A stretch of DNA of 64,000 nucleotides from Devosia sp. 67-54 (GTDB lineage: Bacteria > Pseudomonadota > Alphaproteobacteria > Rhizobiales > Devosiaceae), in the NCBI RefSeq assembly GCF_001899075.1, contig NZ_MKVA01000005.1:682001-746000 (forward strand). The letters are read 5' to 3'. The notes below the pieces were generated by a model. The model saw only the letters and a list, made by a program, of their open reading frames with translations. It had not been told where the DNA came from and did no database searches. Shown here piece after piece: positions 1-64,000 of this stretch (the stretch's first letter is position 1; the number at the start of each line of letters is the position of its first letter). The position numbers and the translations under genes are program-made.

Positions 1-1
1 G

Positions 2-2137
2 CGGCCGACGGCCGCCTTCCAGCGCGTGATCCAGCGCGCGGTGATCCACGTCCAGTCGTCCGGCAAGGAGGAGGTGACCGGGGCCAATGTGCTCGTCGCC
101 ATCTTCGCCGAGCGCGAGAGCCATGCCGCCTATTTCCTCGAGCAGCAGGATATGAGCCGGCTGGACGCGGTCAATTTCATTTCGCACGGCATCACCAAGT
201 CCGGGCCGAACGAGCAGCGCTCGGTGCGCGGCGCCGAGGACGGGCAGGGTAGCGCGCATGGCGAGGAGGGCGGCGGCCAGCAGCGCCAGGGCAACGGGCA
301 GTCGTCGGCGCTCGCCGATTTCTGCGTCGACCTCAACGCCAAGGCCAAGGCCGGCAAGATCGATCCGCTGATCGGGCGCGATCCGGAGCTGCGCCGCACT
401 ATCCAGGTGCTGTGCCGGCGCTCCAAGAACAATCCGATCTATGTGGGCGATGCCGGCGTCGGCAAGACCGCCATCGCCGAGGGCCTCGCGCGCAAGATCG
501 TCGAAGGCGAGGTGCCGGAGGTGCTCAAGGGCGCCACCATCTATGCCCTCGACATGGGCTCGCTGCTCGCCGGTACCCGCTATCGCGGCGATTTCGAGGA
601 ACGGCTGAAGGCGGTGATGAAGGAGCTCGAAAAGCACCCCGACGCCATCCTGTTCATCGACGAGATCCACACCGTGATCGGCGCCGGCGCCACCTCGGGC
701 GGAGCGCTTGATGCGTCCAACCTGCTGAAGCCGGCGCTGGCCTCGGGCAACATGCGCTGCATCGGCTCGACGACCTACAAGGAGTACCGGCAGTTCTTCG
801 AAAAGGACCGCGCGCTGGTCCGCCGCTTCCAGAAGATCGACGTGGCCGAGCCGACGATCTCCGACGCGATCGAGATCGTGAAGGGGCTGCGCCCGTATTT
901 CGAGGACTACCACAAGCTCAAATATACCGACGACGCGCTGAAGGCCGCCGTCGAGCTCTCGGCTCGCTACATCAACGACCGCAAGCTGCCGGACAAGGCG
1001 ATCGATGTGATCGACGAGACCGGGGCGAGTCAGATGCTGCTGCTCGCCGAGGAGCGCAAGACGCTGATCGACGTGCCCGAGATCGAGGCCACCATCGCGA
1101 CGATGGCCCGCATCCCGCCCAAATCGGTCAGCAAGTCGGACACCGAGCTGCTCGCCGGCCTCGAGGACAACCTGAAACGCGTGGTGTTCGGCCAGGACGC
1201 CGCGATCAGCGCCCTCAGCTCGGCCATCAAGCTCGCCCGCGCCGGCCTGCGCGAGCCGGAAAAGCCGATCGGCTCGTACCTGTTCACCGGCCCGACCGGC
1301 GTCGGCAAGACCGAGGTCGCCAAGCAGCTCGCCGATACGCTCGGGGTCGAGCTGCTGCGCTTCGACATGTCCGAATATATGGAGCGCCACACCGTCAGCC
1401 GGCTGATCGGCGCCCCGCCGGGCTATGTCGGCTTCGACCAGGGGGGCCTTTTGACCGACGGTGTCGACCAGCATCCGCATTGCGTGGTGCTGCTCGACGA
1501 GATCGAGAAGGCCCATCCCGACCTGTTCAACATCCTGTTGCAGGTGATGGACCACGGCAAGCTGACCGACCACAACGGCAAGTCCGTCGACTTCCGTAAC
1601 GTCATCCTGATCATGACGTCGAACGTCGGCGCGATGGAACTGCAGAAATCGCCGATCGGCTTCGGCCGCAAGCGCGAGCAGGGCGACGACGAGGACGCGA
1701 TCAACCGCATGTTCTCGCCGGAGTTCCGCAACCGGCTCGACGCCATCATCTCGTTCGCGCCGCTGCCGCCGGCGATCGTGCGGCAGGTGGTCGAAAAATT
1801 CGTGCTGCAGCTCGAGGGCCAGCTCGCCGAGCGTGGCGTGACCATCAACCTGACGCCCGAGGCGGCGGAGTGGCTGGCCTCGCGCGGCTATGACGAGCGC
1901 ATGGGCGCGCGGCCGCTCGGCCGCGTCATCCAGGAGCACGTCAAGAAACCGTTGGCCGACCAGGTGCTGTTCGGCGAGCTGGTGAATGGCGGCACCGTCA
2001 CGGTGGCGGTGGTTGGCATCGGCCCCGACGCCAAGCTCGAGCTCGTCGCGGCGCCGCCGCGCCCGGCTAAGCCCAAGGCGCTGGTGGGTCCCAAGGCCGT
2101 CGCCAAGAAGCCGGCCAAGGCCGACGAAAAGAGCTGA
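2..2137 (+). CDS. clpA: ATP-dependent Clp protease ATP-binding subunit ClpA (5' end outside window)
   Basis: Unfoldase of the ClpAP protease; it threads N-degron and tagged substrates into ClpP. The reading frame is open to the left edge and the first codons ([11 protein letters not shown]) match the middle of the ClpA N-domain, so the true start lies upstream and the GTG at 26 is internal. Two AAA+ modules are visible: the first has Walker A GDAGVGKT near nt 445-470 and Walker B ILFIDEIH near 650; the second has TGPTGVGKT near 1285-1315 and [12 protein letters not shown] near 1485. The C-terminal D2-small domain ([11 protein letters not shown]) is followed by a Lys/Pro/Ala-rich tail. A strong terminator follows 24 bp downstream, so it ends its transcription unit. 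Identification is secure. Confidence 0.97.
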
Positions 2138-2160
2138 CGGGCGCGCGCTCGAAATTTGCC

Positions 2161-2190
2161 AGGGCCGGGAGCGATCCCGGCCCTTTGTTT
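2161..2190 (+). terminator. Intrinsic terminator after clpA
   Basis: Perfect 10-bp stem AGGGCCGGGA (2161-2170) / TCCCGGCCCT (2175-2184) with a GCGA tetraloop, followed by TTGTTTTGTT on the plus strand. It sits between the convergent clpA and sulP genes. The minus strand has no comparable T-run, so it mainly serves clpA. Confidence 0.9.
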
Positions 2191-2192
2191 TG

Positions 2193-3899
2193 TTAGGCGG
2201 CGGCGATGGCGGCGTGGGCCGCCGACAGGCCGGCATCGATCGAGGCGACGTACTGGACCTCGGGGGCGCGCACGCCGTGCGCCGCCAGCGTCGCGGCGGT
2301 CGTGGCCCCGGCGCCCGAGATCAGCAGCCGGACGCCGCTGCGCCGGGCCTTGCGGGCGATCCCCTCGATGGTGTTGGCGGCCGTCGAGTCGATGAACGGC
2401 ACGGCCGAGAAATCGAGCACCAGCGCCTTGTGGCGGTCGGCGATGCGGTCGAGCACAGCCCCGACGCTCGCTGCGGCGCCGAAGAAGAAGGCGCCGGTGA
2501 TGCGGTAGACGGCGACGTCCGGATCGGTGGAGGCAGCCGGGTCGTAGCGCGGCCGGCCCGGTTCGTCGGGCTCGTCCTCGGCGATCGGCGGGACATGCAC
2601 CTCGACCCCCGCCGACTGCGCCATGCGGTGCAGGAACAGCAGCGCGCCGAGCGCGAAGCCGACGATGATCGCCGGCGTGAGGCCGAGCACCACGGTCAGC
2701 CCGAAGGTGATCAGCAGCACCATGGCGTCGCCCCAGGAGGTGCGGACGAGGGCGGCGAAGGCCGGCTTCTCGATCATGTTCCAGGCGACCACGGCCAGCA
2801 CGCCGGCAAGGCCGGCGAGCGGGATGAAGCTCGCGAGCGGCGCGGCGACGACCATGAACAGCACCACGAACACGGCGTGGAACATGCCGGCGAGGGGGCT
2901 GCGGGCGCCGGAGCGGACGTTGGTGGCGGTGCGGGCCACGGTGCCGGTGGCGCAGATACCGCCGAACAGGGCCGAGGCCATGTTGGCGATGCCCTGCGCC
3001 ACCAGCTCCATGTTGGAGCGATGGCGGCGGCCGGTCATGCCGTCGGCGACCATTGCCGAGAGCAGGGATTCTATGGCTCCCAGCAGGGCGAAGGAGACGG
3101 CGTCGGGAAGCACCGCCATGACTTTCTCCACGGAGATCGCGGGCAGGTGCGGCGCCGGCAGCGAATTGGGGATGCCGCCGAAGCGGGTGCCGATGGTTTC
3201 GACCGGCAGCTTCAGCAGCGCCACCACCAGCGCCCCCAGCACCACCGCGATGAGGATGCCCGGAAACTGCGGGGCGTAGCGGCGCAGGCCGACGATCACC
3301 AGCACGGTGCCGATGCTGACGCCGACGGCGGCGGAATTCAGCGTCGGCAGCGCCGCGCCGATGGCTTCGAGCTTGGGCACGATATCGGCGGGATTGCTGG
3401 CCATGTGCAGGCCGAGCAGGTCGCCGATCTGGCCGATGAACAGGATCACCGCGATGCCGGAGATGAAGCCCACCGTGACCGGGTAGGGGATGAATTTGAC
3501 GTAGCTGCCGAGCCGCAGCACGCCGATCAGCAGCAGGAAGGCGCCGGCCATCAGCGTGGCGAGGAACAGGCCGTCGACGCCGTTGCGGGCCACGCAGCCG
3601 GCGACCAGCACGGTGAAGGCCGCCGCCGGCCCGCCGATCTGGAAGCGGCTGCCGCCGAGCGCCGAGATCAGGAAGCCGCCGACCGCGGCGGTGTAGAGGC
3701 CGCGCTCGGGGGTGACGCCGGAGGCGATGGCGATCGCCATCGACAGCGGCAGCGCGACGATGGCGACGGTCAGCCCGGCGATGACGTCGGCGCGCAGATC
3801 CGACAGGCTGTAGCCTTCGCGCAGCACGGTGATGAGCTTGGGGGTGAACAGATCGGCAGCTCTCGGCGGTTCGAGACGCTGGGTCGACGCAGGGACCAT
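2193..3899 (-). CDS. SulP family inorganic anion transporter with C-terminal STAS domain
   Basis: Inner-membrane SLC26/SulP transporter, 568 residues. About ten to twelve hydrophobic segments run from the conserved N-terminal stretch (DVIAGLTVAIVALPLSMAIA) to about residue 410. A cytoplasmic STAS domain closes the protein, with the typical LDFSAVPFIDSTAA motif. Substrate cannot be read from sequence; sulfate, bicarbonate and C4-dicarboxylate members look alike. Start: the frame is also open to a TTG at 3968 that abuts the stop of the upstream regulator, but the ATG at 3899 has a GAAGG element nine bases upstream and gives the usual family N-terminus. It lies directly downstream of a small XRE regulator, probably in the same transcript. 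Confidence 0.88.
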   Translation of the reverse strand: MVPASTQRLEPPRAADLFTPKLITVLREGYSLSDLRADVIAGLTVAIVALPLSMAIAIASGVTPERGLYTAAVGGFLISALGGSRFQIGGPAAAFTVLVAGCVARNGVDGLFLATLMAGAFLLLIGVLRLGSYVKFIPYPVTVGFISGIAVILFIGQIGDLLGLHMASNPADIVPKLEAIGAALPTLNSAAVGVSIGTVLVIVGLRRYAPQFPGILIAVVLGALVVALLKLPVETIGTRFGGIPNSLPAPHLPAISVEKVMAVLPDAVSFALLGAIESLLSAMVADGMTGRRHRSNMELVAQGIANMASALFGGICATGTVARTATNVRSGARSPLAGMFHAVFVVLFMVVAAPLASFIPLAGLAGVLAVVAWNMIEKPAFAALVRTSWGDAMVLLITFGLTVVLGLTPAIIVGFALGALLFLHRMAQSAGVEVHVPPIAEDEPDEPGRPRYDPAASTDPDVAVYRITGAFFFGAAASVGAVLDRIADRHKALVLDFSAVPFIDSTAANTIEGIARKARRSGVRLLISGAGATTAATLAAHGVRAPEVQYVASIDAGLSAAHAAIAAA

Positions 3900-3968
3900 G
3901 ACACGGCCTTCATAAAGGGCGCGGCGATCATCGCGGAGGGTGGTCGTCGTGGATTGACGCGCGGTCAA

Positions 3969-4229
3969 TCAGGGTTTCGGGGGCGGTTCCCGAAGCCGAA
4001 CCCCACGCCCGCCTGCTTCGCTGCGCGCATTGTCGCCGATCAGGTCGACGCCGGCCCGGTGCAGGGCCTCGATCACCTTGGTCAGCGTCTCGACCGTGCC
4101 GCGCACCACGCCGTCGCTGCTCTCCATCCGCTGGATGGTGGGAAGCGAGACGTCGGCAAGACCCGCCAGCGTCTTCTGGTCGATCCCCAGAAGGGCGCGG
4201 GCGGCGCGAAGCTGGCCGGAGGTCATCAT
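3969..4229 (-). CDS. Small XRE-type helix-turn-helix regulator
   Basis: 86-residue DNA-binding protein, essentially one Cro/C1-type HTH (GQLRAARALLGIDQKTLAGLADVSLPTIQRMES, split across residues 5-37) followed by a region that recurs in regulators next to SulP transporters (VETLTKVIEALHRAGVDLI). It reads into the downstream transporter gene, whose frame opens immediately after the TGA. The upstream region holds a perfect CTGATGT-N5-ACATCAG palindrome, the obvious candidate site for autoregulation. The start is ATGATG at 4229/4226; either codon may be used and no strong Shine-Dalgarno is visible. Specific ligand or signal unknown. Confidence 0.8.
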   Translation of the reverse strand: MMTSGQLRAARALLGIDQKTLAGLADVSLPTIQRMESSDGVVRGTVETLTKVIEALHRAGVDLIGDNARSEAGGRGVRLREPPPKP

Positions 4230-4274
4230 GCGATGCTGCTTGAACTCGCAGAAGTAAGGTTCAGTCCGGACATC

Positions 4275-4293
4275 CTGATGTTTATTACATCAG
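4275..4293 (-). promoter_or_regulatory. Candidate operator of the XRE regulator
   Basis: CTGATGT (4275-4281), TTATT spacer, ACATCAG (4287-4293): a perfect 7-bp inverted repeat in a short AT-rich stretch about 45 bp upstream of the XRE start codon. The minus strand contains TAATAA within it, which could act as a -10 element, so bound repressor would block the promoter. Binding by the adjacent regulator is inferred from position and symmetry only. Confidence 0.55.
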
Positions 4294-4341
4294 TTATCAC
4301 GAAAATACCATGACTCGGCCGAAACGCCATATCGGGAAAAA

Positions 4342-4770
4342 TCACGAGGCCAACTGCGCGGCGATGGCCGCCGCCTGCGTCGCGAGCTCGCCGGCGTCGG
4401 CCGGGCCGCCGCCGGCGTGCCGCCCGAGCTCCACGCCCTCGTAGATGGGGATCAGGTGGAAGTGCAGGTGGAACACGGTCTGCCCCGACGGCGCCTCGTT
4501 GAACTGCACGACGCGCAGCCCGTCGGCCCGCATCGCCGCCTTGACCGCCCGGGCGAGCCGCGGCAGCTCGGCGGCGACCTGCGCCACCGCGGCGGGATCG
4601 GCGTCGAGGATGTTGCGCGAGGGCGTTTTAGGGAGCACCAGCACGTGGCCCCGGGATTGCGGGAAGGCGTCCATGATGGCCAGCAGATGGTCGGTCTCGT
4701 ACACCTTGGTGCTCGGGATCTCGCCGCGCAGGATCCTGGCGAAAATGTTCTGCGGGTCGTAGTCGGTCAC
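4342..4770 (-). CDS. HIT family hydrolase
   Basis: Histidine-triad nucleotide hydrolase, 142 residues, the usual HIT length. The signature HLHFHLIP carries His101, His103 and His105; the N-terminal NIFARILRGEIPS and the LVLPKTPSRNILD stretch are typical of the bacterial HIT/HinT group that hydrolyses purine nucleoside phosphoramidates or adenylates. The GTG start overlaps the TGA of the upstream glycosyltransferase (GTGA), so translation is probably coupled. The pairing with the glycosyltransferase does not by itself suggest a joint pathway. Confidence 0.88.
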   Translation of the reverse strand: MTDYDPQNIFARILRGEIPSTKVYETDHLLAIMDAFPQSRGHVLVLPKTPSRNILDADPAAVAQVAAELPRLARAVKAAMRADGLRVVQFNEAPSGQTVFHLHFHLIPIYEGVELGRHAGGGPADAGELATQAAAIAAQLAS

Positions 4771-6116
4771 GAGGCGGCTCCCATCAATTGCGTGCTGCGC
4801 GGCACGCGGCCATCTTCGGCCATCACCTCCTCGATCACGTCGACCGCGAGGTTGGTGCCGTCCTCGAGCCGGAGCTTGTCGCTGAGCTCCTGGGCGGCGC
4901 GCGCATAAGCGGGGGTGGAGGCGAGATCGTCGAGCGCGCCGGCGAGCAGTTGCGGCGTCAGCTTGCGCAGCCGCACCGGCTGCGGCCCGACGCCGAGCTC
5001 GTAGATCAGCCGGCCCCAATAGGGCTGGTCGAAGAATTGCGGCACGGCGAAGGTCGGCCGGCCGGCGTAGAGGCCGGTGTGGGTGGTGCCGGCGCCGCCG
5101 TGATGCACCACCGCCTTGACGTATTTGAACAGCTCGGTGTGCGGGGCCCGGTCGATCACGAACACGGTATCGGGCAGCGCGTCCTCGCGGACGCCGCCCC
5201 AGCCCTTGCCGATGACGGCGCGGCCGCCCCATTGCTTCAGCGCCCGGGCGACGATCTCGGTGTTGCGCTGGGCGCCCCACGACATCGAGCCGAAACCCAG
5301 ATAGATCGGCTTGTCGCCCTTGCTCAGGAATTCGAGGAACGCCGGCGGCGGCGTCCAGCCGGTGCTGTCCTCGAGACGCCAGAAGCCGGTGATGATGTTG
5401 CTCTCCGGCCAGTCGCCGGGGGCCGGCGAGATCGAGCCGGAATAGGCGTGCAGCGTCGGCAGCGGCTCGCCGCGCAGCGAGCCGCGGAAGCCGCCGCGCT
5501 TTTTCGGCCTGAGGCCGAGATAGCGGCGCAGCCGGTCGCGCGGCAGGTCCCAATAGGTCTGCTGCACCTTCTGCACGGTGTAGCTCAGCCTGTTGATCAG
5601 CGGATCGAAGGCCGGGCTCTTGGCGAAGGGCTCGCGGTTGAAGCGGTAGAGCAGGGGGTCGACCGGATCGAGCCCATACTCGAAATACGGAAATTCGTTG
5701 GTCGGGTTGAGCGGCTGGAACACCGTGAGCAGCACCGGAATGCGCAGCGCCTCGGCGATGTCGATGCAGAAGGTGGTGTTGTTCTGAAAGACGATCGCAT
5801 CGGCGTCCTGCGCCATCAGCCAGGCGCGCTTGCCGGCCTCGCGCAGCACCTTCTGGCCGTCGCGCAGCAGCATCGGGGCGTAGAGGATGAGGCTCTTGGT
5901 CATGGCGCTGTCGAACTGCGCCTGCCGCAGGAAGGCCTGCACGTCGCCGCCGAGGCTGAAGAACTCGATGCCGTGGCCGGAGACGAACGGCTCGAAGTCG
6001 TCGGAGGTGCCGATGACCACCGAATAGCCGCGCTTTTTCAACGTCATGGCCAAAGCGACGAAGGGCTGGACGTCGCCCAGCGTGCCGATGGTCGCGATAG
6101 CTATGCGTTTCGCCAT
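4767..6116 (-). CDS. GT1-family (UGT/sterol glucosyltransferase-like) glycosyltransferase
   Basis: 449-residue GT-B fold enzyme. The N-terminus (RIAIATIGTLGDVQPFVALA) is the acceptor-domain start of the family that includes bacterial and fungal sterol glucosyltransferases and macrolide glycosyltransferases. The donor-binding signature HHGGAGTTHTGLYAGRP lies near residue 340, followed by a PQFFDQPYWG segment that resembles the nucleotide-sugar binding end of the UGT motif. No signal peptide or membrane segment is evident. Its neighbour is a sterol-desaturase-like/SDR fusion and a GT2 enzyme is divergent beyond that, suggesting glycosylation of a membrane lipid, possibly a polycyclic or hydroxylated lipid. 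The acceptor is inference. Confidence 0.8.
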   Translation of the reverse strand: MAKRIAIATIGTLGDVQPFVALAMTLKKRGYSVVIGTSDDFEPFVSGHGIEFFSLGGDVQAFLRQAQFDSAMTKSLILYAPMLLRDGQKVLREAGKRAWLMAQDADAIVFQNNTTFCIDIAEALRIPVLLTVFQPLNPTNEFPYFEYGLDPVDPLLYRFNREPFAKSPAFDPLINRLSYTVQKVQQTYWDLPRDRLRRYLGLRPKKRGGFRGSLRGEPLPTLHAYSGSISPAPGDWPESNIITGFWRLEDSTGWTPPPAFLEFLSKGDKPIYLGFGSMSWGAQRNTEIVARALKQWGGRAVIGKGWGGVREDALPDTVFVIDRAPHTELFKYVKAVVHHGGAGTTHTGLYAGRPTFAVPQFFDQPYWGRLIYELGVGPQPVRLRKLTPQLLAGALDDLASTPAYARAAQELSDKLRLEDGTNLAVDVIEEVMAEDGRVPRSTQLMGAAS

Positions 6117-6170
6117 GAATGGTTCAGTTCTGCCGCAAGGCCCTACATATGGCCCTTGCGACAGGAAAAA

Positions 6171-7373
6171 CTATCTCCCGCTGCCCGAGTCAATGGCGAC
6201 ACGGGGCTGCACCGCCGCCGGATCGGGCGTTTGCCGGATGAAACGGAAGTAATTCCACAGCGCCAGCGTGGTAAAAGTGACCGGCACGTAGGAAAAACCG
6301 CGGCGGATGAAGAAGAGCGCGATGCGGACGGCAGTATCGGCCGACATCGGTCCCGGCCCCATGGCCGAGGTGAAGGCCGACGGCACGATGTGGCGGTAGA
6401 GCACGTCGGGGCTGCGGTAGTAGCCGAGGGCGCGGCGGGCGAAGGCCCGCTTGCTCGCCGCGTAGTCCACCAGATCCGCCTGGCCCATATCGCCATGGAA
6501 CTCGGCTTCCGAGCCGACGGCCCAGATCTCGGGCGGCACCAGCCGGTCCTTGCCGAGCGCGATGAACAGGTCGGCGAGCTCGGCAAAAGTGGTGTAGTTG
6601 GCGTCCCACGCCTCGGGCCCCTTGGCGCCATGGGCGAGGATCAACACGTCGGCGTGCTCGAGCTTCGGGCGCATGCGCTCGACGTCGCCGGCGGCGAAAT
6701 CGACGCCGTGCCGCGCCGTCTCGACCAGCCCGCCGAGCGCTTCGATCTTCGCCTTCATCGCCGAGCCGAAGGCGCCCGAGGCGCCGGTGATCAGGAAGCG
6801 GCGGTGGCGGATGGTGCAGGAGCGGCCGAACACCAGGTCGAAGACGTTGAGGTAGGACGAATAGAAATTGTCGGGCGTGATGTGGTGCATCGCGTGGTAG
6901 GCGGCATTGACCTTGAACAGGCTCTGCCGGCCGCTGACGCGATCCATCGACATGTGGTTGGCGTCCATGCCCTCGGTGCGGATGTTGTTGATGAAATTCC
7001 ACACATGCAGCGCCAGCACCGCGGTTACCGGAATCCAGTGAAAGACCAGGTAGAACAGCGCCGTGCCGGCGGCCGAGGTCAGGAATTCGGGCAGCAGATG
7101 GGCCCAGAAATTGGTCATGGCGAGATCGGCGTGCACCTGCATCTTGCCGTCGAGGAAGCGGTGGTGGACGTGGTGCCAGGAGGCGAAGGTCCTGAGCAGC
7201 GCGAAGCGCGACTTGCTCCAGCGGTGCAGCGCCCAGTGGATGGTGTCGAAGATGAAGGTGGAGATGGCGAACGCCACCACCCCCTGGACGATCCACACCA
7301 GCACGTCCCAGACGCCGATATTTCCAAGGTTCAACTGCCTGATCCCATTGCCGCGCGCGACCTTCCGGCCCAA
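6171..7373 (-). CDS. Bifunctional fatty acid hydroxylase (sterol desaturase superfamily) / short-chain dehydrogenase
   Basis: 400-residue fusion. Residues about 20-185 are a membrane-bound di-iron hydroxylase domain with histidine boxes HWALH (46-50), HHVHH (67-71) and HAMHH (160-164) among hydrophobic segments. Residues about 190-370 are an SDR domain with the Rossmann motif TGASGAFG (196-203) and the catalytic YxxxK as YAASK (304-308). One protein could therefore introduce and then oxidise or reduce a hydroxyl on a lipid. It lies in a lipid-type cluster with GT1 and GT2 enzymes. The start is uncertain: TTG at 7373 has AAGGG upstream, but an in-frame TTG at residue 14 is also possible. Confidence 0.82.
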   Translation of the reverse strand: MGRKVARGNGIRQLNLGNIGVWDVLVWIVQGVVAFAISTFIFDTIHWALHRWSKSRFALLRTFASWHHVHHRFLDGKMQVHADLAMTNFWAHLLPEFLTSAAGTALFYLVFHWIPVTAVLALHVWNFINNIRTEGMDANHMSMDRVSGRQSLFKVNAAYHAMHHITPDNFYSSYLNVFDLVFGRSCTIRHRRFLITGASGAFGSAMKAKIEALGGLVETARHGVDFAAGDVERMRPKLEHADVLILAHGAKGPEAWDANYTTFAELADLFIALGKDRLVPPEIWAVGSEAEFHGDMGQADLVDYAASKRAFARRALGYYRSPDVLYRHIVPSAFTSAMGPGPMSADTAVRIALFFIRRGFSYVPVTFTTLALWNYFRFIRQTPDPAAVQPRVAIDSGSGR

Positions 7374-7390
7374 AGGTTGCCCTTATCGCA

Positions 7391-7409
7391 GGGCCAGTCT
7401 ATGTGGCCC
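7391..7409. promoter_or_regulatory. Inverted repeat in divergent promoter region
   Basis: GGGCCA (7391-7396), seven-base spacer, TGGCCC (7404-7409), inside the 79-bp gap between the divergent hydroxylase/SDR and GT2 genes. A related dyad (GGGCC..., 6142-6165) sits upstream of the GT1 start. It may be a shared operator or simply a GC-rich hairpin. Confidence 0.3.
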
Positions 7410-7452
7410 TGAGGGGCCGACGGGCCGCAACTTGCCATTTCGAGCTTGAGCC

Positions 7453-8199
7453 ATGCAACTCGCCTTCGTCATCCCGGCCTACAACGAGCAGGCCCTGATC
7501 GGCAAATGCGTCGAGTCGGTGCTCGCCGAAATCGAGCGCAGCGGCCGCACCGGCATCGACGTGGTGGTGGTCAACAACAATTCCACCGACCGCACCGCCG
7601 AGGTGGCGGGCGCCTATGCCGGGGTGCGGGTGGTCGACGAGAAGCAGAAGGGGCTGGTGTCGGCCCGCGACGGCGGCTTCAAGGCGACGACGGCGGAACT
7701 GGTGGCCAATATCGACGCCGACACCATGGTGCCGCCCGGCTGGCTCGACGTGGTGTTCTCCGAGTTCGAAAAGGACGACAGGCTGGTCTGCCTCTCGGGC
7801 CCTTACGTCTATTACGACCTCAGCGCCTGGAACCGCTTCCTCATCGCCATGTTCTACGGCCTCACCAAGCTGATCTACTGGGTCAACCGCTACGTGCTGC
7901 GGGTCGGATCGGTGGTGCAGGGCGGCAATTTCGTGTTCCGCCGCGACGCCTGGATCAAGGCCGGCGGCTACAACCGCGAGATCAAATTCTACGGCGAGGA
8001 CACGGACGTCGCGGTGCGGCTGAGCAAGGTCGGCAAGGTCAAGTTCATCTTCAAGCTGAAGATGCTGACCTCGGGCCGGCGGCTGGCCGAGGAGGGCGTG
8101 TTCCGCACGGCGCTGACCTATACGCTCAACTTCTTCTGGGTGACGTTCGCGGGCAAGCCGGCGACGAAGGAGCACACGGACATCCGCCCGGGGGAGTGA
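7453..8199 (+). CDS. Glycosyltransferase family 2
   Basis: 248-residue GT-A fold enzyme. The N-terminus FVIPAYNEQALI and VVVVNNNSTDRTAEVA are the nucleotide-sugar binding part; the metal-binding DAD motif is at residues 88-90, and GEDTDVAVRL near residue 180 supplies the usual catalytic acidic pair. A single short hydrophobic stretch near the C-terminus (LTYTLNFFWVTFA) may associate with the membrane. It is transcribed divergently from the hydroxylase/SDR fusion and may act on the same lipid or glycolipid; this is inferred from proximity only. Confidence 0.85.
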   Translation: MQLAFVIPAYNEQALIGKCVESVLAEIERSGRTGIDVVVVNNNSTDRTAEVAGAYAGVRVVDEKQKGLVSARDGGFKATTAELVANIDADTMVPPGWLDVVFSEFEKDDRLVCLSGPYVYYDLSAWNRFLIAMFYGLTKLIYWVNRYVLRVGSVVQGGNFVFRRDAWIKAGGYNREIKFYGEDTDVAVRLSKVGKVKFIFKLKMLTSGRRLAEEGVFRTALTYTLNFFWVTFAGKPATKEHTDIRPGE

Positions 8200-8276
8200 G
8201 GGGCAAGCCTCCGACGGGCGGCTTTCGGCACGTGCTGCGGTAGGTGCGGGGGACGCGATGTGTGGGGGGCGATGCG

Positions 8277-9428
8277 TCAGTCGCCGTGCTTGAACGGGGT
8301 GTAGGCGCTGAGCTGTTCCTGTTCGCGCAGCACCGCGGCGCGTTCCTGGCGGAGGAAGCGGTCGATGGCGTCGCGCAGGCCGGGATGGCCGATCCAGTGG
8401 ACGGAGCGGGTGGTGGTGGGGGCGTAGCCGCGCGCCAGCTTGTGCTCGCCCTGGGCGCCGGCCTCGACCACCTGCAGGCCGTGGGCGATGGCGAAGTCGA
8501 TGGCCTGGTAGTAGCAGAGCTCGAAATGCAGGAACGGGATGTTCTCGGTGGCGCCCCAATAGCGGCCGTAGAGCGTGTCCCCGCCGAGCAGCGACAGCGT
8601 GCCGGCGATCGGCCGGCTGCCGTCATAGGCGAACATCAGCACCACGCGGTCGGCCATGGCGTCGCCCAGCATCGAGAAGAAGCGGCGGTTGAGGTAGGGC
8701 CGGCCCCATTTGCGGCTGCCGGTGTCCTGGTAGAACTCGAAGAAGGCGTCCCACACCGCCTCGGTGAGGTCGGCGCCGGTGAGCCAGCGGATGGCGAGGC
8801 CTTCGACCGCCTCGCGCCGCTCGCGCCGGGTGACCTTGCGGTGGCGCGACGACATGGTCTCGAGATAGTCGTCGAACGAGGCGAAGCCGGCATTGTGCCA
8901 GTGGTATTGCGTGTCGGTGCGCAGCAGCCAGCCTGCGTCGGCGGCGAGCGCCGCTTCCGCCTCGGGCACGAACGTTGCGTGCACCGACGAGATGCCGCGC
9001 TGTTCGGCAAAGCCGGCGGCGGCGGTGAGCAGGGCCTGCTTCACCGCCGGATCGGCCGTGGCGGTCAGCAGCTTCGGGGCGGTGACCGGGGTGAACGGCA
9101 CGGCGCATTGCAGTTTCGGATAGTAGCGGCCGCCGGCCTGCTCGAAGGCGTTGGCCCAGCCGTGGTCGAACACGTATTCGCCCTGCGAATGCGATTTCTC
9201 GTACATCGGCAGCAGGCCGATGACGGCGTCGCCGTCGCGCAGCAGCAGGTGGCGCGGCTGCCAGCCGGTGCGGCGGGTGGCGGAGCCGGACTCCTCGGCC
9301 GCGACGAAGAAGGCGTGGTCGAGGACGGGGTTGGCATGCGGATCGGTGGCGGCCGCCAGCCCGTTCCAGACCTTCGCGTCGATCTCGGAGGCAGAGCCGG
9401 CGATCGTCGCTGTGAGGGTGTCAGGCAA
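8277..9428 (-). CDS. FemAB-like GNAT-fold protein (peptidogalycan biosynthesis/recognition family)
   Basis: 383-residue protein of the large FemAB-like acyltransferase family (Pfam PF04339 type), recognised by LRDGDAVIGLLPMYEKSHSQGEY, FDHGWANAFE..GGRYYPKLQ, and SRHRKVTRRERR followed by a second GNAT-like half (LMFAYDGSRPIAGTLSL, LYGRYWG). Members are usually cytoplasmic and widespread in Alphaproteobacteria, but their substrate is not established. It starts with TTG at 9428 and overlaps the end of the glycerophosphodiesterase by 8 bp; the start fits the family N-terminus although the ribosome site is weak. Last gene of the dinB-ridA-GDPD run. Confidence 0.82.
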   Translation of the reverse strand: MPDTLTATIAGSASEIDAKVWNGLAAATDPHANPVLDHAFFVAAEESGSATRRTGWQPRHLLLRDGDAVIGLLPMYEKSHSQGEYVFDHGWANAFEQAGGRYYPKLQCAVPFTPVTAPKLLTATADPAVKQALLTAAAGFAEQRGISSVHATFVPEAEAALAADAGWLLRTDTQYHWHNAGFASFDDYLETMSSRHRKVTRRERREAVEGLAIRWLTGADLTEAVWDAFFEFYQDTGSRKWGRPYLNRRFFSMLGDAMADRVVLMFAYDGSRPIAGTLSLLGGDTLYGRYWGATENIPFLHFELCYYQAIDFAIAHGLQVVEAGAQGEHKLARGYAPTTTRSVHWIGHPGLRDAIDRFLRQERAAVLREQEQLSAYTPFKHGD

Positions 9429-10176
9429 TTGCCGGCAGGAATCCTTCGAACACGATCTGGTCGGCGCCGCGCCGCGAGGCCGTCGCCGCCTGTTCGGATG
9501 TAATGGTCCAGGCCGTCACTTCCATCCCCCGGGCGCGAAAGAAGCGCACCGCCGGCAGATACAGCGAGACGTTGCGGCAGGAGATGAAGTCGAAGCGCGT
9601 CAGCGGCCAGTGCAGCAGGTGGCGCAGCACGAATTTCTGCCAGCCGGAGAGCCTGGGGTCCCAGTTCGGCTCGTCATAGCCGTAGGTGATGATGCCGAGC
9701 GGCGCGGCGATGCCCTCGCGCCGCATCGCCATCAGCAGGTTGGGATCGAAGGATTCGATGGTGTAGGGGCCGGTGTAGCCCTTGAGGGCGGCGGCGACGG
9801 TGGCGGCCAGCGCCCGGGTGCCGGCGGCGTCCTTCTGCTGCTTGAGCTCGATCTGGAGCTGGGTGCGGCCGCCGACCTGGTCGAGGAACTCGGTGAACAG
9901 CGGCGGCACGTCGCCGCTGCTGCTGCCCTTGAGCGTGAGAGTCTTCACCTCGGCGATAGGGCGGGCGTCGGAGCGGCCGGTGGCCTCGGTCAGGCGGTCG
10001 AACTCGTCGTCGTGAAAGATGAACGGCACGCCGTCGCTCGACAATTGCACGTCGCATTCGATGGCGTAGCCCTGCTCGAGCGCAGCGGCGAAGGCCGAGC
10101 GCGAATTCTCGATCACGCCCTTGCTGCGGTCATGCAGGCCCCGGTGCGCGATGGGGCGGGGGAACAGCGTGCTCAT
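9421..10176 (-). CDS. Glycerophosphodiester phosphodiesterase
   Basis: 251-residue GDPD-family TIM barrel without a signal peptide, hence a cytoplasmic UgpQ-like enzyme that splits glycerophosphodiesters into sn-glycerol 3-phosphate and an alcohol. Visible family motifs are AHRG (10-13), the EN pair in GVIENSRSAF, ECDVQLSSDG with the metal-binding acids, and FHDDEFDRLT with the catalytic His. The ATG start overlaps the stop of ridA (ATGA), indicating translational coupling. Confidence 0.9.
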   Translation of the reverse strand: MSTLFPRPIAHRGLHDRSKGVIENSRSAFAAALEQGYAIECDVQLSSDGVPFIFHDDEFDRLTEATGRSDARPIAEVKTLTLKGSSSGDVPPLFTEFLDQVGGRTQLQIELKQQKDAAGTRALAATVAAALKGYTGPYTIESFDPNLLMAMRREGIAAPLGIITYGYDEPNWDPRLSGWQKFVLRHLLHWPLTRFDFISCRNVSLYLPAVRFFRARGMEVTAWTITSEQAATASRRGADQIVFEGFLPAIA

Positions 10177-10637
10177 GCGACCTCGACGATCGCCTCGATC
10201 TCGACCGCCGCGCCGCGCGGCAGGCTCGGGACGCCGATGGCGGAGCGGGCATGCCTGCCCTTGTCGCCCAGCACCCCGATGATCAGGTTGGAGCCGCCAT
10301 TGGCGACCAGATGCTGCTCGTGGAAATCCGGCGCCGAGGCGACGAAGATGGTGAGCTTGACCATCTGCACCACGTCTTCCAGCCGCACATTGGCGGTGTG
10401 CACGATCTGCGCCAGCACGTTGACGGCGCAGAGTTCGGCGGCGTTGCCGCCCTGCACCACGTTCATGGTGTCGCCGAGCAGGCCCTCCATCACCACCTCG
10501 TTGGCGTCGATCGAGATCTGGCCGGAGATGTAGAGGAGGTTGCCGACCCGCCGGACGGGCACGTAGCTCGCAACCGGCGCCTTGGGTTGCGGCAGTTCGT
10601 AGCCGTATTGCCTCAGTTTCTCGAGCGGGGTGGTCAT
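10173..10637 (-). CDS. RidA family protein
   Basis: 154-residue member of the YjgF/YER057c/UK114 superfamily, longer than the 128-residue RidA archetype. The frame contains LLYISGQIS, GGNAAELCAVNVLAQI, and GVPSLPRGAAVEIEAI. In the enamine/imine deaminase archetype the key Arg lies in an R(S/P)-V motif; here the matching region reads ARSAIGVPSLPRGA, so deaminase activity is not certain and this may be one of the Rid1-7 subgroups. Its ATG start overlaps the dinB stop by four bases. Confidence 0.85.
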   Translation of the reverse strand: MTTPLEKLRQYGYELPQPKAPVASYVPVRRVGNLLYISGQISIDANEVVMEGLLGDTMNVVQGGNAAELCAVNVLAQIVHTANVRLEDVVQMVKLTIFVASAPDFHEQHLVANGGSNLIIGVLGDKGRHARSAIGVPSLPRGAAVEIEAIVEVA

Positions 10638-11947
10638 CTGCTTTTGCCTTCTTCGATCTTGTCTTCGTTTGCCCTGGGCTTGCGCCGGTCGTAGAGCTTG
10701 CCGCGGATCACCGCATCGTTGCCGAAGCGAGTCCGTACGAGGTCCATAGCACGTTCCGCCGCGGCTTTGCGCGCCACGCCCGGTTCGACCAGGTCGGTTG
10801 GATCGCGCCCGTCCGCCTCGCCGAGGCCGGAAAGGCCGATGCCGATGAGACGGAAGGCGGTGCCGTCGACCTCCCGGGCCAGGAGCTGCAGGCCGGTTTC
10901 GTAAAGCACGCTGGCAAGTTGCGTCGAAATCATCAGGTGCCGGGCGCGCGTGCGCAAGCGAAATCCGGCGGATTTGAGCTTCAGCGTGACGGTGTCGCCG
11001 ACGAGGTTCCTGGCCTTCACCCGCTCCGACAGGCGCTCGGACAGCGCCAGCAGCTCGGTCGACAGCCCGTCGAAGTCGCTGAGATCGGTGTTGAAGGTGG
11101 TTTCGGCGGAGATGGTCTTTGCCTCGCCGTCGATGCTGACGGCGCGGCTGTCCTCGCCGCGCGACAGGCGGGCGAGGCGGGCGCCGGTCTCGCCGTAGCG
11201 CCGCATCAGGTCCTCGGGCGGTGTCTGCTGCAACTGGCCGATGGTGTCGAAGCCGTCGCGGCGCAACGTCTCGGCGAATACCTTGCCGACGCCGTAGATC
11301 AGGTCGACCGGCTGGCCGACGAGGAAGCCCAACGTTTCGGCGCGGCCGATGACGGCGAAGCCGCGCGGCTTGTCGAGGTCGGAGGCGGTCTTGGCCAGGA
11401 ATTTGTTGTGGCTGAGCCCGATCGAGAGGGTGATGCCGAGCGTCGATTCGACGTCGCGCGCCAGCTTCGCCAGCACCTCGGCGGGCGAGGCGCGGTGCAG
11501 GGCCGCAGTGCCGGAGAGGTCGAGGAACGCCTCGTCGATGGAGAGCGGCTCGACCAGCGGCGTGAGCTTGTCCATCAGCGCCCGGATCTGCCGGCTGACG
11601 CCGACATATTTGGCCATGTTCGGGCGGATCACCACCGCGTCGGGGCACAGCTTCAGCGCCGTGAACATCGGCATGGCCGAGCGCACGCCGGACTGGCGGG
11701 CGATGTAGCAGCAGGTGGAGACGACACCACGGGTGCCGCCGCCGACGATCAGCGGCTTGTCGCCGAGGCTCGGATCGTCGCGCTTTTCGATCGAGGCGTA
11801 GAAGGCGTCGCAGTCGACATGGGCGATGCTGAGCGCGGTCAGCTCGGCATGGGCGACGAGGCGCGGCGAGCCGCATTGCGGGCAGCGCGCGGGGGGCGTG
11901 TCGCGCTCCCCGATCCATCCGCAATTCCGGCACAGCGCCTGCAGCAT
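10634..11947 (-). CDS. dinB: DNA polymerase IV (Y family) with N-terminal zinc ribbon
   Basis: Translesion polymerase, 437 residues. The palm motifs are intact: HVDCDAFYASIEKRD carries the first catalytic Asp and SIDEAFLDLSG the second acidic pair; GIGLSHNKFLAKTASDLDKP and the HhH thumb (YGVGKVFAETLRRDG) follow, then the little-finger domain. The first 40 residues are an extension with Cys6, Cys9, Cys22 and Cys25 (CxxC-x12-CxxC), a zinc-ribbon arrangement absent from E. coli DinB. No LexA box is visible just upstream; the gene lies 8 bp behind the DUF3572 gene and leads the ridA-GDPD run. Confidence 0.93.
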   Translation of the reverse strand: MLQALCRNCGWIGERDTPPARCPQCGSPRLVAHAELTALSIAHVDCDAFYASIEKRDDPSLGDKPLIVGGGTRGVVSTCCYIARQSGVRSAMPMFTALKLCPDAVVIRPNMAKYVGVSRQIRALMDKLTPLVEPLSIDEAFLDLSGTAALHRASPAEVLAKLARDVESTLGITLSIGLSHNKFLAKTASDLDKPRGFAVIGRAETLGFLVGQPVDLIYGVGKVFAETLRRDGFDTIGQLQQTPPEDLMRRYGETGARLARLSRGEDSRAVSIDGEAKTISAETTFNTDLSDFDGLSTELLALSERLSERVKARNLVGDTVTLKLKSAGFRLRTRARHLMISTQLASVLYETGLQLLAREVDGTAFRLIGIGLSGLGEADGRDPTDLVEPGVARKAAAERAMDLVRTRFGNDAVIRGKLYDRRKPRANEDKIEEGKSR

Positions 11948-11955
11948 CGCCCGAC

Positions 11956-12234
11956 TCAGTGCTCGGCCGCGTGCAGCTTGCCCCAGACGCGCATGATCGC
12001 CTCGGGCGAAAGTCGTGCGTCGGCGGCGATGGCGAGCAGCAGCGGCTCGTTGGCGACGACGTAGTCGATGAGGCCGCGGGCGAAGCCGTCGGTGCCGACC
12101 AGCTTGCGCAGCTGATCCGGCGTCAATCCGGATTGCATCATGAATTCAGCAAGTTGCTCGGGATCGCGAGCGAGGTGCTGCAGGCAGAGATCGGCGAGCT
12201 CGCGGGCGGTCGGAAGGGAGGCTTTGAGCGGCAA
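11956..12234 (-). CDS. DUF3572 family protein
   Basis: 92-residue acidic helical protein of the DUF3572 family, common in Hyphomicrobiales immediately divergent from divK. Visible features: [34 protein letters not shown] and an ending [10 protein letters not shown]. It has no signal peptide, membrane segment or known catalytic motif. Only 8 bp separate it from dinB, so they are likely co-transcribed. Function unknown. Confidence 0.8.
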
Positions 12235-12326
12235 AGGCGGCGGTCCGTTACGGGTTTCGTAAGCCGGTTGATGTTACCCGAGCCATGGGGCAGAACACAG
12301 TGCCCTTGCGCCTGAAGGCCCATTCC

Positions 12327-12701
12327 ATGCCCAAGACCGTGATGATCGTCGAAGACAACGAGCTCAACATGAAGCTCTTCAACGATCTGCTGGAATCGCG
12401 CGGCTATTCGATCATCCAGACGCGCAACGGCATGGAGGCGATCGGGCTGGCCCGGGCGCACCACCCCGATCTGATCCTGATGGACATCCAGCTGCCGGAA
12501 GTGTCGGGGCTGGTGGTGACCAAATGGCTCAAGGAAGACGACGATCTGCAGTCGATCCCGGTGATCGCCGTCACGGCCTTCGCCATGAAGGGCGACGAGG
12601 AGCGGATCCTGCAGGGCGGCTGCGAGGGCTACATCTCCAAACCCATTTCGGTGCCTCACTTTTTGGAAACGATTGCGCGCTACATTGGCCCGGCCAATTA
12701 G
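12327..12701 (+). CDS. divK: Polar-differentiation response regulator DivK
   Basis: 124-residue single-domain receiver that relays PleC/DivJ signals to DivL-CckA-CtrA in alphaproteobacterial cell-cycle control. The start [22 protein letters not shown], the phospho-acceptor region [16 protein letters not shown], the switch [13 protein letters not shown] and the C-terminal Lys in GYISKPISV match DivK closely. The ATG at 12327 has GAAGG nine bases upstream; an earlier in-frame ATG at 12285 would add 14 non-family residues. A TTACG-N5-CGTAA dyad at 12248-12262 lies in the intergenic region shared with DUF3572. pleD follows 53 bp downstream. Confidence 0.95.
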
Positions 12702-12754
12702 GTCCTTCGGGCCTCACTCCTGGTTTGTCATTTGCGTCGAGGGGCGGCCGGTCT

Positions 12755-14125
12755 TTGACAGCGCGCGTGCTGATCGTTGACGATATTCCCACCAATGTGC
12801 GCCTGCTCGAAGCGCGCCTGACGGCGGAATATTTCGAGGTCAAGACCGCGGCGTCTGGCCGCGAGGCGCTGGTAATCGCCGCGGCGGGCCAGACCGACAT
12901 CGTGCTGCTCGACGTGATGATGCCGGAGATGGACGGCTTCGAAGTGTGCGCGCGGCTCAAGGCCGACCCCGCGATGGCGCACATCCCGGTGGTGATGATC
13001 ACCGCGCTGGACCAGCCGTCGGACCGGGTGAAGGGGCTGCAGGCGGGCGCCGACGACTTCCTCACCAAGCCGGTCGACGACGTGCAGTTGATGGCGCGCG
13101 TGCGCAGCCTGGTGCGCCTCAAGGCGCTCACCGACGAATTGCGCGCCCGGGCGCAGACCGGCGAGGAGATCGCCATCGAAGACGCGATGCGCGCCATGGA
13201 CGCGGCCAACGCGCAGGGTGGCAAGGTGCTGCTGGTCGATACCGATCCGCGCAGCGCCGAGCGCATCCGCGGCTATCTGGTGCCGACCAACCAGGTCGAC
13301 CTGCTCGCCACGCCCGCCGACGCCGCGTTGCAGGTCGCGACGGGAGGCTACGACATCGCCATCGTCAGCATGGCGCTCGGCGGCTTCGACCCGCTGCGCG
13401 TCTGCTCGCAGATGCGCACGCTGGAGCAGACCCGCACGCTGCCGATCCTGCTGGTCGCCGAGGAGGCGGACCGCGCCCGCGTGGTGCGCGGCCTCGACCT
13501 CGGGGTCAACGATTTCATCATGCGGCCGGTGGAGCGCAACGAGCTGGCGGCGCGGGTGCGTACGCAGGTGCGGCGCAACCGCTATGCCGCCGAGCTGCGC
13601 CAGACGGTCACCAACACGCTGGCGCTGGCGGTGACCGACGAGCTCACCGGGCTCTACAACCGGCGCTATTTCGACCGGCACCTGGCGCTGATGCTCGACA
13701 AGGCGCGCGAGCAGGAACGCGACATGGCGGTGATGCTGATCGACATGGATTTCTTCAAGTCGGTCAACGACACGCACGGCCACGATATCGGCGACGCGGT
13801 GCTCAAGGAGTTCGCGCAGCGGCTGAAGCGCAACATCCGCGGCGTCGATCTCGCCTGCCGCTTCGGCGGCGAGGAGTTCGTGGTGCTGATGCCCGACACC
13901 GATTACCGGCAGGCGCAGGGCGTGGCCGAGCGCGTGCGCATGGCGGTGGCCGAGCGGGGCTTCGAGACCTCGGCCATGCGGCCGCTGAGCGTCACCTGCT
14001 CGGTGGGCGTGGCGCTCAACGAGCACGAGCTCGACACGCCCGAAATGCTCCTCAAGCGCGCCGATGTGGCGCTCTATCGCGCCAAGCGCGAGGGCCGGAA
14101 CCGCGTGGTGTTCGACGCCGCCTGA
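12755..14125 (+). CDS. pleD: Diguanylate cyclase response regulator PleD
   Basis: 456-residue REC-REC-GGDEF protein that makes c-di-GMP at the developing pole. The first receiver has the phospho-acceptor Asp53 (IVLLDVMMPEMDG) and K in FLTKPVDD; the second (about residues 150-270) lacks an acceptor Asp in the equivalent VSMALGGFD segment and is the dimer adaptor, as in Caulobacter PleD. The GGDEF domain has an active-site GGEEF at 371-375 and an allosteric I-site RGVD at 362-365, so product inhibition is expected. Start is TTG at 12755 with an AGGGG element upstream; no ATG gives a family-like N-terminus. Confidence 0.94.
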   Translation: MTARVLIVDDIPTNVRLLEARLTAEYFEVKTAASGREALVIAAAGQTDIVLLDVMMPEMDGFEVCARLKADPAMAHIPVVMITALDQPSDRVKGLQAGADDFLTKPVDDVQLMARVRSLVRLKALTDELRARAQTGEEIAIEDAMRAMDAANAQGGKVLLVDTDPRSAERIRGYLVPTNQVDLLATPADAALQVATGGYDIAIVSMALGGFDPLRVCSQMRTLEQTRTLPILLVAEEADRARVVRGLDLGVNDFIMRPVERNELAARVRTQVRRNRYAAELRQTVTNTLALAVTDELTGLYNRRYFDRHLALMLDKAREQERDMAVMLIDMDFFKSVNDTHGHDIGDAVLKEFAQRLKRNIRGVDLACRFGGEEFVVLMPDTDYRQAQGVAERVRMAVAERGFETSAMRPLSVTCSVGVALNEHELDTPEMLLKRADVALYRAKREGRNRVVFDAA

Positions 14126-14200
14126 GCCGGGCGTCCTGCCGCATTTGACACAAATGCGCGGCAGGTAAGGTTACTGTTTCACTAATCCCGACATGTTTGG

Positions 14201-14228
14201 TTGAGTTTGTAACGGCCTCCGCTAGGGT
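14201..14228 (+). promoter_or_regulatory. Promoter of the pleD-rpmG intergenic sRNA
   Basis: TTGAGT (14201-14206), 16-bp spacer, TAGGGT (14223-14228), a fair sigma-70 promoter about 75 bp behind the pleD stop. Transcription would start near 14235, at the beginning of a run of stable hairpins. A second TTGACA at 14145-14150 has no good -10 partner. Confidence 0.5.
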
Positions 14229-14234
14229 GCCGCC

Positions 14235-14427
14235 AACGAGATGAGACACGAACCTCATCCCACAAATCCCTACGGTTCACCTCAGGTCCGCCGCAACTCC
14301 TGAGTTCCGTAGGGCGGCCGATCCGGAGCTGCTGTGAGGCCTCTTCGGCACCCACTCCGGATCGGCCACTAATTCCTCCCATGCACCCAAACGAAAACCC
14401 CGCGTCTCGGACGCGGGGTTCTTTTTC
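14235..14427 (+). ncRNA. Structured small RNA candidate in the EcpR1 position
   Basis: Between pleD and rpmG are four successive helices: GATGAG/CTCATC (14240-14245/14254-14259); CCCTACGG/CCGTAGGG (14268-14275/14307-14314) enclosing CTCAGG/CCTGAG; a 13-bp GGCCGATCCGGAG/CTCCGGATCGGCC; and an 11-bp terminator stem with a T-run. The linker before the terminator contains CCTCCC, an anti-Shine-Dalgarno-like stretch common in trans-acting sRNAs. In Sinorhizobium meliloti the stress-induced sRNA EcpR1, which represses dnaA and gcrA, is, as I recall, encoded between pleD and rpmG; the same place and modular fold support homology. A 20-codon frame from 14241 (MRHEPHPTNP...) is probably incidental to the first hairpins but a leader peptide cannot be excluded. 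Confidence 0.6.
14396..14425. terminator. Bidirectional intrinsic terminator between sRNA and rpmG
   Basis: AACCCCGCGTC (14396-14406), TCG loop, GACGCGGGGTT (14410-14420), with CTTTTTC on the plus side and TTTTCG on the minus side. It can end both the plus-strand sRNA and the minus-strand rpmG transcript. Confidence 0.88.
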
Positions 14428-14449
14428 ATGCTGCCGATGGGGGGCAGAT

Positions 14450-14617
14450 TTACTTGATCTTGGCTTCCTTGAACTCGACGTGCTTGCGCACGACCGGGTC
14501 GTACTTCTTGAAGCTCAGCTTTTCGGTCTGGGTGCGCGAGTTCTTCTCGGTCACGTAGTAAAAGCCGGTGTCGGCGGTGGACACGAGCTTGATCTTGATG
14601 GAGGCGGCTTTGGCCAT
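14450..14617 (-). CDS. rpmG: 50S ribosomal protein L33
   Basis: 55-residue ribosomal protein, beginning [20 protein letters not shown] and ending with VEFKEAKIK. It is the zinc-free type: no CxxC pairs are present. An AAGGA element lies seven bases before the ATG. Transcribed on its own, about 100 bp downstream of the DUF983 gene and ended by the shared terminator at 14396-14425. Confidence 0.95.
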
Positions 14618-14718
14618 GACGGAATCCTTGGGGAAGAGCGGGCCAAAGCCCTGAAATTTGCGCGCAAACTACGGATTTGAGGCCGATTGTCAAGCGCGGC
14701 CGGGCGGCCGGCGGCGGC

Positions 14719-15141
14719 TCAGGGATAGGTGGGGAGCGCCGGGTCGGGCTGGCGCTGCGCCGGATCGAAGCCGTGCATGCGGTTGGCCCATTGCAGGCCG
14801 ACGATCGCTCCCTTGATCGAGGGCAGCAGGAGCAGCGGCAGGATTATCGCCGCGGGCACCATGGTGACGAGGTACACCCAGGGCTCGACCGTCCAGTGCA
14901 GCTCGAGCTCGAGCATCAGCCCGACGATCAGGTGGCCCACGATCAGGATGGCGATGTAGGGCGGCATGTCGTCGGCGCGGTGGTGGAACAGCTCCTCGCC
15001 GCACACGTCGCAATGGTCGGCGACCTTGAGATAGGCGCGGAACAGATGGCCCTTGCCGCAATGCGGGCAGCGCAGGCGCATGCCGTTCATGATGGCCTGG
15101 CCGACGTTGCGATGCTCGGGATCGGTGATGGTGACGGGCAT
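14719..15141 (-). CDS. DUF983 family membrane protein with zinc ribbon
   Basis: 140-residue protein. The N-terminal part has two CxxC pairs, CPHCGKGHLF and CDVCGEELFHH, a zinc ribbon. Two hydrophobic segments follow (IAILIVGHLIVGLML and VTMVPAAIILPLLLLPSIKG). This is the DUF983 family, common in Alphaproteobacteria and often near rnr. An AGAGGT element precedes the ATG, which starts two bases after the rnr TAG, so the two are co-transcribed. Function unknown. Confidence 0.85.
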   Translation of the reverse strand: MPVTITDPEHRNVGQAIMNGMRLRCPHCGKGHLFRAYLKVADHCDVCGEELFHHRADDMPPYIAILIVGHLIVGLMLELELHWTVEPWVYLVTMVPAAIILPLLLLPSIKGAIVGLQWANRMHGFDPAQRQPDPALPTYP

Positions 15142-15143
15142 TG

Positions 15144-17414
15144 CTACCTCTTTCGACCCCGCGGGCCGTAGCTTCGAGATGGCCGCTTCGCGGCGCGTTT
15201 GACAGATGACGGTTTGACGCGGCTGCCCTCGCTCAAGAGCTCGAAACGCAGCGCGCCGGCCACCGGCGCCGCCTCCAGCAGCCGCACCCGGACGGTGTCG
15301 CCGATGCGGAAGGTCTCGCCGGTGCGGTCGCCCACCATCGCCTGCATCTGCTCGACGAAGCGGTAGTAGTCGTGCCCCAGCGTCGAGGCGGGGATGAAGC
15401 CGTCGGCGCCGGTGTCGGCGAGGCGCACGAACAGGCCGGAGCGGGTGACGCCGGAGATGCGGCCGGTGAATTCGGCGCCGATCCTGGCCGCCAGAAATTC
15501 GGCCAGCAGCCGGTCGGAGGTCTCGCGCTCGGCCAGCATGGCGCGCCGCTCGGTGGCCGAGATGTGCTCGGCGATGGCGGGCAGCCGGGCGATCTCGCCG
15601 TCGCTGAGCCCGTCCTTGCCGAGGTCGAGCGCCGCGATCAGCGCGCGGTGGACGATCAGGTCGGCGTAGCGCCGGATGGGCGAGGTGAAGTGGGCGTAGC
15701 GGTCGAGGTTGAGGCCGAAATGGCCGAGGTTCTCGTGCGCGTAGACCGCCTGTGCCTGCGAGCGCAGCACCATCTCGCTGACCTGCTCGGTCTTGCCGGC
15801 GGCGCGGGCCCGGGCCAGCACGCGGTTGAAATCCTGCGTGCGCACGGCCTCGGATTTGCTGAAGCTCAGGTCGAGCGAGCCGAGGAAATCGCGCAGCGCG
15901 TCGAGCTTTTCGCGGCTGGGCACGTCGTGCACGCGGTAGAGCAGGGCGGTCTTGCGCTTTTCCAGCGTTTCGGCGGCCGCGACGTTGGCGGCGATCATCA
16001 TCTCCTCGATGAGCCGCATGGCTTCGAGCCGCTCGGGCGTGCGCACGTCGGCGACCATGCCGCGGGCGTCGAGCACGATCTTGCGCTCGGGCAGGTCGAG
16101 GTCGAGCGGCGAGCGCTTTTCGCGGGCCCGCACCATCGCCTCGTAGGCACGGTAGAGCGGTTTGAGGATGGGCTCGAGCAGCGGCGCGGTCTGGTCGTCG
16201 GGGCGGCCGTCGATCGCCGCCTGCACCTGTTGGTAGCTGAGCCGCGCCGCGGAGCGGAACAGCACGCGGTGGAAGCCGTGGCTCTGCTTGCGGCCCTCGG
16301 AGTCGAACACCATTCTGACCGCCAGCGCCGGCCGGCTCTCGCCTTGCTTCAGTGAGCAGAGGTCGTTGGAAATGCGCTCGGGCAGCATCGGCACGACGCG
16401 GTCGGGAAAATACACCGAATTGCCGCGCAGATAGGCTTCGTGGTCGAGCGCCGTTCCAGCGCGCACATAGGCGGCGACGTCGGCAATGGCGACGGTGACG
16501 ATGTGGCCGCCGGGATTTTTCGGATCGCGGTCGGGCTCGGCATGCACGGCGTCGTCATGGTCCTTGGCGTCGGGCGGATCGATGGTGACCAGCGGGATGT
16601 GGCGCCAGTCCTCGCGGCCCTTGAGGGTGGCGGGTTTGGCCTCCTCGGCTTCCTTCAGCACGGAGGCGGGGAAGCGGTAGGGAATGTCGAGGTTGTGGAT
16701 GGCGATCATGCTGACCGCGCCTTCCGAGCGCGGATTGCCGATCACCTCGACCACCTTGGCCTTGGGGATCATCAGCCGGCCGCTGGCCTTGCTGGTGACC
16801 TCCACCAGGTCGCCGTCGCGGGCCTCGCCGAGGTCGCCGCCGTCGATGCGCATCTCCTTGAGCTTGCGGTCGACCGGTACCAGCCGGGCGCCGCCATCGT
16901 CGATGCGCACGATGCCGATCTGGCCGCGCCGCGGCTTGTCGAGGATCTTCATCGGCTTGCCGGTGTAGTGCGGCAGCGGGCCGTCGCCGGCGCTGATGCG
17001 GGCGAGGATGCGGTCGCCGGGCGCCGGCACGACGCGGGTGGTCTTGCCGATCTCGAGGCGGACGCGGGGCTTTTCGCCCTCCTCGTCGTTCCAGTTGGCG
17101 GGAAAGGCGTGCAGGTCGTCGGGGTCGGCGTCGGCGGGAATGTCGAGCGCGGTCACCGCCGGCAGGGCCGCGGTGCGGCGCAGCGTCTTGCGGGTGCGGG
17201 CGATGTGGCCCTCGCCCTCGAGCTCCTTGAGCAGGAGCTTGAAGGGCGTGCGCATGTCGCCATGGATGCCGAAATATTTCGCGAGGTCGCGCTTGCCGTC
17301 GAGGTCGGGCCGGCTGGCCATCGCTTCGAGGACGGCCTCGCGGGAGGGCAGGGTGCCGACCTGGTAGCGCCGGGCCGGCTTCGGTTTGGGTTGTGGTTTG
17401 GGAGACTTTGTCAT
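15144..17414 (-). CDS. rnr: Ribonuclease R
   Basis: 756-residue 3'-5' exoribonuclease of the RNB family, acting on structured RNA. Order: N-terminal winged-helix (REAVLEAMASRPDLDGKRDLAKYFG), cold-shock domains, the RNB catalytic core with TIDPPDAKDHDDAVHA (the metal-binding Asp cluster) and YLRGNSVYFPDRVVPMLPE, FTSPIRRYADLIVHR, then a C-terminal S1 domain and a basic tail. Start: ATG at 17414 (MTKSPKPQPKPKP); a GTG six codons upstream is also open. It lies 31 bp downstream of topA and is probably co-transcribed with it. Confidence 0.95.
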   Translation of the reverse strand: MTKSPKPQPKPKPARRYQVGTLPSREAVLEAMASRPDLDGKRDLAKYFGIHGDMRTPFKLLLKELEGEGHIARTRKTLRRTAALPAVTALDIPADADPDDLHAFPANWNDEEGEKPRVRLEIGKTTRVVPAPGDRILARISAGDGPLPHYTGKPMKILDKPRRGQIGIVRIDDGGARLVPVDRKLKEMRIDGGDLGEARDGDLVEVTSKASGRLMIPKAKVVEVIGNPRSEGAVSMIAIHNLDIPYRFPASVLKEAEEAKPATLKGREDWRHIPLVTIDPPDAKDHDDAVHAEPDRDPKNPGGHIVTVAIADVAAYVRAGTALDHEAYLRGNSVYFPDRVVPMLPERISNDLCSLKQGESRPALAVRMVFDSEGRKQSHGFHRVLFRSAARLSYQQVQAAIDGRPDDQTAPLLEPILKPLYRAYEAMVRAREKRSPLDLDLPERKIVLDARGMVADVRTPERLEAMRLIEEMMIAANVAAAETLEKRKTALLYRVHDVPSREKLDALRDFLGSLDLSFSKSEAVRTQDFNRVLARARAAGKTEQVSEMVLRSQAQAVYAHENLGHFGLNLDRYAHFTSPIRRYADLIVHRALIAALDLGKDGLSDGEIARLPAIAEHISATERRAMLAERETSDRLLAEFLAARIGAEFTGRISGVTRSGLFVRLADTGADGFIPASTLGHDYYRFVEQMQAMVGDRTGETFRIGDTVRVRLLEAAPVAGALRFELLSEGSRVKPSSVKRAAKRPSRSYGPRGRKR

Positions 17415-17445
17415 CGTGCGAAGCCCAACCACACGAATGTTGCGG

Positions 17446-20061
<2,616 letters not shown>

Positions 20062-20149
20062 CCGCAACGCTTTCGAGGGGTCTTCAAACGCGGCGCAAAA
20101 TGGTGAAGCCGGCGGATGCTGTCAACCGGCGGACCGAAGCCCCCGCGGC

Positions 20150-20167
20150 CTTCCCCTAAAGGGGAAG
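20150..20167. repeat. Short palindromic intergenic repeat
   Basis: CTTCCCC-TAAA-GGGGAAG, a 7-bp perfect dyad in the dprA-topA gap, flanked by a C/G-rich stretch. It lacks a T-run on either strand, so it is not a normal terminator. It resembles the CCCCT...AGGGG dyads found between alphaproteobacterial genes; a related sequence is at 61411-61433. Confidence 0.4.
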
Positions 20168-20178
20168 AAAACCGTGGG

Positions 20179-21303
20179 TCACGGCCGCAGCGCCACCAGC
20201 TGCCCGGCCGACCATTCGAGGCGGCCCGCCAGATCGAGCTCCAGCAGCAGCGTCTGCACCGCGCCGACCGGCAGGCGCGTGGTGGCGATGAGCTGGTCGA
20301 CGGCGATGGGGGTGACGCTCAGCGCGTCGATCAGCCGGTCGCGCTCGCTGTCGCCCGGCTCGGCATCGAGGATGGCCTCGCCGGGGGCCGGCTGCCATTC
20401 GGGTTCCAGCAGGCTGGCGCGCGACGGGTCGGCCTCGCGCAGCGCCTCGATGATGTCGTCGGCCGAGGTCACGAGCCGCGCCCCCTGCTGGATCAGATGG
20501 TTGGCGCCTTCGGCGCGCGGGTCGAGCGGCGAACCGGGCACGGCGAACACCTCGCGATTCTGCTCGAGCGCTAGGCGCGCGGTGATCAGCGAGCCGGAGC
20601 GTTTCGCCGCCTCGACCACGACGACACCCAGCGACATGCCGGAAACGATGCGGTTGCGGCGCGGGAAATCCTGCGCCCGCGCCTGCCAGCCGAGCGGCAT
20701 CTCGCTCAGCAGCGCGCCGCCATGTTCGACGATGGCGCGGGCGAGCGGAATGTTCTCCTCGGGATAGAGCCGGTCCACGCCGCCCGCCAGCACCGCCACC
20801 GTGCCGGGGCCGAGCGACGCCTTGTGGGCCGCCGCATCGATGCCGCGGGCGAGGCCGGAGACGACGACATAGCCATGCGCCGCCAGATCGCCGGCCAGCA
20901 GCTCGGTCATCCGCTGGCCGGCCGCCGAGGCGTTGCGGGCGCCGACGATGGCGACGGTGCGCATGAGCTCGAGCCCGTCGCCGCCGATCATCGACAGCAG
21001 CGGCGGCGCCCCGGCGGTGTAGCCGAGCAGCGGCGGGTAGTCGGGCTCGCCGCTGGCGACGAGCCGGCCGCCGAGCCTGTCGAGCGCCGCGATCTCGTCT
21101 TCGGCCTCGGCCACGGTCGGGATGCGCGAGCCGATGCCGATGCGGGAGGCGAGGCCAGGCAGGTCGCGCAGGGCCTGTTCGGCCGAGCCGGCGCGATGGA
21201 CGAGCTGGCGGAAGGTGACGGGGCCGACGTTCTCGGTGCGGATCAGCCGCAGCCAGGCGATCTTCTGCGACGGCGTCAGCCTCTTGCCCGCCGGGCCCGC
21301 CAT
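20179..21303 (-). CDS. dprA: DNA-processing protein DprA
   Basis: 374-residue protein that loads RecA on incoming single-stranded DNA during transformation. The Rossmann-like core is clear: VAIVGARNASAAGQRM, VVVSGLARGIDAAAHKASL, GGVDRLYPEENIPLA, FPRRNRIVSGMSLGVVVVEA, and EVFAVPGSPLDPRAEGANHLI. A C-terminal winged-helix domain follows (VTPIAVDQLIATTRLPVGAVQTLLLELDLAG, split). Its ATG overlaps the plsY stop (TGATG). Whether this organism is competent cannot be judged here. Confidence 0.95.
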   Translation of the reverse strand: MAGPAGKRLTPSQKIAWLRLIRTENVGPVTFRQLVHRAGSAEQALRDLPGLASRIGIGSRIPTVAEAEDEIAALDRLGGRLVASGEPDYPPLLGYTAGAPPLLSMIGGDGLELMRTVAIVGARNASAAGQRMTELLAGDLAAHGYVVVSGLARGIDAAAHKASLGPGTVAVLAGGVDRLYPEENIPLARAIVEHGGALLSEMPLGWQARAQDFPRRNRIVSGMSLGVVVVEAAKRSGSLITARLALEQNREVFAVPGSPLDPRAEGANHLIQQGARLVTSADDIIEALREADPSRASLLEPEWQPAPGEAILDAEPGDSERDRLIDALSVTPIAVDQLIATTRLPVGAVQTLLLELDLAGRLEWSAGQLVALRP

Positions 21304-21932
21304 CAGCCCGGCCCGGCGGCTTGCTTTCCGGCGCCGATCTTGGGCTCGGTGCCCGCCATCAGCCGGCCGATATTGCTGCGATGGTTCCAGATCAGCAGCA
21401 CGGCGATCACCGCGGCGGTGGCGGCAAAGCGCACGCCGTCGAGCGCGGTCCACTCCATCAGCCAGGCCACATAGGCAAAGATCGGGGCGGTCACCGCCGC
21501 GGTCAGCGCCGACAGCGAGGACAGGCGGCGGGCGAGGGCGATGACCAGCCACACGGCGCAGAAGATCAGGCCCACCGGCCAGGCGAGGCCCAGCAGCACG
21601 CCGATCATGGTGGCGACGCCCTTGCCGCCCTTGAATCCGAGCCAGACCGGGTAGCAATGGCCGAGGAAGGCAGCGAGGGCCGCCACCAGCTCGGCGTCGC
21701 CCGGCCAGAAATAGCGGGCGACCAGCACCGCCGCGGCGCCCTTCAGGGCGTCGAGGACGAGAGTCGCCGCCGCCAGCTCGCGCCGGCCGGTGCGCAGCAC
21801 GTTGGTCGCCCCGATATTGCCGGAGCCGATCTTGCGCACGTCGCCGAGCCCGGCGCCCCGCGTGATCAGCAGCCCGAACGGGATCGAGCCGAGCAGATAG
21901 CCGACAATGGCAGCGAGGATGTATCCGGTCAT
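21303..21932 (-). CDS. plsY: Glycerol-3-phosphate acyltransferase PlsY
   Basis: 209-residue integral membrane enzyme that transfers acyl from acyl-phosphate to sn-glycerol 3-phosphate, the first step of phospholipid synthesis. All three conserved loops are seen: [25 protein letters not shown], and [17 protein letters not shown], plus the [10 protein letters not shown] motif near the end. About five membrane segments. It overlaps pyrC at its start (ATGA) and dprA at its end. Confidence 0.96.
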
Positions 21933-23236
21933 GCGTCCCCCTCCGGCCACTGAGCATGGCGGAAGACGGAGCGGCCCGCAACGAAGGTCTGCATCACCGC
22001 CCCCTGCATTCGCGCGCCCTCGAAGGCGGTGTTGTGCGAGCGCGAGACGATGTCCTGTTCGGCCACGACCCACGGATAGTCGGGGTCGATCACGATGATG
22101 TCGGCGGGGGCGCCGATGGCGAGCCGTCCCGAGCTCAGGCCGAGGATCTCGGCCGGCCGCTGCGTCATGGCGCGCAGCAGGGTCAGCAGCTCGACGTCGC
22201 CGGAATGGACCAGCCGCAGCGCCGCGGCCAGCAGCGTCTCGAGCCCGATGGCGCCTTCGGACGCTTCGGCGAAGGGCTGGCGCTTCACTTCGCTGTCCTG
22301 CGGATCGTGGGCGGAGTGGATGACGTCGATGGTGCCGGCCCTGAGCCCCTCGATCATCGCCTGCCGGTCGTCCTCGGAGCGCAGCGGCGGGGAGAGCTTG
22401 AAGAAGGTGCGGTAGGGCGCAACGTCGTTCTCGTTGAGCGCGAGGTTGTTGATCGAGATGCCGGCGCTGACCCTGGCCCGCCGCTTCGCCGCGGCGACGA
22501 GCTCGAGCGCGCCGGCGGTCGACACCTGCGCGGCATGGTAGCGGACGCCGGTGAGCGCGGCGAGCTGCAGGTCGCGGGCGAGCGGGATGGTCTCGGCCTC
22601 GGCGGGGATGCCCTTGAGGCCGGAAATGGTCGCCAGCGTGCCTTCGTTCATCACGCCCTCGCCGGCGAGCGAGGCGTCGGCGACGTGGTGGACGATCGGC
22701 AGGTCGAAATTGGCGGCGTAGGTCATGGCGGCGCGCATCAGCCCGGCGGACTGGATCGAGCGCCGGCCGTCGCTGAGGCAGACGGCGCCGGCCTCGCGCA
22801 GCAGGCCGAATTCGGTGATCTCCTCGCCGGCGAGGCCGCGGGTGATCGCCGCTGCCGGCAGCACATTGACCCTGGCGGTGGCCGCGGCGCGGCGGACGAT
22901 GAAATCGACGATGGCGCCGTCGTCGACCACGGGCGTGGTGTCGGGCATCAGCACGAAGCTGGTGACCCCGCCGGCGGCGGCGGCGTCGGCGGCGGTGGCG
23001 AGCGTTTCGCGGTATTCGTGGCCGGGCTCGCCGGTGAACACGCGCATGTCGATGAGGCCGGGCGCGACCACCAGCCCGCGGGCGTCGATCAGCGTCGCGC
23101 CGTCGGGCACGCCCTGCGGCGCGCCTTCGGCGAGGCCCTCGATGCGGCCGTCGGCGACCAGCAGCGCGCCCTTGCGGTCGGTGTTGCTGGCCGGATCGAC
23201 GATGCGGGCGTTGGCGATGACGAGGGGGGCGGTCAT
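21929..23236 (-). CDS. pyrC: Dihydroorotase-like protein, metal-site deficient (PyrC')
   Basis: 435-residue amidohydrolase-fold protein, conventionally named pyrC from its place after pyrB. The zinc-binding HxH of active dihydroorotases (GLIDMHVHLREPG) is replaced by [13 protein letters not shown], and the catalytic DHAPH loop appears as HDPQ. The other metal-binding His positions are also not recognisable. It is therefore likely a non-catalytic partner that supports aspartate transcarbamoylase assembly, as PyrC' does in Pseudomonas, with an active dihydroorotase elsewhere in the genome. The fold region ([23 protein letters not shown]) is well kept. Overlaps pyrB and plsY by four bases each. 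Confidence 0.88.
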
Positions 23237-24195
23237 GCGGCCACCTGCGTGGGGTCGGCGAGCAGCGCATCGAGCACCGCCATGCGCACGGCGACGCCCA
23301 TCTCCACCTGGTGCGTGATGACCGAGCGGGGGCCGTCGGCGATCGCCGGGTCGATCTCGACGCCGCGGTTCATCGGGCCGGGATGCATGACGATGGCGTC
23401 GGATTTGGCGAGGCTCAGCTTGTCGGCGTCGAGGCCGTAGAAGCGGTAATATTCGCGCACCGAGGGGATCAGCCGGCCGGCGGCGCGCTCGTGCTGCAGG
23501 CGCAGCATCATCACCACGTCGACACCCTCGAGCCCCTTGCGCATGTCGGTGAACACCTCGGTCGCCAGCGCCTCGATGCCGCGCGGCAGCAGGGTTTTCG
23601 GGGCGATCACGCGGGTGCGTACCTGCAGGGCGCCGAGCAGCAGCAGGTTCGAGCGGGCGACGCGGGAATTGGCGATGTCGCCGCAGATGGCGACGGTCAG
23701 CCCGGCGAGCCGGCCCTTGTGCTGGCGGATGGTGAGGGCGTCGAGCAGCGCCTGGGTCGGGTGCTCGTGGGCGCCGTCGCCGGCATTGATGACGGCGCAG
23801 CCGACCTTCTGGCTGAGCAGTTCCACCGCGCCCGAGGCCGGGTGGCGGACGATGATCACGTCCGGCTGCATGGCGTTGAGGGTCGCCGCGGTGTCGACCA
23901 GCGTCTCGCCCTTGGTCACCGACGAGGTCTTGACCGACATGTTGGTGACCTGCGCCCCGAGCCGCTTGCCGGCGATCTCGAAGCTGGCCTGGGTGCGGGT
24001 GGAGGGTTCGAAGAACAGATTGATCTGCGTCTTGCCGCTGAGCGTGGGCAGCGATTTGCGCTGCTGCCGCGACACCGGGATCATCGCCTCGGCGCGGTCG
24101 ATCAGTTCGACGATTTCGTAGGGGCTGAGATCGGAAATGCCGAGCAGGTTGCGGTGGGGAAAGGGTCGCCGGCCGTTACCTGCTGGAGTGCTCAT
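23233..24195 (-). CDS. pyrB: Aspartate carbamoyltransferase catalytic subunit
   Basis: 320-residue transcarbamoylase that condenses carbamoyl phosphate with aspartate in pyrimidine synthesis. Signatures: the carbamoyl-phosphate loop [13 protein letters not shown], the [10 protein letters not shown] motif, and the C-terminal [12 protein letters not shown]. No pyrI regulatory gene is adjacent; the next gene, pyrC', probably provides the structural partner. The ATG at 24195 has GGAG four bases upstream; an upstream in-frame extension is not family-like. ATGA overlap with pyrC. Confidence 0.96.
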
Positions 24196-24255
24196 TCGCT
24201 CCGGTCCTCGATGCGGGCGGGGTCTAGCGCACGCGGCCAAGTGGGGCAACCCGGC

Positions 24256-24723
24256 TCAGGGACTTATCCTTAGCCGGTCGAGATAACCCTGCAGGATGTA
24301 GCTGGCCGCGAGCTTGTCGACCACTTCGGCTCGCCGGTCGCGGCGGGTGTCGGCCTCGATCAGCATGCGGGTGACCGCCGAGGTCGACAGCCGCTCGTCC
24401 CAGAAGGCGATGGGGAGCGGCGTCTTCTGCCTCAGATTGCGAGCGAAGGCGCGGGTGGACTGCGCCCGGGGGCCCTCGGAGCCGTCCATGTTGAGCGGCA
24501 GGCCGAGGACCAGCGCCACGGCCTTGTTGTCGGCGATGAGCTCGAGCAGGCGGGCCGCATCGACGGTGAACTTCGTCCGCGCAATCGTCTCGAGCGGCGT
24601 CGCCGTGTAGCGCAGCGCGTCGGACACCGCGACGCCGATGGTCTTGGTGCCCAGGTCGAGACCGAGCAGCTTGCCCGCAGGAGGGAGGTTGGGCAAATCT
24701 GCGCCTGTTTCAGGACTGTCCAT
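24256..24723 (-). CDS. ruvX: Putative pre-16S rRNA nuclease / Holliday junction resolvase-like YqgF
   Basis: 155-residue RNase H-fold protein. The N-terminal motif [17 protein letters not shown] carries the first catalytic Asp; [18 protein letters not shown] and [16 protein letters not shown] follow with the second acidic residue, and [15 protein letters not shown] closes it. E. coli YqgF matures the 5' end of 16S rRNA; a junction resolvase role is less well supported. It is the first gene of the minus-strand block leading into pyrB, 60 bp away, and is divergent from the DUF4160 gene. Confidence 0.93.
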
Positions 24724-24730
24724 ACTTCAC

Positions 24731-24758
24731 TTGTTTTGGTGCACGTAGTGCACTATTT
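24731..24758 (+). promoter_or_regulatory. Promoter with palindromic operator of the DUF4160/DUF2442 pair
   Basis: A possible promoter, TTGTTT (24731-24736), 16 bp, CTATTT (24753-24758), brackets GTGCAC-GTA-GTGCAC (24739-24753). Each half is itself a palindrome and TAGTGCACTA is a 10-bp perfect dyad. An operator between -35 and -10 is typical of autoregulated modules; the HTH protein of the pair is the natural candidate ligand. The predicted start would leave a very short leader, so the exact promoter is uncertain. Confidence 0.5.
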
Positions 24759-24771
24759 TGAGGATTGATCG

Positions 24772-25002
24772 ATGCCGACCATCATTGTGCTCGGCAATGT
24801 GAAGATACAGATTTTCGGCGACGACCACGCGCCACCGCATTTTCACATTATCACGCCGGACGGGGAAGCCCTTGTCAGGATGGCGGATTTTCGGGTGCTG
24901 GCCGGCAAGGTCAGGGGGCGTGACGCAAGGCGGGCTTTGCAGTGGGCCAGCCAACACCGCGAGGACTTGATCGATGCTTGGCGAAGATACAATAGCAGAT
25001 GA
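24772..25002 (+). CDS. DUF4160 domain protein
   Basis: 76-residue protein, beginning MPTIIVLGNVKIQIFGDDHA followed by PPHFHI, the DUF4160 signature. It ends with a helix ([19 protein letters not shown]). Its last 29 bases overlap the next gene, which encodes DUF2442 plus an HTH; these two domains often occur as neighbours and have the size and layout of a toxin-antitoxin pair. GAGGA lies seven bases before the ATG. Which partner would be toxic, if either, is not known from sequence. Confidence 0.8.
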   Translation: MPTIIVLGNVKIQIFGDDHAPPHFHIITPDGEALVRMADFRVLAGKVRGRDARRALQWASQHREDLIDAWRRYNSR

Positions 25003-25459
25003 GGCAGATGACTGGATTGAGGTCGGCCGCCCGCTGCCGCGCATTTCATGGGCGGAGCCGCTGGAAGAGCGAAATGTTCGGCTGCTCTGGCGGGGTAGCT
25101 CGGTTCCGATCGTGGTGGATATCGCTCCGGCGCTGGCCAATCTGCGCCTATTCAAGCGGCTTCGCACGGACGACGATCTGTTTCGGCAATTGGCCGTCAA
25201 CGAGGACGGCAACGCGCTCGAATGGCCCGATGGTGCGGAGCTTTCCGCCGTGTGGATCGAGCGGCTGGCGGAGGCGGCGCTGGACAATGCGCAGTTCCGC
25301 GAGGCGATGGACGAGATGCACATGTCGCTCGACGGCATGGCGGCGCATCTGGGGGTGTCGCGGCGGTTGATTGCGGACTACCGGAAGGACAAGCCGATCC
25401 CCAAGCTGGTGGCGCTGGCCACGCGCTACCTGCTCGAACGCCGCAGGGCCGCCTGGTGA
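24974..25459 (+). CDS. DUF2442 protein with C-terminal helix-turn-helix
   Basis: 161 residues. Residues about 25-95 match DUF2442 ([29 protein letters not shown] is split across this part; [19 protein letters not shown]). The C-terminal part is a Cro-like [32 protein letters not shown]. The gene starts inside the DUF4160 gene with GAGGAC upstream of the ATG, so the two are translationally coupled. By design it is the DNA-binding, probably autoregulating, member of the pair. The next gene overlaps by GTGA. Confidence 0.78.
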
Positions 25460-25977
25460 AGCTCACATGGTTCGGCGGAACGACGCTGCGGATCTATATC
25501 GGCGGCGAGATCGTGGTGGTGGATGCCGCGGCGGCGCCTGCCGGCGTCGACCGGGGGGAATTGCTGGCCGGCGCCGACCAGGTGGTGACGCTGGGGCAGG
25601 TGCCCGAGATCAACCCGGCGTTCTGGCGCAACCGGCCGGCGGCGCGCGGCATCGACGACGTGCCGCCGCTCGACATCCACGGCATCGGCCCGGCGGCGCT
25701 GCTGATCGCGGCGGCGGGGGAGCCGCCGCTGGTGATCCTCGGTTCGGGCCAGCCGCCGCAGTTCGGACGCTGGGCCGACGAGGCGGTGATCGTGCTGACG
25801 GCGGCGCGCGACTCGTTCATCGCCGAGGCGACGGTGCTGCTGGACGTGGCGCGGCCACGGCTGGTGGCGCTGGCGGTGGACGAGCAGACGCTGGACGTCG
25901 CCATCGCGCAATTGTCGGAGCATCTCGACGGCGCCGGGCTGGTATCGCTGGAGCCGGGGCTTGCGGTCGAGGTCTGA
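25456..25977 (+). CDS. Metallo-beta-lactamase-fold-like protein lacking the active site
   Basis: 173-residue protein beginning [23 protein letters not shown], the opening strands of UlaG/MBL-type hydrolases. The HxHxDH metal motif that should follow is missing; the region reads [16 protein letters not shown]. The remainder ([39 protein letters not shown]) is an alternating beta/alpha pattern. It may be a structural homologue without hydrolase activity. Start GTG overlaps the TGA of the HTH gene; gatC follows 35 bp later. Confidence 0.55.
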
Positions 25978-26012
25978 GCGCGGCTAAGAACCGGCCAATC
26001 AGGAGCTTTTGC

Positions 26013-26300
26013 ATGTCCGTCGACGCCGCAACCGTCAAGCGCATCGGCCGCCTCGCCCGGATTCGGGTGGAGGAGCACGAGGTCGAGAAATACCAGGGCG
26101 AAATCAACGCCATCCTCGGATTCGTCGAGCAATTGGGCGAGGTCGACGTCGAGGGCGTCGAGCCGATGACCTCGGTGACGCCGATGCAGTTGCGGCGCCG
26201 CGAGGACAAGGTGACCGACGGCGGCTATCCCGAGCTGATCGTCAAGAACGCGCCGCTCAGCGAGGACAATTTCTTCATGGTGCCCAAGGTCATCGAGTGA
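26013..26300 (+). CDS. gatC: Asp-tRNA(Asn)/Glu-tRNA(Gln) amidotransferase subunit C
   Basis: 95-residue small subunit that bridges GatA and GatB in the transamidosome. Family signatures: [30 protein letters not shown] (split), [11 protein letters not shown], and the terminal [14 protein letters not shown] lies seven bases upstream of the ATG. A GNAT gene overlapping by GTGA separates it from gatA; gatB is not in the window. Confidence 0.96.
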
Positions 26301-26788
26301 CCGTCCGCATCGCCGTCGAAACGCCGCTGCAGGACGACGTCCGCGACCTCGTCGCCGAGCTGAGCGCGCATCTGCTGCCGCTGTCGCCGCCCGAATTCCA
26401 GTTCAAGATGACCGTCGAGCAGATGGCCGGCGCCGATACCACGGTGTTCGTGGCGCGCGACGAGGCGGGGGGCGCCGTCGGCTGCGGCGCCCTCAAGCTC
26501 GCCGGCCATGGCGAGGCCGAGGTGAAGCGCATGTTCACGCGCCCCTCGGTGCGCGGCCGGCGGGTGGGCTCGGCGCTGCTGGACGCGATCGTGGCGCTCG
26601 CCCGGCAGAAGGGCGTCGCGCTGCTGCTGCTTGAAACCGGCGAGGGCGCCGGATTCGAGGGGGCCTGGCGCCTCTACGAGCGCGGCGGCTTCAGCCGGCG
26701 GGGCGCGTTTTTCGACTATCCGGACAGCCCGTGGTCGCGCTTTTACGAGAAGCGGCTCGCCACGGCAGAGTTGCCCGCAACCCGCTAA
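26297..26788 (+). CDS. GNAT family N-acetyltransferase
   Basis: 163-residue acetyltransferase. The CoA-binding motif A is visible as [28 protein letters not shown] with the R-x-x-G-x-G-like loop [30 protein letters not shown] is motif B. It resembles the PAT/YsnE-like branch with [18 protein letters not shown] at the N-terminus. Substrate unknown. The GTG start overlaps the gatC stop; gatA starts 42 bp downstream, so the three are probably one operon. Confidence 0.85.
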
Positions 26789-26830
26789 GACGCTAGGTCA
26801 GGCGGGAATTTCTCCGACGAGACATCAGAG

Positions 26831-28315
26831 TTGACCGATCTTACCAAGCTGACGCTTGCCGCCGCCCGCAAGGGGCTGAGGGACAAGAGTTTTTCTTCCG
26901 CCGAGCTGACCGATGCCTATCTGGCCGCGATCGCGGCGGCCAACCCCAAGCTCAACGCCTATGTGGCCACCACGCCCGAGCAGGCGCGGGCCGGCGCCGC
27001 CGCGTCGGACGAAAAGCTGGGCAAGGGGCAGGGCGGGCCGCTCGAGGGCATCCCGCTCGGCATCAAGGACCTGTTCGCGACCCGCGGGGTGCACACCCAG
27101 GCGGCGAGCCACATCCTCGACGGCTTCAGGCCGGAATACGAATCCACCGTCACCGCCAATCTCTGGCGCGACGGGGCGGTGATGCTGGGCAAGCTCAACA
27201 TGGACGAGTTCGCCATGGGTTCGTCCAACGAGACCTCGTATTACGGTCCGGTGATCAACCCCTGGCGCAGCGGCGGCAGCAACGCCCAGCTCGTGCCCGG
27301 CGGCTCGTCGGGCGGCTCGGCGGCGGCGGTGAGCGCCTGGCTGTGCGCCGCGGCGACGGCCACCGACACCGGCGGCTCGATCCGCCAGCCGGCGGCGTTC
27401 ACCGGCACCGTCGGCATCAAGCCGACCTATGGCCGCTGCTCGCGCTGGGGCATCGTCGCCTTCGCCTCCTCGCTCGACCAGGCCGGACCGATTGCCCGCA
27501 CCGTCGAGGACGCGGCGATCATGCTGACCTCGATGGCGGGGTTCGACCCGAAAGACTCGACCAGCGTCGACCGTGCGGTGCCGGATTTCGCCGCAGCGGT
27601 GGAGCGCGGCGTCAAGGGCCTCGTCATCGGCATTCCGAAGGAATACCGGATGGACGGCATGCCGCCCGAGATCGAGGCGCTGTGGCAGCAGGGCATCGCC
27701 TGGCTGAAGGCCGAGGGCGCGACGGTCAAGGACATCTCGCTGCCGCACACCAAATACGCGCTGCCGGCCTATTACATCGTGGCGCCGGCGGAAGCCTCGT
27801 CCAACCTGGCGCGCTACGACGGGGTGAAGTACGGGCTGCGCGTCAGCGGCAAGGACATCACCGACATGTACGAGCTGACCCGCGCCAAGGGGTTCGGCGC
27901 GGAAGTGCGGCGGCGGCTGATGATCGGCACCTATGTGCTCTCGGCCGGCTACTATGACGCCTATTACGTGCGGGCGCAGAAGGTGCGCACGCTGATCAAG
28001 CGCGATTTCGAGCACGCCTTCGCCGACGGCGTCGACGCCATCCTGACGCCGGCGACGCCGAGCGCTGCCTTCGGCGTCGGCGACGAGGACATGAACGCCG
28101 ACCCGGTGAAGATGTACCTCAACGACGTGTTTACCGTGACGGTGAACATGGCCGGGCTGCCCGGCATCGCGGTGCCGGCGGGCAAGGATGCGAGCGGCCT
28201 GCCGCTCGGCCTGCAGCTCATCGGCAGGCCGTTCGACGAGGAGACGCTGTTCGCCGCCGGCCGCGTGCTGGAACGCTCGGCTGGAACGGTGTTCGCGCCG
28301 GAGCGGTGGTGGTGA
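26831..28315 (+). CDS. gatA: Asp-tRNA(Asn)/Glu-tRNA(Gln) amidotransferase subunit A
   Basis: 494-residue amidase-signature enzyme that releases ammonia from glutamine for tRNA-dependent amidation. The Ser-cisSer-Lys triad is present: Lys79 ([10 protein letters not shown]), Ser159 ([13 protein letters not shown]) and nucleophile Ser183 ([13 protein letters not shown]). The start is TTG at 26831; the protein begins [15 protein letters not shown] as in other GatA proteins and there is no better ATG. A small conserved gene follows after 2 bp. Confidence 0.96.
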
Positions 28316-28317
28316 GC

Positions 28318-28638
28318 ATGGCCGAAGCCGACATCTTTTCGACCGCCGACTGGCGCGACGTGCCCAAGGACATGTCGAAGCCGCTGCAGGCGCTGTGGTG
28401 GATCCGCAAGGGCGAGTTCCGCGTCGGCCCCGAATGGGAGCAGGCGCACGCCATCGTGCAGGCGATGGAAGGCACCATGGAGTTCGACTGGGTGCATGCT
28501 TTGCTGCACTGGATCGAGGCCGACATGGGCAATGCCGACTACTGGTACCGCCGCGCCGGCAAGAAGCGCTCGGCCCCCAACGTCAAGGCCGAATGGGACG
28601 TGATCGCCGCGACGCTGAGCGGCGTCACGCGGCACTGA
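28318..28638 (+). CDS. Conserved hypothetical protein downstream of gatA
   Basis: 106 residues starting two bases after the gatA stop, so co-transcribed. Visible features: PLQALWWIRKGEFRVGPEWEQAH, an IEADMGNADYWYRRAGKKR segment, and a Trp-rich, charged composition without a signal peptide. Small proteins of this kind accompany gatA in many Hyphomicrobiales, but I know of no function. An upstream GTG at 28306 would overlap gatA by ten bases; the ATG is preferred. Confidence 0.7.
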   Translation: MAEADIFSTADWRDVPKDMSKPLQALWWIRKGEFRVGPEWEQAHAIVQAMEGTMEFDWVHALLHWIEADMGNADYWYRRAGKKRSAPNVKAEWDVIAATLSGVTRH

Positions 28639-28669
28639 CCGCCGGGCGGCCGGCATGCTCGAATCGATC

Positions 28670-29356
28670 TCAGCGGGCGCTGCGACGCTTTGCTTTTGAG
28701 CCGTTGCCGGAGGCGGGCTTCGCCTTGGCGGCGAGCGTGAGGCGGATGCCGGTGAGCAGATAGGCGAGGCCGCGCTCGAAAACCGCCTCGGTGTCGATGT
28801 CGGTGCCGCGCATCAATGGCCGCATGGCTTCGGCGAGCAGGGGGAAGGCGGCGACTTCCTGGAGGGGGTCGCCGACCGCGTCGGGCTCGGTTTCGGCGCG
28901 CTCGCGCTCGTTCTGCTCTTCGAGGACATAGCCGACGACGTAGCGGGTCACCGAGAGGGCGATGGCCAGCGCCTCGTGGGCGGTGAAGCCGGCGGCGACA
29001 TAGAGCTCAAGCTGGCGTTCGTAGTCGGCGAAATCGGCGTCGGTGGGGCGGGCGCCGGTGTTGATGCGGGCGCCATCGCGCACCGCGAGCAGGGCACGGC
29101 GAAAGCCGCGGGCATAGGCCAGCGTGAACTCGTCCCAGCGCTCGTCCGGACGCGGCACGCGACGGCTGTGGAAGCGCAGCAGCATTTCGTGGTTCAGCGC
29201 ATCGAGCAACGCCGCCTTGCTGGCGAAGTGCCAGTAGAGCGCCGGCTGCTGCACGCCCAGCCGCTCGGCCAGCCGGCGGGTGGTGAAGCGGTCGAGCCCT
29301 GCTTCGTCGAGCAGGGAGAAAGCCGCATCGAGAATTTTTTCGCGTTCGATCGCCAT
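28670..29356 (-). CDS. TetR family repressor (TetR class, with TetR_C domain)
   Basis: 228-residue repressor. The HTH is REKILDAAFSLLDEAGLDRFTTRRLAERLGVQQPALYWHFASKAALLDAL (residues about 4-52), very close to the tetracycline-repressor class. The C-terminal ligand domain contains TAHEALAIALSVTRYVVGYVLEEQ, also TetR-like. It is divergent from a Tet-type efflux pump; the 71-bp gap holds three copies of a TTATC-N3-GATAA site. Start ATG at 29356 rather than an upstream codon at 29392, which would place the N-terminus inside the operators. The inducer may be a tetracycline or another polycyclic compound. Confidence 0.9.
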   Translation of the reverse strand: MAIEREKILDAAFSLLDEAGLDRFTTRRLAERLGVQQPALYWHFASKAALLDALNHEMLLRFHSRRVPRPDERWDEFTLAYARGFRRALLAVRDGARINTGARPTDADFADYERQLELYVAAGFTAHEALAIALSVTRYVVGYVLEEQNERERAETEPDAVGDPLQEVAAFPLLAEAMRPLMRGTDIDTEAVFERGLAYLLTGIRLTLAAKAKPASGNGSKAKRRSAR

Positions 29357-29361
29357 GGGCC

Positions 29362-29417
29362 TTGACTTATCATCGATAAGGAACTTTATCACCGATAAAT
29401 TTCTTTATCGTTGATAA
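29362..29417. promoter_or_regulatory. Efflux promoter covered by three tetO-like operators
   Basis: Three sites match TTATC-N3-GATAA: 29367-29379 (TTATCATCGATAA), 29386-29398 (TTATCACCGATAA) and 29405-29417 (TTATCGTTGATAA). Their starts are exactly 19 bp apart. A promoter TTGACT (29362-29367), 17 bp, TTTATC (29385-29390) drives the efflux gene; operator 1 abuts the -35, operator 2 covers the -10, operator 3 lies in the leader and touches the AAGGAGG ribosome site. Classical tetO is CTATCATTGATAG, so the symmetry and core are the same. Confidence 0.85.
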
Positions 29418-29427
29418 GGAGGCGGGA

Positions 29428-30621
29428 ATGAACCGCTCGCTCTTGGTCATCATCGGCGTCGTGGCGCTCGACGCCGTCGGCATCGGACTGATCTTTCCGA
29501 TCCTGCCCTCGCTGCTGGACGAACTCACCGGACATGGCGAGGTTTCGACCATCTATGGCGTGATCATCGCGGCCTATGCGGCGATGCAGTTCCTGTTCGC
29601 GCCGATCCTGGGGCTGCTGAGCGACCGCATCGGGCGGCGGCCGGTGCTGATCGCCTCGCTGGCGGGCGCCACCATCGACTACCTCATCATGGCGTTCACG
29701 CCGGCGCTCTGGGTGCTGGTCGCCGGCCGCATCATCGCCGGCATCACCGGCGCCAGCATGTCGGTCGCCGGCGCCTACATCGCCGACATCTCGGCGGAGC
29801 AGGAGCGGGCGCAGCGCTTCAGCTGGATGAGCGCGGCGTTCGGCGTCGGCTTCATCGTCGGGCCGATCCTGGGCGGGCTGCTGAGCACGTATTTCCTGCG
29901 CGCGCCGTTCCTCGCCGCCGCCGGGCTCAACGCGCTGAACCTCGTGCTGGCGCTGACCGTGCTGAAGGAGAGCCGGACGCCCAGCCGCGAGACATTCGAG
30001 CTCGGCACGCTCAACCCGTTCGCGCCGCTCAAATGGGCGTTCAGCTTCGCGGCGCTGGCGCCGCTGCTCGCGCTGTTCCTGATCTTCGCCATCAATGGCG
30101 ACATCCCCGGCACGATCGCGGTGCTCTACGGCCAGGCCAAGTTCCACTTCGACGGGGTGACGGTGGGGCTGTGGCTCGCCACCTTCGGCATCTGCCACAC
30201 GCTGGCGCAGGCGTTCGTCACCGGGCCGCTGAGCCGGCGGCTGGGCGACCGCGGCACGATGATCGTCGGCATCGGCGCGGACGTGCTGGCGTTCCTCGGC
30301 TTCGCCTTTGCGACGCAGGGCTGGATGGCGTTCGCGCTGTCGCCGCTGTCGGCGCTCGGCGGCGTCGGCCTGCCGGCGCTGCAATCGCTGATGTCGGCGC
30401 AGGCCGGGGAGGACCGGCAGGGCGAATTGCAGGGCGTGCTGGCGAGCGCCCAGAGCCTCACCTCGATTGCCGGGCCGCTGATTGGAACGACGGTCTTCGC
30501 GCTGACGGCGCCGGCCTTTCCCGGCGCGGTGTGGCTGGTGGCGGCGGCGCTCTATCTGCCCGCCATCCCCGTCCTCGGCTGGCTGTCGCGGCGACGGCGG
30601 GCGGCGCCTGCGGCGGCATGA
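29428..30621 (+). CDS. TCR/Tet family MFS efflux transporter
   Basis: 397-residue, 12-helix drug/proton antiporter close to TetA(A/C/G). Motif A is GLLSDRIGRRPVLI after helix 2; the helix-1 VALDAVGIGLIFPILP, AGRIIAGITGASMSVAGAYIAD and VGFIVGPILGGLL are typical of tetracycline pumps. AAGGAGG precedes the ATG by six bases. Divergent from its TetR-class repressor. Strong candidate for inducible efflux of tetracycline-like compounds, although environmental members may export other substrates. A second 397-residue paralogue lies at 33084-34277. Confidence 0.88.
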   Translation: MNRSLLVIIGVVALDAVGIGLIFPILPSLLDELTGHGEVSTIYGVIIAAYAAMQFLFAPILGLLSDRIGRRPVLIASLAGATIDYLIMAFTPALWVLVAGRIIAGITGASMSVAGAYIADISAEQERAQRFSWMSAAFGVGFIVGPILGGLLSTYFLRAPFLAAAGLNALNLVLALTVLKESRTPSRETFELGTLNPFAPLKWAFSFAALAPLLALFLIFAINGDIPGTIAVLYGQAKFHFDGVTVGLWLATFGICHTLAQAFVTGPLSRRLGDRGTMIVGIGADVLAFLGFAFATQGWMAFALSPLSALGGVGLPALQSLMSAQAGEDRQGELQGVLASAQSLTSIAGPLIGTTVFALTAPAFPGAVWLVAAALYLPAIPVLGWLSRRRRAAPAAA

Positions 30622-30638
30622 GGCCGGGTTGTGGCCGG

Positions 30639-32840
30639 CTAGAACCTGAACGACAGCCCGCCGCCGACGGTAAAATGCGTGCCGATGCTGGTTCCGGTGC
30701 TGGCGAAGCCGAAGCCGTTGAGGCTGAGCTGGTCGTTCATCTTGTAGCCGATGCGGGCGCCGACTTCCGCGAGGGTATAGTCCTGCGCCGCGGTCGCGAC
30801 CGTGCCGCCGCCGGCCATCGTTCCGTCGACCTGGCCGGAGGCAAAAGCGTGGCCGAGCGCGCCCGTGAGCGTCAGATCGAGCGACTCGTTGATCCTGGTG
30901 GTCCAGGCGAGCGACAGCTTGAGGATGTCCGTCGCCAGCGCGCCATCCGAGAACGTGGCCGGAAACGGATTGCCCACGGACGATTCCGTGTAGGCGTCGG
31001 TGCGCAGCCAGTTGTGCTGATAGGCGCCGGCCAGCACCAGCTCGTTGCCGGCAGCCGGCGCCCAGATCACGCCGCCCCTGGCGTAGAGGCTGGCGGCAAG
31101 GCCCGACGTGCTGCCCGTGCCCGTCGCGGTGGTGGCGCCATTGCCATAGTCGCGGCTGAAGGTCATGGCGATGCCGGGCGCGGCCCAGCCGCCGGCCTCG
31201 ACGAAGGGGCGCAGCGCGCCGCCGGTCCAGATGTGCCGCAGCCCGCCGGCGAGAACCAGCGCCTGCGTGACATCGACCGCGCCGTATTCCTGCTGCGTCA
31301 GCGCCACGCCGCCCAGCAGCATGACGTTGTCATCGCCCCAGCGGCCATGGGCGCCGGCGGTGATCGAGCCGGCGCCGGCGAAAAATTCGGCGTCGGCGGG
31401 TCCCGAAACCGGCGCAAGCGAACCGAGCAGCAGCCCTGCCGTGGCGTCGAGATGCCCGGAAACGGCCGCCCTCGCGTCGGCCAGTTCCTGCACCGAGACC
31501 GTCTGCTGCTGCGGCGTGGTGACGCCGCTCGTGCAGGCATCGACGAACGCGTCGCAATATTGCAGCAGATACGGCACCGTATGCGAGGTCCCGGTCGCTG
31601 CCGTGGTCATCTGGCCGGAAATGTACTGGCCGTCGCCCGAGATGGAGTCGGCGGTGACCAGGTCGATGCCGCTCATGTCGACGCCCGAGGTGATCATCAG
31701 TGCCCTGAGATCGGCCATGCCGGTGCCGCCCTGGGCCGCGTCGGTCCAGCGGAAGGCGTGCATGGTGCCGGCACCGCTGTCGGCGCCGAGGATGTAGCCG
31801 AAATTGTCCACGCTGGTGCCACTGCCGAGGAAATCGTTCGAGGTGGAGTATTCGCCCACCACGATCATGCCGTTGTCACTGACATCCGTGGCGATCGATC
31901 CCGCGCCGGCGGCGCCTTCCGGCGCGCCGAGGTCCACCATGCCCGTGGCCGCAGTCCAGCGGAAGGCGCGGTTGCCGCCGCCGCCGACGATGACGCTGCC
32001 ATCGTGCGTCGCGGCCATGGCGATGGAATTGTTGTTGCCGATTACGCCAAGGTCCTGGTAGCCGCCGGTCACGGTCCAGGCGAAGGCGTGCGAAACCGTG
32101 CCGCTGTGGATCGTGCTCTGGAAATCGCTGGCCCCGAAGACGACGTTCCCGTCGTCGCTGACGCCCATCGCCCGCGACTGGTCATGCGCGCCGCCGGAGG
32201 CAGACCCCAAATCCACCATGCTGCCGCTCGCCGCGGTCCAGCGGAAGGCGTGCTGCCAGCCGCCGTCCACCGTCGCTGCGCCGACCACGACGCCGCCATC
32301 GGCGCTGACGCCGAGGCCAATGCTGGTGCCGTCCTCCGTCAAAGCGCCGAGGTCCAGCGTTTGCGCGGTTTCGGTGTCGTAGCGAAAGGCGTGATAGGAG
32401 GTGCCGTCGCCGTGATCCAGATAGCCGGTGACGAAGGGGTCGCCCGAAACATCGGTGGCGCCGCCTTCTCCGCCAAACGACTGCGCCGCATCCCATTGGA
32501 TGGTCGCCGCGGTGCCCGAGCCCATCCCGGTCGCTGTTATGAACATTTCCCCGGTGAACGGCACCGTCACATAGGTGCCGTTAGAGAAATACGACACCTT
32601 GCCGGCATAAGCCAGGATGCTGCCGTCAGATGTGCTGATAATATCGGTCGAATCGATATTGTGGGAATGGTCCGGCTGCCCCAGCGCCTCGTCCAGGGCA
32701 CTGTCAATCGCGGCGTCGATGCCGGGTGACAAACCGTCCGCCCGTGCCGGGCCGCACCAGGCCACGGCAAACACCCCGGCGGCGGCCAGCACCCCGGCGG
32801 CCCGCCGCGCCACACGCCATGTGCTCGAGCCTATGTTCAT
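30639..32840 (-). CDS. Autotransporter with HAF-repeat passenger
   Basis: 733-residue exported protein. A signal peptide is visible (RRAAGVLAAAGVFAVAWCGPARA). The passenger (residues about 60-430) carries repeated HAF-type units such as HAFRWTAASGSMVDLG, HAFAWTVTGGYQDLG, RAFRWTAATGMVDLG and HAFRWTDA, each with a VSDDG/VSADG element, suggesting a beta-propeller. The C-terminal about 260 residues form an autotransporter beta-barrel ending in GGGLSFRF with a terminal Phe. The start may be ATG 32840 or 32852. The frame stays open far upstream by chance. It lies convergent to the first efflux pump and divergent from the second. Role in adhesion is inferred. Confidence 0.85.
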   Translation of the reverse strand: MNIGSSTWRVARRAAGVLAAAGVFAVAWCGPARADGLSPGIDAAIDSALDEALGQPDHSHNIDSTDIISTSDGSILAYAGKVSYFSNGTYVTVPFTGEMFITATGMGSGTAATIQWDAAQSFGGEGGATDVSGDPFVTGYLDHGDGTSYHAFRYDTETAQTLDLGALTEDGTSIGLGVSADGGVVVGAATVDGGWQHAFRWTAASGSMVDLGSASGGAHDQSRAMGVSDDGNVVFGASDFQSTIHSGTVSHAFAWTVTGGYQDLGVIGNNNSIAMAATHDGSVIVGGGGNRAFRWTAATGMVDLGAPEGAAGAGSIATDVSDNGMIVVGEYSTSNDFLGSGTSVDNFGYILGADSGAGTMHAFRWTDAAQGGTGMADLRALMITSGVDMSGIDLVTADSISGDGQYISGQMTTAATGTSHTVPYLLQYCDAFVDACTSGVTTPQQQTVSVQELADARAAVSGHLDATAGLLLGSLAPVSGPADAEFFAGAGSITAGAHGRWGDDNVMLLGGVALTQQEYGAVDVTQALVLAGGLRHIWTGGALRPFVEAGGWAAPGIAMTFSRDYGNGATTATGTGSTSGLAASLYARGGVIWAPAAGNELVLAGAYQHNWLRTDAYTESSVGNPFPATFSDGALATDILKLSLAWTTRINESLDLTLTGALGHAFASGQVDGTMAGGGTVATAAQDYTLAEVGARIGYKMNDQLSLNGFGFASTGTSIGTHFTVGGGLSFRF

Positions 32841-32960
32841 GTCGACCCCCATCGCCGTGCCCAAGACTTGAAGTAACCATACACACGCGAGCGAAGTCCG
32901 CCACTCAAAACAGGAACGGGCCGGAGCCGCGGTGCGGAATCGGTGGATATACTTGCAGTA

Positions 32961-32977
32961 CGACAATAAACTTGTCG
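32961..32977. promoter_or_regulatory. Inverted repeat between autotransporter and second efflux gene
   Basis: CGACAA-TAAAC-TTGTCG, a perfect 6-bp dyad in the 243-bp divergent region. It could be an operator for either gene. No tetO-like TTATC-N3-GATAA site is found here, so the second pump is not under the same visible control as the first. Confidence 0.35.
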
Positions 32978-33083
32978 CTTCTGGCGCTGGCACCGGCCGG
33001 CGGTCTCCCGGGCGTGTGTTGATTTCCGGCGCCGGCCGAACGACATGTCGCCGACACGTCGTCGCCGTCGAGGGCATCTCCCC

Positions 33084-34277
33084 GTGAACAAACCGCTGGT
33101 CATCATCCTGGGCGCCGTGACGCTCGACGCCATCGGCATCGGCCTGATCTTTCCGATCCTGCCGCGGCTGCTGGAGACGGTGACGCATGCCGACAACGTC
33201 GCCCCCTATGTCGGGGTAATCTACGCGCTCTATGCGGCGATCCAGTTCGTGTTCGCGCCGGTGCTGGGGGTGATGAGCGACCGCTTCGGCCGCCGTCCGG
33301 TGCTGCTGCTGTCGCTGGCCGGCGCCGCGATCGATTACCTGTTCATGGCGTTCGCGCCGGAGCTGTGGATGCTGGTGGTCGGCCGAGCCATCGCCGGGCT
33401 GACCAGCGCCAACATGGTGATCGCCACCGCCTACATCACCGACATCACGCCCGAGGCGCAGCGGGCGCAGCGCTTCGGGCTGTTCCACGCCATGTTCGGC
33501 ATCGGCTTCATCGTCGGGCCGGTGCTGGGCGGGCTGCTCGGCGACATCTGGGTGCGGGCGCCGTTCCTCGCCGCCGCCGGACTCAACGGCCTCAACTTCC
33601 TGCTGGCGCTGCTGCTGCTGCCGGAATCGCGGCCCGGCCGGCGCGACGTGAGGTTCGACCTGCGCAGCCTCAATCCGCTGGTACCGCTGGCCTGGGCGTT
33701 CTCGCTCAAGGGGCTGCTGCCGCTGATCGCGGTGTTCTTCATCCTCAATTTCGTCGGCAACATGTACGGCACCGTGTGGGCGCTGTTCGGCACCGACGCG
33801 TTCGAGTGGAACGGCCTTATGGTCGGGCTGTCGCTGGGCGGCTACGGAGTGTTCCATGCCGCGGTGCAGGCGCTGCTGCCCGGACCGGCGTCGCGGCGCC
33901 TCGGCGAGCGCAACGCGCTGCTGGTCGGCATGGCCTGCGAGATCATCGGGCTGCTGCTGACGGCGATTGCGACGCAGGGCTGGGTGGTGTTCGCGGTGCT
34001 TCCGCTCTACGCGCTGGGCGGGGTCGGCGTGCCGGCGCTGCAATCGCTGACGACGCAGCAGGCCGATGCCGACAAGCAGGGACAATTGCAGGGCGTCATG
34101 GCCTCGATCGTCAGCGTCGCCTCGATCTTCGGGCCGCTGTTCTTTTCGGCGGTGTATTTCGGCGTGCGCGACACCTGGCCCGGACTCGTCTGGGCGGCGG
34201 GCGTCGCGGTGTACCTGCTGGCGATTCCGCTGATTTTGGGCGTCCGCCGGCCGCCACCGGCGCCGCAGCCCGCCTGA
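33084..34277 (+). CDS. Second TCR/Tet family MFS efflux transporter
   Basis: 397 residues, the same length as the pump at 29428-30621 and clearly its paralogue: helix 1 VTLDAIGIGLIFPILP, motif A GVMSDRFGRRPVLL, and FGIGFIVGPVLGGLLGD. Start GTG at 33084 with GAGGG nine bases upstream; an in-frame ATG at 33045 would add an Arg-rich segment. No repressor gene is adjacent. A GC-rich hairpin follows the stop codon. Substrate unknown; tetracycline-type compounds are possible. Confidence 0.85.
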   Translation: MNKPLVIILGAVTLDAIGIGLIFPILPRLLETVTHADNVAPYVGVIYALYAAIQFVFAPVLGVMSDRFGRRPVLLLSLAGAAIDYLFMAFAPELWMLVVGRAIAGLTSANMVIATAYITDITPEAQRAQRFGLFHAMFGIGFIVGPVLGGLLGDIWVRAPFLAAAGLNGLNFLLALLLLPESRPGRRDVRFDLRSLNPLVPLAWAFSLKGLLPLIAVFFILNFVGNMYGTVWALFGTDAFEWNGLMVGLSLGGYGVFHAAVQALLPGPASRRLGERNALLVGMACEIIGLLLTAIATQGWVVFAVLPLYALGGVGVPALQSLTTQQADADKQGQLQGVMASIVSVASIFGPLFFSAVYFGVRDTWPGLVWAAGVAVYLLAIPLILGVRRPPPAPQPA

Positions 34278-34286
34278 TTTGGTGGA

Positions 34287-34308
34287 AAACCCCGGAATCC
34301 GGGGGTTT
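34287..34308 (+). terminator. Probable terminator after second efflux gene
   Basis: AAACCCCGG (34287-34295), AAT loop, CCGGGGGTTT with one bulged G, ending in TTTCGG. The stem is strong but the T-run is only three bases, so termination may be partial. Confidence 0.5.
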
Positions 34309-34334
34309 CGGGCTCATGCGGCAGTCGTTTTCGA

Positions 34335-34363
34335 TTGACCGCACCAAATTGCCGTCCCATTAA
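34335..34363 (+). promoter_or_regulatory. Promoter of the HU gene
   Basis: TTGACC (34335-34340), 17-bp spacer, CATTAA (34358-34363). This near-consensus sigma-70 promoter would give a leader of about 115 bases before the HU start codon. Confidence 0.65.
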
Positions 34364-34486
34364 CGTCGCGCGGTCATGACGGGGCAAAACGCCCGGAACT
34401 CCTTGCGTTTCGCTCGGAATCATCAAAGGAATGGCCGCGCTTTCTGCTTCGCCGAGAGGGCGGGCTTTTCACTGTGAGGAAACGCT

Positions 34487-34759
34487 ATGAACAAGAACGA
34501 TCTGATCGGCGTGGTCGCCGACGGCGCGAGCATCACCAAGGCCCAGGCCGGGGAAGCCGTTGACGCCGTCTTCGACGCCATCACCAAGTCTCTGAAGAAG
34601 GGCGACGAGGTCCGGCTGGTCGGCTTTGGCACGTTCTCCGTCTCCAAGCGCAAGGCCTCGATCGGGCGTAACCCGGCCACCGGCGCCGAGATCAAGATCC
34701 CGGCCTCGATGCAGGCCAAGTTCAAGCCCGGCAAGGGCCTCAAAGACGCGATCAACTGA
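34487..34759 (+). CDS. hupB: DNA-binding protein HU
   Basis: 90-residue nucleoid protein. The N-terminal MNKNDLIGVVADGASITKAQAG, the dimer core VRLVGFGTFSVSKR, and the beta-arm tip GRNPATGAEIKIPASM with the intercalating RNP element are all standard for HU. The ATG is preceded by GTGAGGAAACGCT. A terminator stem lies 23 bases after the stop. Highly expressed nucleoid protein, with two tRNA genes downstream under separate promoters. Confidence 0.96.
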   Translation: MNKNDLIGVVADGASITKAQAGEAVDAVFDAITKSLKKGDEVRLVGFGTFSVSKRKASIGRNPATGAEIKIPASMQAKFKPGKGLKDAIN

Positions 34760-34781
34760 TCCGTCGGAGTTTCCGAATTTC

Positions 34782-34822
34782 GAGCGGCCCTGTGTGCCTC
34801 GCGCAGCAGGGCCGTTCGTTTT
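34782..34822 (+). terminator. Intrinsic terminator after HU gene
   Basis: GAGCGGCCCTG (34782-34792) pairs with CAGGGCCGTTC (34807-34817) with one wobble pair, followed by GTTTT. The loop is 14 bases. Confidence 0.75.
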
Positions 34823-34831
34823 GCGCAAGCG

Positions 34832-34860
34832 TTGACGGTTTCGTGCCGAGACCCTAGTTA
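34832..34860 (+). promoter_or_regulatory. Promoter of tRNA-Val
   Basis: TTGACG (34832-34837), 17-bp spacer, TAGTTA (34855-34860), ending 17 bases before the mature tRNA 5' end. Confidence 0.7.
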
Positions 34861-34877
34861 CTCGCCGTCGCACGGAC

Positions 34878-34952
34878 GGGCGGTTAGCTCAGTGGTAGAG
34901 CATCTCGTTTACACCGAGAGGGTCGGCGGTTCGAGACCGTCACCGCCCACCA
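34878..34952 (+). tRNA. tRNA-Val (anticodon TAC), CCA encoded
   Basis: Cloverleaf: acceptor GGGCGGT/ACCGCCC, D-arm AGCTCAGTGGTAGAGC, anticodon stem TCTCG/CGAGA with loop TTTACAC (anticodon TAC reads GUA and related valine codons), T-arm GGCGG TTCGAGA CCGTC, discriminator A and an encoded CCA ending at 34952. Confidence 0.95.
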
Positions 34953-35007
34953 TTCCACCTTCGATCGCGGTCTCGCGGAACGCCTGCCGAAAGGCCCTGT
35001 TGCCTGC

Positions 35008-35036
35008 TTGACTTGCCCCAACCGCGTCGATACACG
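35008..35036 (+). promoter_or_regulatory. Promoter of tRNA-Asp
   Basis: TTGACT (35008-35013), 17-bp spacer, TACACG (35031-35036). It lies between the two tRNA genes, so each has its own promoter. Confidence 0.6.
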
Positions 35037-35071
35037 GACGCCACGTTGCGCGGGGCTCTGCTTCGCCGTCA

Positions 35072-35148
35072 GCGGGTGTAGCTCAGTTGGTTAGAGCGTC
35101 GGCCTGTCACGCCGAAGGTCGCGGGTTCGAGTCCCGTCACTCGCGCCA
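35072..35148 (+). tRNA. tRNA-Asp (anticodon GTC), CCA encoded
   Basis: Acceptor GCGGGTG/CACTCGC (one G-T pair), D-arm AGCTCAGTTGGTTAGAGC, anticodon stem TCGGC/GCCGA with loop CTGTCAC (anticodon GTC), T-arm GCGGG TTCGAGT CCCGT, discriminator G, encoded CCA to 35148. The 250 bp downstream hold no gene or recognisable attachment site. Confidence 0.95.
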
Positions 35149-35399
35149 TTTCCCGAAAGTGCTGGAGAGATTGCGCGACGGCGCCCGATCTGTGGCGTTC
35201 GTGCCACACCTGTGGGCCGCCACATTCTCGCCGCCCGGGCGACCCATTGCCCTCACAAATCCCTAGGATTCTCAACGTCGCCAGCGCGCCTGGAGAGTCG
35301 TTCTAAGCCAGCGATTCCGGTGCGCGGCGCAGCGTTTCGAGGGACGGAACTGCCGCAGAGGAGGCGGCGTTGTCGGTCCGAATATCCAAGGAGAACAGG

Positions 35400-35939
35400 A
35401 TGCGCCTGTTCAAGATCGCCAGCCTCGCGGCCCTGCTTGCCGCCCTCAGCCCCGCCGCGCAGGCGGTGGATCTGCTGACGGTGCCCACCTCGGGCAACGA
35501 TTCGTTGCCGGTCGCCGATTCCGGCTTCGACTGGAACGGCTTTTACGCCGGCGTCTATGGCGTGGCGCAGGGCAGCACGGTGGGCGGCGGCCAGCTGGGC
35601 CTCGGCCTCGACGTGGGCGCCAATGCGCGCTTCGAATTCGTGCTGGTCGGCGGCGAAGTGGCGATTCAGGCCCTGGGCGGCGGCGCCGGCACCACGGCCT
35701 ATGTCGAAGGCGTCGGCAAGGCCGGCATCGCGCTCACCGACAACGCCATCGCCTATGGCGCGGTGGGTCTGGGCACGGCGCTGGGCGGTCCGTCCGAAAC
35801 CGATCTGCTGGCGGGCGGCGGCGTCGATCTGGCGCTCGCCGACAATCTCAGCGTCGGCGCACGATATCTTCACGGTTTCCCGGTAACGGGAGCGAATCCG
35901 AAGAACCAGTTCACGATCGGGGCCAATTTCCACTTCTAG
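35400..35939 (+). CDS. Small outer-membrane beta-barrel protein 1
   Basis: 179 residues with a clear signal peptide (MRLFKIASLAALLAALSPAA, cut after QA). The mature part has a short linker then FDWNGFYAGVYGVAQG, a pattern typical of Omp25/31-like barrels (W-N-G-F-Y-A-G), alternating Gly-rich strands, and a C-terminal FHF expected for BamA recognition. Length is short for the family and suggests an eight-stranded barrel. AAGGAG is six bases before the ATG. First of three tandem paralogues. Confidence 0.75.
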   Translation: MRLFKIASLAALLAALSPAAQAVDLLTVPTSGNDSLPVADSGFDWNGFYAGVYGVAQGSTVGGGQLGLGLDVGANARFEFVLVGGEVAIQALGGGAGTTAYVEGVGKAGIALTDNAIAYGAVGLGTALGGPSETDLLAGGGVDLALADNLSVGARYLHGFPVTGANPKNQFTIGANFHF

Positions 35940-36165
35940 GGCTTTGATCACATCTGCGGCATGTGGCGCTACGCCTGGGCGGAGCGCGGTTTGTGACGAG
36001 GAATCAAAAGGTTGCCTATTCCGGCAAGTGTGGCGGATCGGGCACATGAATGACCAAAACGGGGCGGGGGCGGTGTCGCTCGGACGATATCGGCGTTAAA
36101 TAAGGGCTCTCGTGACTCGCGGCTCCCAAGCGAGTTCCGACTTAGACACGTAAAAGGACTTTGAT

Positions 36166-36678
36166 ATGCGTTCTCTCAAGCTTGCCTTGCTCGCTACCGC
36201 GGCTACGGCTGTGCTCTCCTCGGCGGCGTTCGCTGCCGATCTGGTTGTCGACACGCCGACGGTTCCGCCGGTCGTGAACAACAGCTTCAACTGGGACGGA
36301 GCCTATATCGGCGCCTTCATCCAGGGCCAATCGGCTCCGTCGGCCTTCGGCCTCGGCGTCAATTTCGGCGTGAACGCCCTCATGGACAACCTCGTCCTTG
36401 GTGGCGAGATTGAAGCTGTGGCCTCCACCGGCTCGAACTTCTCGGGCCAGGCGACCGCCAAGGTCGGCGGCCTCCTCGGTGACAGCGCGATGCTCTATGC
36501 CTTCTCCGGTATCGGTTCGCGGACCGTGACCAGCTGGTACGTTCCGGCCGGTGTCGGTGTCGAGTTCGCCGTGGCCGACAATCTCGGCATCAAGGCGGAA
36601 GCGCAGTACAACTTCGACCTGACCAACACCGCCGAGAATTCGGCGGCCGTGAAGGTCGGTCTGAGCTGGCACTTCTAA
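36166..36678 (+). CDS. Small outer-membrane beta-barrel protein 2
   Basis: 170 residues; signal peptide ending AAFA before ADLVVDTP. The first strand FNWDGAYIGAFIQGQ matches the F-x-W-(N/D)-G-x-Y motif of its neighbours, and it ends VGLSWHF with terminal Phe. An AAGGA element precedes the ATG. Codon choice looks more regular than that of the flanking copies, consistent with high expression. A strong terminator follows. Probable Omp25/31-type structural or porin-like role; no function shown. Confidence 0.75.
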   Translation: MRSLKLALLATAATAVLSSAAFAADLVVDTPTVPPVVNNSFNWDGAYIGAFIQGQSAPSAFGLGVNFGVNALMDNLVLGGEIEAVASTGSNFSGQATAKVGGLLGDSAMLYAFSGIGSRTVTSWYVPAGVGVEFAVADNLGIKAEAQYNFDLTNTAENSAAVKVGLSWHF

Positions 36679-36706
36679 GAATCCCGCCCACGGGCGTCGA
36701 TTTGGC

Positions 36707-36738
36707 AAGGGGCTCCGCTGGCGGGGCCCCTTTGCTTT
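36707..36738 (+). terminator. Intrinsic terminator after OMP gene 2
   Basis: AAGGGGCTCC (36707-36716) pairs with GGGGCCCCTT (36723-36732, one wobble) and is followed by TGCTTTT. Confidence 0.8.
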
Positions 36739-36865
36739 TGCCCGCGCGGGCTGTCGTAACCACTCGTTAAGCCTATGAGATAATTAAATTTTGTCGCTAA
36801 TTGTCGGCAAAGCTGTGGTCGCGCAAAATCCCTGGCACCAAATTCCGACCTCCAGGGGACACCTC

Positions 36866-37387
36866 ATGAAAATCGCGCACTCACTTCTGGCGGGCGCCGC
36901 ACTGGCGGTCGTCATGGCTTCGGCGGCCAATGCCGCCGACCTGCTCAAGCCGGCCGACCCGATCTATTCGAGCCCGCTGTTCAACTTCGAAGGCCTGTAT
37001 ATCGGCGGCTCCGCCGGCGGCGCGCTGTCGGGCGGCACGGGCTACGGCACGCTCGGCGTGGTGGTCGGTGCCAATTTCGCCGTCAGCGACGGAATCATGG
37101 CCGGCGTCGAGTTCCAGGGCGACGCGTACTGGAACAGCGGCTTCACCGCCTACGACGCCCTGGCGCTCGGCCGCATTGGCGGGTTCGTGTCCGACAACAC
37201 CATGCTCTATGGCGATGTGGGCGCCGGCTTCCTCAACAGCTCGGCGGCCTATGCGCTGGGCGGCGGCGCCGAGATGGCGCTCACCGACCAACTCAGCCTG
37301 CGCGGCGACCTGCAGTTCATCGGCGCGTTCGGCGGCCTGCCCTCGACCGCCAAGGCGACTGCCGGGCTGCTCTGGCACATCAACTGA
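36866..37387 (+). CDS. Small outer-membrane beta-barrel protein 3
   Basis: 173 residues; signal peptide ending ANA before ADLLKPADP. It shares the FNFEGLYIGGSAGG first strand and Gly-rich alternating pattern of the two preceding genes, but ends LLWHIN rather than with an aromatic residue, so the barrel-assembly signal is altered. AGGGGA precedes the ATG at 36866; upstream in-frame codons lack this. A terminator follows. Confidence 0.72.
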   Translation: MKIAHSLLAGAALAVVMASAANAADLLKPADPIYSSPLFNFEGLYIGGSAGGALSGGTGYGTLGVVVGANFAVSDGIMAGVEFQGDAYWNSGFTAYDALALGRIGGFVSDNTMLYGDVGAGFLNSSAAYALGGGAEMALTDQLSLRGDLQFIGAFGGLPSTAKATAGLLWHIN

Positions 37388-37418
37388 CGCTCTTCTGCGA
37401 CGTCGATTCCATGCACGG

Positions 37419-37449
37419 AAGGCCCTGCGCGAGCGGGGCCTTTTCGTTT
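37419..37449 (+). terminator. Intrinsic terminator after OMP gene 3
   Basis: AAGGCCCTGC (37419-37428), GCGA loop, GCGGGGCCTT (37433-37442, one wobble), then TTCGTTT. Confidence 0.8.
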
Positions 37450-37517
37450 GCCCCGGAGGCGCAAAAAGCTGCTCCCCGCAATGGTAAGATGAGCAAATCC
37501 ATCAGGTTTTGTTTTCC

Positions 37518-37545
37518 TTGAATCGAGGTAGGCCGTGGGCTAAGC
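37518..37545 (+). promoter_or_regulatory. Candidate promoter of the nuo operon
   Basis: TTGAAT (37518-37523), 16-bp spacer, CTAAGC (37540-37545), between the OMP terminator and nuoA. It would give a leader of about 90 bases. No other good pair was seen in this gap. Confidence 0.4.
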
Positions 37546-37642
37546 CCGGTGCATCGAAACCGCGCCGTCCACGGGGCCCATCATTGCCCTCTGGCCCACG
37601 CGTTTTCGGCCGGTATTCCGCCGGCGTCCGAATAGGCGCAGA

Positions 37643-38008
37643 ATGAACGATCTGCTCAGCAACTACCTGCCGATAGTCATCTTTATCGGCCTGTCCGGCG
37701 TTATCGGCCTGGCCCTGCTCCTCGCCCCCTTCGTCGTCGCCGTGAAGAGCCCCGACCCCGAGAAGGTGTCCGCCTACGAATGCGGATTCGATGCCTTCGA
37801 CGATGCGCGCATGAAGTTCGACGCGCGATTCTACCTCGTAGCGATTCTGTTCATCATCTTCGACCTCGAGGTGGCGTTCCTGTTCCCCTGGGCCGTGGCG
37901 TTCAGGGATGTGGGCTGGTTCGGCTTCTGGTCGATGCTGATCTTCCTCGGCGTGTTGACCGTCGGCTTCATCTATGAGTGGCGGAAAGGTGCGCTCGAAT
38001 GGGATTGA
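37643..38008 (+). CDS. nuoA: NADH-quinone oxidoreductase subunit A
   Basis: 121-residue, three-helix subunit of the complex I membrane arm. Signatures: [20 protein letters not shown] (the quinone-site loop) and [22 protein letters not shown]. It opens the 14-gene nuo operon and overlaps nuoB by ten bases. Confidence 0.97.
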
Positions 38009-38571
38009 CCGAAACCCTCGTCGCGCCGGCCCCCAGGGGCGTGCTCGATCCGCGGACCGGCAAGCCGATCGGCGCGGACGATCCGTATTTCGTCGAGATC
38101 AACAACGAGCTCGCCGACAAGGGCTTCCTGGTCACCGCCACCGACGAGCTGATCAACTGGGCCCGTACCGGCTCGTTGATGTGGATGACCTTCGGGCTTG
38201 CCTGCTGCGCCGTCGAGATGATCCAGATGTCGATGCCGCGCTACGACGTCGAGCGCTTCGGCCTCGCGCCGCGCGCCTCGCCGCGGCAGTCCGACGTGAT
38301 GATCGTCGCCGGCACGCTGACCAACAAGATGGCGCCGGCGCTGCGCAAGGTCTACGACCAGATGCCGGGGCCGCGCTACGTCGTGTCGATGGGCAGCTGC
38401 GCCAATGGCGGCGGTTACTATCATTATTCGTATTCGGTGGTGCGCGGCTGCGATCGCGTCGTGCCGGTCGACATCTACGTGCCGGGCTGTCCGCCGACGG
38501 CCGAGGCGCTGCTCTACGGGTTGCTTCTGTTGCAGAAGAAGATCCGCCGCACCGGCACCATCGAGCGTTAG
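37999..38571 (+). CDS. nuoB: NADH-quinone oxidoreductase subunit B
   Basis: 190-residue subunit that holds the terminal 4Fe-4S cluster N2. The ligands are in GLACCAVEM (adjacent Cys pair), GSCANGG and [12 protein letters not shown]. Start ATG at 37999 inside the nuoA end, with AAGG upstream; an earlier in-frame ATG at 37978 would add seven residues. nuoC follows after 9 bp. Confidence 0.97.
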
Positions 38572-38580
38572 GAGCGAAAC

Positions 38581-39189
38581 ATGGGGGATGTTTCGACCCT
38601 GAGCGCCATCCAGGAGCGCGTTGTCCAGCTTTTGGGCGACCGCATCATCGAGCAGGCCATCGCCTTCGGCGAGCTGACGGTGCGGCTGCACCGCGAAACC
38701 GTGCTCGACGCGGTGCGGCTGCTGCACGACGATCCGGGGACGGCGTTCATTTCCATCGTCGACGTCTGCGGCGCCGACTACCCGGAGCGCGACGAGCGCT
38801 TCGACGTCGTCTACCACCTGCTGTCGCCGACCAGGAACGCCCGCATCCGCCTCAAGGTGCGCACCGACGACGAAACGCCGGTCCCCTCGATCACGCCGGT
38901 CTTCCCCGGCGCCGACTGGTTCGAGCGCGAGGCCTACGATTTCTACGGCATCCTGTTCTCGGGCCACCCTGACCTGCGCCGCATCCTCACCGATTACGGC
39001 TTCGACGGCCATCCGCTGCGCAAGGATTTCCCGACCACCGGCTACGTGGAAGTCAGGTACGACGAGGAACGCAAGCGCGTGGTCTACGAGCCGGTGAAGC
39101 TGGCGCAGGAATTCCGCCAGTTCGACTATCTGAGCCCCTGGGAAGGCACGGACTACGTGCTGCCGGGTGACGAGAAGGCGAAGCAGTGA
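38581..39189 (+). CDS. nuoC: NADH-quinone oxidoreductase subunit C
   Basis: 202-residue 30-kDa-type subunit. The signature ERE(A)[30 protein letters not shown] is intact, as is the C-terminal [17 protein letters not shown] precedes the ATG. Its TGA stop (39187-39189) is the first three bases of the TGAATGG repeats of the inserted element, so the very end of the gene has been reshaped by the insertion. Confidence 0.97.
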
Positions 39190-39218
39190 ATGGTGAATGG
39201 TGAATGGTGAATGGTCAC
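39186..39218 (+). repeat. Left inverted repeat (four TGAATGG heptads)
   Basis: G + (TGAATGG) x4 + TCAC. It contains TGA and ATG in different frames because the period is seven; the first TGA ends nuoC and the ATG at 39211 starts the inserted gene. Perfect reverse complement of 39594-39626. Confidence 0.97.
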
Positions 39219-39597
39219 GCAGACGAACGAGATACGCGACTATCGCGATCTGATCGTCTGGCAGGAAGCGATGGAGATCGCCGAAATGGTCTATTCGCTG
39301 ACTCGCGCCTTTCCACGCGAGGAGGCGTATGGGCTGGTCTCGCAGATGCGCCGCTCCGCCGTCTCCATTCCATCGAACATCGCAGAAGGATTCGGTCGGG
39401 CGCAGCGTCGCTCCTTCGTGCAATTCCTCAGGATCGCGCAGGGATCTTTGAAAGAACTCGAAACACAGGCGCAACTGGCGGCCCGTATTGGCATGTTGGA
39501 CGTCGAGGGTCTGTCCGACTTGCTCGATCGGAGCGAGCGGCTAGGCAGGCGGCTGGTTCAGTTTGTCCGTTCTCTAGAGCGTGGCGCTTCGCAGTGA
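39211..39597 (+). CDS. Four helix bundle protein (23S rRNA intervening sequence / S23 type)
   Basis: 128 residues, usual for the family. Signatures: YRDLIVWQEAMEIAEMVY, FPREEAYGLVSQMRRSAVSIPSNIAEGFGR, and FVQFLRIAQGSLKELETQ, typical of PF05635/TIGR02436 proteins. These form helical bundles and occur in rRNA intervening sequences and, as relatives, as Avd in diversity-generating retroelements; their biochemical job is not known. The start and stop codons lie inside the flanking inverted repeats, so folding of the mRNA ends would hide both. It is in the same orientation as nuo and would be carried on the nuo transcript. Confidence 0.9.
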   Translation: MVTQTNEIRDYRDLIVWQEAMEIAEMVYSLTRAFPREEAYGLVSQMRRSAVSIPSNIAEGFGRAQRRSFVQFLRIAQGSLKELETQAQLAARIGMLDVEGLSDLLDRSERLGRRLVQFVRSLERGASQ

Positions 39598-39626
39598 CCA
39601 TTCACCATTCACCATTCACCATTCAC
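39594..39626 (+). repeat. Right inverted repeat (four CCATTCA heptads)
   Basis: GTGA + (CCATTCA) x4 + C, the exact reverse complement of 39186-39218. The TGA at 39595-39597 ends the four-helix-bundle gene. The nuoD ribosome site GGAGG starts eight bases further on. Confidence 0.97.
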
Positions 39627-39645
39627 GTTCAGCCGGAGGCCTCTC

Positions 39646-40836
39646 ATGGCTGAGGCGGACGTTCGCAATTTCACCATCAATTTCGGGCCGCAGCATCCGG
39701 CCGCGCACGGCGTGCTCCGCCTCGTGCTCGAGCTCGACGGCGAGGTGGTCGAGCGCGTCGATCCGCATATCGGGCTCTTGCATCGCGGCACCGAGAAGCT
39801 GATCGAGAGCAAGACCTATCTGCAGGCGGTGCCGTATTTCGACCGGCTCGATTACGTCGCGCCGATGAACCAGGAGCACGCCTTCTGCCTCGCGGTGGAA
39901 AAGCTGCTCGGGCTCGAAGTGCCGTTCCGCGGTCAGCTGATCCGCGTGCTCTATTGCGAGATCGGCCGGCTGCTCAGCCACATCCTCAACACCACGACCC
40001 AGGCCATGGACGTGGGGGCGCTGACGCCGCCGCTCTGGGGCTTCGACGAGCGCGAAAAGCTGATGGTGTTCTACGAGCGTGCCTCGGGCAGCCGCATGCA
40101 CGCGGCCTTCTTCCGGCCGGGCGGCGTGCACCAGGACCTGCCGCAGGCGCTGATCGACGACATCGAGGCGTTCTGCGATCCGTTCCTCAAGGTCTGCGAC
40201 GACCTCGAAGTCCTGCTCACCGGCAACCGCATCTACATGCAGCGCAACGCCGACATCGGCGTGGTGTCGGCCGAGGACGCCTGGAAGTGGGGCTTCTCCG
40301 GCGTGATGGTGCGCGGCTCCGGCGTTGCCTGGGATCTGCGCAAGGCGCAGCCCTACGAGTGCTACGACCGGCTCGACTTCGACATCCCGATCGGCAAGAA
40401 CGGCGATTGCTACGACCGCTACCTCGTGCGCATGGACGAGATGCGGCAGTCGATCCGCATCATGAAGCAGGTGATCGCGCTGCTCAATTCGCCGGAGGGG
40501 CAGGGGCCCGTGACCTCGACCGACGGCAAGGTGGTGCCGCCCCGGCGCGCCGAGATGAAGCAGTCGATGGAAGCGCTGATCCATCACTTCAAGCTCTATA
40601 CCGAGGGCTACAAGGTGCCGGCCGGCGAGGTCTATGCCGCCGTCGAGGCGCCCAAGGGCGAGTTCGGCGTGTACCTGGTGTCCGACGGCACCAACAGGCC
40701 GTATCGCTGCAAGATCAAGGCGCCGGGCTTCGCACATCTGAGCGCCATGGATTTCCTCTGCCGCGGCCACATGCTGGCGGACGTCTCCGCCGTGCTGGGC
40801 TCGCTCGATATCGTCTTCGGTGAGGTCGATCGGTGA
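39646..40836 (+). CDS. nuoD: NADH-quinone oxidoreductase subunit D
   Basis: 396-residue 49-kDa-type subunit that forms the quinone cavity with NuoB. Signatures: [23 protein letters not shown] (split) and [16 protein letters not shown] near the N-terminus, and DPVMAEVD-like end replaced by the usual [18 protein letters not shown] precedes the ATG by eight bases and lies just outside the inserted element, so nuoD can be translated independently of it. Confidence 0.97.
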
Positions 40837-41144
40837 TCGCGATTGCACGCAACATTGTCGCTGCTGGGGTACCTTTGGTCGTCTGCTGCGCCTGCGGGCC
40901 GGCGCTCGCGGCCGATCTGGCAGTGGATTGCCAGAAGGTCGCGGCACAGGGCTTCTTTCCTGTGAGCTACAAAGAGATCGGGCAGGCCGATGTGGCGGGC
41001 GTGGGTGATGTCTTTTCGTTCAGCGATGGACGCTGCCTGTGCCAGGCGAGCTTCGAGGATGTCCCACGAACAAGACGCGAGGCATCGGCTTTGGCAAAGA
41101 CCAATCCCGCGCTCGTCTCTAGCCTCTATTGCGAGGTGAACTAG
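40833..41144 (+). CDS. Small exported protein inserted between nuoD and nuoE
   Basis: 103 residues. The GTG start overlaps the nuoD TGA. A signal peptide is visible ([22 protein letters not shown], cut before ADLAVDC). The mature part has a few Cys residues (VDCQ, GRCLCQ, YCEVN) that could form disulfides. It is not a complex I subunit that I recognise. Co-transcribed with nuo by position; nuoE starts three bases after its stop. Function unknown. Confidence 0.65.
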
Positions 41145-41147
41145 TCC

Positions 41148-42367
41148 ATGTCTGTCCGCCGCCTCGCCGCCGATGCCGTCCAGCCCGCAAGCTTTGCGTT
41201 CTCGCCCGAGAACCAGGCCTGGGCGGAGAAGGTCATCGCGCGCTATCCCGCCGGCCGCCAGCAATCGGCGGTGATCCCGATCCTGTGGCGGGCGCAGGAG
41301 CAGGAGGGGTGGGTCACCCGCGCCGCCATCGAGGCGGTCGCCGACATGCTGGGCATGGCGTACATCCGCGTGCTCGAGGTGGCGACCTTCTACACGCAGT
41401 TCCTGCTGAAGCCGGTGGGCAGCGAAGCGCACATCATCGTCTGCGGCACCACGCCGTGCATGCTGCGCGGCGCCGGCGACCTGATCAATGTGTGCCAGCA
41501 CAAGATCGCGCACGACCCGCTCGAGGTATCGGCCGACGGCAAGCTGAGCTGGGAAGAGGCGGAGTGCCTGGGTGCCTGCGTCAACGCCCCGATGGTCATG
41601 ATCGGCAACGACACCTACGAGGACCTGACGGTCGAGAGCTTCGAGCACATCGTCGAGAGTTTCCGCGCCGGCAACGGCAAATCGGTGACGCCTGGCCCGC
41701 AGATCAAGCGGCAGTTCGCGGCGGCCGAAGGCGGGGCGACGACGCTGCTCGAACGGCCCACCGCCGAGCGGACCTACAAGCCGTTCCCGCCGCCGCCACC
41801 TCCGGCCGCGCCCGCGGCGCCGGCGACTGCTCCCGCAGCGGCTCCGGCCCCGGCTGCTCCTGCACCCGAGCCCACCAACAAGGGCAAGGGCAGCGAAGTC
41901 TCCGAGGAGAATGCGCCGGCGGTGAAGGGCACGCCTGCCGAGGCCAAGGTCTCCGAGGGCAAGGCGGAAGCCGAGCGCGTCAAGGCCGATGCCGGCGCCA
42001 ACGCCAATGGCGAGCCCAACCGCGCCATGCGCGAGGACGCCACCGGGGCGGAATCGCCGGCCGGCAAGCTCGACGGCGGCAAATCCACCCGCACGCCGAA
42101 GAAGCTGTTCGACGTCCCCGCCGGGCCGGCAGACGACCTCAAGCTGATCAACGGCGTGGGGCCGGTGCTCGAACAGACGCTCAACGCCATCGGCATCACC
42201 ACCTGGCGGCAGGTCGCGGCGCTGACGCCGGAGCAGATCGAGGCGGTGGAGGCCGAAGCCGGCTTCAAGGGCCGCATCGCCCGCAACAACTGGCTGCAGC
42301 AGGCAGACGTCCTCGCCCGCGGCGGCGTCGAAGAATACCGCCGTGTCTTCGGGAAGGATCCGAAGTA

Positions 42368-42368
<1 letters not shown>
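41148..42368 (+). CDS. nuoE: NADH-quinone oxidoreductase subunit E with long C-terminal extension
   Basis: 406 residues against about 165-200 for a minimal NuoE. The first 190 residues form the thioredoxin-like 2Fe-2S domain with ligands in GTTPCMLRG and CLGACVNAP. Then come a Pro/Ala-rich linker ([19 protein letters not shown] region, residues about 210-245), a charged low-complexity stretch, and a C-terminal helix-hairpin-helix-like domain ([19 protein letters not shown]...). Extended NuoE forms are common in Hyphomicrobiales; the role of the extra domain is not known. Its TAA overlaps the nuoF ATG (TAATG). Confidence 0.93.
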
Positions 42369-43675
<1,307 letters not shown>

Positions 43676-43678
43676 GCG

Positions 43679-43909
43679 ATGGCCGATGACCCGGACAATA
43701 TCGTGCTCGTGATGCTTCGCCGGATGGACGAGAAGCTCAACCGCATCGACACCAAGCTCGATCGGCTTGGCGATGACGTTCACGATCTCAAGGTTCGCAT
43801 GACCTCGGTTGAAGAGGGGTTGGTCGGCGTGAACCGTCGGCTGGACCGAATTGAAATGCGTGCGGATCGGATCGAAACGCGGCTCGATCTGGTGGAGCCG
43901 AGCCGCTGA
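43679..43909 (+). CDS. Small coiled-coil protein, first copy
   Basis: 76 residues, almost wholly a coiled coil: MLRRMDEKLNRIDTKLDRLG followed by DRIEMRADRIETRLDLVE heptads. No signal peptide. It starts three bases after nuoF and its TGA overlaps the next ATG. It is homologous to the protein at 44384-44668 (shared pattern MA-D/N-x-x-D-x-x-x-x-x-LR-x-x-x-x-KL). Function unknown; an adaptor or oligomerisation role is possible. Confidence 0.7.
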   Translation: MADDPDNIVLVMLRRMDEKLNRIDTKLDRLGDDVHDLKVRMTSVEEGLVGVNRRLDRIEMRADRIETRLDLVEPSR

Positions 43910-44379
43910 TGCACGTCGCTGAGCTCAACATCGGCCGGTTGACCTACCCGATCGACGATCCGCGCATGGCGGATTTCGTCGACAATCTGGGGCGGGTCAA
44001 CGCCATGGCGGAGCGCATGCCGGGCTTCGTCTGGCGGCTGGTCGGCGACGGCTCCAACGATGGCGCGCTCGATCTGAGGCCGTATGCGAACGACCCGATG
44101 ATGGCCGTCAACATGAGCGTCTGGCAGACGGTCGAGCAGCTCGAGCAATATGTCTGGAACACCGTTCACAAGCGGTTCTACAACCGCAAGGCCGAGTGGT
44201 TCCAGCCGATGCAGTCGCATCATTTCGTGATGTGGCCGGTCGAGGAGGGGCACATCCCGAGCCTCGAGGAGGCCAAGGCCCGGCTCGACCATCTCGAGAC
44301 CCACGGCAACAGCGACCACGCCTTCGACTGGTCGCATCTGGAACATGTCAAGCTCTGGCAATCCCAGAGGTGCGGATAG
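43909..44379 (+). CDS. DUF3291 family protein
   Basis: 156 residues. Features of DUF3291: HVAELNIGRLTYPIDDPRMADFVDNLG (split), MPGFVWRLVGDG, MSVWQTVEQLEQYVW, FVMWPVEEGHIPSLEEAKARL. This is a ferredoxin-like/ABM-type fold found in small monooxygenase-like proteins, but catalytic residues are not defined. It overlaps the upstream coiled-coil gene (TGATG) and lies between two homologous coiled-coil genes within the nuo operon. Confidence 0.82.
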   Translation: MHVAELNIGRLTYPIDDPRMADFVDNLGRVNAMAERMPGFVWRLVGDGSNDGALDLRPYANDPMMAVNMSVWQTVEQLEQYVWNTVHKRFYNRKAEWFQPMQSHHFVMWPVEEGHIPSLEEAKARLDHLETHGNSDHAFDWSHLEHVKLWQSQRCG

Positions 44380-44383
44380 ATAG

Positions 44384-44668
44384 ATGGCAAACGAAGCAGA
44401 CGACGCTGTCATCCAGATTTTGAGGCAGATTCAGGACAAGCTGGTCGAACATGACCGGCGGTTTGACCGCATGCAGCACCAGATGGACCACCGCTTTGAC
44501 GGCGTCGACCGAAAGCTTGGCGAAGTGATTGATGCGACGACCAAGGCCCTGGGCACCGCCGCCATTGCAAACGTTCGTCACGATAGCGTGCAGACCCAGC
44601 TTGCCGAGGTGGAGCTGGAAGTACGTGACCTTCGGGCCCGTGTCCGAGAGCTCGAGGAGAAGGTCTAG
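44384..44668 (+). CDS. Small coiled-coil protein, second copy
   Basis: 94 residues, long amphipathic helices (ILRQIQDKLVEHDRRFDRM and VELEVRDLRARVRELEEKV). Related to the protein at 43679-43909 in its first 40 residues, so the pair probably arose by duplication around the DUF3291 gene. It ends three bases before nuoG, whose ribosome site lies within its last codons. Confidence 0.7.
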   Translation: MANEADDAVIQILRQIQDKLVEHDRRFDRMQHQMDHRFDGVDRKLGEVIDATTKALGTAAIANVRHDSVQTQLAEVELEVRDLRARVRELEEKV

Positions 44669-44671
44669 GCC

Positions 44672-46780
44672 ATGGCCAATATCAAAGTCGACGGCAAGCT
44701 GGTCGAGGTTCCGGACTACTTCACGCTGCTGCAGGCGGCGGAAGCGGCGGGGGCCGAGATCCCGCGCTTCTGCTACCATGAGCGGCTGTCGGTCGCCGGC
44801 AATTGCCGCATGTGCCTGATCGAGGTGAAGGGCGGGCCGCCCAAGCCGCAGGCGTCGTGCGCCATGGGCGTCAAGGATCTGCGTCCGGGCCCGAACGGCG
44901 AGCCGCCGGAAATCTTCACCAACACGCCGATGGTCAAGAAGGCCCGCGAAGGCGTGATGGAATTCCTGCTGATCAACCATCCGCTCGACTGCCCGATCTG
45001 CGACCAGGGCGGCGAGTGCGATTTGCAGGACCAGTCGATGGCCTATGGCGTCGACAGTTCGCGCTTTGCCGAGAACAAGCGCGCGGTCGAAGACAAATAT
45101 ATGGGGCCGATCGTCAAGACCTCGATGAACCGGTGCATCCAGTGCACCCGCTGCGTGCGCTTCACCACCGAGGTCGCCGGCATCACCGAGCTGGGCGCCA
45201 TCGGCCGCGGCGAAGACCTCGAGATCACCACCTATCTCGAGCGGGCGCTGACCAGCGAGCTCAGCGGCAACGTCGTCGACCTCTGCCCGGTCGGCGCGCT
45301 GACCAGCAAGCCGTACGCCTTCCAGGCGCGGCCGTGGGAGCTGGTCAAGACCGAGAGCATCGACGTCATGGACGCCGTCGGCTCCAACATCCGGGTCGAC
45401 AGCCGCGGGCGCGAGGTGATGCGCTTCCTGCCGCGCGTCAACGACGCGGTGAACGAGGAGTGGATCTCCGACAAGACCCGCCACGTCTGGGACGGGCTCA
45501 AGTCGCAGCGGCTCGACCGGCCGTATGTGCGCGTCGGCGGCAAGCTCCGGCCGGCGACGTGGGACGAGGCGTTCGCCGCCGTCGCCAGGGCGGTGAAAAA
45601 ATCCGGCATGGGCAACAAGGTCGGCGCCGTCGCCGGCGATCTCGCCGCCGTCGAGGACATGTACGCGCTCAAGGCGCTGATGACCGCCATGGGCTCGGGC
45701 ATGACCGACGTGCGTCCGCCGATGTCGGGGATCGATCCGTCGATGCCGCGCTCGGCCTATCTGTTCAACCCGACCATCGCCGGCATCGAGGAGGCCGACG
45801 CGATCCTCATCGTCGGCTCCAACCCGCGCAAGGAAGCGGCGGTGCTCAATGCGCGCATCCGCAAGGCCTGGCGGCAGCGCAGCACGCCGATCGCGGTGAT
45901 CGGCGACCATGCCGACCTGACCTATCCCTACGACTATCTGGGCGACGACATCTCGGTGCTGGCCGAGGTCGCCGCCGGCAAGGGCTTCGGCGAAAAGCTG
46001 AAGGCCGCCAAGAAGCCGCTGGTGATCGTGGGCGAGGGCGCCGTGTCGCATGGCGCCGCCTGGAACAAGCAGATCGGCCGCGACGTGATCGCGCTCGCCA
46101 GCAAGGCCGCGACCCTGGGCGAGGTCGCCGAGGGCTGGAACGGCTATGCGCTGCTGCACAACGCGGCGTCGCGCGTCGGCGGCATCGACATCGGCTTCGT
46201 GCCGCACAATGGCGGCGTCTGCTCGGCCGACCAGATCAAGGCGGCCGGCGACGGCAAGCTCGACGTGCTGTTCCTGCTCGGCGCCGACGAATACGACACG
46301 CGCGCCATGGGCGACGCCTTCGTGGTCTATGTGGGCACGCATGGCGATGCCGGGGCGCACCGCGCCGACGTCATCCTGCCGGCCGCCGCCTACACCGAAA
46401 AGTCCGGCACCTACGTCAACACCGAGGGCCGCGTGCAGCTTGGCGAGCGCGCCGTGTTCCCGCCGGGAGAGGCCAAGGAGGACTGGGCGATCTTCCGGGC
46501 GCTGAGCGCCGTGCTCGGCATGCCGCTGCCGTTCAACTCGCTGCGCGACCTGCGCCGCGCCATGTATGCGGAATTCCCGCATCTGGCGCAGATCGACCAG
46601 ATCGTGCCGGCCGGCATCGAGGGCATCCGCGACCTCGCCGGCCGCGAGATCAAGACCAGCTCGGCCAAGCTTCATTCACCCATCGGCGATTTCTATATGA
46701 CCAACCCGATCGCGCGCGCCTCGGCCATCATGGCCGAATGCTCGCAGCTCCAGGCTGGCCTCAAGCAGGCGGCGGAGTAA
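44672..46780 (+). CDS. nuoG: NADH-quinone oxidoreductase subunit G
   Basis: 702-residue 75-kDa-type subunit. Iron-sulfur ligands are clear: [15 protein letters not shown] with a following Cys (2Fe-2S, N1b), [18 protein letters not shown] (N5 region with its His), and [13 protein letters not shown] with CPVG (N4). The molybdopterin-oxidoreductase-like C-terminal half follows ([17 protein letters not shown]). nuoH starts five bases later. Confidence 0.97.
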
Positions 46781-46784
46781 GCGC

Positions 46785-47882
46785 ATGCAGTTCATCGCCG
46801 CCGCCGCCAACTACCTTCTCGGCATCCCGGTCCTCGGCTGGGGCGACCAGATCGGCTTCGTCTACAAGGGGCTGCTGTTCCTCGTCGCGCTGCTGATCTT
46901 CACCGCCTACATCCTGCTCGCCGACCGCAAGATCTGGGCCGCCGTGCAGGTGCGCCGCGGTCCCAACGTGGTCGGGCCGTTCGGCCTGCTGCAATCGTTC
47001 GCCGACCTGCTGAAGTTCCTGCTCAAGGAGCCGATGATCCCGGCGAGCTCGGACAAGATCGTGTTCCTCTTGGCGCCATTGGTGACGTCGGTGCTGGCGC
47101 TCTCGGCCTGGGTGGTGATCCCGCTCGATGCCGGCTGGGCGCTCGCCAACATCAATGTCGGTATCCTCTACATCCTCGCCATCAGCTCGCTGGGCGTCTA
47201 CGGCATCATCATGGGCGGCTGGGCGTCGAACAGCAAATACGCCTTCATGGGCGCGCTGCGCTCGGCGGCGCAGATGGTGAGCTACGAGGTCTCGATCGGC
47301 TTCGTCATCATCACCGTGCTGCTCTGCGTCGGCTCGCTGAACCTGTCCGACATCGTGCTGGCGCAGCATCAGATGGGCATCGCGCACGCGCTGGGTGTGC
47401 CGTGGCTCAGCATTCTCGACTGGTTCTGGCTGCCGCTGTTCCCGATGTTCATCGTGTTCTTCATCTCGGCGCTGGCCGAGACGAACCGGCCGCCCTTCGA
47501 CCTGCCGGAAGCGGAGTCGGAGCTGGTGGCCGGCTTCATGGTCGAATATTCGTCGGCGCCGTACCTGCTGTTCCAGCTCGGCGAGTACATCTCGATCCAG
47601 CTGATGTGCGCCATGACCGCCATCCTGTTCCTGGGGGGCTGGGCGTCGCCGATCGACCTGCCGCCGTTCAACTGGGTGCCCGGCTGGATCTGGTTCATCC
47701 TGAAAGTCTGTTTCGTGTTCTTCGGCTTCGCCATGGTGAAGGCGTTCGTGCCGCGCTACCGCTACGACCAGCTGATGCGCATCGGCTGGAAGGTGTTCCT
47801 GCCGCTGTCGCTGGTCGCGGTGGTGGTGGTCGCCGGGGTGCTGCAGCTCACCGGCTGGGGCTGGCACGGAGGAGCGATGTGA
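46785..47882 (+). CDS. nuoH: NADH-quinone oxidoreductase subunit H
   Basis: 365-residue, eight- to nine-helix membrane subunit at the quinone-channel junction. Signatures: [23 protein letters not shown] (split), [43 protein letters not shown] (split), and [13 protein letters not shown]. The stop overlaps the nuoI start (TGATG). Confidence 0.97.
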
Positions 47883-48370
47883 TGGGAGTGTTCCGCGCCA
47901 TCAACGGGCTGCTGCTCAAGGAGTTCGTCGTCGCCTATTGGGTGTCGCTGCGCTACTTCTTCGCGCCCAAAAAGACCATCAACTATCCGTTCGAGAAGAT
48001 GCCGTATTCGCCGCGCTTCCGCGGCGAGCACGCGCTGCGCCGCTACCCCAACGGGGAAGAGCGCTGCATCGCCTGCAAGCTGTGCGAGGCGATCTGCCCG
48101 GCGCAGGCCATCACCATCGAGGCCGGCCCGCGCCAGAACGACGGCACCCGTCGCACGGTGCGCTACGACATCGACATGGTGAAGTGCATCTATTGCGGCA
48201 TGTGCCAGGAGGCGTGCCCGGTCGACGCCATCGTCGAGGGGCCGAACTTCGAATTCGCCACCGAAACGCGCGAAGAGCTGTATTTCGACAAGAACAAGCT
48301 GCTCGACAATGGCGACCGCTGGGAGCGCGAGATCGCGCGCAACATCGCGCAGGACGCGCCGTACAGGTGA
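47882..48370 (+). CDS. nuoI: NADH-quinone oxidoreductase subunit I
   Basis: 162-residue ferredoxin-like subunit carrying two 4Fe-4S clusters (N6a, N6b): [12 protein letters not shown] and [12 protein letters not shown]. The N-terminal helix [16 protein letters not shown] and the [18 protein letters not shown] stretch are typical. Confidence 0.97.
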
Positions 48371-48376
48371 GATGAC

Positions 48377-48985
48377 ATGACCCTTGCGCTGTTCTTCTTC
48401 TACGTGTTCTCGATCATCGCGGTGGCGTCGGCGCTGATGGTGATCGCCTCGCGCAATCCCGTGCACTCGGTGCTGTTCCTGATCCTCGTCTTCGTCAACG
48501 CGGCCGGGCTGTTCATGCTGGCCGGGGCGGAGTTCCTGGCGCTGATCCTGATCGTCGTCTATGTCGGCGCCGTGGCGGTGCTGTTCCTGTTCGTCACCAT
48601 GATGCTCGACGTCGATTTCGCCTCGCTGCGCCAGGGCATGCTGCAATACGCGCCGGTGGGCGTGGTGGTGGGCGTGATCCTGCTGCTCGAATTGCTGCTG
48701 GTGGGCGGCTCGTTCGTGATGGCGCCGCAGGTGAGCGGCGCCTCGGCGGTGCCGATCGACCACGCCGTCGACAACACCCGCGCCCTCGGCCAGGTGATCT
48801 ACACGCGCTACGTGTTCCTGTTCCAGGGCGCCGGCGCGGTGCTGCTGGTGGCCATGGTGGGCGCCATCGTGCTGACGCTGCAGCACAAGGCCAACGTCAA
48901 GCGGCAGAACATCGCGCACCAGACGCAGCGCACGCGCGCCGAGGCGACGGAGCTGGTCAAGGTGAAATCGGGGCAGGGGGTCTGA
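48377..48985 (+). CDS. nuoJ: NADH-quinone oxidoreductase subunit J
   Basis: 202-residue, five-helix membrane subunit. The conserved third helix is present (AEFLALILIVVYVGAVAVLFLFV with the pi-bulge YVGAV). Ends in a polar cytoplasmic tail. Starts six bases after nuoI. Confidence 0.96.
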   Translation: MTLALFFFYVFSIIAVASALMVIASRNPVHSVLFLILVFVNAAGLFMLAGAEFLALILIVVYVGAVAVLFLFVTMMLDVDFASLRQGMLQYAPVGVVVGVILLLELLLVGGSFVMAPQVSGASAVPIDHAVDNTRALGQVIYTRYVFLFQGAGAVLLVAMVGAIVLTLQHKANVKRQNIAHQTQRTRAEATELVKVKSGQGV

Positions 48986-48988
48986 GCC

Positions 48989-49309
48989 ATGTTGGACGCA
49001 GCGGGCATCGGCCTCGGGCACTATCTCACGGTGGCGGCGATCCTGTTCACGCTGGGCGTGTTCGGCATCTTCCTCAACCGCAAGAACATCATCATCATCC
49101 TGATGTCGGTCGAGCTGATCCTGTTGGCGGTCAACATCAACTTCGTGGCGTTCTCGGCGCAGCTGGGCGATCTCGCCGGACAGGTGTTCGCGCTGCTGAT
49201 CCTCACCGTCGCCGCCGCCGAGGCCGCCATCGGCCTTGCCATCCTCGTCATCTTCTACCGCAACCGCGGCACCATCGCGGTTGAGGACGTCAATCAGCTC
49301 AAGGGCTAA
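48989..49309 (+). CDS. nuoK: NADH-quinone oxidoreductase subunit K
   Basis: 106-residue, three-helix MrpC-like subunit. The essential membrane glutamates are in [17 protein letters not shown] and [13 protein letters not shown]. Starts three bases after the nuoJ stop. Confidence 0.97.
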
Positions 49310-49314
49310 CCCTC

Positions 49315-51339
49315 GTGATCCAGGCCATCGTCTTCTTTCCGCTGATCGGCGCCCTGGTGGCAGGGCTGCTCGGGCGCGTCATCGGCCACCGCACGTCGGA
49401 ATACGTGACCACGGGCCTGCTGATCGTCGCGGCGATCCTGAGCTGGATCACCTTCTTCGGCTACTGGTTCGCGCCCGAAGGGGCCGAGCACGCCGTGACC
49501 AAGGTCGAGATCATGCGCTGGATCGCCTCGGGCGACCTCGACCTGCGCTGGATTCTGCGCGTCGACACGCTGACTGCGGTCATGCTGATCGTCGTCACCA
49601 CGGTGTCGAGCCTGGTGCACGTCTATTCCATTGGCTACATGGCCGACGATCCGCACCGGGCGCGGTTCTTCGCCTATCTGTCGCTGTTCACCTTCGCCAT
49701 GCTGATGCTGGTGACGGCCGACAATTTCCTGCAGATGTTCTTCGGCTGGGAGGGCGTCGGCCTCGCCTCATACCTGCTGATCGGCTTCTGGTACACGCGG
49801 CCCGCCGCCAACGCCGCCGCCATCAAGGCGTTCGTGGTCAACCGCGTCGGCGATTTCGGCTTCGCGCTGGGCATCTTCGCCGCCTACATGGTGCTGGGGC
49901 ATCTGGGGTTCGACGAGGCCTTCGCGGCCGTTTCGGGCGCCAGCGGCAAGACCATCCACTTCCTCAGCTGGGATCTCGACGCGATGACCGTCGTGTGCCT
50001 GCTGCTGTTCATGGGCGCCATGGGCAAATCGGCGCAGTTCCTGCTGCACACCTGGCTGCCCGACGCCATGGAGGGCCCGACCCCGGTCAGCGCCCTGATC
50101 CATGCGGCGACAATGGTCACCGCCGGCGTGTTCATGGTGGCGCGGCTGTCGCCGATGTTCGAGGCCTCGCCCTTCGCCATGAGCGTGGTGTTCGTGATCG
50201 GCGCCATCACCGCGTTCTTCGCGGCGACGGTCGGGCTGGTGCAGAACGACATCAAGCGCGTCATCGCCTATTCGACCTGTTCGCAGCTCGGTTACATGTT
50301 CGTGGCGCTGGGCGCTGGGGTCTATTCGGTCGGCATCTTCCACCTGTTCACCCACGCCTTCTTCAAGGCGCTGCTGTTTTTGGGCGCCGGCTCGGTGATC
50401 CACGCCATGCACCACGAGCAGGACATGCGGAACATGGGCGGGCTGCGCCGCAAGATCCCGATCACTTACTGGATGATGCTGATCGGCACCTTCGCGCTCA
50501 CCGGCGTCGGCATTCCGTTCACGCCGCTCGGCTTCGCCGGCTTCTTCAGCAAGGACGCCATCATCGAGGCCGCCTATTCGGTGGGCGGGAACCTGGGCAC
50601 CTTCGGCTTCTGGTCGCTGGTGATCGCGGCGGGCTTCACCAGCTTCTATTCCTGGCGGCTGATCCATCTGACCTTCCACGGCGAGCCGCATCACGACGCG
50701 CCGGCGGCGCATGACGACCACGCGGCGCATGACGACCATGGCCACGATGCGCATCACGCCTTCGACCATGCGCATGAGAGCCCCACCGTCATGCTGGTGC
50801 CGCTCTACATCCTCGCGGCGGGCGCGGTGCTGTCAGGCACGGTGTTCACCGGCTATTTCTTCGCCAATCCCGAACTGGTGCAGCATTTCTTCAACGGCGC
50901 CGTCGCGGTGGTGACCGAGCGCTACGAGGCCGCGCACCACGTGCCGGTGCTGGCAAGTCTGGCGGCGACCATCGCCATGCTGATCGGCTTCGGCGTCGCC
51001 TGGTACATGTACATGGTGGACCGCACCGCGCCGGCGCGGCTCGCCGCGTCGAACCGCGGGCTCTACCAGTTCCTGCTCCACAAATGGTACTTCGACGAGC
51101 TCTACGACCGCATCTTCGTGCGTCCGGCCTTCTGGATCGGCAACGCGCTGTGGAAGGGCTTTGACGACTGGCTGGTCGACCAGACGCTGGTCGAGGGCCT
51201 CGGCGCCCGCGTCAAGGACGTGACCAACCGCGTCGTCCGCCTGCAGTCGGGCTACCTCTATACCTATGCATTCGTGATGCTCATCGGGATCGCGCTGCTT
51301 TTGACCTGGGCCATCGTTGCCGGAGGGCTCCTGGGATGA
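49315..51339 (+). CDS. nuoL: NADH-quinone oxidoreductase subunit L
   Basis: 674-residue antiporter-like subunit with the distal transverse helix. GTG start. Conserved proton-path elements: [49 protein letters not shown] (split). An unusual His/Asp-rich loop lies at residues about 457-490, with a near-duplicated [18 protein letters not shown] unit that could bind metal. The C-terminal helix region ([20 protein letters not shown]) is normal. Overlaps nuoM by four bases (ATGA). Confidence 0.97.
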
Positions 51340-52838
51340 ACTCGATCCTGACGCTCGTCACTTTCCTGCCGCTGCTCGGCGCCGCCATCCTGCTGTTCGT
51401 GCCGGCCGGCGACAGCGGCAAGACCGCCGCGCGCTGGGTGGCGCTGGTCGTGTCCGCCGCGACCTTCATCCTGTCGCTGTGGATGTGGTCGCGTTTCGAC
51501 AATGCCAACCCCGGCTTCCAGTTCGTCGAGAACTACGAGTGGATCGGCTCGTCCATCGGCTACCGCATGGGCGTCGACGGCGTGTCGGTTCTGTTCGTGG
51601 TGCTGACGGCGCTGCTGACGCCGGTGGTGGTGATCTCGAGCTGGAACTCGATCCAGACCCGCGTGCGCGACTACATGCTGGTGTTCCTGATCCTCGAGAC
51701 GCTGTGCATCGGGGTGTTCACCGCGCTCGACCTCGCGATGTTCTACGTGTTCTTCGAGGGCAGCCTGATCCCGATGTTCCTGATCATCGGCATCTGGGGC
51801 GGCAAGCGGCGCATCCAGGCGGCGTACAAATTCTTCTTCTACACCTTCACCGGCTCGGTGCTGATGCTGCTCGCCATCATGGCGATGTACTGGCAGGCCG
51901 GCACGCTCGACATCCGCAAGCTGCTCGCCTTCCATTTCGATCCGGCGCTGCAGACCTGGCTGTGGCTGGCGTTCTTCGCCTCGTTCGCGGTGAAGATGCC
52001 GATGTGGCCGTTCCACCGCTGGCTGCCGGAGGCCCACGTCGAGGCGCCCACCGGCGGCTCGGTGATCCTGGCGGCGATCCTGCTGAAGCTCGGCGGCTAC
52101 GGCTTCATCCGCTTCTCGCTGGCGATGTTCCCCGACGCCTCGGTGCAGTTCGCGCCGTTCGTGTTCACGCTCTCGGTCGCGGCGATCGTGCTCACCTCGC
52201 TGGTGGCGCTGGTGCAGACCGACATGAAGAAGCTGATCGCCTATTCGTCGGTGGCGCATATGGGCTTCGTCACCATGGGCATCTTCTCGGGCAACGTCAT
52301 GGGCGTGCACGGCGCGGTGTTCCAGATGATCTCGCACGGTATCGTGTCGGGCGCGCTGTTCCTGTGCGTCGGCGTCGTCTACGACCGGCTGCACACGCGC
52401 GACATCGCCGCCTATGGCGGGCTCGTCTCCAACATGCCGCGCTACGCCGTCGCCTTCATGGTGTTCACCATGGCCAATGTCGGCCTGCCGGGCACCTCGG
52501 GCTTCATCGGCGAGTTCCTGACAATGATCGGCACCTTCCAGGTCAACACCTGGGTGGTGTTCTTCGCGGCGTTCGGCGTGATCCTGTCGGCGGCCTATGC
52601 GCTCTACCTCTACCGGCGCATCATCTTCGGGGCGCTGACCAAGGAGTCGCTCAAGGGCCTGCTCGATCTCGACGCGCGCGAGATCACCGTGCTGGTGCCG
52701 CTGGTCGTGCTCACCATCTTCTTCGGCTTCTATCCAGCGCCGATCCTCGATGCGACCGCCGCATCGGTGAACCTCGTCGCGGAAAACTTCAGCAAGGCGA
52801 TCAGCACCGGCGCGGCGCTCGTCGCGTCGGTGAACTAG
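51336..52838 (+). CDS. nuoM: NADH-quinone oxidoreductase subunit M
   Basis: 500-residue antiporter-like proton pump. Signatures: [33 protein letters not shown] (split), [47 protein letters not shown] (split), with the key membrane Glu and Lys residues. ATG start inside the nuoL end. Confidence 0.97.
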
Positions 52839-52847
52839 GGAACAGTG

Positions 52848-54296
52848 ATGACCTCCGATCTTACGAGCTTCGCGGCCCTGGCGCCGGCCTATCCCGAACT
52901 GCTGCTGGCGGTCGGGGCGGTGGTGCTGCTGCTCGCCGGCGTGCTGTTCTCCAGGGAGCGCTCGACCGGCCTGGCGCTCATTTCCATCGTGCTGCTGATC
53001 GCGGTGATCGCCGTGGCCCTGTGGCAGCCGGCCGAGGGCACGCTGTTCAATGGCGGCTTCATCGTCGATGGCTTCGCCCGCTACATGAAGCTTCTGGTGC
53101 TGGGCGGCTCGGCGGTGACGCTGATCCTTTCGACTTCGGCCGCCAAGCCGTTCGGCCTCGACAAGTTCGAATATTCGATCCTGGTGCTGCTGGCGACGCT
53201 GGGCATGATGGTCATGGTGTCGGCCAACGACCTGATGAGCCTGTATGTCAGCCTCGAGCTGCAGAGCCTCGCGCTCTACGTCGTCGCCGCGCTCAAGCGC
53301 GACGATTCCCGCGCCACCGAGGCCGGCCTCAAATATTTCGTGCTCGGCGCGCTCGCCTCGGGCCTGCTGCTCTACGGGGCGTCGCTGGTCTATGGCTTCA
53401 CCGGGCTGACCCAGCTCGACCAGATCGTCGGCGCTATCGCCGGCGAGCATCGCTCGATCGGGCTGATCTTCGGCATGGTGTTCCTGCTCGCCGGCATCGC
53501 CTTCAAGATCTCGGCCGTGCCGTTCCACATGTGGACGCCCGACGTGTACGAGGGCGCGCCGACGCCGGTGACGGCGTTCTTTTCGACCGCGCCGAAGGTT
53601 GCGGCCATGGCGCTGATCATCCGCGTGGTGACGGTGAGCTTCGGGCCGATCACGCATGACTGGCAGCAGATCGTGGTGTTCCTGTCGATCGCCTCGATGG
53701 TGCTGGCCGCCTTCGCCGCCATCGGCCAGAACAACCTCAAGCGCCTGTTGGCCTATTCCTCGATCGGCCATGTCGGCTTCGCGCTGGTCGGGCTCAGCGC
53801 CGGCACCGCGGTGGGCGTCGAGGGCGTCGCGATCTACCTCGCCATCTACATCACCATGAACATCGGTTTCTTCGCCGTGCTGCTGTCGCTGCGCACTGCC
53901 GACGGCGCCTATGTCGAGACCATCCCGCAGCTCGCCGGCCTGGCGCAGAAGCGGCCGTTCGTCGCCGCCATCATGGCGGTGGTGATGTTCTCGTTCATCG
54001 GCCTGCCGCCGCTCGCCGGCTTCTTCGCCAAATGGCAGGTGTTCCTCGCCGCCATCGATGCGCATCTGTTCGCGCTGGCGATCATCGGCGTGCTGGCGAG
54101 CGCCGTGAGCGCCTTCTACTATCTGCGTATCGTCAAGGTGATGTATTTCGACGAGGCCACCACTGAGTTCGAGGCTGCGCCGGCCGAACTCACCGCCGTC
54201 ATGGCCGTGACCGGCTTCCTGCTGGTGACGTATTTCGTCACCGTCGGAGCGCCGCTCTACAACGCTGCCCACGCGGCGGCCGGAAGCCTGTTCTAA
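52848..54296 (+). CDS. nuoN: NADH-quinone oxidoreductase subunit N
   Basis: 482-residue antiporter-like subunit closing the operon. Signatures: [45 protein letters not shown] (split), [20 protein letters not shown] at 52848 is preceded by AGGGA at six bases; a GTG one codon earlier is in frame. birA begins at the base after the stop codon. Confidence 0.97.
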
Positions 54297-55121
54297 TTGG
54301 CCAGTTTCTGGCTCGGGCCTGTTGCCTCGGCGCGAGGTTTCCGCGTCTTCGGCTTCGACGAGATCGGCTCGACCAGCACCGAGGCGGCGCGCGCGGCCGG
54401 GGCCGGTGATGCCGGCGATGTGTGGTTCGCGGCGCTGCGGCAGACCGCGGGACGCGGCCGCCGCGGCCGCGTCTGGGAGACGCCCTCCGGCAATCTCGCG
54501 GCGAGCCTGCTGCTGGTGCCCGGCTGCGATCCGGCCGCCGCGGCGACGCTGGGGTTCGTTGCCGGCATCGCGCTCAACCGGGCGCTGATCGCCGCCCTGC
54601 CGGCCGGAGTAGTGAAGCAGGGCATCGACGGCGCCGACGGGGCAGGGCACCGTCTCGCGCTCAAATGGCCCAACGACGTCCTCGCCGACGGCGCCAAGCT
54701 CGCCGGCATCCTGCTCGAGGCGCACAAGCGGCCCGATGGATCGCTGGCGGTGGTGATCGGCTTCGGCGTCAATGTCGTATATGCACCTTCCGGGTTGCCT
54801 TATCCGGCGACCAGCCTGGCCGATCTCGGCCTGGCGGCCAGCGCCGAAACGCTGTTCGCCACGCTGGCGGAGGAATGGGTCGTCGCCTACGAGCTGTGGA
54901 ACGGCGGCCGCAATGTCGGTGCCGTGCTGGCCGAGTGGCGTTCGGCCGCTGCCGGCATCGGCGCCGAGGTGGCGGTGAAGCGCGACACCGACGTGGTGCG
55001 CGGCATCTTCGAAAACATCGATGAGAGCGGCCGGCTGATCGTTCGGGCCAATGACAATTCGCGCATCGCCATCTCGGCCGGCGACGTGCATTTCGGCGTG
55101 ACCGCCACTGTGAGGGCCTGA
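54297..55121 (+). CDS. birA: Biotin--[acetyl-CoA-carboxylase] ligase
   Basis: 274-residue biotin protein ligase that makes biotinyl-AMP and attaches biotin to carrier lysines. Motifs: TAGRGRRGRVWETPSGN (biotin/AMP loop), LKWPNDVL, AGILLEA, and a C-terminal SH3-like domain (DTDVVRGIFENIDESGRLIV). There is no N-terminal winged helix, so it is a monofunctional ligase and not a repressor. TTG start directly follows nuoN TAA; overlaps rnj (TGATG). Confidence 0.93.
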   Translation: MASFWLGPVASARGFRVFGFDEIGSTSTEAARAAGAGDAGDVWFAALRQTAGRGRRGRVWETPSGNLAASLLLVPGCDPAAAATLGFVAGIALNRALIAALPAGVVKQGIDGADGAGHRLALKWPNDVLADGAKLAGILLEAHKRPDGSLAVVIGFGVNVVYAPSGLPYPATSLADLGLAASAETLFATLAEEWVVAYELWNGGRNVGAVLAEWRSAAAGIGAEVAVKRDTDVVRGIFENIDESGRLIVRANDNSRIAISAGDVHFGVTATVRA

Positions 55122-56797
55122 TGCCGACACCCCGTCCCGACGAACTGGTGTTCGTGCCGCTTGGCGGCGTCGGCGAAATCGGCATGAACATGGCCGCCTA
55201 CGGCTTCGGCCCGCCCAGCGGCCGCAAATGGATCGTGGTCGATTGCGGCGTCACCTTCGCCGGTCCGGCGCAGCCCGGCATCGAACTGATCATGGCCGAC
55301 CCGACCTTCCTCGAGGACAATGCCGAGGACGTGCTGGCGCTGATCCTGACGCACAGCCACGAAGACCATTACGGCGCCGTGCTCGATCTCTGGCCGGCCT
55401 TCGACCGGCCGGTCTATGCCACCGCCTTCACCGCCGCGATGCTCAGCGCCAAGCGCGCCGCCGACAACATCGTCGACGACGTCGCGGTGCGGCCGATGCA
55501 GGTGGGCAAGCCCTTCACCGTCGGCCCGTTCACCATCGAGGCGATCAACGTCGCCCACTCGATCCCCGAAAGCTGCGCTCTCGCCATCACCACCCCGGTC
55601 GGGCGCGTGATCCACACCGGCGACTGGAAGCTCGATCCGCGTCCCATCGCCGCGCCGCCCACCGACGAGGCGCGCTTCCGGGCGCTCGGCGCCGAGGGCA
55701 TTCCGATCGCGCTCGTCTGCGACAGCACCAACGCGCTCAAGGACGGCGAGAGCCCCAGCGAGGACGAGGTGGCGGCAACGCTCGCCGCGCTCATCGCCGA
55801 GGCGCCGCACCGGGTGGCGCTCACCACCTTCGCCTCCAATGTCGGGCGCGTCATCTCCATCGCCCGCGCCGCCGCAAAGGCCGGCCGCCAGGTGGTGATG
55901 TCGGGCCGGGCGCTGCACCGGATCACCACCATCGCGCGCGAATTGGGCATGCTGGAGGGGTTGCCGCCGTTCCTCGACCAGGACGCGTTCAAGACGCTGG
56001 CGCGCGACAAGATCGTGGTGCTGTGCACCGGCAGCCAGGGCGAGGCGCGCGCCGCCATCGCCCGCATCGCCCGCGGCGAGCACCCGGCGATCGACCTCAA
56101 CGCCGGCGACCGGGTGATCTTTTCGTCCTGGGCCATCCCCGGCAACGAGCGCGAAGTCATCGACATCCAGAACCTGTTCATCGATCGCGGCATCGACGTC
56201 ATCACCCAGCATGACGGTCTGGTGCACACCACCGGCCACCCGCGCCGCGAGGAACTGAAGCGCCTCTACGACTGGGTGAAGCCGGTGACGCTGGTGCCGG
56301 TGCATGGCGAGGCGGCGCATCTCGAGGCGCATGCCGCGCTCGGGCGCCAGCACGGCATCGCCAACGTGGTGCACGCCCGCAATGGCGACATGATCCGGCT
56401 GTTCCCCGAGGTGACGCAGTTCCCGGGCGAGGTGCGCACCGGCGAGCTCTATCTCGACGGCAACGTGCTGTGCACCCCCGAGGAATCCGGGGTGAAGGGA
56501 CGCCGCCGCCTGAGTTTCGGCGGCCATATCGTGGTGAGCGTCGTGGTCGACCGGAGCGGTGGCATCGTCTCCGGCCCCGATTTTTCCATCGAGGGTCTGC
56601 CCGAGGTCGAGGACGACGACGAGTCGCTGACCCGGCTGGTGCGCAACACCGTCAACGGCGCGCTCAAATCGATCCCGCCCAAGCGGCGCGCCGACCCCGA
56701 CGTGGTCGACAACGCGCTGCAGCGCGCGGTGCGCGGCGAGGTCAGCGCCTGGTGGGGCAAAAAGCCCAATGTGACGGTGTTCGTGCACCGGGTATAG
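55121..56797 (+). CDS. rnj: Ribonuclease J
   Basis: 558-residue metallo-beta-lactamase/beta-CASP nuclease with 5'-3' exo- and endonuclease activity, a main RNA decay enzyme in Alphaproteobacteria. Zinc motif HSHEDH at residues 78-83; the beta-CASP His appears in HTTGHPRREEL, and VPVHGEAAHLEAH is motif C. A C-terminal domain follows. Starts within the birA stop. Confidence 0.96.
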   Translation: MPTPRPDELVFVPLGGVGEIGMNMAAYGFGPPSGRKWIVVDCGVTFAGPAQPGIELIMADPTFLEDNAEDVLALILTHSHEDHYGAVLDLWPAFDRPVYATAFTAAMLSAKRAADNIVDDVAVRPMQVGKPFTVGPFTIEAINVAHSIPESCALAITTPVGRVIHTGDWKLDPRPIAAPPTDEARFRALGAEGIPIALVCDSTNALKDGESPSEDEVAATLAALIAEAPHRVALTTFASNVGRVISIARAAAKAGRQVVMSGRALHRITTIARELGMLEGLPPFLDQDAFKTLARDKIVVLCTGSQGEARAAIARIARGEHPAIDLNAGDRVIFSSWAIPGNEREVIDIQNLFIDRGIDVITQHDGLVHTTGHPRREELKRLYDWVKPVTLVPVHGEAAHLEAHAALGRQHGIANVVHARNGDMIRLFPEVTQFPGEVRTGELYLDGNVLCTPEESGVKGRRRLSFGGHIVVSVVVDRSGGIVSGPDFSIEGLPEVEDDDESLTRLVRNTVNGALKSIPPKRRADPDVVDNALQRAVRGEVSAWWGKKPNVTVFVHRV

Positions 56798-56806
56798 GCT
56801 CACGCC

Positions 56807-57055
56807 ATGATCGCTCCCGCCACCTTCATCGCTATCTATTTCGTGGTCTGGTGGACGTGCCTGTTCATCGTGCTGCCGTTCGGCGTGCACAACCAGGTCG
56901 ACGCCGGCGAGATCGTCCCCGGCACCGACCCGGGCGCGCCGGTCAAGCCCATGTGGTGGGCGCGCGTGCTGTGGACGACGCTGCTCTCCATCCCGGTCAC
57001 CGCGCTGCTGCTCTGGGCCATCAGCGCCGACTGGCTGCAGGAGTACTGGCGCTAG
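56807..57055 (+). CDS. DUF1467 family membrane protein
   Basis: 82 residues with two hydrophobic segments (FIAIYFVVWWTCLFIVLPFG and VLWTTLLSIPVTALLLWAI) separated by VDAGEIVPGTDPGAPVKP, the DUF1467 pattern. Conserved in Alphaproteobacteria, usually near proS, without known function. It follows rnj after 9 bp. The methylmalonyl-CoA epimerase gene that often lies here in rhizobia is absent. Confidence 0.88.
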   Translation: MIAPATFIAIYFVVWWTCLFIVLPFGVHNQVDAGEIVPGTDPGAPVKPMWWARVLWTTLLSIPVTALLLWAISADWLQEYWR

Positions 57056-57101
57056 TGTCAGCGGATCGTTGACACCTGTCAGCGGATTGCTTACATTGAG
57101 G
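57056..57101 (+). promoter_or_regulatory. Promoter and operator repeats of higBA
   Basis: TTGACA (57069-57074), 17 bp, TACATT (57092-57097) is a near-consensus promoter. TGTCAGCGGAT occurs twice, at 57056-57066 and 57077-57087, in the same orientation and 21 bp (two helical turns) apart; TGACA-CC-TGTCA forms a small dyad between them. The predicted transcription start near 57104 coincides with the toxin start codon, so the mRNA would be leaderless. Confidence 0.65.
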
Positions 57102-57102
57102 C

Positions 57103-57381
57103 GTGATCCGCAGCTTTCGCAGCAAAGGTCTGGCGGAGCTGTGGTCCACCAACCGCAGCAGCCACATCGACACGCGGTTGCAAGCGAGGATCATGCGACG
57201 GTTGCTGGCGCTGCGCGACGCAGCATCGTTGGACGCGCTGCGGGTTCCAGGCTTCGATTTCCACGCCCTGCATGGATACGAGCCAACGCGCTACTCCATT
57301 CACGTCAATGGACCGTGGTGCCTGACATTCGAGTTCGAGGATGGTGACGTGTACCGGCTCGACCTCGAGCAATATCACTGA
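57103..57381 (+). CDS. higB: HigB-type toxin (RelE superfamily)
   Basis: 92-residue predicted ribosome-dependent mRNA endonuclease. Begins MIRSFRSKGLAELW as is normal for the HigB/plasmid-maintenance killer family; RLLALRDAASLDALRVPGFDFHALHG and the C-terminal YSIHVNGPWCLTFEFEDGDVYRLDLEQYH (split) match the fold and catalytic C-terminus. GTG start. The toxin gene precedes the antitoxin gene, the usual hig order. The cassette is inserted between DUF1467 and proS, where neighbours are usually adjacent. Confidence 0.9.
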   Translation: MIRSFRSKGLAELWSTNRSSHIDTRLQARIMRRLLALRDAASLDALRVPGFDFHALHGYEPTRYSIHVNGPWCLTFEFEDGDVYRLDLEQYH

Positions 57382-57388
57382 GGTGACG

Positions 57389-57712
57389 ATGGACTATCCG
57401 GCTGCCCGAGATCCTGACCGCCCGCCGATGCATCCGGGTGAACTGCTGCGTGAGGACGTATTGCCGGCGCTTGGACGAAGCCGGAAGGAGATCGCCGGGC
57501 TGCTCGGCATTTCCCGGCAGCATCTCTACGATATTCTCAACGAGAAGAAGCCCGTGACGGCGGCGACGGCCCTGAGGCTGGGCAAGCTGTTGGGCAATGG
57601 GCCCCAACTCTGGGCCAATCTGCAACTCAGATACGACGTCTGGCATGCCGAGCGCGACATCGATGTCAGCGCAGTGCCGACGCTGGTACAGCCGCGCGAC
57701 GAGGCGGCCTGA
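57389..57712 (+). CDS. higA: HigA-type antitoxin
   Basis: 107-residue XRE-family antitoxin. HPGELLREDVLPALGRSRKEIAGLLGISRQHLYDILNEKKPVTAATALRLGKLLGNGPQLWANLQLRYD (in parts) is the typical HigA/VapI HTH with the HPGE start. It starts 7 bp after the toxin stop with GAGGTG upstream. Expected to bind HigB and to repress the shared promoter at the TGTCAGCGGAT repeats. Confidence 0.93.
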   Translation: MDYPAARDPDRPPMHPGELLREDVLPALGRSRKEIAGLLGISRQHLYDILNEKKPVTAATALRLGKLLGNGPQLWANLQLRYDVWHAERDIDVSAVPTLVQPRDEAA

Positions 57713-57722
57713 GCGCAAGTCC

Positions 57723-57750
57723 AAAAGAAAAGCAGGGCGCGAAGCCCTGC
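57723..57750 (-). terminator. Intrinsic terminator acting on minus-strand transcription
   Basis: GCAGGGC (57732-57738), GCGAA, GCCCTGC (57744-57750). On the minus strand the stem is followed by TTTTCTTTT (complement of 57723-57731); on the plus strand no T-run follows. It therefore points to a transcript running leftward through 57750-57900. Confidence 0.65.
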
Positions 57751-57780
57751 CGTGAATAGTTTGACGACAATACGCTGGTC

Positions 57781-57900
57781 TTAGGCACGCAGTGAAGCGG
57801 CGGCCAGCGCTCCTCCCTTGACGTTGTCGACGTCCGGCGACTTCGAGGCCGCCTGTAATTTATTGCGCGAGAGCCTAACAAGGCGGATACGTGCTGTCAC
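57781..57900 (-). CDS. Possible 39-residue small protein or sRNA on the minus strand
   Basis: A GTG-started frame of 39 codons (begins [20 protein letters not shown], ends LAAASLRA) ends 30 bp before the minus-strand terminator at 57723-57750. The peptide is basic at the start and has no recognisable domain. No Shine-Dalgarno is visible, so it may instead be a small RNA, or a gene remnant. The 299-bp higA-proS gap holds nothing else that I recognise apart from the proS start region. Confidence 0.25.
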
Positions 57901-58011
57901 CTAGATTCTGCGACGATTTTGCGACCGGCGGCGGGGTGGACACGGCTTGACCGATGCGGTCTGACTGGGGCACCCAATGCCCGCGAGTCGACCGGCTTCT
58001 TAGGGGTTTCC

Positions 58012-59361
58012 ATGCGTCTCAGCCGCTATTTCCTGCCCGTCCTGAAGGACTCTCCGAAGGAAGCCGAGATCGTCTCGCACAAGCTGATGCTGCGCGCCGG
58101 CATGATCAAGCAGCAGGCCGCCGGCTCCTATTCCTGGCTGCCGCTCGGCTACAAGGTGCTGGAGAAGGTCGTTCGCATCGTCGAGGAGGAGCAGAACCGC
58201 TCCGGCGCCATCGAGCTCAAGATGCCGACGCTGCAATCGGCCGACCTTTGGCGCGAATCCGGGCGCTACGACGCCTATGGCGAGGAGATGCTGCGCCTCA
58301 AGGACCGGCACAAGCGCGACATGCTGTACGGGCCGACCAATGAGGAGATGATCACCGACATCTTCCGCACCTTCGTGCACTCCTACCGCGACCTGCCGCT
58401 CAACCTCTACCACGTGCAGTGGAAGTTCCGCGACGAGGTGCGGCCGCGCTTCGGCACCATGCGCAGCCGCGAATTCCTGATGAAGGACGCCTATTCCTTC
58501 GACCTCGATTTCGCCGGGGCGCAGCAGGCCTTCTACCGCATGTTCGTCGCCTATCTGCGCACCTTCTACCGCATGGGGCTGGTGGGCATTCCGATGCGCG
58601 CCGATTCCGGCCCCATCGGCGGCGACATGAGCTACGAGTTCCACGTGCTGGCCGACACCGGCGAGAGCGCGGTGTTCCTCGACGCCGACCTCGTGCACAA
58701 GCCCATCCCGCCCATCGACATCGACTTCCGCTCCGATCTGACGCCGATCTTCAAGGACTGGACCTCGCTCTATGCGGCGACCGACGAGATGGTCGACGAG
58801 GCCGAGTTCCGGGCCAAGGTGCCGGCCGACAAGCAGCTCAGCGCGCGCGGCATCGAAGTCGGCCACATTTTCTACTTCGGCACCAAATATTCCGATCCCA
58901 TGAAGGCGACCGTCACCGGCGCCGACGGCAAGGAGGTCACCGTGCACATGGGTAGCTACGGCATCGGGCCGACCCGCCTCGTGCCGGCGATAATCGAGGC
59001 GAGCCACGACGACAACGGCATCATCTGGCCGGTGTCGGTGGCGCCGTTCGAGGTCGAGCTGATCAACCTCAAGGCTGGCGACCACGACACCGATTTCGCC
59101 TGCGACAAGCTCTATGACGCGCTGCAGGATGCCGGCCTCGACACGCTCTACGACGACCGGGACCAGCCGGCCGGCGCCAAATTCGCCACCGCCGACCTGA
59201 TCGGCATCCCGTATCAGCTGATCCTCGGGCCGCGCGGGCTCAAGGAGGGGAACGCCGAGATCAAGCATCGCAAGACCGGCGAGCGCGAGACGCTGCCGGT
59301 CGCCGCGGCCGTCGACCGGCTCAAGGCCCTGATCGAGCCCGAAAGGCGGAACACGGTTTGA
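58012..59361 (+). CDS. proS: Proline--tRNA ligase (short alphaproteobacterial type)
   Basis: 449-residue class II synthetase. Motif 1-3 regions are visible: [49 protein letters not shown] (split), and [16 protein letters not shown]. The about 180-residue insertion (editing) domain of E. coli ProRS is absent; [18 protein letters not shown]-like sequence passes straight to the catalytic end. AGGGG precedes the ATG at 58012; the frame is open further upstream but without family similarity. The stop overlaps the lolC TTG start. Confidence 0.95.
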
Positions 59362-60725
59362 GCGACGCCGCGGCTGCGCCCACGCACCACACCGCCGGCC
59401 CGTTCTCGCGCTTCGAGTGGATGCTGGCGGGGCGCTATCTGCGCTCGCGCCGCCGCGACACCTTCATCTCGGTGATCTCGGCGCTGACGCTGATCGGCGT
59501 CGCGCTGGGCGTCGCCACGCTGATCGTCGTGATGTCGGTGATGAACGGCTTTCGCGATGAGCTGCTCACCAAGATCCTCGGCCTCAACGGCCATTTCACC
59601 GCCTATCCGATCGATGCCAAGTTCACCGATTACGACCAGACGGCGATGAAGATCGAGAAGGTGAACGGCGTGCTGTTCGCCATCCCCTATGTCGAGGGCC
59701 AGGCGCTCGCCTCCGGCCAGCAGGAATCGGCGGGCGTGTCGGTGCGCGGCATCTCCGCGGCCTCGATCGACAAGCTGAAGCTGTTGAAGCAGGGGGCGGT
59801 GCTGGGCGGCTGGGACCAGTGGGACCAGTCCAAGGGCGTCGCCATCGGGCAGCGCCTCGCCGAAAAGCTGGGGCTGACCATCGGCGACCAGATCACCATC
59901 GTGAACCCCAACGGCGCCAATACGCCGTTCGGCAAGACGCCGCAGATCCGCAGCTACCCGGTCAACGTCATCTTCAATTTGGGCATGGTCGAGTTCGACA
60001 GCTTCTACGTCTACATGCCGATGCAGCAGGCGCAGAGCTATTTCAAGCTCTACGAGGACGTGCTGAAGCCGGGCGTGACGCCGCCCGGGCCGGAGGCCAG
60101 CGACGCCGAGATCGATGCGGCCTACCAGCGCCAGTACCAGGCGACGGCGATCGAGATCTTCATCGACAACCCGGACAATGTCGGAGCGGTGCGCGACCGC
60201 ATCCAGAAGCAGGTCGACCGGCCGCTGATCCTGTACGACTGGCAGCAGCGCAACGAGACGTTCTTTTCGGCGCTGCAGGTCGAGCGCGTGGTGATGTTCG
60301 TCATCCTGTCGATGATCATCCTGGTCGCCGCCTTCAACATCATCTCGTCGCTGATCATGCTGGTGAAGGACAAGGGCAGCGACATCGCCATCCTGCGCAC
60401 CATGGGCGCGACGCGCGGCTCGATCATGCGCATCTTTTCGATGACCGGCACCGCCATCGGCGTCGGCGGCACGCTGATCGGCCTCGTGCTCGGGCTGATC
60501 GTCGCCTCCAACGCCGAGACGCTGCGCGCGTTCGTTTCCAACCTCACCAACGTACCGATCTTTCCGCCCGAGGTGTTCTTCCTCTCGAGCCTGCCGTCCA
60601 AGATCGACGTGACCGAGGTGAGCGTCGTCGCCGGCCTCGCGCTCGGGCTCAGCTTCCTTGCCACGCTCTATCCGGCCTGGCGCGCCGCGCAATACGATCC
60701 GGTCGAGGCGCTGCGCTATGAGTGA
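59358..60725 (+). CDS. lolC: Lipoprotein-releasing ABC transporter permease (LolC/E)
   Basis: 455-residue permease that extracts lipoproteins from the inner membrane for Lol[55 protein letters not shown] (in parts) is the LolC/E signature with helix 1; a large periplasmic domain follows, then three C-terminal helices ([24 protein letters not shown] and others). A single LolC/E (LolF-like) gene is normal in this group. TTG start overlaps the proS stop (TTGA). Confidence 0.93.
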
Positions 60726-61404
60726 GCCGCATCTGAGGCTGCGCGGCGTCCACCGCCATTACGGCAGGGGCGAGACGCTGGTGCGCGTGCTGGAGGCGGC
60801 CGACCTCGACGTGGCGAGCGGCGAGCTGGTTGCCATCGTTGCGCCGTCCGGCGCCGGCAAGTCGACGCTGCTGCATCTGAGCGGCCTGCTCGAGCGGCCG
60901 CAGGCGGGCGAGATCGAGATCACCGGCACCCCAACCTTCGCCTTGTCCGAGCGGGGGCGCACGCTGCTGCGCCGCACCACCATCGGCTACGTCTACCAGT
61001 TCCACCATCTGCTGCCTGAATTCACGGCACTCGAAAACGTCTCGATGCCGCAATTCATTGCCGGCAAGGGGCAAAGCGAGGCGAACCGGCGCAGCCAGGA
61101 CCTGCTCGACCTGCTCGGCGTCGGCAACCGCGCCACGCACCGGCCGGCGGAGCTGTCGGGGGGCGAGCAGCAGCGCGTCGCCATCGCCCGCGCCGCCGCC
61201 AACCACCCGCAGGTGATCCTCGCCGACGAGCCCACCGGCAACCTCGACCCCGCCACCTCCGATCTGGTGTTCGCCGCCCTGCAGGACCTGATCCGCAACG
61301 AAGGGGCCGCCGGCCTCATCGCCACGCACAACCACGATCTGGCCCGCCGCGCCGACCGCATCGTGACGCTCAAGGACGGTCTGGTGCAGCCGCTGGTGCT
61401 CTGA
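60718..61404 (+). CDS. lolD: Lipoprotein-releasing ABC transporter ATP-binding protein LolD
   Basis: 228-residue ATPase. Walker [10 protein letters not shown] (42-50) has Ala in place of the first Gly; signature [14 protein letters not shown], Walker [13 protein letters not shown] and H-loop [14 protein letters not shown] are normal. ATG at 60718 lies within the last codons of lolC, an eight-base overlap. A GC-rich palindromic repeat follows the stop. Confidence 0.94.
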
Positions 61405-61410
61405 AACTTG

Positions 61411-61433
61411 CAGTCGGTCCCCTCGTCCCTCAG
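61411..61433. repeat. Short palindromic intergenic repeat
   Basis: TCCCCT and AGGGGA enclose CGTCCCTC just after lolD, followed by GAGGTG. It resembles the CTTCCCC/GGGGAAG dyad at 20150-20167 and the GGGGA-GAGG repeats often found between alphaproteobacterial genes. No T-run is seen. Confidence 0.35.
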
Positions 61434-61471
61434 GGGAGAGGTGATCCAGAGCGTAAACCCGATGTGGCGGG

Positions 61472-62287
61472 TCACTGACCCGTCATCAGCCTGTTCACCG
61501 CGCCGGTCGACAAAATCCCTTCGGTCCATCCGAACGTGCCCGGTCCGGCCAGCTCCGCGGCCGCGTTCTTCAGGGCCGTGTAGGCGACGCGCGACAGCCC
61601 GCCGCCGGTGCTGACGCGGCGGACGCCGGCGGCCTCGAGCTCGGCCAGCGAGGGGCCGGGGCCGCCGCGGACGACGTTGACCGGCCTGGTCACCGACTGC
61701 ACCACGGTGCGGATGGCGTCGAGGCTGGGCAGGCCGGGGGCGAACAGCACGTCGGCACCGGCCTTCTCGAACGCCTGCAGGCGGCGGATGATCTCGTCGA
61801 GGTCGGGCTGGCCCCAGAGGAAACCCTCGGCCCGCGCCACGAACATGAACGGGAAATCGAGGCTGTGCGCCGCCTCGGCCGCCGCCGCGACGCGCTCGAC
61901 GGCGTGGTTGAACTCGTAGATCGGGGCGCCCGGCGCGTTGGTCGCGTCCTCGATGGAGCCGCCGACGAGCCCGACCGCCGCGGCCTGGCGGATGGTTTCG
62001 GCGGCATCCTCGGGGCGCGGGCCGAAGCCGTTCTCGAGGTCGGCGGCCACCGGCAGATCGACCGAGTCGACGATCAGTCTGGCGTTCCACAGCGATTGCT
62101 CGCGGGTCACGCCGCCATCGGGCTTGCCGAGGACGAAAGCAAGGCCGGCGCTGCTGGTGGTCAGCGCCTTGAAGCCCTGCGCCGCAAGGATCTTGGCGCT
62201 GGCGCCGTCCCATGGATTGGGGATGGCGAACAGGCCGGGGCCGTGATGCAGCGCCTTGAAGATGCGGGCCTTTTCCGCCTGGCTCAC
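61472..62287 (-). CDS. Isocitrate lyase/phosphoenolpyruvate mutase family protein
   Basis: 271-residue TIM-barrel enzyme. Features: LFAIPNPWDGASAKILAAQGFKALTTSSAGLAF (split), VAADLENGFG (metal-binding acids), GGSIEDATN, and FVARAEGFLWG. The KKCGH signature of true isocitrate lyase is absent, so a role as PEP-mutase-like or oxaloacetate hydrolase-like C-C or C-P enzyme is more likely; substrate not assignable. GTG start overlaps the stop of the upstream small exported protein. Confidence 0.82.
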   Translation of the reverse strand: MSQAEKARIFKALHHGPGLFAIPNPWDGASAKILAAQGFKALTTSSAGLAFVLGKPDGGVTREQSLWNARLIVDSVDLPVAADLENGFGPRPEDAAETIRQAAAVGLVGGSIEDATNAPGAPIYEFNHAVERVAAAAEAAHSLDFPFMFVARAEGFLWGQPDLDEIIRRLQAFEKAGADVLFAPGLPSLDAIRTVVQSVTRPVNVVRGGPGPSLAELEAAGVRRVSTGGGLSRVAYTALKNAAAELAGPGTFGWTEGILSTGAVNRLMTGQ

Positions 62288-62607
62288 GGCAGGTTCATGC
62301 CGAGCGTCTTGGCGGTCTCGGCAGCGGTCTTGCAGTAGGCGTCGGTCTGGTCCTTGGTCCAGTCCTTCTGCTTGGCATAGAGCGCGTGCGTCGCCTGGAA
62401 CACGTCGACGTTGAACATGGCGTCGCCCGACGGCGCGTTGGCGTCGCGATAGGCGTCGACCTTGGCGCGGGAGATGGAGAGGTTGCACACGTCCGCCGAA
62501 TTGTAGAGGCCGGCGAGTGTCGAGACGGCGGTGGCCCGATCGACCGCGGCGACGGCCGGCGCGGTGGCGGCGATAAGCAGAAGGGAGGCGAGAGCGGCTT
62601 TCAGCAT
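62284..62607 (-). CDS. Small exported protein of unknown function
   Basis: 107 residues with a signal peptide (LKAALASLLLIAATAPAVAA, cut near AVA-AVD). The mature part is helical and has two Cys residues (DVCNLSIS and AYCKTAAE) that may form one disulfide. It overlaps the downstream PEP-mutase-family gene (GTGA). No family recognised. Confidence 0.65.
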   Translation of the reverse strand: MLKAALASLLLIAATAPAVAAVDRATAVSTLAGLYNSADVCNLSISRAKVDAYRDANAPSGDAMFNVDVFQATHALYAKQKDWTKDQTDAYCKTAAETAKTLGMNLP

Positions 62608-62631
62608 GACGCAGTCATAGCACGGACGATG

Positions 62632-63764
62632 TCAGGGGGAAGTGCCGAGCCGCCACAGCGACACCACTTCGCGCGCCCGGGCGAAATGCAGCGGATCGGC
62701 GCGGTCGCGGGCGCCTCTGGGGGAGGGGGCGGCGTCGAGCCGGCCGAGGGCGCGCAGGCCGGCGGCGGCGATCATGGCGGCGAGCTCGCCGGGGGCGCGC
62801 AGACCCAGATGCTCGGCCAGGTCGGACAGGATCAGCCAGCCCTCGCCGCCGGGCAGCAAATGCGCCCCGAGACCGGCGAGGACGGCCCGCAGCATGGCGC
62901 CGTCCGGGTCGTACACCGCGGCCTCCAGCGACGTGCCGGCCCGGGCCGGCAGCCAGGGCGGGTTGCAGACGATCAGCGCGGCGCGGCCGTCGGGGTAGAG
63001 CCGGCCGGGCACCAGCGTCACCCGATCGGCGACGCCCAGCCGGGCGAAGGCGTCGGCGGCCGAGGCGAGGGCGCGCGGGGCAATGTCGGTCGCCACCACC
63101 CGCGGCACGCCGCGCTGCAGCAGCACCGCCGCCAGCACGCCGCTGCCGGTGCCGAGGTCGAAGGCAACGTCCACCCCGGCGGGCAGCGGCGCCGTGCCGA
63201 CGAGATCGACATAGTCCTGCCGGGTCGGCGGGAACACGCCGTAATGCGGGTGGATCCTCGTTCCACCCAGCGCCCGGATCGGAACACCGTTCTTGCGCCA
63301 TTCGTGCGCGCTGATCATCGCCAGCAGGTCGCGCAGCGGCAGCACCGCCTCGCCGGCGAGCGGCCCGACCGCTTCGGCGACGGCGAGGGTCACGTCGGGG
63401 GCCCGCCGCAGCGGCACCTGGCCGTCGCGCAGCGGCACCAGCAGCAGCCCGAGCAGGTTGGCGCGCTGCGCCTGTGCCTGCCGGTAGGCGTGGAAGGCGG
63501 CCGCCGGATCGTCGGGGGCAGGGGCCTGCGCCGGCGGTCGATGCGGCGGCCCAGCGCCTGCAGCATCTGCCGGGCGTTGTGATAGTCGCCGCTCCACACC
63601 AGCGCGGTGCCCTGCGACACCAGCCGGAAGGCCGCATCGGCGGTGGTCTCGTCGCCGGCTGCGACGGCGCGGTTCGGCGCCGGGCCGCCGCGCGCCGACA
63701 CGAAGCGGGCGCGCTGCACCGCGCCGTCCGCCTCCCACGCGATGTCGCCGGCCGCGTCGCTCAT
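62632..63764 (-). pseudogene. Class I SAM-dependent methyltransferase, frameshifted
   Basis: The N-terminal part (MSDAAGDIAWEADGAVQRAR to ALGRRIDRR) is in one frame from 63764, and the rest, with FDLGTGSGVLAAVLL (SAM-binding motif I) and LIVCNPPWLP (the [N/D]PP[Y/W/F] motif of N-methyltransferases), is in another frame ending at 62632. Adding one base within the G-rich run at 63514-63528 restores a continuous protein. It is either a real pseudogene or a one-base sequence error in a homopolymer. The NPPW motif and length fit an RNA or protein glutamine/adenine methyltransferase. Confidence 0.75.
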
Positions 63765-63812
63765 GGCGGTCATTTACCGTTGATTCACGGTTACAGCGAT
63801 GTTGCTAGACCA

Positions 63813-63827
63813 GAACAGATTGAGAAC
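63813..63827 (+). promoter_or_regulatory. LexA (SOS) box
   Basis: GAAC-AGATTGA-GAAC, an exact GAAC-N7-GAAC site of the alphaproteobacterial LexA type (GTTC-N7-GTTC on the other strand). A third GAAC follows at 63834. It overlaps a possible promoter (TTGCTA at 63802 with an AT-rich CATATAA at 63827) and lies 35 bp upstream of the micropeptide start. Confidence 0.75.
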
Positions 63828-63861
63828 ATATAAGAACAAAACAGCAACAACGGAGGTCGAG

Positions 63862-63960
63862 ATGCTGATGTTCCTGAAGGACGCCATGGCGATGGTTGCG
63901 CTTTGCGGCTTCACCGGTGCGACGCTGGCCTGGATGGATATGGCCAGCCGACTCGTGTGA
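63862..63960 (+). CDS. SOS-controlled small membrane peptide (32 residues)
   Basis: A 32-codon gene with GGAGG five bases before the ATG. The peptide is mostly hydrophobic (MVALCGFTGATLAW in the middle) with a few charged residues at both ends, consistent with one membrane segment. It is directly behind a LexA box. In Caulobacter the SOS-induced 29-residue membrane peptide SidA blocks division; this gene has the same design but I cannot claim homology. It may also be a leader gene for a damage-response operon continuing beyond the window edge. Confidence 0.6.
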   Translation: MLMFLKDAMAMVALCGFTGATLAWMDMASRLV

Positions 63961-64000
63961 CCTGTGGATTGAAGACACTCCGGGCTGGCCCGATCCGCAC

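Follow-up and report, generated by a model that had tools for sequence, protein, structure and literature searches.

Between the nuoC and nuoD genes of the complex I operon of Devosia sp. 67-54 lies a 441-bp unit that we read, with a probability of roughly 55%, as an S23 element, a selfish unit resembling the intervening sequences (IVSs) of rRNA and living in mRNAs. Such an element consists of a four-helix-bundle gene enclosed by mirrored arrays of 7-nt units and placed on the sense strand between neighbouring genes of a host operon (Table 1). In the window (the whole stretch of 64,000 nucleotides that was analysed), the layout given in the original prediction, perfect 33-bp inverted repeats of four TGAATGG heptads each around one S23/IVP gene, is exact: the two arms are 33 nt each, 100% complementary, and have 375 nt between them. 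The further claim that the repeats are coding is likewise borne out. The TGA stop of nuoC is supplied by the left arm, whose fourth heptad also provides the ATG of the S23 reading frame, and the TGA of that frame comes from the right arm. The host genes are identified by NCBIfam scores of 331 bits (NuoC) and 622 bits (NuoD), and at the empty junctions of close relatives the two genes almost overlap (TGATG). The heptad repeats are beyond chance, because the 4.2 Mb genome contains 78 copies of the exact 14-mer TGAATGGTGAATGG and none of its reversed control.

Table 1. Features at the nuoC-nuoD junction, in window positions.
Feature	Position	Strand	Details
nuoC, upstream host gene	38581..39189	+	NCBIfam match
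left arm	39186..39218	+	G(TGAATGG)x4TCAC; nuoC stop codon and S23 start codon inside
S23 / 23S_rRNA_IVP four-helix-bundle gene, 128 aa	39211..39597	+	PF05635, TIGR02436, PDB 2gsc
right arm	39594..39626	+	perfect reverse complement of left arm; S23 stop codon inside
spacer, 19 nt, upstream of nuoD	39627..39645	+	GGAGG ribosome-binding-like stretch; GCCGGAGGC, short palindrome
nuoD, downstream host gene	39646..40836	+	NCBIfam match

The assignment to the IVS type also stands, in that an S23 gene (PF05635) is combined with complementary ends that close a long stem (33 bp, perfect); the location is between nuoC and nuoD and not in a 23S rRNA gene. RNA folding of the unit gives z = -8.83, with the structure closed by the 33-bp stem, which is expected given the arms. 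The rRNA IVS of Coxiella burnetii has complementary ends that are cut by RNase III in vitro, and three GACAGAT heptads ahead of an S23 ORF described as decaying (PMC4990558). The two units are alike in the S23 gene, the long-stem complementary ends and the heptameric repeats before the ORF, and they differ in that the window unit sits in a protein operon, has perfect mirrored heptad arrays on both sides, shares its heptad with dispersed sites in the genome, and encodes an S23 protein under purifying selection. The available text of PMC4990558 holds no link of the Coxiella heptads to other S23 genes. In a search of open-licence papers, a link between S23 and arrays was found only for this IVS, and a described mRNA counterpart of the S23 unit was not found, in agreement with the remark in the original prediction that no such unit was known in mRNAs.

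The S23 protein belongs to the PF05635 family 23S_rRNA_IVP (128.5 bits, curated cut-off 33.8) and also matches TIGR02436, four helix bundle protein. The closest solved structure is PDB 2gsc (XCC0516, E 1.3e-26), the subject of a paper whose title mentions five four-helix bundles. Avd of diversity-generating retroelements, homologous to PF05635 (PMC10053308), is likewise a four-helix bundle; unlike Avd, the S23 protein scores below the cut-off of the bAvd model (21.3 versus 40 bits). Profile searches match S23-type models only, with no transposase domain in S23 and thus no Y1/HUH transposase gene of the kind that defines a REPtron.

Across many phyla, S23 genes generally have mirrored arrays of 7- or 8-nt units, the letters of which are free. 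Our set comprises 154 distinct loci, obtained from 160 S23 domains by removing short flanks and identical copies (partial domains were excluded): 82 domains come from a search of relatives in many phyla (the best 80 loci of 520), and 72 from a genome sample, namely a phylum sample, in which 62 of 398 genomes gave a match, and eight nuoC-nuoD loci to which the window had led. A 7- or 8-nt tandem array is present on at least one flank at 107 of the 154 loci, and at 85 of 123 when proteins of about 75% identity are clustered; the remaining 47 of the 154 have no array at the threshold used. Length-7 arrays number 57 on the left and 75 on the right, length-8 arrays 17 and 16, and unit lengths 3–6 and 9–13 give 0–2 arrays each. 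Arrays of unit length 14 (18 left, 8 right) and 15 (5 and 4) are read as doublets and mixtures of 7- and 8-nt units. Shuffled flanks yield 0–1 arrays per unit length, and control windows 650–900 bases away 10/292 for length 7 and 2/292 for length 8.

The two flanks of a locus are coupled to each other. The left flank matches the right flank of the same locus in reverse-complement orientation (score of at least 16) at 94 of 154 loci, compared with 7 of 300 mispaired loci and with 6 of 154 for a same-direction match in the own locus. The unit letters differ among S23 loci, with left and right arrays changing together, and strand composition is polarized, G exceeding C in 70 of 74 left arrays and C exceeding G in 86 of 92 right arrays. 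A further sample from one family has 7-nt arrays at 20 of 30 S23 loci, and the flanks of two of these (L297 and L310) carry GGGAATC-like units. Among S23 copies on cyanobacterial plasmids, all three inspected, of 33 matching plasmid records, have mirrored heptads on both sides. Hidden rRNA intervening sequences were sought at 20 hand-picked, mostly array-less S23 loci, and none was present. Within genome G169 (L222 and L198), and likewise within G149 (L218, L223 and L197), the S23 copies are flanked by a similar unit in both a 7-nt and an 8-nt form (GGCAGTA and GGGCAGTA); from these sequences, it is as if the unit length were able to shift by one base in the two genomes.

S23 loci recur at particular sites: 21 at nuoC/nuoD, 15 beside a dTDP-sugar gene family (named by eye), 14 at one Flavobacterium site, and 7 at cysD/cysN, the last in Proteobacteria plus one Omnitrophota genome (gene names checked for one example). 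Orientation is strongly biased towards the strand of the neighbouring genes. According to our own heuristic gene caller, based on amino-acid log-odds, the left neighbour is on the S23 strand at 101 loci and on the opposite strand at 5, the right neighbour at 92 and 6, with neither side called at 25 of 154 loci. Where both neighbours are called, both lie on the S23 strand at 71 loci, both on the opposite strand at 3, and the arrangement is mixed at 1.

The original prediction proposed a genome search with the repeat and with the protein, and the two outcomes differ: TGAATGG arrays without an S23 gene occupy 17 further places in the genome, and the S23 gene is present in a single copy. A 33-bp repeat private to the S23 unit is rejected by this genome-wide distribution. 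The 17 places share a layout of TGAATGG units, a short spacer and then CCATTCA units; at least two heptads are found on each arm in 12 of them, one arm is degenerate in the other 5, and the spacers are unlike one another between copies. Array copy number differs between arms and among relatives. One such pair (G000:C3:365214-365344, in locus L016, G000:C3:363700-366900, of the same genome) has a phage capsid gene on one side and a head-tail connector gene on the other, so that a prophage or gene-transfer-agent-like cluster carries the TGAATGG unit.

The atpD-atpC junction, where the epsilon subunit gene is confirmed, has mirrored heptads in 5 of 18 genomes of the window's genus, TGAATGG-like in G000, G018 and G009 and GCGAATA-like in G006 and G003; the unit at a given place can thus differ between sister genomes. 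Of the remaining genomes, 11 have another G+C-rich hairpin, G007 has a different palindrome and G004 has only 24 bp. Genomes of the genus that have no S23 gene can contain TGAATGG arrays too (G007, G009 and G017). For the GGCAGTA unit, doublets are present in all 7 genomes in which S23 itself has this unit, in 5 of 23 where S23 has a different one and in 2 of 14 with no S23 (own-unit versus other-unit genomes, Fisher 0.0004; 44 chosen genomes, picked after the flank units were known). In one family of 119 genomes, GGGAATC doublets are found in 42, S23 in 53 and both in 30; S23 is present in 30 of the 42 genomes with doublets versus 23 of the 77 others (p 1.7e-5, kinship ignored).

The presence of the unit at nuoC-nuoD is patchy. 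Among 48 relatives, 8 junctions contain an S23 unit, 29 are empty (≤25 bp), 7 have 44–118 bp without S23 and 4 have unrelated inserts. S23 occurs in 4 of 19 genomes of the genus, all four at this junction. The units are TGAATGG in the window, GCGAATA in G013, G003, G022 and G051, GGCAGTC in G018, GGCAGTA in G045 and GTGAGTA in G058. The eight nearest named relatives of the window S23 (Mesorhizobium and Aliihoeflea, among the best 80 of 520) are all at nuoC-nuoD with TGAATGG-type arms. The window S23 shares 76% identity with its M. albiziae counterpart and 52% with the protein from G018, a member of its own genus, and the corresponding NuoD identities are 82% and 92%. A single clade for the S23 proteins of the genus is rejected (p=6.6e-7), as is the grouping of the window NuoC/D with the Mesorhizobium group (p=6.0e-7), a group defined for this test once the S23 tree was known. 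The trees of S23 and of NuoC/NuoD contradict each other, with p below 1e-5, and exchange of the S23 unit independently of the flanking nuo genes is supported by this sequence comparison. For the full set of 21 nuoC-nuoD copies, a single origin is not rejected (p=0.29). S23 as a vertical gene of the genus is rejected (4 of 19 genomes, S23s not one clade), and the slow vertical inheritance at this exact place in all relatives that the original prediction had named as part of its refutation is absent.

Several other sequences occupy the junction. Unrelated short genes or inserts lie between nuoC and nuoD at L135, L167, L169 and L109, and at L357, L406, L348, L385, L382 and L400; therefore, the junction accepts insertions in general. 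At L124 (G009), a 66-bp gap contains GCCGATTGCCGATA and resembles a remnant of a heptad array with no S23 gene. When filled and empty junctions are compared by eye, no target-site duplication is evident, and flank substitutions leave the exact target unfixed.

A second genus, g61, to which the genome with the named Mesorhizobium locus L028 belongs (100% match), gives a finer view of the same junction. Its 119 genomes (116 matched, 115 with both nuoC and nuoD readable) have 30 S23 units, 79 empty junctions (2–18 bp) and 6 other inserts, so that the empty site anticipated by the original prediction is found in both samples. By type, the S23 units are GTGAGTA (16), TGAATGG (11), GCGAATA (2) and GGCAGTC (1). 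On the nuoC/nuoD DNA tree they are scattered, S23 versus no S23 requiring 28 changes; the empty state requires 31, of which at least 17 are forced by well-supported branches, and the mean after shuffling is 30.9. Junction state is therefore uncoupled from the flanks, to which recombination in nuo could contribute. An uninterrupted full-length S23 domain is retained in 27 of 30 junction copies, and dN/dS within two unit types is 0.09 and 0.06; the S23 protein is, by this measure, under strong purifying selection. Median synonymous divergence within a unit type is 1.44 for S23 versus 0.63 for nuoC in one type and 0.78 versus 0.54 in the other, and pairs in which S23 divergence falls below half that of nuoC are few (2 of 55 and 5 of 120). 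Recent spreading is thus not seen, and judging from synonymous sites the age of the S23 copies within a unit type equals or exceeds that of the adjoining nuo genes. The proposal of a mobile element accordingly holds for exchange independent of the flanks and not for S23 copies younger than those flanks. A recent S23 burst in the Mesorhizobium-like genus receives no support from synonymous divergence, and spread of S23 units by phages gave no match in a search of a phage collection.

We propose that the arrays base-pair with each other in the nuo mRNA to form a 33-bp duplex, and that this duplex could slip in register by whole units, so that loss or gain of a repeat would leave it intact. RNase III or another nuclease would cut the duplex, as happens in the intervening sequences of rRNA; the cut would part the upstream nuo message from nuoD and free an S23 RNA. 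The unit may tolerate its site by ending nuoC at its own stop and supplying a new ribosome-binding stretch for nuoD. It is probable that the S23 protein acts on the arrays, as RNA or DNA; that it would help to maintain or spread them through the genome is the least supported part of the proposal. Counting against this reading are the missing sign of recent spreading, the unrelated inserts at the same junction, which also speak against simple mobility, the unrejected single origin of the nuoC-nuoD copies, the arrays in genomes that have no S23 gene and the 47 S23 loci that have no array. Action in trans is favoured as a candidate mode because the unit is common to the gene flank and the genome. 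A unit that would work at the RNA level is favoured by analogy, because of the sense orientation, the rRNA precedent and arms that pair and vary their letters in step. Should the arms be cut in mRNA, core-metabolism operons (nuo, cys, possibly atp) would bear removable processing sites that differ between sister species.

REPtrons and REPINs are built from RAYT transposase genes flanked by REPs, and a DNA element of that type is an alternative that we consider unlikely. The S23 gene with its arrays would be the master locus, and the gene-less arrays would be non-autonomous offspring moved by S23 and a host enzyme. The likeness is that inverted short repeats enclose one gene and that their unit recurs at dispersed places of the genome: one S23 gene accompanies 17 further array places, the flank unit matches the dispersed unit of the genome in the GGCAGTA comparison, and arrays and S23 co-occur in one family (30/42 versus 23/77, p 1.7e-5). 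Unlike REPtrons, however, the S23 unit lacks an HUH transposase, no transposase domain being recognized by profile or structure matches, and its repeat is a tandem 7- or 8-mer with free, non-palindromic letters and not one palindrome. Nor is a target duplication seen; the spacers of the gene-less pairs are unlike each other, and the strong sense-strand bias is not expected for DNA insertion.

The purifying selection on S23 would also suit a domesticated operon gene whose product binds its own arms and tunes nuoC/nuoD translation, with the arrays elsewhere as binding sites in trans. The overlap of the arms with start and stop codons and the paired hairpins of the genome's own unit at atpD-atpC (5 of 18 genomes) agree with such a role, but the patchy, type-switching presence at nuoC-nuoD and the occurrence of S23 at many unrelated junctions are odd for a specific complex I regulator, and we regard this explanation as improbable. 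Simple-sequence repeats that grow by slippage in intergenic gaps, which S23 merely tolerates, would account for the variation in copy number between arms and among relatives. This is the most disfavoured explanation and very improbable, given that only lengths 7 and 8 (doublets of 14, some of 15) occur, that arrays are rare in the distant windows (10/292 and 2/292), and that the two arrays of a locus are mirror images whose letters change jointly.

Extending the RNA-level S23 element beyond this locus is a more tentative step. The unit may belong to a widespread class of minimal selfish elements in which a non-enzymatic S23 protein stamps a genome-specific unit, of fixed length and with its letters free, into operon junctions and rRNA; rRNA IVSs and the orphan heptads of cyanobacteria and xanthomonads would be members or relics. 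Heptameric repeats are described as GGGAATC in Xanthomonas, often in convergent pairs, and as GGGGA(C/T)T in Nostoc (PMC4692102), and as TAACTGA in Beggiatoaceae, with the general proposal that the mobile component could be a protein that binds the repeat (PMC4679880). Like the S23 arrays, these repeats are 7-nt, intergenic and variable in number; they differ in that no gene is linked to them in the available text of the two papers. S23 genes with mirrored arrays in many bacteria point to a widespread, overlooked small genetic element, which would give a shared setting to three loose ends, the function of S23/IVP, the origin of rRNA IVSs and the cause of heptameric intergenic repeats. The pattern predicts mirrored 7- or 8-nt arrays beside any S23 gene, with the unit repeated elsewhere in the genome.

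Two further features lie downstream in the same operon region. A 103-aa ORF at window positions 40833-41144, between nuoD and a nuoE-like gene, has a signal-peptide-like start and several cysteines, and gave no match in a Pfam search. The nuoE-like protein (window 41148-42368) has its 2Fe-2S thioredoxin-like domain at residues 27-172, followed by a C-terminal extension of about 230 residues that is rich in Ala, Pro and Glu.
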